Assembly: GCA_008802785.1 (NCBI GenBank)
Contig: VUYT01000011.1
Coordinates: 434,001-498,000, forward strand
Direction of reading: 5' to 3'
Length of the DNA: 64,000 nucleotides
DNA from: Symmetrospora coprosmae
Taxonomy: Eukaryota > Basidiomycota > Cystobasidiomycetes > Symmetrosporaceae
Below the pieces are notes generated by a model. It ran no database searches. It worked only from the letters and a program-made list of their open reading frames with translations, and was not told the origin of the DNA. Every line of letters begins with the position of its first letter. Positions within the stretch are counted from its first letter, which is position 1. Shown here in pieces: positions 1 through 64,000 of this stretch. The position numbers and the translations under genes were made by a program.

Positions 1-3000
1 CGTCATCGTCACCATCGCCGTCCGCGCCACTCTTCCCTGCAGCGCGAGATGATGGCTGCGCTGGTGGCGCCGGCGGCGGAGGCGGCGTGCGCGGTCGCGC
101 CTTCTCCGCATCGAGTGCCGCCCGCGCCTCCTCGAGCTGCTTCTCCAGCGCGCTCTTCTCGCCTTCGAGCGCCTCGACCCGCGCTCTCTCCGTCGCCGCC
201 CCCTCGCGCGCCTCGGCCACCTCCGTCCTCAAGCCCGCCAGCTGCCCTGTGAGCTGGCTAATCTCGCGCGACAGGCCATTGCGCTCTTCGTCCTGCTCGG
301 CAGACATGTCCAGCAGCCGCTGTCGCAGCTCCTCCATTTCCTTCTTTTGCTCCTGCACCGCTGACCGCAGACCCGCAATGAGCTCGAGCGATTCGGTAGA
401 GTCGCCGCCCGCTGCCCCAGACGAAACGGATGCTCCGGGGTCGAGGAGGATGGACCGTTGAACGGACACTGCGGTACCCAGAGCAAGTGAGGTGGTGAGA
501 GGATCAGCAGGACCGCCAGAGAGACATAGCAGGCTTGCAGGACCCACAGTAGTTGTTCTTGAGATACTCGACAAACGCCCAGTCGAACCAGATCCCATCT
601 TCCGCGGCGTTGGCGCTGTCCTCGTCGTCGGCCATCTCGAGGATATCGGGCCGGACGTTCTTGAAGCGCACGTCCTCGCGCAACCGCAGGATCCGGTTTG
701 CGAAAACGTCGGGCCCCACTCTGCTCTGCAGGATTGGATGCAGCGTTGCACGCGTAACGGACCCGGGCTCCCGGTTGTACTCGTACAGGATGCCGAGCAG
801 GAACGCCGACAGCCCTTGTACGACGCTGTCGACGCCGGAGGTCTGCGTGATGGGCTGGATGAGCTGCGGGCGCCGACAATGTGGAAATGTTCAGTCAATG
901 TCTGACAAAGCTCGGACTTGTAAGCACGGCGCGTGGCCACGCCACGCTCACCACCTGCAGATTCGACCCTTCGCTCAGGAATTCCTTGACCGTCTTTGGG
1001 CTCTCCCACGTCCACACGCACAGCACCATGAGATACCCGACCATGACGCGGCTCCACTCGCCCAGGAGCGCCAGGTGCGACCCCGCCGTGGCGCCCGCCA
1101 TCCCGCTCGCGGTGGCCGCGAGCTGGCTCTGCTCGCGCTGCGCCATCATGAGGTTGCCCACGATGACATGCACCAACCCCGTCTTGTCCTCCTCGTCTTC
1201 CTCCGTACCCGCCTCGCCAGCTGGCGGGGAAGGCGAGCGCGCCTCCGGAGCGTCCGAGATCTGGATGTCGCGCGCGACGCGCTTGCACGCCTCGGTGTTG
1301 CGCAGCAGGTGACAAAAGAGCAGGCACGAGAAGACGGTCGCGTGCGCGTCAAACGGCATGGCCGGGCTCGTGCTCGGCAGCGTCTTGAGGCCCGCGAGGA
1401 GGAGCGAGCCGGCCGACTGGGACGAGTCGGCTGCGTTTTCGCATATCCTCAGCCCAGATTCTGCTCTAGTGCTCGAGTGGGAGGAGGGACCCGCACTCAC
1501 TGCCCGGCGGACCAGCCATGCCCGACACAATCGTGACCTGCGCGTCCGGATTGCCCACGACATACCCTTCGAACGCGCGGACGGCCCCCGCGCGCAGCTT
1601 GAGGTTCTCGCGCTCGTTCGGGTCCGTCTCTGAGCCCGGTTCGCCCTCGATCGCCATGCCCACGAGGGCGAGGACGGCGCTGACGGGCCTGGCGCGCTGC
1701 CATCCGTGCGCGGGCGGGTCGTACGACCGCGAGGGATCGGGCGCGGATGACCCAGGAATCAGAGGCATGACGTGTAAGGAAGAGAGGAAGTCCTGGTTCT
1801 GCGGTGACGAGGCGAAAACGTCGGCGAGCGTGTTGAGCGCCAGCGTCTTGAGCGACGGAGGGGCGGTCGATGCGAGGGCCAGCTCGATCAGACAGTGCGT
1901 GAGGCCGGCTGCGAGGAGGGCGCGCTGTAGGGTACAAAGGAAGACTGGGATGGTAAGCCTCGATTTGTTTGCGGGAGCATGCAGACGATCCAGCTCGCTG
2001 ATGCGCACCTGATTCTGCGAGCGCCCGTCCCCTGCCCCCGTCATGAGTGTCCTGACGAGGTGGAGGACCATCTGCGCGTTGATGCACTTCTGCTCTGGCC
2101 ACTCCTGGAACGCAAACGCATCGAGGGCGGTGGCGGCCTCCATGCTCTCCGGTGCTGCGAGCACGGTGGCGGGTGGGAAGAGGAGCAGCGGGGTGAGCTG
2201 GGGGATGCAGCTCGTCTCGCGAAAGTAGTTCTGGTTCGAGACGTTGTAGCGCAGCAGGCCGGCCACGCCGCTCAGGCAGTCCTGGACGACAATGCCGCCG
2301 CTGGCGATCCCGCCTTCCGAGTTGATTATGTTGAACAGGCGGTCGAACGCGCCCTCAAATGCGACAATCTTCTGGATCTCGGCGTTGGTCGAGAGCAGCG
2401 AGATGAAGAGGAGCAAGCCTTCGTTCCGGATGATCTCGCGCTTGTCGTCGAGCACCTCGACCAGCCGCCCGGATCCTCCAGGCGCTTTGAGGACGTACTT
2501 CTGTACCACGTCGGGCCGGTTCGCAAGCAGGGTGCCGAGCAGCTGAAGCGAGAAGAAGCGGACGTAGAACTGCTCCTTGCCGAGGAGGAAGAGCAGGGCG
2601 TGCAGGGGCGATTCGAGAGAGAGAAAGCGGTCGGTGTTCCGGAGCCCTGGGCCTGGTTCGCGGGTCTGTCAAGGTATGGGTACTCGCTTTCAGCACGGAC
2701 GCGACGATTGCGCAAGGGTGTTCTGATTGCAGTAGGATCGCACCTTCCCCTCCTGGTCCTCTACCTCGCAGAGCATGTTGAGCGTCTCGAGGACTGCCTT
2801 TGCCGTGTCCATATCCTCCGGAGCGTCGCGCTCGAGCATTGTGAGGAGGATGGGCAGGGCAGCTTGTCCGACGTCCTGGTTATCGCATCGCAAGGGCGAC
2901 GTCCCCAGCACCTTATCATCAGCGAGCGCTCGTGGCAGCCCAGCTCAGCGCGTCTCGAGGATTAATGCGGGACGACCCACCGCCTTCCAGTCCCTGCTCA

Positions 3001-3184
3001 GCCCTTTCAGCCCCAGGAGCGCAGCCCTCCTGTCCTCGACGAGGGTGCCATTAGCCAGCCTATCGCACAGCTTGTCTATCGTATCTGTGGCCGACTGGGG
3101 TGCGCCATTGGGCCCGCGCAGCTGGTTGTAGCCCGTCGCGGCCTGCTTGCCGATGTTGTTGGCGAACGAGCTGAAGAAGCTCAT
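1..3184 (-). CDS. USO1: General vesicular transport factor Uso1/p115 (3' end cut by window edge)
   Basis: Long tether that captures COPII vesicles at the cis-Golgi; peripheral Golgi/ER-exit-site protein. The ATG at 3184 opens MSFFSSFANNIGKQ and a first exon to about 2981 (LLGLKGLSRDWKA). The second exon is about 2875-2744 (DVGQAALPILLTMLERD, then LNMLCEVEDQEGK), and further exons encode the armadillo-like globular head (FDRLFNIINSEGG, LSGVAGLLRYNVSNQNYF). These blocks match the conserved Uso1/p115 head. From about 460 down to 1 the frame turns into heptad-rich coiled coil (Glu/Lys/Arg/Leu-rich), the expected start of the long tail, which continues beyond base 1. Splicing after the second exon was not fully resolved. 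It is divergent from the MDL1-like gene across about 210 bp containing two microsatellites. Confidence 0.9.
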
Positions 3185-3220
3185 GCCGGCGGGTTGAATG
3201 GGCGCGGGACAGATGTGATA

Positions 3221-3255
3221 TGCGATGCGATGCGATGCGATGCGATGCGATGCGA
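3221..3255. repeat. (TGCGA)7 microsatellite
   Basis: Seven perfect copies of a five-base unit lie between the USO1 and MDL1-like starts. The unit followed by T gives repeated ATG triplets, so it supplies several upstream start codons in the MDL1 frame, and the open frame runs back through it. Confidence 0.95.
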
Positions 3256-3362
3256 TGGTGTTGCTACGTGCTATGCGTTCATGTGTGTGTTGTGTGCGTG
3301 TGTGTTGGATGGAGGAGATGACGGATGAGCTGCTCCGTCTTGCTCCTCAGCATCCGACCCAT

Positions 3363-3363
<1 letters not shown>

Positions 3364-3396
<33 letters not shown>
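3364..3396. repeat. (CGA)n trinucleotide repeat
   Basis: About eleven CGA/GAC units directly precede the ATG at 3396 used here as the MDL1-like start. They are Thr codons if translation starts upstream. Confidence 0.9.
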
Positions 3397-6300
3397 TGCA
3401 CGCTTCGACGGGCAGGAGGGCAGCATCAGCAGCTGTAACCGCAACTGCATCGCATAGCAGCATGCTCGTCGTGCAGCTGCTGCAGGCAATACCGTCGAAG
3501 GCCTCGTCGTCGCCCGGCATGGCCATGGCGAGGAGCAGGACGACCTCCCTGCTGTTCTCAGCCGCCAGGCCAGGCCATTCGCAGCAGCAGCAGCGGCCGC
3601 GTCGACAATCGAGGGCATTTGCGTCCACATCGGCGTCGCCTTCTCCATTGGCATCCAGTCATGCTTCAGACGCTGTTGGATCGCGGTATCCAGCCCGAAA
3701 TCGGCCGAGCTTCTTGCATCATCATCATCCGGCAAGTTCAGCAGCGCCGTCGAGCACCCTCAGCAGGCACTATCACCTACGCAGACGCCAGTTACACACA
3801 TTGCCATCGCTGGCATGGCAGTTGACGCCCCTGCCATCAGCCCTGCTGCCTGCTCGAGCACCGTCATCGTCCTCTCCTCTCATCGATCGCCGAACCAGGT
3901 CGACAACACTGGGCAGGCGCGCGGTGTCGACATCCCGAGCTGTATCCGAGCAGCTCGAAGAACGGCGGCAGGGCGCTGTCCCTGGGAATGCGCCACCCTC
4001 CTCCTCTTCCTCGAAAGCCAGGGCAATAGAGGAGACTGGGCAGTCCGCGAGTCCGTCGTCAACGCCGGCAGGTGCTGCTGCTGCTGCTGCTGCAGATAGC
4101 ACAAAGAAGGCCCCGCAGTCGCCAAAGGACATCTCCCTCAGCGAGGTCCGCCGCTTGTTCACCCTCGCAAAACCCGAAAAGAAGACGCTCGGGATAGCGT
4201 TCGGCTTGGTGCGTCTCACATACCTGCCTGCCTGTCCCGCCGACTTTCCCTCACGATTCACTTCCCCACTGACGACCATTGACGTCTTTCCCAACAGCTT
4301 ACCGTATCTTCAGCCGTGTCCCTCTCCGTGCCCTTCACACTCGGCCGCATCATCGATCTCTTCACCTCGCCGGACAGCTCGTCCCTCCCCGTCTCCCTCC
4401 CCGCCGCAGCCGCCATCCTCGCGTCCGTCTTCGCCATCGGCGCCCTGGCCAACACGGGCCGCAGCATCCTGATGCGCATCAGCGGGCAGCGCATCGTACA
4501 GCGCCTCCGCTCCGACGCGTACACCAACACGCTCAAGCTCGACATGAGCAAGTTTGACCTCATGGGCCAGAACATGACGGACAAGGAAGGGAAGCCAATC
4601 CCAGAGACGGCGCCGGGGGAGGCGCCTGCGCGCGTCACGACGTACGACGCGTCGGCGTCGGCGTCGCCATCGCCCGCTAGTCCCGAGGCGCAACAGGCGG
4701 TCAAGCGGGAGGAGACGAACTCGCTGGATCGCCAACCGGGCAAGGAGGTCAGGCAGGAGGATGCGCAACCGGGCAACACTAACAAGGGGTCCTCGCTCAC
4801 GTCTGCACTCAGCCTGTCGAAAACGAGCGAGACGACGCCCGATGTGGGCGTCAAGGGCGTCGGCGACATCATCTCGCGCCTGGGGAGTGACGCCAGCATT
4901 GTGGGCGAGTCGCTCACGCGCGAGCTGTCCGAAGGGCTCCGCGCCCTCGTCACGGTCGCCGTGGGCGTTGGAATGATGTTCTACATCTCGGGCAAGCTCA
5001 CCGCGCTCATGCTCTTCATCGTGCCGCCCTCGGCCATCGGCGCCGTTTTCTACGGGAGATACCTCAAGAAGCTGTCCCGCCGCACGCAGAAGCAGATCGG
5101 AGAGATGATTGCCATCGCCGAAGAGCGCCTATCGAGCGTCCGCACGGTCCAGGCGTTCAATGCGGTCGAACCGACCGAGACGCGCAGATTCAACAGGAAG
5201 GCGAGCGAGATTCTCGAGCTCGCGAAGAAGGAGGCGTACGCTAGCGGGCTCTTCTTTGGCGGAGCAGGATTCAGCGGCAACATAACAATGCTGGCACTGC
5301 TCAGCTATGGCGGAAAGCTTGTCTCGCAGGGAGAGATTACTGTCGGGTGCGTGCGACCTTCTGAATCGTTCCCAAAAGCGTGACAGCTGACATAGTTCGG
5401 TCTTCCCGCACACACAGAGACCTGAGCAGCTTGATGCTCTACACTGCATACGTCGGCAGCTCGCTTGTCGGCTTGACTTCGTTCTTCTCGACCATCATGA
5501 AGGGTCTCGGTGCGGCCGCGCGAGTGTTTGAGCTTCTTGATGCTCGGCCTGTGAGTGCCGACCGCTCACCACAACCACAGCGACCGTTCTGATCCTGGCA
5601 TTTGCGTGAGCGCTCCGCAGACATCCGTCTACCTTTCTGAAGGTCAGCGCCTGCCCGTCACGAGCGGGCCGCGGACCATCAGCTTCCGCAATGTGCACTT
5701 CAGCTACCCGTCGCGGCCGGACTCGCCGATCCTGCGCGGGGTGGACCTCTCGATCGAGCGCGGGCGCAGCATCGCCATTGCGGGCGGAAGCGGGAGCGGC
5801 AAGAGCACGCTGGTGAACCTGCTCGTGCGGTACTACGACCCCATCTCGGGGAGCATCACGTACGGCGCCGACGATATTCGCGACCTCACCCCGGAGAGCT
5901 GGCGCGAGCGCGTCAGTATCGTCCCGCAGGACCCAGCGCTGTTCAGCCAGACGGTCGCAGAGAACATCGCATACGGCAAACCTGATGCGACCATGAGCGA
6001 GATCCGCGAGGCTGCACGCCTGGCAAACTGCGACTTTATTAACGAGCTGCCACAGGGTTACGATACGCCTGTTGGGGCAAAGGCGGCACAGCTGTCCGGT
6101 GGTCAGCGCCAGCGCTTGGCCATTGCGCGTGCGCTGGTCCGCAAGCCGGCAATTCTCATTCTCGACGAGGCGACCTCGGCGCTTGACGCTGCGAGCGAGA
6201 CGCTTGTCAATGACGCTGTCAAGCGCATCACAGCTACCAACGATCTCACAACTATCCTGATCGCTCACCGCCTCAGTACGCTGAAGACGGCTGACGAGAT

Positions 6301-6557
6301 CGTCTTTATGGAAGACGGACAGGTCGTGGAGCGCGGCACATACGAGGAATTGGCACAAGAAGGGACTGCCTTCTGGCGGATGGTACGAAGCCAATTGTTG
6401 TCGGTCTATGCTTTATGCCCTTGAACTCTCTATGAGCCTGGATCCACGCTGACCGTTCCGTTCTCGGCTGCATAGGGGCACGGCCACCGGGACTTCTACG
6501 GGCAAGGCCGCCGAACGCAAGAACGTCGAAGAAGAGAAGGAGGCCATGCGGCCTTGA
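3396..6557 (+). CDS. MDL1: Mitochondrial inner-membrane ABC half-transporter, MDL1/ABCB10 type
   Basis: ATP-driven exporter of the mitochondrial inner membrane (peptides in yeast Mdl1). Exons 3396-4208, 4298-5346, 5418-5550, 5621-6396 and 6476-6557 close in frame (about 950 aa); the last junction is the least sure. The N-terminus is Arg/Ser-rich without acidic runs, as in a mitochondrial presequence. The membrane domain begins near 4298. The ATPase domain shows Walker A GGSGSGKST, signature LSGGQRQR and Walker B ILILDEATSAL, then the H-loop in IAHRLST. Odd: an insert of about 85 Ser/Pro/Glu-rich residues (about 4575-4850) sits between FDLMGQN and VGDIISRLGSD. The start could also be 3225, inside the repeat, or 3519. 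Confidence 0.88.
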
Positions 6558-6980
6558 TTATGAGAACACAAAAGAGGGCTTGTATCGGCCACTCATTTTC
6601 TGTACAGCAGATTCCTTTCGCAGCCCATACCCAGCGGCGCACATCAGGGTACACACAACCCAGCTCATCGATCTATATCAATACAATACTGAAAGCTGAT
6701 CATACGGTAGGCATCGTCCAGTATCTCCGTCTCTCATCTGGCTGCGAAATGGGGCTGTGCTCGGGAGGTCATTCACGTCACTTCAGTCATTCTCGGCACT
6801 CTCGATCCCTTCGTTCGTCGACGGCTTCTCACGCTTCACTGCATGACTCCAGTCAACGTGCATGACAGTGGTACTGGAAGTGCAGGCTACACATGGGCCT
6901 CTGGAGGAGCATCTCCGGACCCGTTCTCTCTTTCTCTCACCAGCCGCATAATCTCGATTTACCCTTCAGCTCATCCAGCC
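6558..6980. other. Intergenic, MDL1-like 3' side to first tandem family gene
   Basis: 423 bp. No convincing coding frame. It should hold the promoter of the 6981 gene; I see no clear motif. Confidence 0.5.
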
Positions 6981-7774
6981 ATGGCGTCTTCGTCTTCCTC
7001 GGTCAGCCCGTCGCAGAGGTCTCCTCTCTCTTCTCCCGCTGCTGTCTATATACCTCCCGTCTTCAGCAAGCACCCGCAATCCCGGGCCGATCAGCGATCA
7101 TCTGGCTCAGGCGCGGTGATGGGCCCTCTCGATGATCGCCTGCGCAGAGTCTCCTACACTCTACCTCCCCCTATGTACTATAACGAGCATCCGCTCCGTG
7201 CTTTGACGCTCGAGGAGGCTCTGGTGGACGCTAAGACCTTCTACACCGACCCTCACATCCAAGGGCGTATGCCAGACAAGCGCAGGGATCTTGCCAGTCA
7301 CGCGAAGGTGGGCACGCGTTTCCATCCCGCCAGATGATGATATGGTGGCTACATCATGCTCTCATCGCATGTCAGGCCCTTCGGATTCAGGCTGTGCGGC
7401 GGGCCCTCTGGCAGCGATGGGCCGACTTGAAAGGCTCTGATGCATTCTGCAACAATGCAAAGCTCCGTGATAGCTCGGCGGCCACGAAATGCGAGGCTCT
7501 CGTTGCAGCTCTGGAGAGGGACGAGTCCTGGCAGGTCATGCGCGACTATGAGATCACGGTCGATCACTGGCTCATGGCAACGATCTTGCTGCGCATGTCG
7601 GAGAGGAAGCAGGTCTGGGGCCGGCGCTTCCAGGAAATAGGCACCATGCGCATGGGCTGGGAGCTCGCCCTGGGACAACGACGGTACAAGAAGAACGTTC
7701 GGAACAAGCTACACCAAGTGGAAATTCTGATCGGAAAGCTGGAGCAGCAGGCACAGGCCTTGACGAAGCAGTGA
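6981..7774 (+). CDS. Tandem family protein, copy 1 (unrecognised; HPLRALTLEEAL motif)
   Basis: Function unknown; I do not recognise the family. Exons 6981-7307 and 7376-7774 join in phase 0 to give 241 aa. The N-terminal third is Ser/Pro-rich and carries EHPLRALTLEEALVDAKT (about residues 71-88). The second exon is a charged, predicted helical domain with RWADLKGS, CEALVAALERD, MRDYEITVDHWLMA and MSERKQ. The same two blocks, and an intron at the same place, recur in the next two genes. There is no signal peptide, membrane segment or catalytic motif, so a cytosolic or nuclear helical protein is most likely. Confidence 0.75.
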
Positions 7775-8103
7775 ACAAAATGAGCGTCTCGTCCGCGAAT
7801 CAACGCCCACTTCGCCCTGCATTCCTCATGCGTTATCCCTGAGTAAGTCAGTCACGTACGACTAGGCTGTTGCCCCTTCCTTGGTCGTCAGTCCATCTGT
7901 CGACCGTTGACACAGCCGGCTCTCCAAAACGGCAGGATCACGTACGACATGACGGACCCCGTGCGCGCCGACTATAAGAGCGCGCCTGGATTCCACACTG
8001 CTGTCTTCTTTCTTGCCCCACATCGCAGAGAGCATCTGCCCAACGTCACCAACATCTCAATATATCTCCTCCCCGTCTTTGTCTAACAGACCTCCCGTCT
8101 ACC
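7775..8103. promoter_or_regulatory. Intergenic promoter region with TATA-like box
   Basis: 329 bp between family copies 1 and 2. TATAAG at 7973-7978 lies about 130 bp upstream of the ATG at 8104 and is followed by a pyrimidine-rich stretch, a plausible core promoter for copy 2. Confidence 0.45.
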
Positions 8104-8809
8104 ATGTCCAAGCATCCAGAGCCTCGACCTCGTCCAGCCAATGCAGCGAAAGCTGGCGAACCTTATCACTTCGATGAGAACCCACTGCGTGCCTTGACGC
8201 TTGAGGAAGCTCTGCAAGATGCAAAGACGTACTACAAGACGGCGGCGTCCGCGCGACAGTCCCTGATGCAATCAAGAGTTAACGATGCCACTGATCGCAA
8301 ACGGGTGAGGGTGGCTGCTCGTCATCCCGAACAAGCCCGGCCAAGCTAATCTGCTGCCAAACCGGCAGGCCCGAGCCGAATTGGCAGAGATCAACCGCAC
8401 TATTGAGAAATGGAGCCAGATCAAAGCATCCGACGGCTTCACGCCAGAGATTCGAGAAAGTGCCATGGCGGAGGAGTGCGATAGCCTGGTGGCGCACCTC
8501 GAGAACTGCGAGGCTTTCCGGGTCAGACGCGAGTACGAGATGACGGAGGAGCATTGGTCACTGGCTATCGCAATTCATCACATCAGTCAAAAGAAGCAGT
8601 CACCGCATCGTCGACTCCACGGCAGCAAGCTCCGTTTAGTTCTCAAAGCGTTCTCGGCTCAATGGCGCTATTCGCGAGATGTCACTCGCAAGTGGCTGCT
8701 GCTCCGACGGCATGTCACATGGATGGAGCTCCATACGACGATGGCATCGCTCAGCAGGACTCTGCAGGCTCTAGAGACTTCACTCGGGCGCGTTCCTTCA
8801 CGCGGATAG
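8104..8809 (+). CDS. Tandem family protein, copy 2 (unrecognised; NPLRALTLEEAL motif)
   Basis: Function unknown. Exons 8104-8304 and 8369-8809 join in phase 0 to give 213 aa. ENPLRALTLEEALQDAKT is at about residues 25-42, much nearer the N-terminus than in copy 1. The second exon repeats the family pattern: EKWSQIKASDGF, AMAEECDSLVAHLENCE, VRREYEMTEEHWSLAIAI, ISQKKQ, then basic helices. It is closer to copy 3 (shared GEPYHF before the motif and AMA-ECDSL) than to copy 1. The three genes lie head to tail with about 330-640 bp between them, as expected from tandem duplication. Confidence 0.78.
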
Positions 8810-9447
8810 GTGGATCCGCGGCCAGATGTACATTCTTAGCATCGCGCGCATGTCACACGCATGTCACGGTCAACAACTTACATGCGTTTGACAAGTCTGC
8901 TTGGCCTCCTGAGCGATCGCGCAAAAGCTGGTCATCCGCGTTCCCGAAGTCATGGACATGCACATGTTTGACGATCCTGCCGTTTTGCCTACGAGGTCCA
9001 ACATTCGTACGGGCGGTCATACGCTGCCGACACAGCGCACCTGTATTACTGTCCTCTGTCCGCTGCACAGGCCATACTGCAATACCTCGAGCTGATGTCA
9101 TTCCCGTCCGGTCCCATGCGCATCTGTTAGTAGGGCCCATACAGTACGATCGCAGGCTGCATCTGCCAGAAGTACCTACGACACTCCAGTACCGACGACA
9201 CTCCACGTCCTACGACCTGCCAAGAATCGGTCGTCCGAGTCATAGTGGTCGAGATCATGTTCGGCGGTCGTACCCTGGTCCTGTCGCAGGTCCACCGTCC
9301 GTACGGGCGGTCGTTCGTGTTGGCAGGATCACGTTCAACGGCCGGCACCGTGGCAATAAAGAACAGCTTGTCCCGCTCGCATGCTCTCTCGTCCTTCTCA
9401 CACTCACCATAGCGTGGAAATTCACATTGGAAAGTGTCTTGCCCCTC
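8810..9447. other. Intergenic, family copy 2 to copy 3
   Basis: 638 bp. A plus-strand open frame runs through it, but its translation is not family-like and its length comes from GC-rich sequence. It presumably holds the promoter of copy 3; no clear element seen. Confidence 0.5.
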
Positions 9448-10268
9448 ATGCTTCAGCCTTTCACACCTTCGAGCACGTCCCTCCATCCGCAGCCCCGTCC
9501 CTTCCCGAGTGATACTCGTATCTTCGGCGAGCCGTACCACTTCTGCGACCATCCTCTGCGAGCTTTGACTCTGGAGGAAGCTCTTCAGGATGCCAAAACA
9601 TTGTCGAAGGACTGCCGGGATGACGGGGGTCAAGGTCACAGCCAGGTCAGTGCGATAAACATTTCCATTGTCAGAGGATCATCGACCTGAGGACCATCGA
9701 CCTGAGAGCCATTGCTTTGCTGCAGGCCATCGTGGGATTGATCTTGATCGAGACGACCTTCAAGCGATGGCGTGACATCCAGTCATCCACGACATTCATC
9801 GAGCATGCCGAGCTTCACGACAGCGCCATGGCAAAAGAGTGCGACAGTCTGGCAGCCAAAATAGAGCAGTACGACGGCTACCAGATCATGCGCAAGTACG
9901 AGGTTACCGCCTTGCACTACAGCTTAGCACTGGCCATCCAGCGGCTCTCGAAGACCAAACAGCGAGAAGGTCGAAGCCTGCACGACTACAAGTGGCGCCG
10001 TGTTCTGTGGACAGCCATCGAGAATTGGCGGTGCAGGAAGGCCCTTGCCGTCCCGTATAGCAAGCTGGAGAAGCTGGTCGAGAAACTCGAGATCAAACTG
10101 TTGATCCTGTCCACACAGGGGAGGGTGCGAGCAGAGGTCGAAGCTGCATTCCAGAGGCATCTCGAACAGAAGAGAGAAGCCTTGTATAGGCGATGTTTCC
10201 GAGGCACTGTTTCGAGTGCAAGTGGCGAGGAGTTGGACGGTCAGATGGTCAGCTCTTCCGAGGTCTGA
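9448..10268 (+). CDS. Tandem family protein, copy 3 (unrecognised; HPLRALTLEEAL motif)
   Basis: Function unknown. Exons 9448-9645 and 9726-10268 join in phase 0 to give 246 aa. The first exon carries GEPYHFCDHPLRALTLEEAL followed by QDAKT. The second has KRWRDIQSS, AMAKECDSLAAKIEQYD, IMRKYEVTALHYSLALAI and LSKTKQ, matching copies 1 and 2 block for block. It is longer than its siblings by a C-terminal extension rich in Arg/Glu and then Ser (about the last 60 residues), predicted to be coiled or disordered. The ATG at 9448 was chosen as the first in-frame start upstream of the motif. Confidence 0.75.
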
Positions 10269-10741
10269 CGTCCTAACGTGCTTGTCATGGGAATCGAGCA
10301 GCGGTGCGTCGGTCGACCGAGGATGTGTATTCTGTAACGTCAGTGCTTCTCTCGCTGTTGATGAGTCGTGTCGCAGTCCTATGTTTTTGAAGTCATGTCT
10401 ACAAACTTCCAGAAATTGTCCGAGTCTTCCGAGAAGGCATGAAAACGCACCTAGGCAGAGGATTGGACTCCGTACTCGTCTGGACCATGTAATCGTAGTG
10501 CTCGTGATCATGCTCGATTGCTGATAGCGTCTCGCTGCCGTCAGAAGCAAAAAAGCTGTCAACTGGCTGCTTCGGCCCCTACAGAGCTCGGGGCCACAAG
10601 GCCTGTCCATACCCTCACGGAAGCAGGTTAGTCATTAGTCGGTCCTCATCCAGCTATTTGTGTCATTGCATTCTAGTGCTCGGCTGCGATCCCTTTGGTA
10701 AATCTAGGGCCGTCCTCTGCTAGCTACAGGCTCTAAGCGTT
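10269..10741. other. Intergenic between convergent copy 3 and SOD1
   Basis: 473 bp of 3' flanks of two convergent genes. No coding or RNA feature recognised. Confidence 0.5.
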
Positions 10742-11748
10742 CTAAGCGCTGATACCGATGACACCACAAGCGTTCTGCACGGCAAGAGTTGAAGTCAGTC
10801 ACTTCAGTGCTTGCACTAAATGCAGCAGTACTACTCGTTCGCACTTACACGGCCGCCGGCGTTTCCAGTCTTGAACGTCTCCTCGTTGTCACCCTTGCCG
10901 AGATCGTCCTGCGTGCAAGAACAAGCAGAACTGTTAGCAACACTATCCAATCTCACCGTTAGTGAGGCCAGGCGACGCACGGTTCCGGCGTGGATGACGA
11001 CGGTCCTGCCAATGATGGAGTTCTTGCCGAAGAGCGAAATGTGCTTGTCGGTGATGTTGAGCGAGACGGTGCCGTTGCTGTCCGACTCGACGTTGCCGAG
11101 ATCACCGACGTGTCGCTCAGCGGCGTCGGGAGCGCCGTGCTTGGCTCCGGCGGGCTGTACGAGGTGCGTTCGGTGAGGGGCGGGTCAGTAAGTCGAGAGT
11201 TGCCTCAATACTGGAGATCGCGCACACGGGACACGCACGTTGAAGTGGGGTCCAGCAGATGTGCATCCGTTGCTGTTGTCACCGAACTTCATGAGATGAG
11301 CGAAAGAGGGGTGACGGGAAAGGGCGTCAGCTACCGCTCAACCGGAACCGGGCAGCCCGTCCGCCGGACGGACCCAGCCAGCGGCAGTTCTGTAACGGCA
11401 TATAGCTGATAGACAGAGCGGAACACACCTGGTGAACATGGAAGCCGCGCTTTGCGTTGGCGTCGTTTCCGGTGATGTCACCAGAGACCTTGACAGGCGA
11501 GTTCTCGTCGGCCTGCTCGAAGCGCACAACGCCGGACACCTGGGCCAGACAAAAGAGAAGAGTACAGGTGGTTGTCAGCACGATGACTCCCGGCACCTGC
11601 CCTGCTCTGCAACGAGCCGAGTCCCAAGCGGTCCAATGCGGGTCCAGCCAGGCACGGCTGCTGCCGCCTGAAGGTGGGACCGACCGCTTAGTCGAGCCGG
11701 AAGCCTCACCTTGGAGTCACCCTTGAGGACAGCGACGGCAGTGACCAT
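10742..11748 (-). CDS. SOD1: Cu/Zn superoxide dismutase
   Basis: Dismutates superoxide to peroxide and oxygen in cytosol and mitochondrial intermembrane space. Six exons (11748-11710, 11539-11429, 11286-11239, 11154-10981, 10908-10849, 10774-10742) all meet in phase 0 and give 154 aa, the normal length. Metal ligands are visible in GFHVHQFGDN (two His), GPHFNP (bridging His), HVGDLGN and VVIHAGTDDLG; the disulphide cysteines lie in NGCTSAG and [10 protein letters not shown]. The ends [13 protein letters not shown] and GVIGISA are canonical. The second exon ([16 protein letters not shown]) is ordinary. A (GT)9 run lies just upstream of the ATG. Confidence 0.97.
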
Positions 11749-12827
11749 TCTGTTGTTCTGCGTGTGTGTGTGTGTGTGTTGTGTCTGAGTATGCTGATGC
11801 AGGGATGCTGTTGGAGGAGAGCAGAAGGAGGAGCCAGTCAGCGGTCCCAGTGGAGATCCCGGCAGGTCCAGCGGCAATAAGCGAGGGAGGCACGCCACCG
11901 AGATGGAGGTCAAGCTGGAGCTCGATGCACGGGCGAGAGCAGCAGGAATGCGCGCAGAGGACATCTTCGCACTCGCATGAACGCCCTTCAGGTGTCTATG
12001 CTCAGCTTCTCGGTGCTTCCGCGACAGGGCAGCTGACGCCGCAAGGCCTGGGGCTCTCTGACTGGACTCGTGCCGGAGCACCGGAAGGGTGACGCTGACA
12101 GTCTGCGCCTGTTCGCGATCCCTTCCGCTTTCCACTTCCTATCCCGTCTGGCTTCCTCTCCTTCCATCCTTCCTCCCTGCTCATGTCCCTGCTTCTCGTG
12201 CTGCTCCATGCACCCACAGGAAAAGGATAGCGCCACGGCCTCAAGAAGCTCATACAGCGTAGAATGCTCGTGTCTCATGCGCGCGACCCATCTACTGCAC
12301 AGGATTCGCTGTCGACACATCCGCACGAGAGGCCAGAGCCTCCTCATCGCCGAAATGAGGCGATGAAGGCGCGTCTCCACCCCTGCATATCTGCCCATCA
12401 ACAGGCCGCCGGTGAAGCCGTGGCCTGGCGCACCCTTAGAGACCACAAGCAGCATACTATCAGTCTGTTTGAGTACGTGGACGAGCTTGTTCTGGGTACG
12501 CTTCTCAGGCAGAATCCATCCAGGCGGACGCGTGTGAGAGCGGGCCACGGCACACATGTCTCCCACAAGCTGTAAGCCGATTCCTGTGAGCAAGTCAAGC
12601 GCTCCGTAGCGATGAGAAGTGGTGTGGATCGCATGTAGTTGCTCGAACGTGGCTATATTGTTTCCTGCGGCTCCTTGTCGACGCCTCAACTGTGTTGCAC
12701 GACACCCCTTGTGAGGTCAGGCCCGTGTGTTGCCCTCCCTCGCTTGCGACCTCAGGCCTGTCTGCTCCGGTCTCACTTGCCAAAGGGATACCGTACAAGC
12801 AGAGCAGTCTGCACACGCTGAGCCACC
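11749..12827. other. Shared 5' region of divergent SOD1 and ERG9
   Basis: 1,079 bp. Contains (GT)9 at 11762-11779 next to SOD1. A minus-strand open frame (11988-12689) exists but has no recognisable protein pattern and no good ATG context. Otherwise presumed promoter sequence for both genes. Confidence 0.5.
11762..11779. repeat. (GT)9 dinucleotide repeat
   Basis: A perfect alternating run 14 bp upstream of the SOD1 ATG, so within its 5' leader or core promoter. Confidence 0.9.
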
Positions 12828-14656
12828 ATGGTCAACCCGCTCAAGCTCGCGCTGCTCGGTGCGACGCATCCGTCCGAGCTGCGGGCGCTCGTGACTTACA
12901 AGGTGTGGCACGATGCGCGCGAGCTCGCAAAGGATCCAGAGACGGGATACCAGCGCGCAGAGATGAAGCGGTGCTGGGAGTTCCTCGACATGACGAGCAG
13001 GAGCTTCGCCGCCGTCATCAAGGAGCTCGAGGGCGAGCTGTGCAGGGTCGTCTGCCTGTTCTACCTCGTTCTGCGCGGGCTCGACACGGTCGAGGACGAC
13101 ATGTCCATCGAGCTCGAGGAAAAATGCCAGGTGCTGGAGAGCTTTCACGAGAAGCTGAGCACGCCAGGGTGGACCTACAACGGCTGTGGGTGCAGTCGTG
13201 CGGGCTTGTCGCTGCCCCGTAGAACCTCCGGCTGATGCCTGCTCGGACGCGCACGCACGGGACCCATCTTCCCAACAGGCGGCTCGCGGGAAAAGGACAG
13301 ACAGCTGCTCGTCGAGTTTGACGTCGTCATCACCGAGATGATGCTGCTCGACGAGCGGTACACCAGCGTCATCACGCGCATCTGCAAAGCCATGGGCTAC
13401 GGGATGGCGCACTATGCCCGAGCGGGCGCTTCTTCCAACTCGACCTACGCAGTAGATACGCTCGCCGACTTTGACCTGTACTGCCACTACGTGGCCGGAC
13501 TGGTCGGCGAAGGGCTCTCCGGCCTGTTCTCGGCATCCGGCAAGGAGGACGAGGACCTCGGCAACATGCTCACTCTGTCCAACTCGATGGGCCTCATGCT
13601 CCAAAAGACAAACATCATGCGCGACTTCCGCGAGGACCTCGACGATGGTCGCTTCTTCTGGCCGCGGGACATCTGGGGAAAGTACACGACCAACCCAAAG
13701 GACTTTTACGAGCGCGCAGAGACGGACCCGGAAATGCGCCAAAAGGCCCTGTGGGCCCTCTCGGAGATGGTCCTCGACACCCTCACGCACGCTACAGACG
13801 GCCTCGACTACCTCAGCCTCCTCAAGAATCAGTCCATCTTCAACTTCTGCGCCATCCCGCAGGTCATGTCCATCGCGACGCTCGAGATCTGCTTCATGAA
13901 CCCGAAAGTCTTCACCTCGAACGTGAAGATCAGGAAGAGCTTGGCTTTGCTGGTGAGCGGCCTTGTCTCAGGCTTTGCACTCAGACCAGCAATTGACGGG
14001 CCCTCCTTTCCCTCGCAGCTAATCCAACGCGCGACCAATCCAAAAGACGTTGCCGGCATCTACCTCACGTACGCGCGCAAGATCCGCGCGCGTGTGCAGC
14101 CATCCGACCCGTCATTCATCAAGATCAATGTCGTGTGCGGGCGGATCGAGCAGTGGCTCGAGAACCGGTACCCAGGCTGGGTGTTTGAGAACCCAGGTGG
14201 CCTCGCCGCGCTCCCCTTCTACAGGGACCAACCGGCCGCGGCACAAATCACCGACGCGCGCGTCCGCCAGCTGCCGCTGTCCTCGCAGGGCGAGCACCTC
14301 AGGAAGCTAAAGGGTTCGACAGCCGGCATGAGGAAACTGGAGGAGACGTCGTTGTCAACCTCGGACATATGGATGCTGCTGTGGGTTGTAAGCCCGTGAC
14401 GAGCATATATGTGAATCCAGCTGATACCTCCTCCGGTCTCCGCAGACTATTCGTCACTGGCATGATGGTCTTCATCGTCCTGATGATCGCTGCCGTCTTT
14501 GGCGCCATTTACTACTTTACAGCAGATGCCGAGACCTCGCAAGGGATCAAGCAGTTCATGAACAGCATGTTCCGTGTGCCGTTCGAGGCATTGACGGAGA
14601 AGGTGCACCAGTTGATGGGACAGGCTGCTGCCCCTGCGCAGAGGGTGGAGCTCTAG
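12828..14656 (+). CDS. ERG9: Squalene synthase (farnesyl-diphosphate farnesyltransferase)
   Basis: Condenses two farnesyl diphosphates to squalene, the first committed step to ergosterol; ER membrane. Exons 12828-13185, 13279-13952, 14019-14380 and 14446-14656 close in frame (534 aa, longer than the roughly 440 aa yeast enzyme). Family blocks: LRGLDTVEDDMSI (first Asp-rich motif), YCHYVAGLVGEGLSGLF, NIMRDFREDLDDGR (second Asp-rich motif) and FNFCAIPQVM. The last exon encodes a hydrophobic anchor (TGMMVFIVLMIAAVFGAIYY) near the C-terminus, as expected for the ER-anchored enzyme. The third donor (CT|GTGGGT) was chosen because it alone keeps the anchor in frame. Confidence 0.96.
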
Positions 14657-14894
14657 CGATTGATGCGAACCGCAAAATGCCATGTTCCGGCGGATTTCAG
14701 GCTTGACGAGTCTGTCTGTCTATTGTTGTAAGATCGTGGCAAGGTGCTAGCGGTGCAGGCAAGCGAGAAATCGAGTCCCGTGCCATGACGCTGCATACTA
14801 CGAACAAAGCGATCTAGGACATAGCGATCAGGGGTTGTCTCCAGGGCGAGGTCTTGATCGCAAACGCCTCAAGAGGGCCGCTCCGGGACCAGTC

Positions 14895-16088
14895 TCAGCG
14901 CATGCGCCGGCTTCCATTGACATTAGAGCCAGAGCTGCCAGCTCTTCCCTTCGCTTCGCTGCCTTTAATCTCGGTTTGCGCTTTGTTGCCGGCCGCCAAT
15001 ATGCGCATTCGCACATCGCCTCCGTCCTTGGGCAGCTTGTGCTGGAACGTCATCCCTGCCTGCACGAGCGGACCGGGCCTGACGCGCGCCTCGTAAATGT
15101 GCTTGGATAAGGGCTGGTGTTGACCCTCAAAGTCGGACATGAAGATCATCACAAAGTACATCTTCGTGAGCCACTCCTGCTCGACTGTGTTAAACGGGAC
15201 GGTTGCGCTCCAGCCGCGCTTTGCCCCCTTAACTGGTGTCGTCAGACCGTTCGATGTGCGAGGTCAGACTTCCAGGTAGGCCTGCACAAGTCCTGCGATC
15301 CTTTCGGGCTTGTCCGACAGTCTAGAAAGCTCTTCCTGATTTTGGGATCCCAGAACTGCGCAAGGTTGTGGTAGTGCCAGGAGAAGCGTGTCCCTGACGC
15401 AGATGCCGCATCGTGCTCAACTATGATCTTGAGCCTGTCCTCTAGCAAGGCCAGGCATTTGACAAGCGGCTGTCTTGGCAACGGGCCTGGTACATTGCTG
15501 CCAGCTGTCGGTGGCGGAAGCTGACGAGAGCTCGGTAGACCAGCTTGGTGAGCGGAGTAGCTAGCCTTGCGTTTGGCTTTTTCGGCCCTCTGTTGCTTCG
15601 CATAAAATGCCAAAGTGAGACCAATGACGCGATCCAGAATGTCGCCCGGCGTATTTGAGGCGTTGATCTTCGCCAGTATTAGTGCAAACAAACTTCTCGG
15701 CATTGTCTGGAAGCGTATCCTTGATGTTCTCGGCTGCTTTCGAAGTCTGCAATATCGGCTGGAGGCTTATGGGCTTTGCTGGGCGCGAGCTGCGTGCAAA
15801 GGGTAACGAAGCGCGTACGTTACTGTACAGGAAGTGAAGAGAATTCTCCGTGTGATTCTCGTGCAAGTCGGGCCTTGCCTCGCGGGGACGCTTGCGGGTT
15901 CCACAGTAGAGCGGGAGATGCGAGATGCAGGGGAGAATGGACAGCCAATGGGCATATCGAGTCAGCGGTCGTCTGCTCGAGGTGGGCGAGTATCGCACCT
16001 GAGACTCACTTTTGACGCCGCTCCCTTTCGTGTCGCGAGAGGTGTGCATCCGGGTCCGCATCCGGGTCGACATGTGGATGCTGGCCAT
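14895..16088 (-). CDS. Unrecognised protein, paralogue of the neighbour at 16681 (gene A)
   Basis: Function unknown. ATG at 16088 (MASIHMSTRMRTR), with a good donor (GTGAGT) soon after. The splice pattern upstream of 15703 is unresolved. From 15703 the frame reads ILAKINASNTPGDILDRVI, aligning with the helical block of the 16681 gene. A later exon starts at about 15190 with EQEWLTKMYFVMIFMSDF and then AGMTFQHKLPKDGGDV, nearly the same as the neighbour's C-terminal block; stop at 14895. There is no signal peptide or membrane helix. A plausible junction joins KSFLD to FEQEWL. The tail is Gly/Ser/Arg-rich. The gene is convergent with ERG9. Confidence 0.5.
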
Positions 16089-16298
16089 ACGCGGGGCCGC
16101 CCACGGTCTGAGTGAGGCTAGCTGCGGGGCGATGAACGAGTAAGGGGTTTAGTCGTGTGTAGCGCTGAGGCATGCTGCCGGTATCGTCAGATCGAATGTG
16201 TGCTGCAAAGGCGAAGGTCAGAAGGAGTCAAAGCGCGTCCCGGGCAGGCCACCTGGAAAGCTGAGGGAGTTGCAGACGTCTCTAGGCTGACAAAAGGC

Positions 16299-16712
16299 TT
16301 AGCCTAGCACTCGGACCATAAAGGAGCGCGTGGCCATATGGGTGCACCGCTTGGAGCAGCTAGGGGTACGGATCCGAGCCGACGAAGCAGCTGGTACTGA
16401 CATGGAAGGTGCTGCGGTGCAGACGATCCGAGAATTCAGATACGCGTTGAGCCTTTCCTCCAGAGGTACGTCTCTGAAGAAGATCGCTTTTTGGAGCGAT
16501 GGTCGATACAAGGCGCATGTGACGCGCGGCACGGTATGGAGTGAGCGGTTGGAAAGTCGTCCAAAGTGATGGGGTGTGAGCTCACGAAAGTACAATCCTT
16601 CTAGTACCATGTGTCTCCATTTCGGGAATCTCTTCCCTAGATGGCGCTCGAGGTCCTCTCTTGTCAATTCCTTCTCGCGATCACCTGTTGCTTTCTGTCG
16701 CCTTTGCCTCAT
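16299..16712 (-). CDS. Open frame or 3' exon(s) associated with the 16681 gene
   Basis: 138 codons from an ATG at 16712 that overlaps the end of the 16681 gene by about 30 bp. It reads DLERHLGKRFPKWRH, PRVTCALYRPSLQKAIFF and VPLEERLNAYL. The upstream gene has a strong donor (GTAAGAG) in its last codons, so this stretch may be its 3' exon rather than a separate gene. No known domain. Kept at low confidence. Confidence 0.25.
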   Translation of the reverse strand: MRQRRQKATGDREKELTREDLERHLGKRFPKWRHMVLEGLYFRELTPHHFGRLSNRSLHTVPRVTCALYRPSLQKAIFFRDVPLEERLNAYLNSRIVCTAAPSMSVPAASSARIRTPSCSKRCTHMATRSFMVRVLG

Positions 16713-17936
16713 ATGTTTCTCTTACTTTCTGTCGAGAATGCAAGTCGACAGCCCGGAGGACTTGTCTTCGTACGTCACCTCCGAACAGGGGCAGCTTGTG
16801 CTTGAAGGTCAGCCCTGCCAGAACCATAGGGCCAAGTCCGTCCGACTTTGAGCGGTCCAGCACAAAAAGGGTGACGTAATACATCTTGGTGAGCCACTCC
16901 TTCTCGCATCCGTCGAGTGGTTTGTTGGACGTCGCCGGACTTTGCTGCTTCGACCGCGAGCGATTGGCTTCGGTAGGGACACTCGGACGCGCCCATATAG
17001 AGCTGAAGGTCTCAACAAGATCGACAGTCTCGGTGCGACTTGGACCCTTCTCTCTGAACGCGCTGTTACCTTTTGCGTGAGGGTAGAAGCCGAGCAATTT
17101 GCTATAGTGCCTTGCAAAGAGATCGCCTGATTGAGCCTTGGGCTTGCCTAATGGGTTCTTGCTGATGACGAGCTGGAGTCGCGCCTCCAGGCAGCCAAGG
17201 GCCGCACGTAGCATTCCGCTGTGCTCTGAGCGCTCGCCTTGCGGTAGACCCTGTCTCTTGAGGGGATGGCTCGGGAAGGAGTCATTCAGGGCTGCACAGA
17301 GAGCTCTCTGCATCTTGAAGGACTCTTCAAGCAGATCGATGGCGGCATCCAGGACAACGGAAGGCCGGGTCGCGGCGTCGAGTTTGCGTATCAGAGCGGC
17401 CGCCGGGCCTTTCTCATCAACATCCGTGAGCAGCGCTTTCTTAATGACTCGAGCATGACCCGGGGCGATAGGCTCGTACGTCAACTCGTCCTGTTTGGGT
17501 CGCCAAAAAGGTAACCAGGTTCCTACGGCATCCCGAAAGGAAGGTGATCGTCCAGCAGGGAGCCTCGGACGAGGTGGTTGTCTTGTAGCCAGGGGCAAGT
17601 CAAGGCAGCCTGGTCAGAACAATCTGCGGTGCAGGAGCATCCCCGACCATTCTCTCGTACGTACTGCTGACGTCGCTGCTGCGCCCACTGCGACAAGCCA
17701 GCAGGGGAGCCGGATGGTTTCTTGCTTTGCTCGTATGGGATGCCACCTATGCCAGTGGAGCGGGGTTTCTGCCACGGTAGCTTCCGAATAGACTTCTGTA
17801 CAGGGCGCCGAGGCAATCCAGGCCAGTCAGACTTCTTCGTTGAAGGCTGGGATGTCGGCTCATGCCGGGAGTTTCCAATCTTCACTGGGGCAGGATTGGG
17901 GGACTGGCTGGCGTGTCGAACTGCAGGGCGGGTCAT
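16681..17936 (-). CDS. Unrecognised protein, paralogue of gene A (gene B)
   Basis: Function unknown. Exons 17936-17665 and 17581-16681 join in phase 2 (GTACGT donor). The N-terminus is basic and Ser/Pro-rich; then come LPFWRPKQDEL, a helical block (ALIRKLDAATRPSVVLDAAI) and the signature KEWLTKMYYVTLFVLDRS, then LAGLTFKHKLPLFGGDV. Gene A shares the helical block and signature in the same order, so the two are a tandem duplicate pair. The end may not be at 16681: a GTAAGA donor overlaps the last codons and could splice into 16299-16650. The strand-loop pattern before AGLTFKH loosely recalls the G1-G3 modules at 42-52 kb (inference only). Confidence 0.6.
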
Positions 17937-18705
17937 GCTGATAGTCACGGTTTATAAGGGCGTTGAGAGCAGCTCGGGTGACTACAGCTGTACCAGACAG
18001 CAGATGCAGAGCATGGAGTGAGGAGTATGGTGAGTGGGTTGTAGAAAGGTTGACCGCTGAGCCGTGAGTGAGCCAGCTCGCCAGGTCAGCAATGCTCAAA
18101 CCTCAAGCTCTCGACTCTCTTCTCAAAGGGCGACTAAGTCAAAGGCCTGCACATCCTTTGTCTAGGTACTCGTGGGACCTGGTGGTGCAGAAGGCCTTGG
18201 AAGCAGGGTCGAGCAAATCCGCCAACATGGAGACCGCGACAGCGAAAGCGCTCGAGGCAGATCGGTCAAGATCCGCGGGCACCATGAGAGCTTGTCACGG
18301 GAGATCATGAGGACTTCCTTGACTCGACTGTCGCTCTCTTGCCAAGATGCGCTCTGTGTCGCCTCAGCGCATTATGTCATTCGGTGGCGGTGCCTTTTTC
18401 GGATTCATCCGATCGAGGGGTTTGGGCGGCAAAAAGTGCCCGAGCGGAATTTGCCCGCGGCCGCATGGTGAGAGGAGAGTGACGGCACCGACACACACAG
18501 GGCTGGGCAGCTCTTCTTCCTTCTGCGCCGCGTCCTTGCGATATACCGGTACTCACTGGCGGCTGCGTTGCTCTTCATGGCCACAGCTCAGCTGCATCAC
18601 CCTCTCAACCCACTCTGACAGTTCTGACCGGATCGCTTGCAGATCGGCTTCACCGGCATTTGGACACATCCCCCCGCTACTCAGGCAGCATCAACGCTCG
18701 ACACG
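17937..18705. other. Divergent 5' region, gene B and BOR1
   Basis: 769 bp. Short plus-strand frames occur near 18347 and 18637, but none looks like protein of a known kind. Presumed promoters and leaders. Confidence 0.5.
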
Positions 18706-21423
18706 ATGGCCGCTCCCATTGACGGGCCTGTCCACATGTATCCGACCTCCGAGGTCAATAACGAAAAGGCGGCAGCGTCCGGCGATGCGACCAGCCCAGA
18801 AGCGGGCGCACCGGAGAGTGTCCGCTCTGACGGCGGCCTCCGCTCGCGCAAGGCCAATGCTGCTTTGAGCAGCAAGTCGCCCATGCGCGATGCCGACGAT
18901 GAGCTCGAAGGCGGAACCGCGTACGATGGCACCCCTCCGGCGTCCGAGGCGCAATTCGCAGGGAAAGGCGGAACGCCTTGGTCTCAGCGCTCGTTCGCGT
19001 ACCAGTTCATGCCGTTCCGTGGCATGTACTACGATGTCGTCGGGCGTATGCCTTACTATGTCGACGACTGGATCGAGGGCTTCAGGCCAAAGAACCTATA
19101 CCGCGTGGTTGCCGCGTCCCTGCGGATGTACTTCATCAAGTAGGTGACACCGCTGAAATTGTACGCTAGAATCGGGGCTCACGACAGGTATCTCTCGCTC
19201 TTTACAACTCAGCCTGCTTCCTGCTCTCGGTACGCCATTCAGACGCGTCCTCTGGGGACTCCAGCTGATTGCGCCCGACAATCATAGCCTACCTGCTTGA
19301 CCTGAACCACCGCACCAACGGAGCATACGGCGTCAACGAGGTCCTTCTCGCGACCGCCCTGCCCGCAGTGGTCTTTCCCATCTTCTCGGTCCAACCCCTC
19401 ACCATTGTCGGTTTCACTGGTCTCGTAAGCTTGGTCTCGTACACGCACTACGACATCGTCGAGCGATACGAGGGGGTCGACTACCTCCAGTTTCAGTGCT
19501 GGATGTTCATGTGAGTCTTCGCTTGCGCCGCATGCCCTCGAACATCGCTGACCGCGCTCGCCTGCCTGCCTCTGCCACGACAGCTGGGCCGCCGTCTTCC
19601 ATTTCATCTTTGCCATCTTCAACATCTCGGACTACACCCGCTACATTACCGACATGACGAGCGAGACCTTTGGCTTCTACGTGGCCATCATCTACATCAC
19701 CAAGGGCGTCGAGCTGCTGGGTAAGTCATGTTGGCGCCTCACTCTCCGCCGCATTCCCGAAGCTGATAACATTGCATGCGCCTTGGCAAGTCTTCGAGTT
19801 CGAGGATAGCACGACCGCTGGAGGCTGGCTCGCCGTTACGATCGCAATGCTCTTTGCTCTCACAGTCTACTTCGTTCAACGGACTGGAAGTCTTCCCTTT
19901 GGGCCATTCTGGCTGCGAAAGCTCCTAAGCGACTATGCATTCGCATTCGCTGCAATCTGGTGGACGGGCTTCAGTCACATGTGCGTACGAGCTGCCCGGT
20001 ACCCTCTGATCAACGGCTTCGAAGACTCTGCTGAACCCGAACCCGACTGCGACATTTAGCCCCGGAGAAATCACCTCGGCCGGCCTGCGATTCCTCCCTA
20101 TCACGCGGTCCTTCTTCCCGAGCACGTATCGCAGCTGGTTTATCCCCTTCTGGGAGCTGCAGGGACTCTGGATCGCCGCTTCCATCCCCTTCGGTTTTCT
20201 CCTCATGCTCCTCTTCTATTTTGACCACAACGTTTCATCGCTCATGGCGCAAGCCCGTCAGTACCCCGTCACAAAGCCTGCTGGTTTCCACTGGGACTTC
20301 TGTGAGTATGGCGTTGAAGCCGACTGGTACGTTCTGCGCTGAAACGCTCGTCGACCTCAGTCCTGCTTGGCATCACCACCCTGGTCTCCGGCTTCCTGGG
20401 CCTGCCAGCGCCAAACGGGCTCGTTCCGCAAGCACCCGTGCACTCCGAGTCGCTCTCCGTGCTGAACCGCATCGACGTCGACCACGATGCCAAAGAAGGT
20501 GTCGTGCCGTACGAAGAGTACGAAGACTGGAAGAAGCGGACGCGGGAGGAGAGCAAGCGCGTCGAGCACAAGGTCGTCCGCACCTCGATCGTCGAGCAGC
20601 GCGTCTCTCACCTCGCCATTGGCCTTCTCACTGTCGGCACCATGACACGCCCGCTGCTTGTCGTGCTGGGCCTCATGCCGCGCGCCTTGTTTGCGGGCGT
20701 TTTCCTGGTCGTCGGATGTTCGTTGACCAGACCATCTTGAGCTTGCTGCGACGGCTAGCCAGGCTGACGCATGTGCATCATACAGGGGGCAGCCTCGAAG
20801 GCAATGGCGTTACGCACAAGACGCTCTACCTCTTGCGTGACCCCAAGATGACGCCGCTCGATCATATCCTCCTGCATGTCCGACGCCGCAAGATCGCTCT
20901 CTACGTTGGCATCCAGTGGCTCTTCTTCGCCATGACTTTCGCCATCTCCCAGACTATTGGTGCGTAGTTGCTATCTGTGTGGCGCCTTGCCGACTGACGC
21001 TGACTGCTCGCTCGTACTGCCTTGCCGTCAACAGCTGCCATTGGTGGGTCCTTCCAGAGCGACTCGTTGCTCACAATGTACGGACAGAGCTGATGTGATG
21101 ACTATGCGCAATCAGGCTTCCCGCTCATCATCATCGTGCTCATCCCGCTCCGCACGCACTATGGCCCCAAGTGGTTCACGCCGGCGGAGCTTGCCATACT
21201 GGACGCTCCAACGGCCAACAGCGCCGCAGTCATGGTCTCTATCGGATCTGATCTTGCCAGGGTGACAGGCGAGGGCAAAGAGGTTGCCGAAGACACTGGC
21301 ATTGCCGGGACGCTGGCCCGTGGGCAGGATGGCGAGGAGGACCGGCTCACTGCGTACCGCGTGCGCAGCAGGCAGGAGGAGCAGGATGCTCACATCAACA
21401 ACGTCACGAGTATTAGACGTTAG
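18706..21423 (+). CDS. BOR1: Borate/anion transporter of the SLC4 family, Bor1 type
   Basis: Plasma-membrane boron efflux transporter of the bicarbonate-transporter (SLC4) family. Ten exons close exactly in frame: 18706-19139, 19213-19229, 19288-19510, 19584-19720, 19791-19980, 20060-20301, 20361-20717, 20786-20959, 21035-21043 and 21116-21423 (696 aa). Family blocks: FRGMYYDVVGRMPYYVDDW, FGFYVAIIYITKGVEL, GLPAPNGLVPQAPVHSESL, GWGSLEGNG, and a final helix followed by FPLIIIVLIPLRTHYGPKWF. About ten to twelve hydrophobic helices. The 17-nt exon restores NLLPALAYLLD; the 9-nt exon adds three residues before GFPLIII. About 90 Ser/Glu-rich N-terminal residues are probably cytosolic. A short acidic, Arg-rich tail follows the last helix. 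Confidence 0.93.
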
Positions 21424-21686
21424 AGATCGGGTACGTGACACCATCCGATGAAGTGCATAGGAGGGATGGGATCGAGCGGCGCTCGACGGCCGGTCCATTC
21501 CTCGCGAGGTAGACGCCTAGACGCACACGCTGCACAGACACACACGGAAAGCTCGCTATGTATCGACGTCTTCATTACCTGCCGCATTTAGGCGCATAAT
21601 CACTCTCTGCAGCCTGCTATGGCTATGCTTCCTCGCCTGTTTTCGTTGGACTCCTCTCCGTCTGTCAGGACTGTGGGCGTTTCTTG

Positions 21687-24600
21687 ATGGGTGCGGCACG
21701 CTTGGCTCTCGCTCTTCTCTCCTCGACGCCAGCACATCCACCGCAGACGAGAGAGGCAGGAGAGCAGACCGACGTGCCGAGCGTTGCTGTCAGCCGTGTA
21801 GGAGATACATCAGGGCCACGAGCGGGGGGCATACAGAGCTCGGCTGCTGCTGGGTGGTCGGAAATGGAGGAGGATGGGGTGCCGGCGACGACGTCAACAA
21901 TGCAGACAGGATCCACAGCAGATACAGCATCCGGGACGATGCAGATAGATGGCAGCGACAGCCATAACGCTGCAGACGCGCAGTCAGGTGGATTCATGAA
22001 GGCAGAGGATCTCGACATGGAGGAACAGCGGAATGCAGCTGCAGCTGAGGCAGTCGAGCACGGCCAGAGCACGGCTGCTCCAGGAAGGGAAGAAGGGAAG
22101 GGCCCGGAAGAAGCGGAGGCATCACCGTCAATCTCAGCATCGTCTCAGCTTCATGCTGCTGCTCGTGGTATCGCTGCTGGCGGTGATTCTCCTGCACTGG
22201 ATACCAGGCCAGAGGAGGGAGCCGCCATCGCCGACAGGACACCCTCAGAGTCTGCGAGCAGTCTCGCAGTCCCAACGACATCGACAGGAACGTCTGCTGC
22301 TGCTGCACAGGCTGCTGGTGCATCATCCAGCCATGACAGATCGCCTTCTCCAGGTAGTCGCGGGTTCCCCTCTGCCAGCCTGACCATCTCGACAGCTGCC
22401 ACCTCGTCCAACGGCCGCCGCTCGTCACCGTCTTCGTCCAATGCCGGTCGCACAATGCCCGTGCGCAGGATGACACCTCCTCCGACACCGCCTGCAAGGC
22501 CATACAGCAGCTCACAGAATGGGGCTGCCGGCTCCTCCAATGCGGGCCACCTGCACGAGGGCGGGCAGGGCTCGCGCATCCCGACAAAGCGAAAGAACTC
22601 TGGTTCGCCCGGAGTCAGCGGGAGCGGAGCACGGCTACAGGCTGCTATGAATGGGGAAGGGTCTCCACCATCGCGGAAGAGTCCAGTGGGAGTTGCCGGG
22701 AAGAGCCGCTCGTCCTCTCCGCCGCTGCTCGTCCCCGTCCACCAGCACCGGGCAGGCTCGTATTCCTCACCACCTCCGGCGAAAGTCGCCAAGCGGAGCG
22801 CATCGCCTTCGACACTTAGTGCTGGCTCGCCTCCATTGAAGGCCATCACCAACCTTTTGCCAGGGTCCGCAGGCAGCCCAGGCCAAAGCAAAGCGAGAGC
22901 CTCGCCCTCGCTGTCCGCCTCGCCATTACCTACTGCCACCTCGCCCGGCGGCAGGGCTTCACCCAAGTCGGAACGCTCAGCATCTCCTGGTTCTCCCCAA
23001 CTTGGACCGCAACCCGAGGCCAGCGGGTCAGGTAGCCCTCCAACACCTCAGTCACCGCAGCTCAAGGAGGGCGCGCTGCCTAACGGTAGTCCGCCCTCTC
23101 CGGAGATACTTGCGGCTTCGCTTGCATCCACGGCCTCTGAAGATGCACCTGGTTCTAGCTCTAGCTCAAGCAGCAATAGTACAACGAAGCGAGCCGTGAC
23201 GCAAGTAGCGGCGCCCCAACTGCAGCCGACACAAACGCCACGGCGCGTCAAGGTGTATGCGCTGTACAACTCGAACTGGATAGATCTGGGAACAGGGAGC
23301 TGTACCTACCACCGCGGGATAGCTCACCGCAAGCGGCGGAAAATCGGGAAACCAGACGATGACCCGGGCTCGTCATCATCGCCGGATAGCAGCAAGGGCG
23401 GGCTATCGATTGCCGGCCGCGCAGCGCGGGAGCGCGAAGCGGCCCGGTTAGCTGCGCTCGAGGACGATGACGACGCAGAGTACGAGGAGATTGTGCAGTT
23501 CGTGGAGCTGGATGACTCGGAGTTCGAAGGCAACTCCAGCATTAGCGGCCTCAGCAACGGGCTCGGTCTGGAAGGGCTGGAGGAAAACGAGGAGGAAGAA
23601 GCTGCCTGGATAGAAGTGCTAAAGGAGGGCAGGTGGAAAACCGACCCTGCGGCGCCAACTGCGGAAGAGCTCGAGGAGCGGAAAGCTGAACGTGCGCGGC
23701 GGAAACAGGAGAAGGCGAGTCGGGGCAAAGGGGCGAATGGGTCGTCAATCGATGAGGATGATCGGGAAGAAGGAAGTGATGACGAGGATGACCTCGAGAT
23801 CGACGAAGGCCAGGAGTACGAGCGGGTGTGGACGTCCCGCATAGAGCGGCCTTTCCCGAATGCGAAACAGGGATACGACATGCGCTCCTTCTCGCCGCAG
23901 CCTGGGTCAGAGGGCGAGAACGAGGAGGTGATTGGGCGGTACCGGCGGCAGCAGGACACGCTCATTGTTTGGAAGAGCTCGACTGTCTCGTCTCGGACGT
24001 CGTCAACGAGCAATGGCCAGAGCGGGTCCGGGCTGGACGACGAAGACGACGAAGAGGAAGAGGACGAGGACATCGAGCTCGCCCTGTCCTTCGCCGCGAC
24101 GAGCGGGTGCGCAGAAGTGTGGGAGTACCTGAAGCAGGTGCACAAGCGCTGGGAGACGTCGTACATCGAGCGCACGCAGAAGCTCGCCGAGGCGATTCTC
24201 GCACAGCACTCGACGGGCAAGACGGCATCCTCAAGCTCAGCATCGCCCAGTACTGCCAACAGTTCGGGTGCTGCGGGGTCAGGCGCAGGGGCAGCCGGCA
24301 GCAATGGCAACGGCGCAGGTGCCGGGCTAGGCGTAGGTGCCGTAGCCAATCTTGGAACGCCCGCGTCGCAAGCCAACCAGATGCCGAATCCGGAGCTAGG
24401 CAACCTCGCAGAATGCGAGAAGCGCCTCAAGCTGGGCTCGCGCACCGCCGTCGGCCGCGAGAAGCTGGCCCATCTGGTCACGCAATCTGTGAGTGCCCGA
24501 GCAGCGCAGCCTCGTCTTTCTGAGACGACTGCAAGTGACGATTGCTGACATGGTCATCTGCCAGGACTTCTGCAAGCGCCTCTTCGAGAGTTTCCGAGAG

Positions 24601-27146
24601 GCTGAAGACCTAGAGTCGTTGCCCGACCTGCATCTCCTCTGCACCATCATGCATGACATCTTCAACCTGAATGACCAGACGCTATGGGAATTCCTCCTAG
24701 CCGACGAGGTCTTCTTCGATATTGTCAGCATTCTCGAATGTAAGGCCACTTCCGCTCATCTTCGTCCGTGGTATCGAGATCCTGCTGACATCTGGTCTAC
24801 CTGGCAGACGATCCGGACTTCCCCACCATGAAAGCATCGTATCGTGCGCATCTCTCCGATCCGAGCATCTTCATCGAAGTCGTGCCCATCCGGAATGAGT
24901 CCATTGAAGAAAAGATCCACCAGATCTACCGCCTGCAGTACCTGAAGGACGTCATCCTTCCTCGAGTCCTCGACGACTCGGCCTTCTCCATCATCAACTC
25001 GTTCCTCTACTTCCACCAGGTCGACATCGTTCAGTGGTTCTTTGCCAACCACAAGTTCTGGGAGGACCTGTTTGGCTTTTTCCCCATCGCGGAAAGCAAA
25101 GGCAAGAAGCCTGGAAAGGCAACAGAGGCGGCAAAGGCAGAGGACATTGGCGATGCCGGAGTCAGCAAAGATCCGTCAGCCAGTCCGGCTCCGATTGGCA
25201 ACGAGGTGACACAGAAGCAGCAGGATGCCATCGCCTTCCTGCAGTCATACGCTCAGATGACCAAGCAGCTCCAGCCGAGCATGCGCACAACATCATTCCG
25301 GAAGTTATCGGAGGCCGGTCTGCTGCGCATCCTTGCGTACGCGTTGAGCAGCCCAAAGATGCAGGACAATCAGCCGATCCGGGTAGCAACCGTCGAGATT
25401 CTCGTCCTTGTCGTCGACCATGACACCAGCAGCATTCGCAATTTTGTGCTCAAGGAGAATGAGAAGGGCAAGAAGGGCACCTTGATGAGTGCGCTCATCG
25501 AGGCCTTTCATCGAGAGCAAGAAATCGGCATCAAGGCACAGCTGGCAGAAGCGATCCGCGTGCTGCTCATTCCGCCTGGAGAAGTGTCGGCTACGGAGGT
25601 GAGCGTTGATACAGCAGTCGGCTAGGCTCCCGTCGGAGCCCTCTTGACTGATGTTGCATCCGCTGGTCCCCCTGCAGACCGCAGCAGCACGAACACGGTC
25701 AGACGATCCTAACGCCGACAAGTTTCTACAGTACTTTTACGATAGCTGCGTCACTGAGCTTCTCGAGCCACTCACGAAGGGCCTGCAAGCACCGGCGACG
25801 GAAGATGCGCTCCTCGACCTTTCGCCAATCCAGATCGCCCTTTATGCACACCTCTGCGATCTCATGTGCTTCTTCGTCACTCAGCATACATTCAGGAGCA
25901 AGTTTTTCATCCTCTCGACCAACGTGTGCAGCAAGGTTGCCCTCCTCTTGCGGGCTCGGCCGAAGCACGTTAGGCTGGGTGAGTAACGTGCACTCGCCCA
26001 TACACAAGCGAGCCGCAGGGCTGATGATCTGTCTTTCCGCTTGACAGCTGCATTGCGCTTCTTCCGTGCCTGCATTGGCCGAAACGACGACTTCTACAAT
26101 CGCTACATGGTCAAGAACAGCATCTTCCACCCGATCTTTCGGCTCACCGTTTCTGAGATTGTGGCCAACAATCTGCTCTCATCGGCATGCCTCGAGATAT
26201 TCGAGTACATCCGAGTGCAGAACGTCAAGATTGTGCTGAACCACCTTGTCGACTCGCTCGGGCCGGAACTGCAGGCGCTGTCTGATGAAGTCCGAGACAA
26301 GATCAGCACTTTCCGATTGCTCTTGCTCAAATGGGCACAGAACAACGATGCCGAAGCGGTGTCGTCGTCAACGACCAAAGAGGTACTGGACAGCCAGGAC
26401 TTGCAAGAGACGTCCTCCGAGACGGCTGCTGCAGTCGATAGCTCGTCTTCGCCGTGAGTCCCGCATACGAACAAGAACTCTGTATGTACGCTTGATGCTG
26501 ACTTCCCTTCAATGACAGGATTTCGGGCGTAAGGACGGAGGATCGCTCACTGTCTAAGGAAGAACAGAACTACTTTGATGCTGAAGAGGCGAACGACTCG
26601 GACTCGGAGGAAGAGCTCGGAAGCCAGCTCTCCACTTCGTCGTCCCTGAAGCGGTCCGGCTCGTCGACGCTCCTCTCCCGCTTTACGCCAGCAAAGTCCG
26701 CTGCGAGCGATCTCGGCACCGAATCCGCGGATCCGCTGCTCCGCAACAAACGGCAGAAGCTGGATGACTCGAGTCCTGTCAACTCTGGTCGACGTGTGGT
26801 GTCCGCGCCGTCTGCTGTGTCGACAGCGAGCGAAGCTGGCGGCTCAGTTTCCCCGACCGTCTCGACCGTTCCGCTGCCTTCTCCAGCCCCCGAGACCGAG
26901 ACAGATCCGGACCAAGAGCTGGCTCGGATACGGGAGAAGCGCAAGCGGGCTGAGGAGGAGGAAGAAGAGGCTAGCGATCTGCTCGCCGCAAAGAAGAAGA
27001 CATCACCTTCGCCTACCCCAGGCGCTCCTTCCTCGACCCCTACTGTTAAGCTCGAGGGTAGCGATACGCTGCCGAAGAATGGTCTGAGCCTCGCAGGTGG
27101 CGTTTCGCACAAGATCAAGCTCTCCTTTGGCAAGAAGTCGGCTTAG
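21687..27146 (+). CDS. PSY2: Protein phosphatase 4 regulatory subunit 3 (Psy2/SMEK)
   Basis: Substrate-recruiting subunit of PP4, acting in DNA-damage recovery and signalling; mainly nuclear. Exons 21687-24488, 24565-24739, 24808-25598, 25678-25978, 26048-26453 and 26519-27146 close in frame (up to 1,700 aa). The EVH1/PH-like domain starts at RRVKVYALYNSNWIDLGTG and is split by an acidic insert before RYRRQQDTLIVWKSST. The conserved SMEK core follows (DFCKRLFESFREAEDLE, TIMHDIFNLND, FLYFHQVDIVQWFFANHKFW, RFFRACIGRNDDFYNRY). The tail is Ser/Glu-rich with basic clusters that could be nuclear signals. About 510 low-complexity Ser/Pro/Ala residues precede EVH1. The family usually begins at EVH1, so the true start may be downstream (for example the ATG in MPVRRM near 22456). 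Confidence 0.9.
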
Positions 27147-27571
27147 GCGGTCTCCGGTACTCGGCTTCCTGGTCGAGATGCTTAAAGCCCGGTCATTGAA
27201 GCTTCTCTACCCATCATCGCCGACCCCTGCAACATTCCTTATTCATTTGCTCTTTGCTATCCCTAGGTGCCCTGTCATTCTCCTCTTGGCCTTTGGGCCC
27301 CAGTCAATCGTTTGATTTCTAAGTTGCATGGAAGTTGCGCTCCTGCGACAGGCTGTAAGCTAGTAAATCGAAGCAAATGTACAGAACCGTGGGAGCATCG
27401 ACTTGTTCAGCGCATGGGCTGCAATGTCCCCGGCGGTGGCGTCTGACGCGCGATTCGACGAATCCCCTTGACAACCGCTCTCTCCTTCGCTCCGACCCAC
27501 ACCACAAATACGAACCGACTGCATCTCACCTCACCTCATACGCACGCACACACCGATAGATAAGGAACAGC
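27147..27571. other. Intergenic, PSY2 to F-box-like gene
   Basis: 425 bp. 3' flank of PSY2 and promoter of the next gene. Nothing specific seen. Confidence 0.5.
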
Positions 27572-29149
27572 ATGTCCGCGCTCAATCTCGCTACACTTCC
27601 CCTCGATGTCCTCGAGCCGGTCGTCTCCAACCTCGAACAAGGAGACGCTAAGCAGCTGTCGCTTACCTGCAGCGCCCTGCGACAGGCGACCATGCCGGAG
27701 CTGTTCTCCACCTACTTTGCTGCTCTTGCAGGGAGGGAGCAGGCCGGGCAATGTGCAGTCGATGCTGCCAAGGCGCTCCGTTACTTGCGGGCGAAGCCTC
27801 AGGCGAGCTTTGGCACAAAGGCAGCCGGCCAGGACCCGACATGCGGGTCCTACGTACGCAGACTGTCGATCGACCTGGACACTTCTTCACCCTTTCTCAA
27901 ACGGTGCATGGAGGACGAATACGACTCCTACGATGAAGACGCATCATGGGACGAATTCGACGACGAGGAGCTTGCCTTCATCGCACGGACTGGAGAGATT
28001 CCGACCAAAAATGGCGTTAAGAAAGCCAAACGCTTCTCACGCTCGGCTCAGCACGTCGGCGAGTTCCTCAGGGTTCTCGCTCTTGTTCTCAAGGCTTGCC
28101 CGAACGTCAAGTCACTCGAGCTGTCCTGCTGCACTATCAGTAACAGCGTCATCGGGAAGGTCACACGCGAGCTGGATCACATCAAGCAGATCCTGCGCGG
28201 CCTGGACAAGCTTGAAAGCTTTTCATACAGTGCTGAGAAGGGCGTGGAGGACGACGGGTGGTTTGAGTTACCCCTGCCGCACCTCCCAGCGTCAGCGAGG
28301 ACGCTCGACATTGGCGTCAGGCTGGCCGCCACTGCGCGCGACCCATTCGACAAACCAGGCGAAGGCCCGGCCACAGTCCCGCGATATAATGTCGACATCC
28401 TCAAGATCAACAACGGCGACGAGGTCCTGGCCTCGGAGGCTCATCCTTTCGCCGCACTCGCCAGCCGTCTCCTTGCGCGTGCGCCAGACGTGCACTACGT
28501 CGAGTTGTCAAGCTGGATCACTACAGTAGATCTCATTGCTAGCGTGTGCTTTCCGCTTGGCCTGCGACGACTCAGTCTGCGAGCCGCCGATTGGTCGAGG
28601 GTTAACAATAATCCCGTTCCCGCACTCAAGGCCGCTGCCACGCTCAGGCACGTCACTATCGTACAGCCTTGTGACAACCGCGGATTCGGAAACGCAAGCA
28701 GTCTCCTCACGCAGCTGCCCGCCGACATAGAGATATTGGAGGTCGCAATCGGCTCGTCGCCTGGAAGCGAGTCCTCTACGATTGCGCTCAACAAGCTTGT
28801 CGAATCGCTGGAAGACGTCACCTGGCTTCCGCATCTCAGATACCTTTCAGTAGATTGCGGATCCCTGCTATGGTCCAAGCATTACGAGAAGGGTGCAGCC
28901 TCCCGCTCGCAACTGGAGCAAGCCATCAAGTCCCGCGGAGGGCCGCTCATCCAGCTTCGAGGCAACTTGTTCACGCGTGAGCTGTTCCCGCTGCTGCTCT
29001 CATACGCAGGCGTAGGAGATGACACAGATTTCCGCAGGGGAGACTGCCCTGAGCGAGCGCCTGTTCTAGGCGCCGCACATTATTGCACGTCAGCACGAGT
29101 CACAAGGGGGAGTCACCGCATTTCCGGAAAGGCGGGCGAGCGAGATTGA
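27572..29149 (+). CDS. F-box-like protein with leucine-rich C-terminal region
   Basis: Probably an SCF ubiquitin-ligase adaptor; the substrate is unknown. One uninterrupted exon of 525 aa. The first 40 residues (LATLPLDVLEPVVSNLEQGD, then LSLTCSALRQ and PELFSTYF) fit the F-box pattern L-P-x-(E/D)-(L/V)-(L/I)-x-x-(V/I) and the downstream C-x-x-L-R. An acidic segment (SYDEDASWDEFDDEEL) follows at about 115-132. From about 170 on, irregular repeats such as CPNVKSLELSCCTIS, LGLRRLSLRAADW, LPADIEILEVAI and LPHLRYLSVDCGSL look like degenerate LRRs. No signal peptide. The lack of introns is unusual beside its intron-rich neighbours. The last 50 residues are Arg-rich and not LRR-like. Confidence 0.65.
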   Translation: MSALNLATLPLDVLEPVVSNLEQGDAKQLSLTCSALRQATMPELFSTYFAALAGREQAGQCAVDAAKALRYLRAKPQASFGTKAAGQDPTCGSYVRRLSIDLDTSSPFLKRCMEDEYDSYDEDASWDEFDDEELAFIARTGEIPTKNGVKKAKRFSRSAQHVGEFLRVLALVLKACPNVKSLELSCCTISNSVIGKVTRELDHIKQILRGLDKLESFSYSAEKGVEDDGWFELPLPHLPASARTLDIGVRLAATARDPFDKPGEGPATVPRYNVDILKINNGDEVLASEAHPFAALASRLLARAPDVHYVELSSWITTVDLIASVCFPLGLRRLSLRAADWSRVNNNPVPALKAAATLRHVTIVQPCDNRGFGNASSLLTQLPADIEILEVAIGSSPGSESSTIALNKLVESLEDVTWLPHLRYLSVDCGSLLWSKHYEKGAASRSQLEQAIKSRGGPLIQLRGNLFTRELFPLLLSYAGVGDDTDFRRGDCPERAPVLGAAHYCTSARVTRGSHRISGKAGERD

Positions 29150-29358
29150 CCGATACACAGAAGCTGGGATGTGCATACTAGTACAAGCGCGAGTCGTCTC
29201 GCGGCCTCATTGCTAGAACACAGTCAACTCGGACATCGGGGAGTTTGCTAACGAATGTAGATACGGAGCGGGCTAGGCCAGAACGAAGACAGAGCAGGAC
29301 GAGCTGCTGGAATGATACAGATGTGGTTGAAGGGAGTCTGCAACGATGTCATGTCACT

Positions 29359-30741
29359 TCATGCCGACTTGGCCGAGGACTGGAAGCTTTCGAGCTCTGT
29401 CGAGTCGCGGAACCCCTTGACTGCCGCGAACGGGGCGCTCTGTCTGCCCGGCACGGCTCTGTCAGCGGGCGCGGTGGCCGGCGGCGACGTTGTGCGATGC
29501 CGCGGGCTGCTCGATCCGGTCCGTTGATGCCGTGACGATGCGGTGGCTGATGAGGCGATGACGGCTTCCCGCCCGCCTAATGACTGTGCCTCGGAGATTG
29601 TCATCAGGATCGGCGCGTAGACGATGACGCTGTCTGTGCTGTCGTGCGACATGGAGCGCCGCCGCGTCGTCTGCACAGACGGCGGAGCTGGGCCTTTGAT
29701 GGTCTCGAACGAGTCGGTCGAGCTGTTTGAGCTCGGGACGGGCGAGGGTGGGACGATGTTCAGGTGCGGGAGGGGCGAGCGATACCCTGATGCGTCGAAG
29801 CCGGAGGGCAGGAGCATGATGCGGCTCGCGGGCTGGCTGGGATTCTTGAAGGAGAGGTTGGGGCGGACGGTCGAAGCGGACGAGGAGCGCGAGTGGCGCC
29901 CGGGCAGTGGCGGCTGCGAGCTCGCAGGATGGCTGGATCCTGCCGTTCCTGCGCGTTGCCGCGCTCCTCCTCCTGCTGCTGTTGGGTATTCGTACGACGA
30001 TTTGGGCGTGCTGGTCGGCGATTCGAGGCAGATGCGCCCTTCTGCAGCATGGGCGCGGCGGTAGTACGACCAGATGAAGGTGCTCGCGGTGATGCGGACA
30101 TAGACGGCGATCCCGCCCAGCAGGAACAGCACGGGTGCGATGCCGAATGCAAACTTCTCCTCGCAGCTCTCCAGTCCAGAGCCGGGCGAGGCTACGATTC
30201 CGCCTCCGAGCAGGGCATCGCCTCGGGAGAGGTGCTCGCACACCCGGCGACCCAGGTGCGAAGGGGACGAGAGCGTGACGAGGGCGAAGCAGAGGACGAC
30301 GAGGGTTGTGAGGATTGCGTCGATGAGCGAGTGCACCGCAAAGAGACGGAGCGAAGGGTGGTGTTTCTGTGTTGCAGTGCGCGAAGAGTGTCAGCATGTT
30401 GCGTGCGCCGCTGAAGACCGTCCGGGCAGGCAGGCAGGGCGCGCGTGCGTGACGAGGCTCGGTCCATGTCAGCACTGCACACACAAAGCGCACACGCTGA
30501 CCTGGAGGATGCCTCTGGCAGCGAGCGCGCCAACGACAACTGTCCCGATGAACCAGATTCTGCAGGCGTAGATGCCCATCTGCAGCAGGTCATTGTGGTC
30601 CTCCTCATCCGGATCCTCGTCGTCCCCGGTCAAGAGGTTGCCGACGGCCATCAGGGCCGCGACGCCGTAGAGGACATTGCCGGCAGCGAGGAGGAGCATG
30701 GATCTATGAATGGACAGAGCCATGAGCCTGAGGATGAGCAT
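29359..30741 (-). CDS. Four-helix membrane protein with long Ser-rich tail (unrecognised)
   Basis: Function unknown. Exons 30741-30502 and 30366-29359 join in phase 0 (ILQ|KHHPSLRLF) to give about 415 aa. Four hydrophobic segments are visible: SMLLLAAGNVLYGVAALMAV, WFIGTVVVGALAARGI, IDAILTTLVVLCFALVTL and FGIAPVLFLLGGIAVYVRI. An acidic loop (GDDEDPDEEDHND) lies between the first two. About 230 residues of Ser/Thr/Pro/Arg-rich tail follow, probably cytosolic and phosphorylated (STDSFETIKG, RRRSMSHDSTDS). The start could be 30723 instead (MALSIHRS), or lie in an unseen upstream exon. Tetraspanin-like topology, but no CCG motif, so I do not call it a tetraspanin. Confidence 0.65.
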
Positions 30742-31426
30742 GCTGCAATGCTGTATGAGGCGCTGCTGCTCACCTCGACTGACGCCCCTCCTCAGATGCC
30801 GTCGACCGATGCCCGGACGGGTCGACGCCGGGCATGGCTGGAGTCAGCAGTCGCGGATGGTGCTGCTGGGTGTGGTCGTGATGGCTGCAGCGGTGTGGAC
30901 CGTATCTGATGGAGGATGCAGGCGATGCCTGTGCTCGAGGAGGGTGATGGTATGGATCCAAGCGCAGTCGCCGCGGTGATTGTGCTGCCATGATGCAGTA
31001 CTCGTAGCAGTGGATGCGCGCTTTTTGTGGCGAAATCACCGAGGCGAGGGGGGATGGGGATCTGCTTGATGCTTGTCGCAGATGCACACAGCGTATACTT
31101 ATACGGGTAGAGCAGAGGTCGCAGACACATGAATACGACACTGACAAGCTTTACAGTGCACGCACGCATGCTCGCTTCCTCCGCCCAAACATCATGCATG
31201 ACACGTCCGACAGAAGTATAATAGACACAAAAGCTCGCTTCGCTCGGCACCCGACGAAGCTCCGTCATTGGCGTCATCCAGCTGTGCTGCACCTGCTCGT
31301 ATAATACTCGAGTACAGTCATGCTCGCATTGATGGTGGCGCGCGCAATCTCCGGATCCACGCGACGCTGCTCTTGACCGTTTCAATCGCAGATCCCCTCA
31401 CTCTCCGCACGACCTTAGGCCTGCCC
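30742..31426. other. Intergenic, four-helix gene 5' side and ferric reductase 3' side
   Basis: 685 bp. Minus-strand open frames occur but overlap each other and resemble no protein. Presumed promoter of the four-helix gene. Confidence 0.5.
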
Positions 31427-34130
31427 TCACCAGCCAAACGTCTCTGAGTGGACCGAGATGCCTCCACTGCAAGTACGCGTGGTCAGCATACGCACTGGTT
31501 TCACATACGCAGGACAGCGCGCTCACGCTTGATAGGCCAAATCCTGTCGACACTTGGAAGCGGCATGCCGGGACTTTGGAACCCCCCAAACAAAGCGCGG
31601 ACATCAGTCTTGGGCATGCTGTTCGCAAAGCGCATGAAGGATGCGGAGAGGTGCTCACGGCAGAGACCAATGATGCTGGCCCGCAGGATAATACGACTGC
31701 GCCGCCTCCGATGCCTGAACCTGGAGAAGTTCCCTGCTGTTCCGCTAGCAGCTGGTCTAGGAGGCTCAGGAGATCAGGTCTGCCGGCGTGCAGGCTGAGC
31801 GAGGTGCTCGGAGCCCCGTCCTTTCCGCCAAAGGTCCATCCTGCATCAGGTACGATGGATGAGCTATCGTAGACGAGCACATCGAGCATCAATGGCGTCT
31901 TGCTGGCAGCCGTTCTAGCGAGCTCGCCCAAGAGGTCGACAAAGTACCGATTGCGTTCGAGTCCGCGCAGCACGTAGACCACGCGCACGCGTGAGAGAGC
32001 GCATCGACCGTCGGCACTGTTGGCGATGATCTCCTCGAGCGCATTGAGTACGCAGGTGACGCCGCTCCCGCCAGCGACGAGCATGGCAACCTCGGCATCT
32101 TCGAGGGATGGGCAGGAGGATCCGTAAGGACCGTCGACCGCGACGGAGATCCGCACCTCCTCGACATCTGCCCGCTGGAGCTCGTTTCGGAGCGTAGGCG
32201 TGGACGAGCCGCTGGCTAGTGAGCCGTTCTTGTCGTCAACGAGCTGAAGAGACGACCGAGAGGAGTCGGACCCGGCGGCCTCGTACAGACTGGCAGTCCA
32301 GTCTCCACACTTCTTCGAGTACAGCGTCAGGCCGCGATTCGCTTGAGTCTCTGGTATAAAGTCGGCAGAATTGGCAATTGTGAAGGGGTGGACTGGTCAC
32401 ATGTCGTCGACGAACCCGTCAGCATCCGCATTTCCTGGCACATCGATGCTGCAGACCCACCTTCCCACACGTGCCTTGCCGTCAATCGCCTGATCCACAC
32501 ATGCTGGCCGGCACCCCAGCCGGACTGAAGACCTTCTATCGAGATCTGCGTGATATCACCGGCGCGCGGGACGACCGTGGCGGTGCGCACACGGGTGCCG
32601 GCCAGTCTGAAGACGAAATCGAATGCAAAGATGGCGATACACGAGATGATCCACGGCTGCGCCCATTCGACGTGCATGCTGCGGGGATGACACAGATGGC
32701 ATGTCAGCATGTGCCCGCGTCCGCGCATTGCCGACCTCTGTATGGAACGCACTAAGTCGCGACGACCATCGCGATCCAGCCTGCAATGTGCGAGAAGAGG
32801 AAAAGGCGGTACGCATGCTGCCGGACCGTCCGAAATGACGTGAAGAAAATGACGAGGCATGCCACGAGCGCTGCAAGCCCGGTCACCTGCAGAGGGGCAG
32901 TCGTCAGGGCGAGCCGCTGTTGATCCGTATACCCTGCGGAGATGCGCATCGATGTCAGCGTCGGGCTGCCACAGAGGAGATACTGCTAATGTCGGTGATA
33001 GCACTGACGCTTGATATACAGCCCGGAATGCAGGATGCTGCAGGCAGTGATGCACCGTCCGGCGAAGCGGTGCAGAAAGTTGAGCTTCACGTACGACTTG
33101 CCGACAATCGCCGACAGCAGGTTGTTCTTGGTCGCCAGCAGGAAAAGCACGGGCATTTGTGCTACCCTGTCATCAACGCAGCGCGGCAAACTCTGCATTA
33201 GCTTCGACGCGCGTCACCTCTCAGATAGGGCAGGACGCACGCGATCCTTCCCGAGCGCACCGGGTTCTTGGCCTGCTCGTTCGCCTGCGCAAAGGTCGCG
33301 GCAAAGACACACGCCAGGTAGACGACCAGGACGACGCATTGTCCAATAGTGAGGCTCAAGAACGGAATAGTGGGCAGGAGGTAGGCATTGTACCAGCCTC
33401 GGAGGCGGGCCTCGAAGCGGGGAGTCCTCCTTGCGGGCCGGAGATGTGACTGCTCCGTCTTTGGCAGGGCTGCAACCGTCGAGCTGGTGGTACCGGTTGA
33501 AGAGGCAGGCTTTAAGCGCAGGTACCACCCTCGAGTAATGCGGTGGTTGATTATGCCCCGGAAGATGAGGCGAGCCCGGACTAGCGTGTAGAGGATGATG
33601 GCGAGAGCGAGCAGGGCATTGAAAGCGTACGGCCAGAGACGGTTCGGTGGTCTGAAGGCAGCCTTCTCCGCTGCCGTGGCGGTCCTCGCTGGCGGATAGA
33701 TTTTGGCCGTTCGTGTAGCTCCGTGAGCAGACGTGGCTGCATAGGCAGCGGCGGCCGGGTCGAGCGTGTAGTCGGGACATGTGAGGCGAATATAGTAGAA
33801 ATCAGCCGCAGGGAGGCGGACAATGCACCTCGGAAGCTCATGCCTTCATTCGAAAGAGAGGCCAAGGGCGGCCAGCTGCAGACGTACAAGGAGGAGCAGA
33901 AGCGGACATTGTGGGAGTCTTTGAGGAGTCGTGTAGGTCTGTAGAGCTTGGAAAGCGACGTGACTGGCTTCTTGAATGACCGTAGCGATGTAACCAGGCA
34001 ACTGTGCAGACGAGGAGGACAGGAGGGAAAAGAAGAATGCGCTTCGAGCTCGACCAGCGAGGCGCTCCTGGCGACCGCAAGCGAGCAGAATCTGCATGCT
34101 GCAAGTGTGGTGCGGGACCTGTCGAGCCAT
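31427..34130 (-). CDS. Ferric-chelate reductase (FRE/NADPH-oxidase superfamily)
   Basis: Plasma-membrane flavocytochrome that reduces Fe(III) or Cu(II) for uptake. Resolved exons, all closing in frame: up to 33241, 33166-33009, 32933-32753, 32678-32461, 32392-31659, 31608-31583 (26 nt) and 31466-31427. Helices include PYAFNALLALAIILY and LPTIPFLSLTIGQCVVLVVY; the haem region has LNFLHRFAGRCITACSILHS and LFLFSHIAGW. The FAD site is HPFTIAN and the NADPH site VAMLVAGGSGVTCVLNAL. The C-terminus GISVHSETFGW is typical. A 60-residue linker rich in Ser/Asp separates FAD and NADPH regions. The N-terminal exon is unresolved: the frame from 34130 meets a stop near 33846, so a further intron must lie there or the start is elsewhere. 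No paired iron permease is in view. Confidence 0.85.
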
Positions 34131-34545
34131 TGCGCATTTTCGGCATCAGCCTGGCGGTGGTGGAGCGTGTGGATCTGATCCATCAGATTAGATGTCGAGA
34201 TTAGATCTGATCGCGTGCGGGGTAGCCGGAGGACGGGGACTACTAGGGAGGGACGGGTGACAGGCCCTTGTTCCGCGCGCTGAGCAGGTGTGAGCTAGCC
34301 TCATGTGAGCAGATGAAATGCGACAAGAATAGCAGCGTGTACCGCACACCTGTAGAGTAACCCTGAGCCTCGGGCCGTGGCTGTGCGAGTTTTTGGGAAC
34401 CGTTGCCCTCCGGAGGTTCTCGGGTCTCAGCACATCACCATCCGCTCGCTCAGAGCAACATCATTGGACACCCAGCTCTCTGGAGCGAACTGCTTCTATG
34501 AGGGCATTGTGTACAACAACAGGTACTGCGGCGAAAGTGACATAA

Positions 34546-36092
34546 CTAGCGACTTCCCAAAGAGACGCCCGGCAGATTCGCAAAGACCGGCCTGGCTTTT
34601 TCAATGGCTTGCTTCACGGCCATTGTGTCGACTGAAAGTTGATGTCCGCGACTGTCAGTACGGAACGCTCGGCTGTCGTGTCAGGATGCCGGTCCGACTT
34701 ACCCAGCCCCTCATCTGTCGAGATGACCATGATGTAAGTTTTGGGCGTGAAGGCGTCAAAGACGGCAGTATAGCTGTGCTGCTTGATCTCCATCGTCTGG
34801 AATTCGCTCTTGAGGCGTCTGGTGTCACCCAACATCGAGACCTGTGAGTCAGCCCTTATGCATAGCCTAGGCCTTCCGCAGGAACAGTACAAGACACGCA
34901 CTTGCACCCCAGCCGGAAGAGCTTGATGGCCTGCGAGATTTTCGCAAATCTGTCCTCGGGCCAGTCTGGCTGTCCGACGAGCTCGCCGTCCTTTGGCTGT
35001 GCGTGCGGCGCCGAGCTCTGCGAGATGACCAGCATCGTGGTCCGCTCAAACAGAACGACTTCTACGGCGCTGCAGACGTGCGCAAAGCGGGTGAGGTACG
35101 TGGCGAGCGCGGTGACGTGCGGGTTGAGCGTGGCCACAATGTCCGACCACGCAGAGTAGAGCGTCTCGTCCCAGATGCTCGTCCCGAAGATCCGGACATT
35201 GTCGTGCCACCCTGCCGATGCGCACTTTGAGCGGATCTCGGATGCGAACTGCTCGAACGTCGATTGGCGCTTGTCGGCGTTGATCAGGTCCATCTTGTGG
35301 ATCTGTATGGTGGCAGCGGGTGGAGATTGTCAGTCCGGCCAAGCGGGGCAACTCAGAACCGCGTGACGAGAACTCACGAGGACATGCACCATCGGTCCAG
35401 AGGAGGTACTGCCGGTCCCGTGCCCGCTCCCATAGTTACTTGTGGAGGTGCTGCTGGTGGACGTCGCGCTCAGCGGAGTGACGGGCGTCGCTGGACTGGC
35501 GAGGCTGTCCGAAGGGCTGTCTGGCCCAGCTCCGGCGCCAGACGAGGCCGAGCCAGAAGGTCCCGAGCCGGCACGGAGGGCGCCCAGGATGTCGAGAAAG
35601 TAGACCATGTCCGTGGGTGAGGTCGAGACAATGTCAAAGATGTAGATGAGCGTGTGGACCTGCTTGAAGATGGTCTCGCGGCGCGAGTCGAGGTACTGGT
35701 CCATGAAGGCTGGCGGGGGTGAATGTGGTATGATGTGCGTCAATCTCAGAGGAAGTGCAGGTGGCAGAGTCAGGGTCAGAGTGACGAGGCACGCACACTC
35801 CTGACCGCCGCAGTCCCAGAGGTCGAGCTGGAGGTCTCCGAGGAACCGGACCTGGGACGACTCGACGTCGATGGTCGCGCCCAGTCGGCGCGTGTCACTC
35901 GCCACGACGTTGTCGAATATGATGGAGCGCATGGATGTCTTGCCCGAGCCGGAGCGGCCCATGAGGAGGACCTGTAGGGTGGGGAAGCAGTGTGTCCAGA
36001 TAAGCCCAGGGTCCGCCTCACCGCAGCGCCCCTGTGGATACGGACGGGCCTGCAACGCGGCGGAGCACGACGAAGCACACCTTCCGCTTCAT
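34546..36092 (-). CDS. GTR1: Rag-type GTPase Gtr1/RagA
   Basis: Vacuolar-membrane GTPase of the EGO complex that passes amino-acid signals to TORC1. Exons 36092-36081, 35971-35797, 35709-35378, 35302-34902, 34818-34703 and 34631-34546 close in frame (373 aa). The first exon is only 12 nt (four residues) and rebuilds the family start [20 protein letters not shown], which holds the P-loop. Then [15 protein letters not shown] (switch I), WDCGGQESFMDQY (switch II), IHKMDLI (the Gtr form of NKxD) and the C-terminal roadblock-like domain ([18 protein letters not shown]). Odd: about 60 Gly/Ser/Thr-rich residues are inserted between [11 protein letters not shown] and HVLIHKMDL. Divergent from HEM2 with 184 bp between start codons. 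Confidence 0.93.
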
Positions 36093-36276
36093 TGTGAGTG
36101 ATATGCTCTTGCAGCTTTGCTATTGTCAGTGATGGTTGCCGTGCAATTGAGGGGAGCCAGAGCCACCGAGGAGCCGGCGAAGTGAGCATGTGACACTGCA
36201 GCCAGCCTCAGCTTCGTCTCTTGCCATCTCCCAGTAAGAGCATAGCAGGGCCACACTTATATACATACACGCCATC
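36093..36276. promoter_or_regulatory. Compact bidirectional promoter, GTR1/HEM2
   Basis: Only 184 bp separate the two start codons, so both core promoters and 5' leaders must fit here. No canonical TATA at a usable distance was seen. Confidence 0.55.
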
Positions 36277-38494
<2,218 letters not shown>

Positions 38495-39305
38495 ATGTCG
38501 TCCTCTGCTGCCTCGTCCTCATCCTCATCCTCATCCACATCCACCACCACAGCCGCATCCAGGTCCAGCGCGTCCTATCAGTCATTCGCCACACTCGGCG
38601 TGCCCGCCCCGGAGGAGTCTCCAGTGCAGCAACAGCAGCAGCAGAGCAATGGTGTCCGCGATTCCAAGGGCAAAGGCAAGAGGAGGATGATTGCAGTGGT
38701 GAGCTGCTTGCAGTCCTGTATTTGCTGCGAGGCCTGTGCCAATGCGTGCCGTCCTGCAGGTCGAGCCCGCCCCGAGCCGATCGAGCTCTCTCGCTTCGAC
38801 CAGCACCAACAACGACGACAGCAGCAGCAGCGACGACAGAGCAAGCACCAGCAAGCTCGTAGCACCCTCTTCCTCCAGCCGCACCTCACCCGTCCACCCA
38901 GCTCATCAGCCACCCTCAAAGACCGCCCCGCCCGCACCGTCAACTGCCGCAGCAGCACGCCCGAATCTGAAACGGGGTCGCAGTCAGACGTCCTACTTCC
39001 TCCCCGCCTTTCTGACGCAACAACGACGGAGTTCCACGTCACCGCTTTCGCGTCGTCCGTCAGACGGAGGTGCGCGTGCATCGACGAGCAGTGACAAGAA
39101 GCAGCGGCAGGAAGGAATCAACGCTCGGTTGCCGCCCACGGCACGCCCGAGTCTGCTCAAGCGATGCGGAAGCAAGACAGCGCCCAGCACGGTCGACGTG
39201 GACCCTACTCTGCAGTGCAAGAGCGGGTACAGGCTGCTCAGTGAGCGCAGGGACGAGGATGGGTGGAGCATTAATGCCGTCACGTCGCTCAGGGATGTGC
39301 TGTGA
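38495..39305 (+). CDS. Basic Ser-rich low-complexity protein (unrecognised)
   Basis: Function unknown. Exons 38495-38698 and 38760-39305 join in phase 0 to give 249 aa. It starts with a long Ser/Thr run, then a Gln run and a basic patch (SKGKGKRRMIAV). The second exon is Ser/Pro/Arg-rich, and the last 60 residues are more protein-like: INARLPPTARPSLLKRC, DPTLQCKSGYRLLSERRDED and GWSINAVTSLRDVL. No membrane segment or signal peptide. The basic patch and disorder suggest a nuclear or regulatory protein, but this is inference. In-frame splicing and a coherent C-terminus are the main reasons to call it a gene. Confidence 0.5.
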
Positions 39306-39644
39306 GGCCGGGGCGCGTGCAGGAGGAAGTGGAGAGGGAGCAGTCGCAGTCGCAGTCGCAGGCAGTAGACGGGATATGACAGGACACGACGATACGCAGT
39401 GACGCCTGTAGCATGACATTATTTCATAGAGAGCACTGTCTCGTAGCTACGAGGATTATGGCGGATGAACGACGGCATGCGACAGCCTGGGATAGATGGG
39501 TGTGGGTCACATGTGTGTGTTGGTGCACGCCCTACCCGTCGCAGCTTGCCTTCTGCACGATAGCAAAGAGGAGCAGCCAGGCACTCTATACGTCGTCGCA
39601 TCGCAACCGCATCGCATCGAATCGCAACACAGTCGTGCAGCAGT
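39306..39644. other. Intergenic, 5' side of SPS19
   Basis: 339 bp, with a short (GCAGTC)n run at about 39340-39363. Presumed SPS19 promoter. No oleate-response element recognised with confidence. Confidence 0.45.
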
Positions 39645-40910
39645 ATGTCCAGCTCCAAGGCGGCCCCGCCCTTCCACGCCTCGGCACCCTCGACGTCCAT
39701 CTTCAAGGATGACATCTTCGCGGGCAAGGTCCTCTTCTGCACGGGCGGCGCGTCAGGCATCTGCTATGCGCAGACAAAGGCAATGATGGCGCACGGCTGC
39801 CGCGCTGCCATCTTTGGGCGTCGCGGCGAGCTGAGCAAGAAGAGCGCCGCCGAGCTCGAAGCCGCCACTGGCAGCAAGTGCCTCGGCTTGAGCGGCGACG
39901 TGCGCAACCACCAGAGCATACTCGACGCGGTGCAGGAGACGGTCAGGCAGTTTGGGAGGATCGACTTCGTCATTGCCGGTGCTGCCGGTAACTTCCTCAG
40001 CCCCGTGAGTGCGGGCACGACCTTGCTGGCCAGTGAAGCTGGCCTGATCTCGCTGACTGGCTTGCGCTTGCCCCGGTATGGTACACAGATAGAAGCAGCG
40101 TCGCCAAACGCGTTCCGGACAGTCATCGAGATTGATCTGGTGCGGTGTTGATCCCTGTCAGTCCACCCGTGTCCGCTCCGAGCTGACAGCCCGCTCCGTT
40201 CCGCATAATGTAGCTCGGCACCTTCAACACGATCAAGGCGACTTTGCCCGAGCTCAAGAAGACGCACGGCTCCGTCATTGCAGTCTCGGCCGTCCTGCAG
40301 CAGGGCGCGACGGTCCTCCAAGCGCACGCCGCGAGCGCCAAAGCCGGTGTCGACACGCTCATCCGGCACGTCGCGCTCGAGTACGGGCCATTCGGCGTGC
40401 GAGCCAACACGATTGCGCGTGAGTCTACTCCCGACCTCTCTACCAGAATACTGCCAGATTACAATCTGATATGGACAACGTGCATGCAGCGGGGCCGATC
40501 GCCGATACCGAGGGCATCGACCGCCTCGTCCCGCCCGAGCAGAAGGGCAAGACCGTCAACAAGCTTCCCGCGCAGCGCATGGGCACAAAGGACGATATCG
40601 CAAACAGCACAGTGTACCTCTTTTCCCCGGCAGGAGCTTACGTGGGTGGTGCACCCTTTGCCTGACGTGCACTACTCCGGCTGATTCGCGAGCCTCCGGT
40701 ATCGCAACAGGTCACTGGCACGCAGCTTGTCGTTGACGGAGGAGACGTGCGTGTACCCGATGATATTCATCTTTTCTTGAATGCAATCAAGCTGATGCTC
40801 GGAACATATGGCAGTCTCTTATCAAGCTGCAGAACATGATCGTCGACTACCCCAACGTCCTTCTGGACGGGACCACCTTCGCTCGGCCCGCCAAGAGCAG
40901 CAAGCTCTGA
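39645..40910 (+). CDS. SPS19: Peroxisomal 2,4-dienoyl-CoA reductase
   Basis: NADPH-dependent SDR enzyme needed to beta-oxidise fatty acids with even-numbered double bonds. Exons 39645-40004, 40089-40139, 40214-40418, 40490-40641, 40711-40746 and 40815-40910 close in frame to 299 aa. Cofactor site TGGASGICYAQ and GRRGE; IAGAAGNFLSP replaces the usual NNAAG/NAAAGNF motif; HAASAKAGVD holds the catalytic Lys; NTIAPGPIADTEG and VTGTQLVVDGG are typical of the DECR branch. The last three residues are SKL, a perfect PTS1 peroxisomal signal. The Gly-rich loop and catalytic Lys are intact. It is convergent with the gene at 41170. Confidence 0.95.
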
Positions 40911-41169
40911 ATCCCGCGGAACAGAGGCTTGGTGGGAGGTAGTACCCGTAAGAGTGCACCTGTCAAGATGTACAGGTGTATCGCTATTGCAGGTAATCTG
41001 GGTGATCTAACGGGTAGGGAAGAGGACGTTCTCCTGCGTGCGGGCGTGGCACCTCGAGTTGGCGCATGCGGATCTACACTGTCACGTATGCTTGTAATCG
41101 TCTTTGTGTCGCTTCTGGTCTGCCTGATCTCTAGTGCGCCCGACCCGCTTTCTCGGCTGCACCGACCGC

Positions 41170-41862
41170 CTAGAAAGTTGCGCGCTTCTTGTATGCGTAC
41201 TCCTCAAGATCCAGAGCTTCAGACCAAGGCTTGTCGATCTGGCCTAGGTGACCATGTGGCGGATTGACAGGAGGAGTAGGAGATTGGCGTTGGACGCTGT
41301 TCGCCTGTCGCAGGATGTCTTTGAGGGAGAAAGACTTGTTCTCACGCCCGCTCGGGTAGCTACTGTCCCCGGGCACGGATGGCGAATCGCATCGTGACCC
41401 TCTAGCAGCTGACGAGGTATTCCTCGATCGTTCTCGAGCTGAGCCGGAAGGGGCGCCTGCATATAGATCGTATTTGGCAGCCTGCGAGTCGACATAGATA
41501 GGAGCCGTGAAGGAGCGCCCAGATCGCTGAAGTGCAGCTCGGCGCTCGAGTTCTCGCTGCTGGGTTATCGCACTCAGCTGAGGCGCCCGCACATCTTCGA
41601 GCTTGGGTACGGGTTTAAGCTCGAAGTCGATCGGCGAAGTTCTCGCTGTGTACCCGGAGGCGGACCCGTTCTTCCTTCCCCTTGGCTTGTAGATCACCGG
41701 AGCCCCTTTAATCATCTCGACAAGCGGCGGGGGTGGTCTGGGCTTGGATGCAGCTGGCTGAGGACGTGGTGGGCTAGCCGGGGCTGACGGTCGCTTGCGA
41801 AGGAGAGAGACGATTGCAGGCCGTTGGGGCGGTCCCCGCCCGGGTCTGGATGGGCTCGCCAT
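41170..41862 (-). CDS. Pro/Arg-rich protein (unrecognised)
   Basis: Function unknown. Open frame of 230 aa from the ATG at 41862 (MASPSRPGRGPPQRPAIVSL); the frame is open upstream to about 42270 and could start earlier or be reached by splicing. Blocks: LLRKRPSAPASPPRP, KGAPVIYKPRGRKNG, FELKPVPKLEDVRAPQLSA, ENKSFSLKDILRQANS, and a C-terminus EALDLEEYAYKKRATF. Highly basic, disordered, no membrane segment. It lies just downstream of G1 on the same strand, and I cannot exclude that it is a missed 3' part of G1, though G1 has its own in-frame stop. The acidic-aromatic tail is the most structured part. Confidence 0.4.
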   Translation of the reverse strand: MASPSRPGRGPPQRPAIVSLLRKRPSAPASPPRPQPAASKPRPPPPLVEMIKGAPVIYKPRGRKNGSASGYTARTSPIDFELKPVPKLEDVRAPQLSAITQQRELERRAALQRSGRSFTAPIYVDSQAAKYDLYAGAPSGSARERSRNTSSAARGSRCDSPSVPGDSSYPSGRENKSFSLKDILRQANSVQRQSPTPPVNPPHGHLGQIDKPWSEALDLEEYAYKKRATF

Positions 41863-42462
41863 GTCGCTCCTGGCTGGAGGTTGAGTTGGAAGTCTTATCG
41901 CCGAGCGCTGGCGTGCTGGGGGCTCTCGTTGATGCGAAAGTTCAGCAGCGGTGTCGAAAGTTATACGTGAGTCGCCCGCTAAGCTGGTATGCGGTGATTC
42001 CTGATATTGGAAGTGAGGTGCGGAAGCAACAGAGAGCTTGTCCCGAACCGCCGCTTTTATACTTTTATACTGTAGATTGCCCATATTGAGGCAGTGCAAG
42101 GGGGCAGAGCGCATCATGGCAATTCTGCCCGGGTCAAAGGTGGAATCCTGGCCGGACTGGTCGAGGTTGCCTGAAGTCTGCAGGACGGGAGTCAGCTGCT
42201 TCGTGTCTTGCAGAGGATCTGCACGTGTGCCGAGTGTAGAAGGTGAGAGGAATCTAGCGGTCTGAAACACGGGCTGACAGCAGAGGCCTCGCCATGCGTT
42301 GAACCGGTGTACGACGTGTCAAACAAGTACTGGCAGACGCTGCAAAGATTCGAGACGCGCCAAACGCAAATCAGTCACATTCAAGTCCGATCCAAGCAGG
42401 ACGGCCACGAAACGGGGTCCCAATCCTAGGTTTGGGGGAAGTACGGACATGGGAATCGTACA
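41863..42462. other. Between G1 3' end and the 41170 gene
   Basis: 600 bp. The minus-strand frame of the 41170 gene stays open to about 42270. No start or splice choice is compelling. Confidence 0.35.
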
Positions 42463-44576
42463 TCAACGAGCTCTATCAGGGTCTCGCATTGGCTTCTTTC
42501 CTTTCCGAGTTGCGGGTGGCGGCTGCTGTGGTCCCTGCGGCGATCTTGAGCTGCGTGTGCGGGCAGCGGCCTGGTTTGTCGTTGGCACAGCAGGAGCAGC
42601 CACAGCGGGTGCTGCTGGAACGATACCCGGAGCTTCTTGCCAGATTGCATTGGACTCGGGCTCTCGCGCGTGTGTCATGCCGGTCCCCCATCTGAAAGAG
42701 CGCTCTTGCGTTGACACCATAGACGACCGATTTGTGCCATATCGCACGGCCATGACTCGCGCCCGCTGACCAAATAAAGTCGCTTCAACGAGAATGTCGT
42801 ATTGCGTACCCGGCGGAAGCTCTCCTGCTTGATACCGTTTCAGGACTGAAGCATCGAGCTCTGACCAAAGCTGTACGGACCACTCGAGCTTGACGCCTCG
42901 TACACTGTCGCTCTTGGTCAGAGACATGACCGTAAAGACGGAACGGCTCAATGAATTTTTGACGAAGCGAAGCTCGACCTGCGGGCTCAAGACGTCAGCA
43001 GGCATATAAGGGCAAGCACATATTGCCTGTGATTTACTGGATGCCAGCTAGCGAATTGCGTCCGACTATCTCGGTGTGGTGTGCTCGGTTGACCATTATC
43101 GTTGAATCCTAACCAGGGACGTTGATGCGACTCGAGGGATGGCGGCTGAGGGTACTTGTAAAACAAGGACGTTCTGCACTCCGCCGAAGATTGTCTCCGA
43201 ACGACGCTGAGAGGAGATGACCTGTCCTGCCGCGGAACCGTCCCTTGCTGCGAGGGTCCTGCATTGTGAGCAGCTGTCGATAATCCTTGAGAAGCCGCGC
43301 CGGCCACATTACGGTTCGGGGGAGGGACGCTTTTGCCAGCATTGTGCTTGGACCCTCCAGCCCTGGCTGGGTCGATGAAACGCGAGGGAACTTGATTCCA
43401 TGCAGAAGACTGGCCGCCGATTTGCTTTCGTGGCGCAGTCTGGCTGTCATCCTTCCATCGAAGCCAATCGGCCTGGCAATGGTTGTCCACACGGATCTGG
43501 TATGCCACGGCAGAGCCGGTAGTCTGACGAGAGCCGGACTGCTTCAGGAGGTGCTTTTCCAGAATCGCGTACACGTCGACATTTGGCTCCGCACGCGCGA
43601 ACGTCCAATTCAGCTTTACTCCATGAAGAGTGGTCGTTCGCGTGAGGGACATCTCCACTATCTGCCTCTGGTTGGCATCCTTCGCGAATCGGACATCCAC
43701 CTAGCCGGAAGGGAGTCAAATTCAGAGAATGTCCCCTTCAAGCTCTGCAAGGCCGCTTGCTTACATTGTGCCATCTTGTTGTGCGATTGTATGCGCGTGT
43801 GCCACCCGCCACAGGGTCACATGGTGGCTCGCCAGCTCTTGTGGGCGGCAGTTGAGGATATCTAGTAAAGGCCGGAGATTCTTTGAGAGGGGTACGTTGC
43901 TTAGCAAGGACTAGTGATGCCTCGGATACCGCTCTTCGCAATTGTCCAGAGCTCGAGCCGTGGTACTCGTGGGAGGTCGACGAGTGTGAGGATCCCTGTG
44001 AGCTTGAACGGTGGGATGGGGGACGTGATACTGGGACCGGTCGTGATACTGTCCCCGAGGGAGGCTTGTTGATCCAAGACCAGGAGATTCCCGGGCCCGG
44101 TGGTCGTATTTGTAGCCACCTCACATACTTAGTGGGATAGCGACCCTTTGGCGTAAGTTCCGCGATAAGTGCGCCGACTGGCTCTATGTGCAAGGACCCA
44201 TTCTGGTATACTGGGATCTTCAAGATCGCCGTCCATACGCTGGGACCGAACTTGTCCCAATCTTTCATTTTATTCTTGAGGACCAGACCGAGTTCGTCCA
44301 TATGTCTCGATATGTGGTGGAAGGCGTCCGGTCCGCCGATTTGTTCGACAAGTAGTGGCCGGAAGTCATATTCGGGGTCGCGTTTACATTGGAACTGATG
44401 CGGAAGAGTGGTATATGATCAATGAGTTCGCTGACTAGCTGCTGCATAGGCGGACCTACGACAGCGTTGTAAAGGGGCCGTTGCCCGCCTCGAACGACGT
44501 CATCGGTAGGCAGCCGCTCCGGGGGACCTGGGCGACGATCAGATGTTGGAGGAGTGGTCTTTCGCTTTTGAGCCAT
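42463..44576 (-). CDS. Modular family protein G1 (unrecognised; repeated RG-x-x-L-x-W modules)
   Basis: Function unknown; first of three related genes. Exons 44576-44460, 44394-43765, 43700-43038 and 42978-42463 all join in phase 0 (641 aa). The 39-residue first exon is basic (MAQKRKTTPPTSDRR), like a nuclear signal. Exon 2 carries an N-terminal module (RDPEYDFRPLLVEQIGG) ending in a Ser-rich linker. Exons 3 and 4 each open with a related module: VDVRFAKDANQRQIVEMSL with LHGVKLNWTFA, and VELRFVKNSLSRSVFTVMSL with VRGVKLEWSVQ, each followed by a basic/Pro linker. The pattern looks like a beta-strand repeat. No signal peptide, membrane helix or catalytic motif. Related to G2 (47548) and G3 (50337). 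Confidence 0.7.
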
Positions 44577-45021
44577 TACAGATGGACTACGATGGGAGCC
44601 ACTCTTGAGGTCCGCTGGAGTTGGGGCAAGACGTGGTGGTGGTGCAAGTGGGATGGTAAGCTTGGTGCCGATGGTAGCAGAGTCAAGAGGAGAATGCCCC
44701 GGAGGACATGGCGAGCGGTGCTCGGACGCGGAGGTCTGAGTGGGAAAGCTTCGACTGTGAAAGGCGATCTTCGAGTGTCTTATTCAATGGTCCCCGTGCG
44801 CTGGCAGACACGGAGCAGCCGCTGGCAGTCTTGCAGGTGTTCAGACTTTCCGCGTGACTCGTGTGAGTACGTCAGTTGCTCGGCGCCAGATATCTGACCG
44901 GTGCTCTGAGCGAGTCAAAGGGGATCTGTGGTATCCGGAGCTTGCCGTGTATGCTCCTGGATCAGCCCGCATCATCTACAAACTCCTCATCAGCGCTGCA
45001 GCATGCAGCTAGGTCATCATC
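44577..45021. other. Intergenic, 5' side of G1
   Basis: 445 bp upstream of G1 and downstream of the DUF4112 gene. No specific element seen. Confidence 0.5.
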
Positions 45022-46106
45022 CTAGTACGCCTTCTTCCTGCTGTTCTTCGCGCTCGCGCTGGCCGCCCCTGCCGCTTGCTGCGTCTTGCCTGCAACGCGT
45101 GCCAGGCATGCGATGATCCACCTCCAGAGCATCTGTGCCGACTCGCCCGACCATCCTCCGACCTGCTCGATCTCCACGCGCTTTGCGCCTCCGAGCTTCC
45201 ATCCGCGCGTATCGGAGCCGACGCCGGAGGGGCTGCCAAAGATGTTGCTGAAGAAGGACGAGCTCGTGTGCGAGGTGCCCGACGAGCTGTAGAAGGAATC
45301 GGCAGAAGGCGCGGCGTCTTTGGGCCAGAAAGCGCCGGAGGGCGGGATCCGGACGGCATAGTGCGTGGCGGGCGCTGTGAGGCCGGAGGCGGACGCCTGC
45401 GGTGCTGGCGGGGTGTTGCTCAAGAGATGGTCCTCGAGGATGGCCAGATTGCGCAGATTGCTCTTGAATGCCAGATCGACGAGATCGCCCACGATGGGGA
45501 TGATTCCGCTGCACACGAGCGAGCATGGTTCAGCTTGCATGCTCTCACTAGCGGGTGTGGCAGGCAGACGCACACGACCACGTCAATGATGACATTCACG
45601 AGCATCTTCCAGAGCGAGGAGGCAGGCAGCCCGAACTGCATGCATAGCAGGACCACGTAGAGACCCAGGACAAACCCGACGAGGTCGCCTGGGAGCGTGG
45701 CAATACATTGTCAGCTATATAGCCCGCCTAGGTCCGGTAGATCGTTGCGAAGGCGCCCACCTGCGATAGGGATGAGAGTGCCGATAACGGCGTCAATACC
45801 AAAGCTGAATGGCAGCTTCTCGGACAGTCCTGGGATCCGGATCATGTCGGACGCCGCGTCGAGCCAGAAGCAGATGGTCCGGATGTGGTAGTACAGGCGC
45901 TGCGCTTCGGCGTCGCTCTTAGCTGGAGAGGACAATTGGCCTGTTAGCTATTGCTCTCTGTGCTCGTGCAGTGCAGCAGACGCACGCTTTCTGGGCAATG
46001 CAAAGGGCTGGGCGACGCTCTCCTTGATTGTCCGCGTTGCGCTCTTGAGGTCCGGGATGCCGCGCCCTCCTGCAGAAGCGGATGCATTGCCTGTGCGTCG
46101 GGACAT
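45022..46106 (-). CDS. DUF4112 membrane protein
   Basis: Small integral membrane protein of the DUF4112 family; molecular function unknown. Exons 46106-45986, 45922-45761, 45688-45574 and 45508-45022 close in frame (294 aa). Family blocks: FSFGIDAVIGTLIPIAGGDL, VGFVLGLYVVLLCMQFGLPA, MLVNVIIDVVVGIIPIVGDL and FKSNLRNLAILEDHL, with the expected paired hydrophobic segments. The basic N-terminus (GIPDLKSATRTIKESVAQPF) precedes the domain. The C-terminal 120 residues are Ser/Gly-rich with a Trp-rich helix (MLWRWIIACLARVAG). It shares a 385-bp intergenic region with the divergent HAD gene. Confidence 0.85.
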
Positions 46107-46491
46107 GTCGTATATGGTGCTGCTATACTGTTTTGTGGTGAGAGAGCGAGAGCAGGAGATGCTCTGGCGGAAGTAGTGACGCCGTTCATCCTGCTGCAGT
46201 CGCGCGCCCTGATCGAGTCGGTGTCACTCCTGCCCGAGAAGCTGCGAGAGCTGCAGCCAGCGCCCCGCGAAGACCGTCATAGTCGAGATTGCCCATGTAC
46301 TGAACAGCTATGCCTGCTCGCACTCGCCTGCCCATTTACCTTCTGGCGTTCTCGTCGCATCAACATACTGCCGCTGTCTTGCCACCCCCTATCCTATCCT
46401 TGAGCTCGAGTGACGTGCCTGTCGCCAGGCAGGCGAGCCGCGCTCTCTCCTTCTCTGCCAGACGCCCGCACACCGCCAGCATCCCCTCACC
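46107..46491. promoter_or_regulatory. Bidirectional promoter region, DUF4112/HAD
   Basis: 385 bp between divergent start codons. No clear TATA box. The HAD side has a C-rich leader before its ATG (context CACCATGG). Confidence 0.45.
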
Positions 46492-47494
46492 ATGGTCAAG
46501 AAGATTGCAGCATTCGACATCTTTGGCACCTGCTTCGGTGCGCGCGTGGCTGGCCCGGCCCGGCGCGCATTGGCGTCCCGGCGCTAATGAATCTCCACGA
46601 TGGCTCGCTTGCTTGCAGGCTTCAGCAATGTCATCGAGGTCATCGAGAAAGAATTTGGTGCCGAGATCAAGGAAGCTGGAACTACTCCTGCGCACGTAAT
46701 GATGAGCTGGTGGGTCTTTCCATCCAGGAGCTTGGGTGGAGAGGCGATTGCGAACTCACCCATCGCATCCGTGTGAATGGCCCCGCAGGTTCTACGCGAC
46801 TCAGCGCGACTTCACCTACCTCAGCATCAGCGGCAGCTACACGGCCATGCCCAAAGTGTTTGCCGCGACCCTGCCACGCGCCCTTGCCATCGCCCTCGAT
46901 CCGGCACCAGACTATCCCTCCGTCTCGCGCGTCCGCTCCTTCCCCAAAGACAAGATGGACCGCGTCCTCGCCGAGCTCAAGCAGCTCAAGGGACGCCCGG
47001 GACTCGTCGATGCCTTTTCGACGCTCTGGGACGCAGGCTTCGAGATCTACGCAGTCTCCAACGGCGCAAAGGAGGGGACAAAGGCGCTACTCGCCACGCT
47101 CGACGACAGCAACAGCAACAGGAAGGACGTGTTCGTCAACGGCGAGTTCGACAAGTACATTGTCAGCTGCGACGAGGTGCAAAAGGCAAAGCCGAGTCCG
47201 GAGATTGTGAGCTTTTGCGAGTCTGCACTCGCGACCTGGGCTTGCCAGCTGACCCGCCTGTGCACACAGTACGCACGCACGCTAGAACGAGCGGGAGCAG
47301 ATCCAAGGCAAGGGGACGAGTGCTGGTTCATCGCAGCGCACTCTTGGGACCTGCTTCCCGCCCGCAATGCCGGCTTCAAGACCGCCTACGTCGACTTTGA
47401 GGAGATCTACCCATGCGAGGAGATCTACGGAAAGCCAGACGTGTTCGAGGACGGACTGGCCAAAGCAGCAAAGAAGATTGTGGGCGAGATCTAA
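46492..47494 (+). CDS. HAD-superfamily hydrolase, (S)-2-haloacid dehalogenase-like
   Basis: Probably a type II haloacid-dehalogenase-like hydrolase; the substrate is unknown. Exons 46492-46537, 46619-46709, 46789-47206 and 47270-47494 close in frame (259 aa). Motif I KIAAFDIFGTCF has the nucleophilic Asp; motif II is IYAVSNGAKEG; motif III Lys is in QKAKPSPEI; motif IV is CWFIAAHSWDLLPARNAGF, followed by TAYVDFEE. The usual VDWR stretch after motif I is replaced by GFSNVIEVI at the first splice junction, so the cap-proximal loop differs from bacterial dehalogenases. Length is normal for the family; cytosolic. Convergent with G2, only 53 bp apart. Confidence 0.88.
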
Positions 47495-47547
47495 TGCGAT
47501 GTATTTGCAGTGCATTGTGCAACACGTCTACAAAGGCCTGCATGGTA

Positions 47548-49996
47548 TCATGTTTGGAAATGTCCCAGTTCGTTTTGAGCTTCGGGCGCGCCTGAATGCC
47601 ATGACTTCGGAGCGGCGCAGATGTCGAGCGCTCCATCCAGAGCTGCTATGGGTTTCTCCAGGCGCATTTGCGTGATCACTGAAGTCCGCTGGTCTACTAG
47701 GCACCACGCGGGCCGCGATGCCTGCGCGTCCTTTTGATCCCTGTCCCAATACGCCTTCACGACCTTGTCCTTCACCTTTGGCGCGAGCTTCAGTTTATAT
47801 GTCTTGTCTTCTATTGACGTGCCGTCAGCTTGCTTGATCGCGTAACGGTACTGCGGTCTTCCTTTTGAGGGAATGGCATATTTGGACATGTCCACCTGGT
47901 AGGGAGAAAGGCGTGAGAGTACGGTCAGCGGATGAGCCTAGCCGTATCATCAGATGAATCGCACCTTTAGCCAATAATCATCCTGACTGCCAGAAGAGCT
48001 ACCGATCGACTGTCCGGCTTGTCTCGGGGCCGCTCGAGCTGCTGGATCCGAATGGGCTGGATCCCGCATCGCGATGTAAAGCACTTCCGCCCCCTGCACT
48101 TTGTACCAAGCATCGTACGTTGGCTGGAATATCCCGCGGGCATTGTATCTGATTCGGTTGGTGACTGTCACCTTCACCGAGTCAGTGAGCGCATATTGAT
48201 TCTCAACGAGCGCGCCGTCGGCGAGTATGTAAGACCAGCTAGTTGTGGTTCTGCTCTTATCGTAGGCGGCTACCTTTACCTCTCTGCGGATAGCGCCCTA
48301 CGTGGCCGCAATGTCCGCGTTAGCCACGGCCTCCTATATCACCCCCGGCGGCTACCGCTGGGGGCGCTCCGGCGTCTCTCACCTGAATCCAGAACGCTTC
48401 ACTGGCACTGGCAGGAGGCGGTGCAGGGGATGCCGACTGACGAGGCGAAACACCCGGCGAGGTCGGCTTGGTGAACTGCACACTGGTTGCCTGCGTAAGG
48501 GCCGAGTCCAAGCGCAGATACACGGGGACATCAGTCGTTGCTTGTTTGAATACCGCAAGTCTCGCCATGTGGTTCGTCATAATCTTCGCTTGAGCCGGGT
48601 AGTTCCAGATCTTTTTCAGTCGTACAGCCTCCGCCACGGCTGGTCTAGACCAAGTGACGGTGATGTGGCCCGTAGCCAGGTTGGACGACATGGCCCCTTG
48701 GGCCCAGAAACTTATGGCTGGAGCTGGCGAAGGTGCCAGAGCAGGACTTGCGCGCGCGGAGCGAGAATCTGGGCTGTGAGGGACCGAGGCGACTTTCTGC
48801 TTTCCCTTATCCTGGACCTGTATAATTGCCGGAGACGAGGCAGGTCCGCGAGCTGGACTGGCGCTGACTGGCCCTCGCGCTACAGGCGGCGTCAGGGAAA
48901 TGACCTGCGACGGTGCAGTCTTCCACTGGCTTCCGGGGCCGAACTGGTATCTCGTCCAATCCACTCGCCTGTTCTCGCCCTCCTCGACCCTGATCTGGTA
49001 CAGCAGCGGTCTCGTTTCGTCGGCGGGCATGATCGTTTGGCGTCGCTTGAGGAGAGTGGTTTGGAGGGCATCCCAGACATGAGGAAGCCACACGAGCATC
49101 TGCCCTCGGATCGTGTTGTTGTCCTGGAGCGACATCTGCAGCAGTGCCGCGCGCTCCTCAGTTGCGAAGCGAACTTCAATCTATATTCCGAGAGATCGCT
49201 CAGCCGGCTTGGCAGGTCAGAGCGCAAGCAGCGCATACTCACAAAGTGCCATCCGGTCTTCCGCCCCTTCTTGCTTGGATCCGCGCCTCTGTCCGTGTAC
49301 GGAGACTCGCCTCGATGTAGTGGGGGCGGCTGGGGCATCACGCAGAAGCCCTGGGAGGAACCGCGCGGTTGGGCAGGCGAGCTACTCCGGCCTCGCGGCG
49401 GCGCTCCAAGTGCTTGGCTCTGAAGCAGCGGTGATTTCTGGCGCGGAGCGGGGGTGCCACCTCGAGAAAGGGCAGGGGTGACTCCTCTCGAAGGGACAGG
49501 CGATGGAGTAGCAGCGTGGGCCTCGGCTGCTCGGACTTTCGGGAGCGGCACGCGCATGACCAGCCTGGTTCCGGGTCCAACAGGAGGCCACGTTGGCCAG
49601 AAGGTACACATCATCAGTCCATTGCTCTGGACATCCACTCTGCGATCTTGCCTGAGCTGATGAACAACTGTGCCGACGGCAGCCCCTGCTGGCCCGTCGC
49701 GCTGTAGCTTTGTGGCTGCTGCGCGCAGGAGGCTGTCTGGTATCTTGAAGGCTAGGGGTGGTGTGAAAGAATAGTCGTAGGTGCGATCTGGTCGCTGTAC
49801 AAATCGCATCTGACCACGAGGGCAATCACGTTAGGTAGGTACTCATTCCCGGACCGCCGGTCTTACGCACCTCGAGGGTAGTATCAGGAAGCCCCGGAGT
49901 TCTGTGGATCGGTGGCGGCGGTGGTATCTGTACTCCTTGTGTTCCTGCGTCAGGAGGCGGCGATGCCGAACCGGAAGAACGCGGACGCTTCGACAT
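47548..49996 (-). CDS. Modular family protein G2 (unrecognised)
   Basis: Function unknown. Exons 49996-49871, 49809-49243, 49180-48383, 48297-47965 and 47895-47548 all join in phase 0 (723 aa). Starts MSKRPRSSGSASPPPDAG, basic then Pro-rich like G1 and G3. Exon 2 has the N-terminal module (MRFVQRPDRTYDYSFTPP). Exon 3 opens with IEVRFATEERAALLQMSL and IRGQMLVWLPHV, then YQIRVEEGENRRVDWTRY, and ends in AFWIQ. Exon 4 opens with GAIRREVKVAAYDKSR and ends in DDYWLK. Exon 5 (VDMSKYAIPSKGRP) ends the protein. G3 has the same order and the same exon borders (FWVQ|GA and WLK|). No catalytic or membrane motif; Ser/Pro/Arg linkers between modules. Confidence 0.75.
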
Positions 49997-50336
49997 GATG
50001 GTTGCGCGTCGTTTCAGCGTCGTCAGGTGAGCGAGATGACTTTGGCAGAGGAGGTCTTTGGTGCTGCTGGAATGATCTGCAGCAAGCAGAGGCAAGGGCC
50101 GTCATGTATGGAGATTCTGGTCTCATAGACAGCTATGCTGGTCATCCCAATCAAGGGCAGGAAGGCTGTGTCCCGAGCAAGACTGAGCATCAATGGGAAT
50201 GCAGCGTATGCCATGAGGCAGCTGACAGCTGATCGGCTGTCGAGGCAGTTCCTCTTTGCGGTGCAGTTCAGGTTGCGCAGTAGTGAGGACAAAGGAGTGC
50301 TGTGGCGACGGAACAATACCGGACGATCATCCATGT
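49997..50336. other. Intergenic, 5' side of G2 and 3' side of G3
   Basis: 340 bp separating tandem genes G2 and G3. No specific element recognised. Confidence 0.5.
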
Positions 50337-52367
50337 TCAGCGAAAACTACGCACAAGTTTAGGCTCAAACCACTTAATGTTGGCCTTGGGAAACCGAGTC
50401 TTGGGGTCTCGATGCGACCACCACGTTACATCCGGCTTGCCTTGCTCTCTCTCCTTCACGAGGAGCCAGACGTCCGCCGAATATGCAGTTGTTGTGCCAT
50501 GCTGTTTGGTAATCGCGTCTACCATCGATTTGCGAATCGGAGTGGGGAAATTCCCCACATAATCCTCGACGTGGGCGACCCACCCATCCGTCGTGGTTTT
50601 GGCGAAGGTATTGCGAAAAGTCGAGCCGCGCTTCGCCTTCACCCTCTCCAGGGTCCACTGTTCGTGGCGTGAAGCACCATCAGCGGTCACGTCGCGACGA
50701 TATAGCAGGTGCAGGGCCTACAAGAACCTACTTTCAGCCATTTGCCGTCACTGGCTCGCAACTCATCCTCATTCATCTTGTGCGCGTTATAGAAAGAGTA
50801 AGACGCGGCGTAGGTGCGCTCACTGTTGACGCCAATCCAGACATTCAAGACTGCCTCCGTCCCGGGCTGATCGAGTCGGGCCTTGGCTTCAGTCTGCATA
50901 CTGCGCTGAAGATCCGGCCAGTTCTGAAGCGTCCCGTTTGCGATGGCCGTTCTCAGAGCGCTTTCGCCGATAGCCAACATAAGTGACTGCGAAGCAGGAT
51001 CCTTCTTCCAAGCACCCTGCGAGAGGACAGCACGATGTGATTTGTCGGACCAGGAAGGGTTCAGCTCGACCAATTTTAGAACTCGTGTCTACCAGGCGAG
51101 ACTCCCAAGCGCACCTGCACCCAGAATTTCTCGCCTTTGCGCAATTTGACAGCCTGTGGCGCTCTCGACGGGGGCGTGACACTTCTTCCAGATGGTGGAT
51201 CAAACTGAAAACGCGACACATGTGTGATATTGCCGTTGACGTGCAGCCAGAGAGGGAACTGGAATGATCCCTTCTTAAATCTGTCTTCAATTTGAGGCTT
51301 CATGGCAGCTTTTATGCCTTCCAGATTGATGATCTGGCCCTTTCGAATTGCCTCGAGCATCGACTGCGGATACTCTGCCTGGATGTATTGTTGATTGTCC
51401 GGTTTCACACCACGCCTCACAGTGACCTCGGCCCAGAAGTCGGCTCCGGATGCAGATGCATCACCGGAAACCAACGGTCCGCGATGAAGCCTAGTAGGGG
51501 AGGGACGGCGTATTGAAGAGTCTCGGCTGGGCTCTAGGCTTGCAGCGGTTACTCGGGGGATGGGAGAGCTGGGCACCATAACCCATCGATCGCCCCGCCA
51601 GTAGCGAAGCTGGTCGACATAGCGAGGTTTGGAGTTCGCGACACGGACTTCGTATGCCATTCGCGAGCTCGGCTTCGCGCTCCCAATTCCCGATCTGCGC
51701 TGCTTGTTGAGCTCGCTTTCGATCTTGAGGCGGCTGTCTGGCGGCCATTCAAGGCGCAGACCTCGTAAAGTGGTATTCCCGGTGAAAGACAGTGTCGCAT
51801 ACTCCAAGCCATCCTCCTTGACAACGAAGGAGACGTTGATCTGGGAGAAAGACTTGTCGTCAGCGCATGCATCAAAGGCACATTTGACGGTTCCTGTCTG
51901 CTGACCATGTGCCACGAGAAGCCTGACACGCCGCTGTCACGACCGACACCTCTGTCTGGAGCCTCGCCAGGTGGTATACCGGGCGGTTGCGGATCATACA
52001 CGGGCCGGGCCAGCAGGCGATGCCTCTCATCATTGGCAGGGGCCGCGGATGGCGATACTTTCCGTGTGTTGGAAGACGGCTGTAATGGGCCGGGTGACGG
52101 GCTTTTCGAGACCCGCACAAGAGCACTGGAAGACTCCAGAGTGGGTTTGAGTGCGGGAGAGTCGGACCCTGGACCTTTTGGTCTAGCGACTTGCGAGCCA
52201 GGCGTTCCTCCTGATTGCGACTGGGATGATCCAGGAACCACAGGACTCCCTGCGCGGTATGGAGATTTGCAACTGTTCGCGCCGGCAGGCCTCTTCGCGA
52301 GAGGTGGAGAGCCGCCTCTGTTTGGAGATGTCGAGCGAGAAGAACGGGAGCGTTTCGCAGGCAACAT
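50337..52367 (-). CDS. Modular family protein G3 (unrecognised)
   Basis: Function unknown. Exons 52367-51906, 51840-51115, 51016-50732 and 50657-50337 all join in phase 0 (597 aa). Starts MLPAKRSRSSRSTSPNRGG; the 154-residue first exon is Ser/Pro/Arg-rich and lacks the N-terminal module of G1/G2. Exon 2 opens with INVSFVVKEDGLEYATLSF and LRGLRLEWPPDS, then YEVRVANSKPRYVDQLRYW, a second module (DFWAEVTVRRGV, ending LWLHVNGNITHVSRFQF), and ends KFWVQ. Exon 3 opens with GAWKKDPASQSL, contains VLNVWIGVNSERTYAASYSF and ends GKWLK. Exon 4 (WTLERVKAKRGSTF, DVWLLVKEREQ) ends the protein. The start could also lie in the open frame up to 52922. Confidence 0.72.
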
Positions 52368-53092
52368 TGCGGCGCTATCTAGATCTGAGTCGGACTGCCT
52401 TAGAAGCCGATCAGGACTCGCGGTTGATGGTTGATACGAGCAGAAGCAAAGGCAGCCAGTCGTCAGACCGCACCCTATTGGCATTGGCGAACAACACGAT
52501 ATTTTGGGGATTTGGGGTGTCGAGGCTGTACCGTGGGTAAAGTGGCGAAGTGTCAACGGAGAGGTCAGAATCCAGGCCCGACACGGCATCACCTGATGAT
52601 TCTGCATGCTCCAGCTGACCTCTAACGTCCTGACGAAGTGTCGAGGCTGTGTATGTGTGGAGGCATCTGGGTCTAAATGCGGGAGGGTGGGCGGCATGAA
52701 GTGGAATGGCGGCGGCTCAAAGCTTGGGTTGTAGGGCACGAACGTCGATGGACTGCTGGCGCGACCGGGTGCCAGCCATGAAGTGACATCAGACCTGGAG
52801 TGAAGGGATGCAGGGCTGGATTGGATTGGATTGGATTGGGATATCTCGTCAGAGTCGGGATGGACGTCGGCGCCTGAGACTGCGAGCGGACAACGAGAGC
52901 AGTGAGGACGGCATAGTGTCACGCAATGAGCAGTCGGGCCCGTAGCATGATGTGCATTCCCATATGTTGATTCGCCCTTGCATCGCTATGGCCCGATAGA
53001 CGACCGTGCTCCGACGCCTTCGCTCTCGCCTGCCCGCGAGCGAACGAAACGAACGGCCTGCTGCATGGTCGCGCCTCGTCGAGGATCAGGAT
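52368..53092. other. Divergent 5' region, G3 and EAF1, with (GGATT)4
   Basis: 725 bp. Holds a (GGATT)4 microsatellite at 52818-52837. The G3 frame stays open to 52922 without a clear start. Confidence 0.5.
52818..52837. repeat. (GGATT)4 microsatellite
   Basis: Four perfect five-base units in the G3/EAF1 intergenic region. Confidence 0.85.
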
Positions 53093-56000
53093 ATGGCCCG
53101 TCCTGCCAGTAGCAGTGCAGGATCATCCTTGCCGTCGTCATCCACAGCCAGATCTGGCACGACCATAGCAGGCGGCGAGGCTGCTTCTGTCGGGCGAAAG
53201 AAGGGAGCGCCCGGTGCAGGAGCAGGAGGAGGAGGAGGAGGAGCAGCAACGGCAGCACAAGAGATGGGAGAGCCGGGGACGACGACCAAGACGCTGTCGC
53301 AGCTGCGGCAGGATGCCATACGGACGCGCAAGGATGCTCTCAGCGCCATCCTCCCTGCGCGCGGTGCCCGCCTGGCCGAGCTCTTCCACCTGCTCCAAGG
53401 CAGGAGCGACCCGGCCAGGTTCGGGGCTGGCCTCCACCCGCCTGCCCGCACTGGACCCTCGGGGGACCCTGCAAAGCCGCTCGTCCTCATACAGGATATA
53501 GAGCTCGACAGGAATCTCGCAGAGTTCACTGAGCGCTGGATCCGCAATCCAAAGTGGGTCCTCGCTCGACGCTCCAGGCGGGCTCAGTCTCCGAGGCCTC
53601 CAAGCCTCGGAGGATGTCCATATAGACACGTCTTTACGGTATCAATGGACTGATCCTCCATTCTGTCCGTTTCTGACCGCAGCATCGCACCTGAAATATC
53701 GCTCGAACTCCAGCCGCTCGAGCCCGCGGCCCCTCCAGCACCGATCCGACGCGACAGCCATGCCGCCGCGGAAATGTCCGAAGAGGTTGCCGCTCTCGAG
53801 CGTGAGCTCATCAAGCCAGAGTATCGTCGCTCTGCGCTCTCATCAGGGCCTGCGTCAACCTCCGCAGGCCCAGCATCGCTTGACGGAAAGCCTGCGCCAG
53901 ACGATGTTCCGACTGCGCCCGCTGGTGAACCCGCACAAAGTAGTAACACTAGTATAGCGGCGACGACCAAGAAAGAGGCAGACGATGGCTCTGTGTCACC
54001 CATGCGCGTTTCCGGGCCGAATGGTGTACTCAGCGCGGCGGCACCCTCGCCATTCCCAGTCACATACCGGTCTCCATCCTTCTTGTCTGGCCAGACTACC
54101 GCGCCGCCGGCCTCGACAAGAACACCCCAGACGCCATTCCCCGAGTCTATCGATCCCTCTCAGCTCCAACTCCAGCCAAAAGATGGCTCACAGGCTAGCG
54201 CCGAGTCCGGCCGACCTAAGAAGGAGGATGTTCCTTTCCCTCGACTCCGCGGCTACGCTCAACCGTACCCACCTTCGCTACCTGATCTTCCACCGAACCT
54301 TCTCAAGAACCGCATCAGCGTCGGAGGCCTCGCCGCACAAAAGGCAAAAGAGCGTCTCTCAGTCGAGCAGAATCCCACACTCGCCAATACGGTCTCGACC
54401 TCGTCAGACCTGTACAAGCTGGGCATTTCGAAAGCGCACCACTTCCCCGTGCGCAGCCTGATGGGAGCGGGGGCACCGCAGCCGGGCAAGACGCGCACAG
54501 GCAGCAAGGTCCTCCTCACATCTGACTGGAATGTGGCCATTGCGGAGCTGCAGGCGCAGCGCGCACTCGAGCGTATAGAGCACCTGAAGGCCGAGCGAAC
54601 GTGGGCACTGCGTCAGATCAAGAAGCAGCGGCTCCCCGGGACGCAGAAAGCGCACTGGGACTACCTTCTCGACGAGATGCGCTGGATGGCCGTCGACTTC
54701 AAGCAGGAGACGAGGTGGAAGATGGCTTCTGCGCATGAGGTTTCGCGCGCCGTTCGGGCGTGGCATTCTGCATCGTCGTCGGAAGAGAAGGCTGCTTTGC
54801 AAGTCAGGACCCGCCAGCCTGTCTTGCTGCCGGCCCCACTGCATTCGAGCCAGGACAGCCAGCAGGACGTGTCAATGCAGGTCGTTCCGGACTCGCAAGA
54901 AGGGGACGCGGTGAAAGACGCGTCGGAGTCAGCGTCCGCAACGAGCGCGCCATCCAACTCAGATGCCATGGCATCCTCGCAGACCGCGCCGCCTGTTCCC
55001 CGGGCACCGGCTGATGCCTTGCCACCTTCCACCACCGGTCTTCCTTCGAGCACGCCTGCGCCTGCTGGCGTCACAACCCGCTCACAACCTCACCAAAGGC
55101 AGCTCATCCATCCCCGAGCTCCCATCTTTGACCTCCCGCTCACGAGCACTACGTACACCCTGTCCGACTCCGATCTACCATCTTCGTACCGCGGCGTATC
55201 GACAGCCAACGTTGTGAATGAGCTCTTCCAGGACCTCATGTGCTACGCGCCCCCTCCCGAACCCTCCGATGCGCAGTCGAGCGTGCTGCACAGGCGCATC
55301 GACGAGGCTAGCCCGTCCTACAGCCTGATCACCAACGCCAGCGCCCTGTTGGAGAGCAAACCTCTCCTTGTCAGCACACTGCACCCGGCCAAGAAGCGGA
55401 AGCGCGGGGACGGCGAATGGGATGACCTCAGAGACGTGGCGGGTGACGTTGGACGTGACGTCCTATCGGAGATGTTTGGCCCGCAAGCGGGTAAGCTTGG
55501 GCACATTTCATGCCTGGACTTTTGGGACCACAGTGGTACAGGCACTGATGCCGGGCGATCGCGCACACTGTTCAACAGATTACGGAGGTATCCCGCCTAA
55601 GGATACGAGCAGCAAGCGGTACCAGCCAAACCCACCTCCGAACGCCGAAGCCCGCGCTGCAGCACAGGACTGGTCCTCAGAGGACGATCAGCAGCTGCTC
55701 ACAATCGCCCGCCAGTACAGCTACAACTGGGATCTGGTCGCGTCGGTCTTTACGAGCTCGACGCGGCGGCCGCAAGGCGACGAGCGCCTTCCGTGGGACT
55801 GCTTCGACCGTTGGCACAAGAAGTTCGCGTCTCCTACGCCAAGTCAAGCCGCTCACACGCAGCTGCCAAACGGTGTCGCCGCTCAAGCTGCTGCTGCACA
55901 AAGCGGCGCAGCAACGCCGCTGTCGCAGTCGACCAACAAGAAGGATCGGCGGGCCTCCAGCACTGCATATGCAGGTCCTGGACAAGGAGCTGGCGTCTTT

Positions 56001-57338
56001 GCCAACTCGGGCGCCCCCGCTACGCCGGCAGCCGGATCGCCGGCCCCGCCAGGTACGGCCAGAAAGCCAGAGCTGTCGAAAGCCTACATCCGACACCTGT
56101 CGATCGTGGAGGCGACAAAGAAGGTGCAGAAGCGGCGCGAGATCCAGCAGAAGCAGAGTGAGTTCCGTGGCAGCTCCCGATACAGTTACCGAAGCTGATT
56201 CGTGTCCTGCAGACCTGCCGCCCGCCATCCGCAAAGTCAACCTGACCGCCCACGAGACGCACAATCAGCCAATCCACGCTTCTCTCACGGCCCTAGACCT
56301 TTCGCGCATCCGCATGGAGCGCGAGCGTGTGCAAATGGAGGAGGCGCGTAAGCGCGACCAGCAGCGGATGTACCAGCAGGCGCAGGCTGCCGCCATGGTG
56401 CAGCAGCAGCAGCAAGCTGCCGGGCGTGGTGGGATGCCACTTCAGATGCCAATGAACATGCAAGGGGTACGCAACCGAGCATGAAGGTTCCTTGCGGTAA
56501 TAGCGAGGACGCTGCTAATCGATTCCTGAATACTGTGATCGCACAGCAGGCCAACATGCAACGCATGCCACAGGGCGTCAACGCCCTCCCGCAAAACCTG
56601 CAGGCCACCCAGGCTGCGCTCCTGCAGAGCCAACGAGCAGCACTGCAAGCTGGTCAGATGCCGCTTCCCCAGTTCGCAGGGACAATGCAGCAGAATCAGC
56701 CTCGCCCGCTGGGCCAGCAACAGCAAGCCCAACAGTCGCAGCAGGGGTCGCCCGCCCCGCAGGGTCAGCGGCCGATCAGTGCACAGGGGTCCGGACCGCA
56801 ACAGCAGCAGGCGGGCATGCCGAACGGGCAGGCGCATCAGTCGTCTCCCTTGCTGCAGCATCCGAACCTGCCGCCCGGGATGAACATGCTGCCCCAGCAG
56901 CAGCAGCAACAGCAGCAGCGCAGCGCAACATCCCCGGGCATCCCCATGCAGCAACAGCAGCAGCAGCAGCTCGCTCAGCTCTCGCCACCGCAGCCGATGC
57001 AGATGCCTACTCTGCCAGGTGGGCAGCAGATGTCGCCTGCTCAACAGCAGGCATTCCTAGCGCAACTGGCGATTGCCGGTCGATCTGGCTCGCCCATGCA
57101 GCAACTCTCGCCGCAGCATGCGCTTCCGCAACAGCACCACCAGCAGCAGCTCAACATGCAGCAGCCGTCTCCGCAGCAGCAGCTGAATAGCATGCAGCAA
57201 CAGCAGCAGCAGGCCATGGGGCAACAGCTGCAAATTCCGCCGGGGATGACTCCGGAACAGCAGCAGCAGCTCATGCAGTTCTTGCGGGCGCGGCAGAATA
57301 GCCAGGCGAGTCAGTCGAGCAGCCAGGGCGGGCAATAG
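53093..57338 (+). CDS. EAF1: NuA4 acetyltransferase subunit Eaf1/Vid21 (HSA and SANT domains)
   Basis: Scaffold of the NuA4 histone acetyltransferase complex; nuclear. Exons 53093-53553, 53683-55490, 55579-56157, 56213-56466 and 56547-57338 close in frame (about 1,297 aa). The HSA domain is near residues 435-520: SDWNVAIAELQAQRALERIE, LPGTQKAHWDYLLDEMRWMA and FKQETRWKMASAHEVSRAV. The SANT/Myb domain follows (DWSSEDDQQLLTIARQYSYN, CFDRWHKKF). The last third is Gln-rich with many CAG/CAA runs, as in fungal Eaf1 and its p400 relatives. The N-terminus has a Gly run and a short block (LSQLRQDAIRTRKDALSAIL) also seen in fungal Vid21. No helicase domain, which separates it from p400/Swr1. Confidence 0.92.
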
Positions 57339-57911
57339 GGACTGGAGAGTGGTAGCTTGGGATTTGTTGTTGTGCCATCAGTTTGTGTGCAATCCGAGGA
57401 ATCGTGCAAAGAGGCGCGTCAGGTTGTGCAAGGCCAAGTAGACACCGCGCGTGCCCGCCCGCCCGCGGTAGGGAGCCAGCAACGCAATCCGGGACACAAG
57501 AGCAACGAGAGTGCACCGTCACTAGGCTCACTCCCATCTCCATTGGCAGGTCTGTCGAACTGGTTGTCGTTGGCAGGTCGAAAGACCGGGGGATTGCCGC
57601 CACTGTAGCCGATCATCTTGGAAGATTTTGGAGGAGGGGGAGCGAGGGAGGGGGAGTCGAGACGACCAGGGACGAGCGGGCAGGGCAGCACCTCTGGACC
57701 AGCCATCAAGAAAAGGTGTGTGCAGGGGTGCTACAATTGGAGGGCCTCGCTGTCAAACATAGACCGCTTGCTGATCCAGTATCGCTTCCTCTCTTCCTTC
57801 GACCCGACCCTCGATTGCTGCCACACGCCGCCTCTGCTGCTTGCCGCTACCGCTGCTGCTGTACGCCTCGACGCCAACCGTTCATCGACTCACTCCAGCC
57901 AGTCCGTCAAG
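57339..57911. other. Intergenic, EAF1 to eL42
   Basis: 573 bp. Presumed promoter of the ribosomal-protein gene; a pyrimidine-rich stretch (57781-57850) precedes the start, usual for such genes. Confidence 0.45.
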
Positions 57912-58933
57912 ATGGTCAACGTGCCAAAGGTCCGGAACACATACTGCAAGGGAAAGAAGTGCAGGTTAGTTGCTGCCGGCGACGGGATGAGGCGACGCCA
58001 GGCTCTGCAGGAGCAGGAGCATTCAGGAAGGAGCAGGATGATGAACACGACCCAGCAAGCCAGAGGAGCGCGATGGCGCAGCGAGCGTAGAGCCAGAGCA
58101 TCGGCACGGCACGGCTTGCTCGAGACGCTATGCCGCGCTGTTCCAGCGGGCTTGGGCTGCTTGCTGGTGGAGGAGGCTCTCCAGCACGTACCGGCCGAGC
58201 AGGCTGCATGGCCTGGCTCGAGCAAGCGCGCGCTCGCTCCAGCAGGTCGACATCTGGAACAGCCACAGCTTGCCAGCGCAGAAGCCATCGCAGCATGTCG
58301 TGGATGTCAAATCTCCTCGCGCCGGCCTTGCTAGCAGGCTGCTCGGGCCCTGCGGGGTCGGTAGCATGGGCAGAGCGGCATGAGCAGGGGGAAAGAGTCG
58401 GGCCCGGCAAAAGCACCACGAGAGCACAGACAGACAGATGCAGGACACAATGTGCTGACGAGCACGTACTGTCCGTCCCTACCTGCGCCGCCATTGCAGA
58501 AAGCACACTCCCCACAAGGTCACCCAGTACAAGGCGGGCAAGGCCTCCCTCTTCGCACAGGGAAAGCGCCGTTACGACAGGAAGCAGGTGCGCTCTCGAT
58601 GCTATCCGGACTGTACTGCTCCTCGTCTCAGAGCTGACATGCTGCTCCCGCATGCTGCTCCCGCGCCGACACACAGTCCGGATACGGAGGACAGACAAAG
58701 CCAGTCTTCCACAAGAAGGCAAAGACGACAAAGAAGGTCGTCATCCGCCTGGAATGCACGGCATGCAAGTACAAGGCGCAGCTCACTCTCAAGCGCACCA
58801 AGCACTTCGAGCTCGGGTGCGTCCCTACCTTCCGCTCCCTTCGCCCCTACGTGATCAGTGCTGACCTGCCCTTATTTGTCTTCTCGCACACAGTGGTGAC
58901 AAGAAGACGAAGGGTGCCGCTCTCGTCTTCTAA
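57912..58933 (+). CDS. RPL42: 60S ribosomal protein eL42 (L44/L36a)
   Basis: Ribosomal protein at the E-site of the large subunit. Exons 57912-57964, 58500-58587, 58677-58816 and 58894-58933 close in frame to 106 aa, exactly the family length. [20 protein letters not shown] and the later ECTACKYK give the four zinc-binding cysteines; [20 protein letters not shown] and the C-terminus KTKGAALVF are canonical. In the residue-56 region that sets cycloheximide response it reads GGQTKPVF, with Pro rather than Gln at the usual position; the position call is from memory of the family. The first intron is 535 nt, far longer than any other here. Confidence 0.97.
57965..58499 (+). other. Unusually long first intron of RPL42
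   Basis: 535 nt against about 50-100 nt for most introns in the window. Ribosomal-protein introns often host snoRNAs. GATGATGA at about 58037-58044 resembles a C box, but no D box (CTGA) lies at a suitable distance, so no snoRNA is called. Confidence 0.5.
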
Positions 58934-59294
58934 GCGGGTCGTCGTCCTTTCTCCCGAGCACTTTCGTTGTCATCGCCGTCTTTCGCCCGGGTTGTCGAGA
59001 CAGCCGTGTAATGGATGGATTGGTGGTCGATCCCAGGGACTTGTTCAGTCCAGGCCGCGCGGGACTGACAGTCATTGCGTACTGCATGTGACGCGCTCGC
59101 CGCCTCTCGCACTGACTGGTGTATTACGCCGCATCCGCCTCCGAAGCTTTGAAAGTCGAATATGATGCGTCCGATGACTGCCATTGCGAAGCACGAAGAG
59201 CTACAGGCCTACAGACTGCTGCTGGATGTGTGAACTACAACACAGGACTGCTGCTGCTCGCCAAACGCGGAATACCCTACTGTGGGCCCAGGGC
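58934..59294. other. Intergenic between convergent RPL42 and MFS gene
   Basis: 361 bp of 3' flanks. Nothing else seen. Confidence 0.5.
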
Positions 59295-61550
59295 CTAAGC
59301 GCTAACCCCTTCTTTCTTTGGTGATTCGCTCTCTATCGTGGATGAAGCGGATACAGGTGCCGACTCGACCTCTTCCTTCGCTGCCTCTTTGGGCGTCCGC
59401 GAGAGCGGGTTTTCGACCATTAGGAGCGAGAGCAGCTGCATCACGGTATGCGATACATCAGCAAGGGTGAATAGCCTCCACTCTCGTTACTGCGCACTCA
59501 CGAAGCAGACTCCAATGATGGGCGTTATACTGATAAAGATAAAGCGTAGGGCTGCTTCATAAGCAGCGTGGATGCCCTCGATGCTGGCCGCGTCCAGCCC
59601 AGCCGGAAGAGTCGGCGAGATCTGCCGGATCACCTTCTCGCGAACGGCGGGCGGGACTGAGCTCGGTATGCGCGCGGCTACGACGTTATTCAGTATTGCA
59701 TTCGACATTGCTAGCCCGAATGCGCCGCCCATGGAGCGCAGGCAGTTGCGCAACCCTGTCACTACGGCGCGATCTGCGGCGGGTGCGCCTGCTTGCGCAG
59801 CTACCAGAGCTGTGCGACAGCAAAGAGAACCATCAGCGTTGGCCTTGACCAGACACTGCGGTGGATGCGCACTCACTCGTCTGGAGAACCAGGCCAACGC
59901 CGAATCCCTGAATGAGAAGGTACCCAACGATCCTGGCTGTTGGTATAGTGCGATCGAACGTCGTCTCCAGCCCGGTGCCAATGAGCCAGATGGCGAAACC
60001 TATCCGGATCTGCGGGAGAACCGTCTTTGTGCGCGTGGTGAGAAGGCCGGCGCCGAGTGAGCTGAACGTCGCTATCAATAGAAGGGCGAGCAGGTATGCT
60101 GCCGATTGTACGGGTGTCATTCCGCGGAGCGCTTGCAGGTACAGCGGCAGCATGAAGGTGTTGGTGAAGTGGACCATTCCCCAGAGGAAGGTGGTCCCGA
60201 TGGCGATGGCAGTCGTGCGGTATGTCCATAGGCGGACTGTCGCAAAAAAGAGGCGTGTCAGCTTGCACTGAATATGTGGCAGAAGCGGTGGGCCAAGGGC
60301 GCTCACGAGGCATGACCGGCAGCGGAGCTACCTTCCACTCCACTAGCAGGAAGGCAGCAACGAGCACTGCGCCCAGCACAAGGAGCGTAATGACGATGGC
60401 AGAATTCCATGCAAAGATGGTTCCGCCCGATGAGAGCGGGATGAGGATGAAGATGGTCGCAGCCAGGCTGAGGATAGCGCCGTAGTAGTCGATCTTCTTG
60501 AGCTTCTCCTTTGCGTTGCTCTTGACACCCCGCAGCGGCAGGAAGAGGTAGATGCCTAGGGCTGCAGCTGCGCCTGGAGGGACCATGACCCAGAAGCACC
60601 ACCGCCAGGACACGCGCTCGGACAGCAAGGCGCCGATGAATGGGCCCTGAAACATCCCAGAGTTAGCTTGCTTGGATAACACAGAGATGCATAAAGACAC
60701 CCACCACTGCACCACCGAGCGCTACACCGACGCTCAGAATCCCTTGCCACTTGCCTCTCGTCTCGAGCGTTGTCACATCCGACACGACGATCATGCTCAT
60801 GTTGGTGAGCCCTCCGCCTCCTATACCTGCAAAGGCACGAAAGACATAAAGCTGTGCGGGCGTCTTGCTGAAGCCGCATAGCAGGTCGCCAAAGCAGAAC
60901 AGGGCGAATGCAAAGAGGAGGCAGCTTTTCCGGCCGACTGCGAGGCATATCGACGCGTCAGTACATGAGCGGTCGCTCTCAGAACTGGGACAAGTCGCGC
61001 ACAGATATCGGAAAAGCGGCCGTAGAGCAGCTGTGCCGAGGTGTTGGCGATCCTGGGGGCGCGCAGGGCATTCAGCGGAGGGAAGCCGGGAGGACGGCGG
61101 GAAAGCCTGCAACGCACAGATAGCTGGTACCGACCCAACTGATGGATTCTCCAGCGTCGAGGTCGGCAGCGATGATTGGCGTAGCGGTAGCCACGCTTAG
61201 AGTGGTAGAAGCAGTAGATCAGCTTTCGCTCATGACCAACCTGCGCCTCTTGCGCTGCATGCAACTCACCTGACTTGGTCCGCAAAGCTGAGGAAGATGG
61301 TGAGCGAGAGGGAGCCGAAGACGATGAGCATCTTTGTATGCGACAAATTGCCCGAGCTGTCCTGGTCCTCGATGGAGATCATTCGCTTGAACGGCGGCAG
61401 CGCCGGTTTTGGCTTCTCGCCGGCCGTGGACAGCGCGATGGGAGCTGCGGCGACGCCGGCACTACTCTGCGGGTCGGCATCGCCGCCTTCATCGTCCTTG
61501 GTGCTGCTCGTCGTCTTGCTCTGGAAGAGGCCAGGTGCAGGCTGGTCCAT
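59295..61550 (-). CDS. MFS transporter, DHA2-type drug:H+ antiporter family
   Basis: Proton-coupled exporter of the plasma or vacuolar membrane; the substrate cannot be told (drug, amine or siderophore-like). Eight exons (61550-61270, 61195-61118, 61052-61003, 60937-60705, 60646-60307, 60236-59877, 59809-59502, 59435-59295) close in frame to 596 aa. Signatures: LDAGESISWVGTSYL, TSAQLLYGRFSDIFGRK (MFS loop 2-3 motif), YVFRAFAGIGGGGLTNMSM, GKWQGILSVGVALGGAVGPF, ERVSWRWCFWVMVPPGAAAA (motif C region) and LVLQTTLVAAQAGAP. About 14 hydrophobic segments. Cytosolic termini: N-term Ser/Pro-rich with KRMISIEDQDSSG; C-term acidic/Ser-rich, ending KKEGVSA. Not beside any biosynthetic cluster. Confidence 0.92.
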
Positions 61551-61989
61551 GCGACAGCGTGGGAAAGCTGTTTGAAAGCGCGATGGGGGCGTAGGGAGTG
61601 GCGATAAGGGGCAGGCGTGCGCAGCAAGCGGGAGCTCGAGGCTGCCAGCGACGACAAGTGCAAGGCAATCAGACGCGACGGTAGTGAAGAATATCAGTGA
61701 GTCAGAAGCAGAGAAAGGAATTTGAGGATCTTCTGGGTCAAGTCATCAGATCTCACGGAACCACGCGCGGATGGCACCACGGAGGACACGGAGGATGTCC
61801 GTGACGGCATCTTGGAAATTCCTAAATGCCGACGGTCCCTGCCGAAGTTCGGCAGCTGCCAGTGCAGAGGTCTACGAACTGAACTGCTCGCCTCGCTCGT
61901 TCCTTCTGTACAGTAACGAGGACCGTAAATCAGGCACATTCAAAGCAGCAAGCAGGCTAGAGCTCTACAGTGTCCATCAATCATGTCCA
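61551..61989. other. Intergenic, 5' side of MFS gene and 3' side of NPC2-like gene
   Basis: 439 bp. Presumed MFS promoter; no element recognised. Confidence 0.5.
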
Positions 61990-62979
61990 TCAGAGCTCGA
62001 CTCGCTCGTGCGGGAGTCCCCCGTTGCCGTGCTGCCGGACCCGCTTCTTCAGCACCGGTGCATTCTTTCGCCCAACCACCCCGTTGGACGCGATGCCCGC
62101 GATACGGCCAATGTACGCCTTGAGAGTCTCGCGCGTATGCTCGTACGCTGCCAGCCAGGTGCCATGGAAGAGAAAGTTCGCGTCAATGCGAAACCGATTC
62201 TCTTTCTCGCTGCCAAGCGAGCGCAGGACGACATCGATGGTGTAGCGCGCTGAACAAGCGAGCAAGGTTAGGTTGCGCACTGCTTGGTGACGTCCGAACG
62301 CGACTCGCCTCTGGGTATCGTAGGTGGCAGTATCACAGAGGCTGTCACGTTGTGCGAGCCTGCTGGAAACGGGCATGTCTCGTTCGTGTAAACGCCCAAT
62401 CTGCGCGGCAGAGGTGTCACAGCAATTCAGCATAGTACGAGCGGGGAGGGTGGGTTGGTCACGCACGCTTGACTGCACACGTCAAAGGTCCGCTTCACCA
62501 CCTCGGTCTTGCCCAGAGATACCGTCACATCCGCTTGGATGTTGTCCTGCAGAAGCGAGCCCGCGTGCTCTTACCGCTCAGCTTTTCTCGCTCGGCCAGC
62601 TCTCCGGAGAAGTCTCGTGCTCACGATATTCTCGACGTTGTCGAAAGCTACGAAGAGGTGGAACGGCTTTTCGACTATAGGGTATCGCTCGACATCGATA
62701 TGTCTTAGGCGTACCAGATTGGCAGGCCCGGCTTGAAACAAGGAGTAAGCATCCTGGCAGGTTCTGAAGCAATCGGAACAGCTCACACGATGCCCTCAAG
62801 GTATAGGACAAGCTCTGGGCTTTGAAGTTAGTTGCGATGCGCCCATTAAGGTCGACCGCAGGCTGCTCGAGGAAGTCGTGGAAGAGCTCGAGGGTGTTGA
62901 GCAGGTAGTCTTTCGGGCCTGCAGGCCACAGGCTATAGATCACGATGCCAAGGCAGAAGAAGACCAGTGCGTTCCTCAT
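61990..62979 (-). CDS. NPC2: NPC2-like / PG-PI transfer protein with ML (MD-2-related lipid-recognition) domain
   Basis: Secretory or vacuolar-lumen lipid carrier for sterol or phospholipid. Exons 62979-62789, 62703-62625, 62546-62467, 62400-62309 and 62249-61990 close in frame to 233 aa. A signal peptide (MRNALVFFCLGIVIYSL) is followed by ML-domain strands: HIDVERYPIVEKPFHLFVAF, NIQADVTVSLGKTEVVKRTF with DVCSQA, then TNETCPFPAGSHNVTASVIL and RYTIDVVLRSLG. NIQADVTVSLG matches the NPC2 block GAYADVTVKLG, and ETCPFPAG matches CPVPAG. The fourth intron needs a GC donor (GAG|GCGAGT) to keep frame. The final exon adds an Arg/Lys-rich C-terminal extension beyond the usual ML end. Some ML cysteines are missing, so the disulphide pattern differs. 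Confidence 0.75.
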
Positions 62980-63717
62980 CGCTTGCCGCTGTACCGTACG
63001 TAGCTGATGGAAGGAGGAGAACCTCTCTGTACGTGTGCGTCTCGCTGGACCGACGTGGCTCTATTTCCGAGCACGTGCGGGGGCGGTGGCCGCCAGAAAT
63101 ACAGTACATGTAGGATTTGTCATCGTGCACCTAAGCATACGGACGCCAGCCTGCATCGAAGCAGCTGCAAAGGGAGGATCGGCGAGCCCATGGCGGCACC
63201 TCTTGTGAGTGCTAGGACTCCAAGGCCGCCTTGACTTACAGTCTGAAGTGTTGGCTCGACGCTCGCGGACGGCGCGCAGGCCGTCAGGCTGCCCCTTGAG
63301 CTGGCCCACCGGCGGCCGGACAACGCTGGAGGCAGGCGTAGAGAGGCAGGCGAGCAAGTCTTCGCAGAGGTGTACAGCAGATCTGAACGGCACCAAGCTG
63401 CGTCGCCTTCCGCTTCTCCTGTTGTGTCGCATCCGCCTGCCTCTGCTTCCCCTCCTGGGCCTTTTTCGACCCGCCACCTCCGGGTCTTGCCTCGTCAGGC
63501 ACAGGGCTGGCGACCTCCACTCCAACAGGCAAGGGTCACGAACATGGACGAGATGGCGCTCCATCGAAAGAGATGTACTTCGAGATGGTACAAATACTGT
63601 CCCGATGTCGGACAGTGCCGGTTTGCTTTCTGATCTTCCCATCCATCCTCATACCCGTCTCAAGAGCTCTTCAGGCAAGACTCTCTCCCCCGCAGACAAA
63701 CCTCTGAACCTTCCAAC
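62980..63717. other. Intergenic between NPC2-like and secreted-protein genes
   Basis: 738 bp, divergent promoters. A minus-strand open frame (63061-63642, with an ATG) covers most of it, but its translation is Arg-rich with no recognisable pattern, so I do not call it. Confidence 0.4.
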
Positions 63718-64000
63718 ATGCTCTCCAAGCTCCTCGTCACTCTCTGCCTCACCCTCCTCGCCCTGCAGCAGGCTGCAACGGTCACGGCACTTCCAACCCG
63801 AGGCAGCATGGCCTCGCTCCAGCGCCGTGCGCAGGCATCCAAGCGGGCTCAGACGCAGGTTGCGCAGCCTGCCAATCTCGCAAAGCGGGCTGGACCCTCT
63901 CAGAGACTCGCAAAGCGCCAGGAAGCAGGCCCTTCCCAGCTCGCCAACCGGGCCAAGGCCGCCCACTCCGAGCAGCCCAAGACCAAGAACGCCAACCAGA
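63718..64000 (+). CDS. Secreted protein with repeated Lys-Arg (Kex2-type) sites, start only
   Basis: Runs off the right edge. MLSKLLVTLCLTLLALQQAA then TVTALP is a clear signal peptide with a predicted cut near TALP. After it come frequent dibasic sites (LQRRAQASKR, NLAKR, RLAKR) spaced about 6-16 residues apart, with a loosely repeated unit AGPSQ-xLA-(K/N)R. This layout resembles fungal Kex2-processed repeat proteins (such as repellent or pheromone precursors), whose peptides are released in the Golgi. Only 94 codons are visible, so repeat number and end are unknown. It could instead be a plain secreted disordered protein. No cysteine is visible in this part. Confidence 0.65.
   Translation, partial: MLSKLLVTLCLTLLALQQAATVTALPTRGSMASLQRRAQASKRAQTQVAQPANLAKRAGPSQRLAKRQEAGPSQLANRAKAAHSEQPKTKNANQ

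Follow-up and report, generated by a model that had tools for sequence, protein, structure and literature searches.

The window, a stretch of 64,000 nucleotides (positions 434001-498000 of contig C2), carries three genes of one kind, here called G1, G2 and G3. In window positions, they read as follows:

G1: 42463-44576, minus strand, 641 aa, 3 introns; exons 44576-44460, 44394-43765, 43700-43038 and 42978-42463
G2: 47548-49996, minus strand, 723 aa, 4 introns; exons 49996-49871, 49809-49243, 49180-48383, 48297-47965 and 47895-47548
G3: 50337-52367, minus strand, 597 aa, 3 introns; exons 52367-51906, 51840-51115, 51016-50732 and 50657-50337

These models were rebuilt by hand on the minus strand, with every junction set explicitly at GT-AG. 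The gene starts proposed in the first-pass annotation stand (MAQKRK at 44576, MSKRPR at 49996 and MLPAKR at 52367), and the ten phase-0 introns that it had placed in the three genes were reproduced: all are GT-AG, all are in phase 0 and their lengths run from 59 to 98 nt, with no internal stop in the spliced models. In eight of the ten, a Trp stands at position -3, giving the arrangement W-x-x followed by the intron (WHN/V, WHP/V, WHF/I, WIQ/G, WLK/V, WHM/I, WVQ/G and WLK/W, the slash marking the intron); the other two are intron 1 of G1 (NAV/) and intron 1 of G2 (TLE/). The position of W-x-x indicates that the intron sits just within the start of a module, outside the linker. The first-pass annotation had also set the uniform phase against mixed phases in neighbouring genes, among them BOR1, GTR1 and the MFS gene. 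Our recheck covered the HAD gene (start 46492) alone; its intron 1 is in phase 1 and its intron 2 in phase 2, so phase 0 in G1-G3 is not merely a local habit. A protein search with the HAD exon scored 13 proteins; close relatives lay on metagenome contigs, and the only match that carried an organism name was Cystobasidium minutum (46%), which we take to belong to Pucciniomycotina. The earlier suggestion of Ustilaginomycotina as the taxon was thus not confirmed.

The modules and the N-terminal domains of the three proteins were mapped as follows:

43431-43700, minus strand: A module G1a, entered after WHN/
42718-42978, minus strand: A module G1b, entered after WHP/
48905-49180, minus strand: A module G2a, entered after WHF/
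51565-51840, minus strand: A module G3a, entered after WHM/
48452-48715, minus strand: B module G2B, FWAQ start without an intron
51184-51444, minus strand: B module G3B, FWAE start without an intron
47965-48297, minus strand: B-type module G2C (G2 exon 4), entered after FWIQ/
47548-47895, minus strand: module G2D (G2 exon 5), entered after YWLK/
50732-51016, minus strand: B-type module G3C (G3 exon 3), entered after FWVQ/
50337-50657, minus strand: module G3D (G3 exon 4), entered after KWLK/
43765-44394, minus strand: N-terminal domain and linker of G1 (exon 2), likeness to other N-terminal domains not clear
49243-49809, minus strand: N-terminal domain and linker of G2 (exon 2), likeness to other N-terminal domains not clear

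The four exon starts previously named for the A type (43700, 42978, 49180 and 51840) are exact to the base, and at each of them begins a module with the motif noted for it. A second module type (B) makes up the C-terminal portions of G2 and G3. One exon for one module is not a universal rule, as two modules lie in G2 exon 3 and two in G3 exon 2; the FWA starts of G2B and G3B lack an intron and occupy corresponding positions in the two genes.

The assembly that contains the window (20.05 Mb in 77 contigs) was searched with G2 and then with the module H2a from the same genome. Two further clusters were found, both on the contig of the window:

Cluster H (H1-H3): contig C2, about 228.9-234.5 kb, minus strand, from the genome search
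Cluster J (J1-J2): contig C2, about 609.8-615.7 kb, near the contig end at 615826, plus strand, from the genome search

H3 (640 aa), J1 (690 aa) and J2 (745 aa) have four introns each, and their reading frames are open throughout, like those of G1-G3. H2 as modelled has 270 aa and no N-terminal domain. Near 233.6 kb the first module of H1 is divided over two reading frames, and H1 and H2 have a TAG between them; both were described as found and not mended. Searches of the genome with its own sequences gave no modules beyond the three clusters (matches on C2 only), and the counts are lower bounds; some queries (G1a and the N-terminal domains) matched only themselves. Duplicated DNA flanks the members of cluster H (228382-228692 against 231451-231758, 79.5% identity) and of cluster J (609469-609638 against 612832-612999, 80.6% identity). 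Judged by these alignments, the repeats show tandem duplication of the two regions and, at about 80%, are much younger than the divergence of the modules, whose DNA identity to one another is 37-53%.

The intron census was extended to eight hand-built models (G1-G3, H1-H3, J1 and J2). All 26 introns are in phase 0, 22 have a Trp at -3 and the lengths are again 59-98 nt. Of the 17 junctions at which an A module begins, 16 have the Trp, the exception being FHK/I in J1; among the others it is present in six of nine (WIQ, WLK, WVQ, WLK, WQP and WLP) and missing at NAV, TLE and FW/ of H3. At a Trp content of 2.75%, the binomial p is 6e-31 for 22 of 26 and 3e-8 for six of the nine non-A junctions, values that indicate scale only since the module copies are related and the events are not independent. 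Alignment on both sides fixes the junctions for the 17 of A type only. By our reading, competing splice sites exist at intron 1 of G1, introns 2 and 3 of G3, intron 1 of H3 and introns 1 and 4 of J1, and the frame-keeping site was taken; the phase-0 count of 26 of 26 is therefore partly a matter of choice at several non-A junctions. A phase-0 intron at the same spot after a conserved Trp in nearly all modules means that these blocks could be copied with the gene left intact.

The A modules are about 90 residues long, and alignment of the 16 intact ones shows L-S-L, T-L-R-G-W-x-L-x-W, Q-I-R-V and R-x-V to be shared, W28 being the one invariant column. A profile built from 12 modules of clusters H and J, all from outside the window, finds G1 (full-sequence E 8.8e-11, with two domains matched), G2 (1.4e-8) and G3 (3.3e-6), against a best E of 0.0057 among 3000 shuffled copies. 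The earlier view that the family is modular and built of symmetrical phase-0 units gains support from this profile and from the intron census, both of which speak for common descent. In all 16 module pairs examined, dN was below dS, and in 11 of these dS was beyond estimate, meaning that the modules are old and constrained at the protein level. The B-type modules were compared with their W-x-x start included, as were the D modules. The pairs G2B-G3B (z 5.6), G3B-G3C, G2B-G3C and G2C-G3C (z 3.7) were equalled by none of 500 shuffles each, and the D modules are weakly alike (G2D-G3D, z 2.65, 6 of 500 shuffles). Comparison of the A and B profiles gave no detectable similarity. G1-G3 belong to one modular protein family of a basidiomycete-like fungus, seen as three clusters on a single contig, in which the gene structure tracks the modules.

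No scanned exon or module gave a Pfam match above the cut-off, and in the libraries searched the family is previously unnamed, with no known family established. AlphaFold models of four window sequences each were of low confidence (pLDDT 62.9 for A and 55.1 for B), and no convincing match was found for them. A weak lead is that the A modules could have diverged from PA14-like beta domains such as those of GH31 alpha-xylosidases, the proteins then being binders of glycans or similar ligands. The best PDB match of the 16-module profile was Xyl31A residues 324-360 (E 0.063), a stretch whose relatives carry PA14 by Pfam, and PF07691 was the sole Pfam match of module H2a (E 0.042). Against a profile made from PA14 segments taken from 80 bacterial GH31 genes, the profile-profile score was 23.9, where 200 column shuffles reached 18.3 at most; the pairwise p of 5.6e-4 is not a search E-value, as the comparison was chosen after the match had been seen. 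Flanking GH31 segments gave p 0.61 and 0.28. The likeness to the GH31-associated PA14 of Xyl31A lies in conserved positions that come in the same order across about 57 columns and in a W-rich stretch after an L-x-x-W pattern.

We nevertheless regard the PA14 reading as quite unlikely. The Pfam match reached 14.1 bits against a gathering cut-off of 24 in one of 16 modules (13.8 bits and one of eight when the W-H-x prefix was included), and the N-terminal part of PA14 was not seen. By subset, the signal was p 2.6e-4 for H, 0.054 for J and 0.018 for G, the last in another register, and a 10-module profile had a different protein as its best PDB match (E 0.18). A PA14 scan of the genome gave no match in any of the three clusters, and the low-confidence A model has a long helix. 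Unlike GH31-associated PA14, the A modules do not stand in the context of a secreted enzyme, and the basic N-termini are without any sign of secretion.

In a tree of the 16 A modules, two of the 13 inner branches are well supported, J1a with J1b (99/98) and J2a with J2b (100/98), and each joins neighbouring modules within one gene. Exon duplication is thus seen directly in cluster J, where the tree points to within-gene copying for J1 and J2. A weaker branch unites the last modules H1b, H2b and H3c (87/87), for which the tree program warned of a possible false union of H1b and H3c through long branches; several terminal branches are long. The A modules of G1-G3, four in all, also group weakly (86/88), and within them G1b pairs with G2a (80/84) and not with G1a. 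The position-wise grouping in H and the cross-gene grouping in G indicate that gene duplication contributes too. The earlier proposal of a family growing by exon duplication therefore holds for J1 and J2, and within the window the duplication route of G1-G3 is less clear.

A mix of within-gene exon duplication and whole-gene duplication, acting on modules that share the W-x-x and phase-0 joint, is in our opinion the best explanation, and a reasonably probable one. Each protein consists of a basic Ser/Pro start, in most members an N-terminal domain, and further on modules of about 90 residues, two to four per protein, embedded in disordered Ser/Pro linkers, often with PQPP some 25-50 residues ahead of the next module. 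Nearly every module starts with W-x-x, where a short phase-0 intron interrupts it; an exon therefore carries the remainder of a module, then a linker, and ends with the three residues that open the following module. Such 0-0 exons could be duplicated or lost, presumably through recombination in the introns, with both frame and module unbroken.

Gene duplication alone would have an ancestral multi-exon gene copied whole, with old modules that were never exon-copied in this lineage. The positional grouping of the last H modules would fit this, as would the layout and the B and C modules common to G2 and G3, which appear to be copies of a single gene layout, and the duplicated flanking DNA beside H and J. 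The sister modules within J1 and within J2 go against it, and we consider it unlikely. If some or all copies were instead pseudogenes, the pattern would be a relic, as the frame split in H1 and the TAG between H1 and H2 could suggest; this is very improbable, since G1-G3, H3, J1 and J2 are open throughout and dN lies below dS in the module pairs. Least probable of all is parallel intron gain by separate insertions at one favourable site of the module. Introns do prefer some sequence contexts, according to PMC3488318, but the junction codons differ (WHN, WHP, WHF, WIQ, WLK, WQP and others), which leaves no common DNA target for insertion, and a single residue offset in 22 of 26 introns is explained more simply by descent.

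Mixed exon and gene duplication would have built proteins for which a role may be proposed. The first 30 residues hold 3 to 7 Lys/Arg together with Ser/Pro in all six complete models (G1-G3, H3, J1 and J2); in composition these basic N-termini look unlike signal peptides, which bears on the putative localisation. PQPP occurs nine times in the linkers of six proteins, mostly ahead of W-H-x, whereas 2000 shuffles gave 0.2 on average and 3 at most; the motif may be a ligand or docking site. The family members are putative multivalent binding scaffolds, probably nuclear, whose valency would be set by the number of modules.

We applied the exon-shuffling criteria of PMC8001218 to the G/H/J family. 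Domains and exons correlate, in that all 17 A-type junctions lie at a module start, the intron-less starts of G2B and G3B being the exceptions. The flanking introns are of one phase (26 of 26, with some junctions chosen for frame) and modules were copied within genes, as the two J sister pairs indicate; the metazoan phase 1 on both sides was not found, and phase 0 takes its place. As to modules in otherwise unrelated proteins, the searches of the genome, with counts that are lower bounds, gave matches in the three clusters only. PMC8001218 states that its shuffled domain types are of class 1-1 and asks for the reason why such shuffling is confined to Metazoa. Exon duplication of class 0-0, here in a fungus, does not follow this animal picture. 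It is a doubtful extension that several module types (A, B and the N-terminal domain in J1 and J2) share an interchangeable W-x-x and phase-0 joint, by which different kinds of exon could be added, lost and combined, the class 0-0 equivalent of class 1-1 shuffling in animals. A fungal family assembled from 0-0 exons, in which the intron position is fixed to a single residue of the module and the within-gene duplications are recent enough to show in the tree, would be a compact and testable exception to the confinement to Metazoa of which PMC8001218 speaks. Like the exon-shuffled proteins of Metazoa (class 1-1 Ig, FN3 and similar modules), the G/H/J proteins have an exon layout that tracks the module layout, joint introns of one phase and modules repeated in tandem. 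Unlike them, they are of class 0-0, fungal and confined to one family, with very short introns that lie inside the start of the module and not at its border.

Duplicated DNA was found beside the second cluster of the family (H1-H3, minus strand, about 228.9-234.5 kb of contig C2, which also carries the window). The DNA comparison gave 79.5% identity over 317 nt between C2:228382-228692, part of a plus-strand gene adjoining H3 that looks like an inositol-phosphatase in our reading, and C2:231451-231758, located between H2 and H3. This second copy of part of the adjoining gene is left over from a tandem segmental duplication. In the third cluster, the regions upstream of J1 and J2 have 170 nt in common at 80.6% (C2:609469-609638 and 612832-612999).

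H2 is without the N-terminal domain, the first module of H1 is divided over two reading frames (C2 ~233.53-233.77 kb) and a TAG lies between H1 and H2 at C2:232844-232846. The split frame and the TAG may reflect a degenerate copy, an assembly error or a missed intron.

Two window features adjoin the modular genes G1-G3:

46492-47494, haloacid dehalogenase-like (HAD) gene, between G1 and G2
41170-42318, minus strand, Pro-, Ser- and Arg-rich open frame of 382 codons, immediately past the end of G1

Since relatives of the HAD gene occur on short metagenome contigs with identity up to 99%, public metagenomes contain the window's fungus or a near relative.

The Pfam domain PA14, weighed as a distant resemblance of the family's A modules, had a single match in the genome, at C22:724816-725022, with 19.6 bits against a cut-off of 24.
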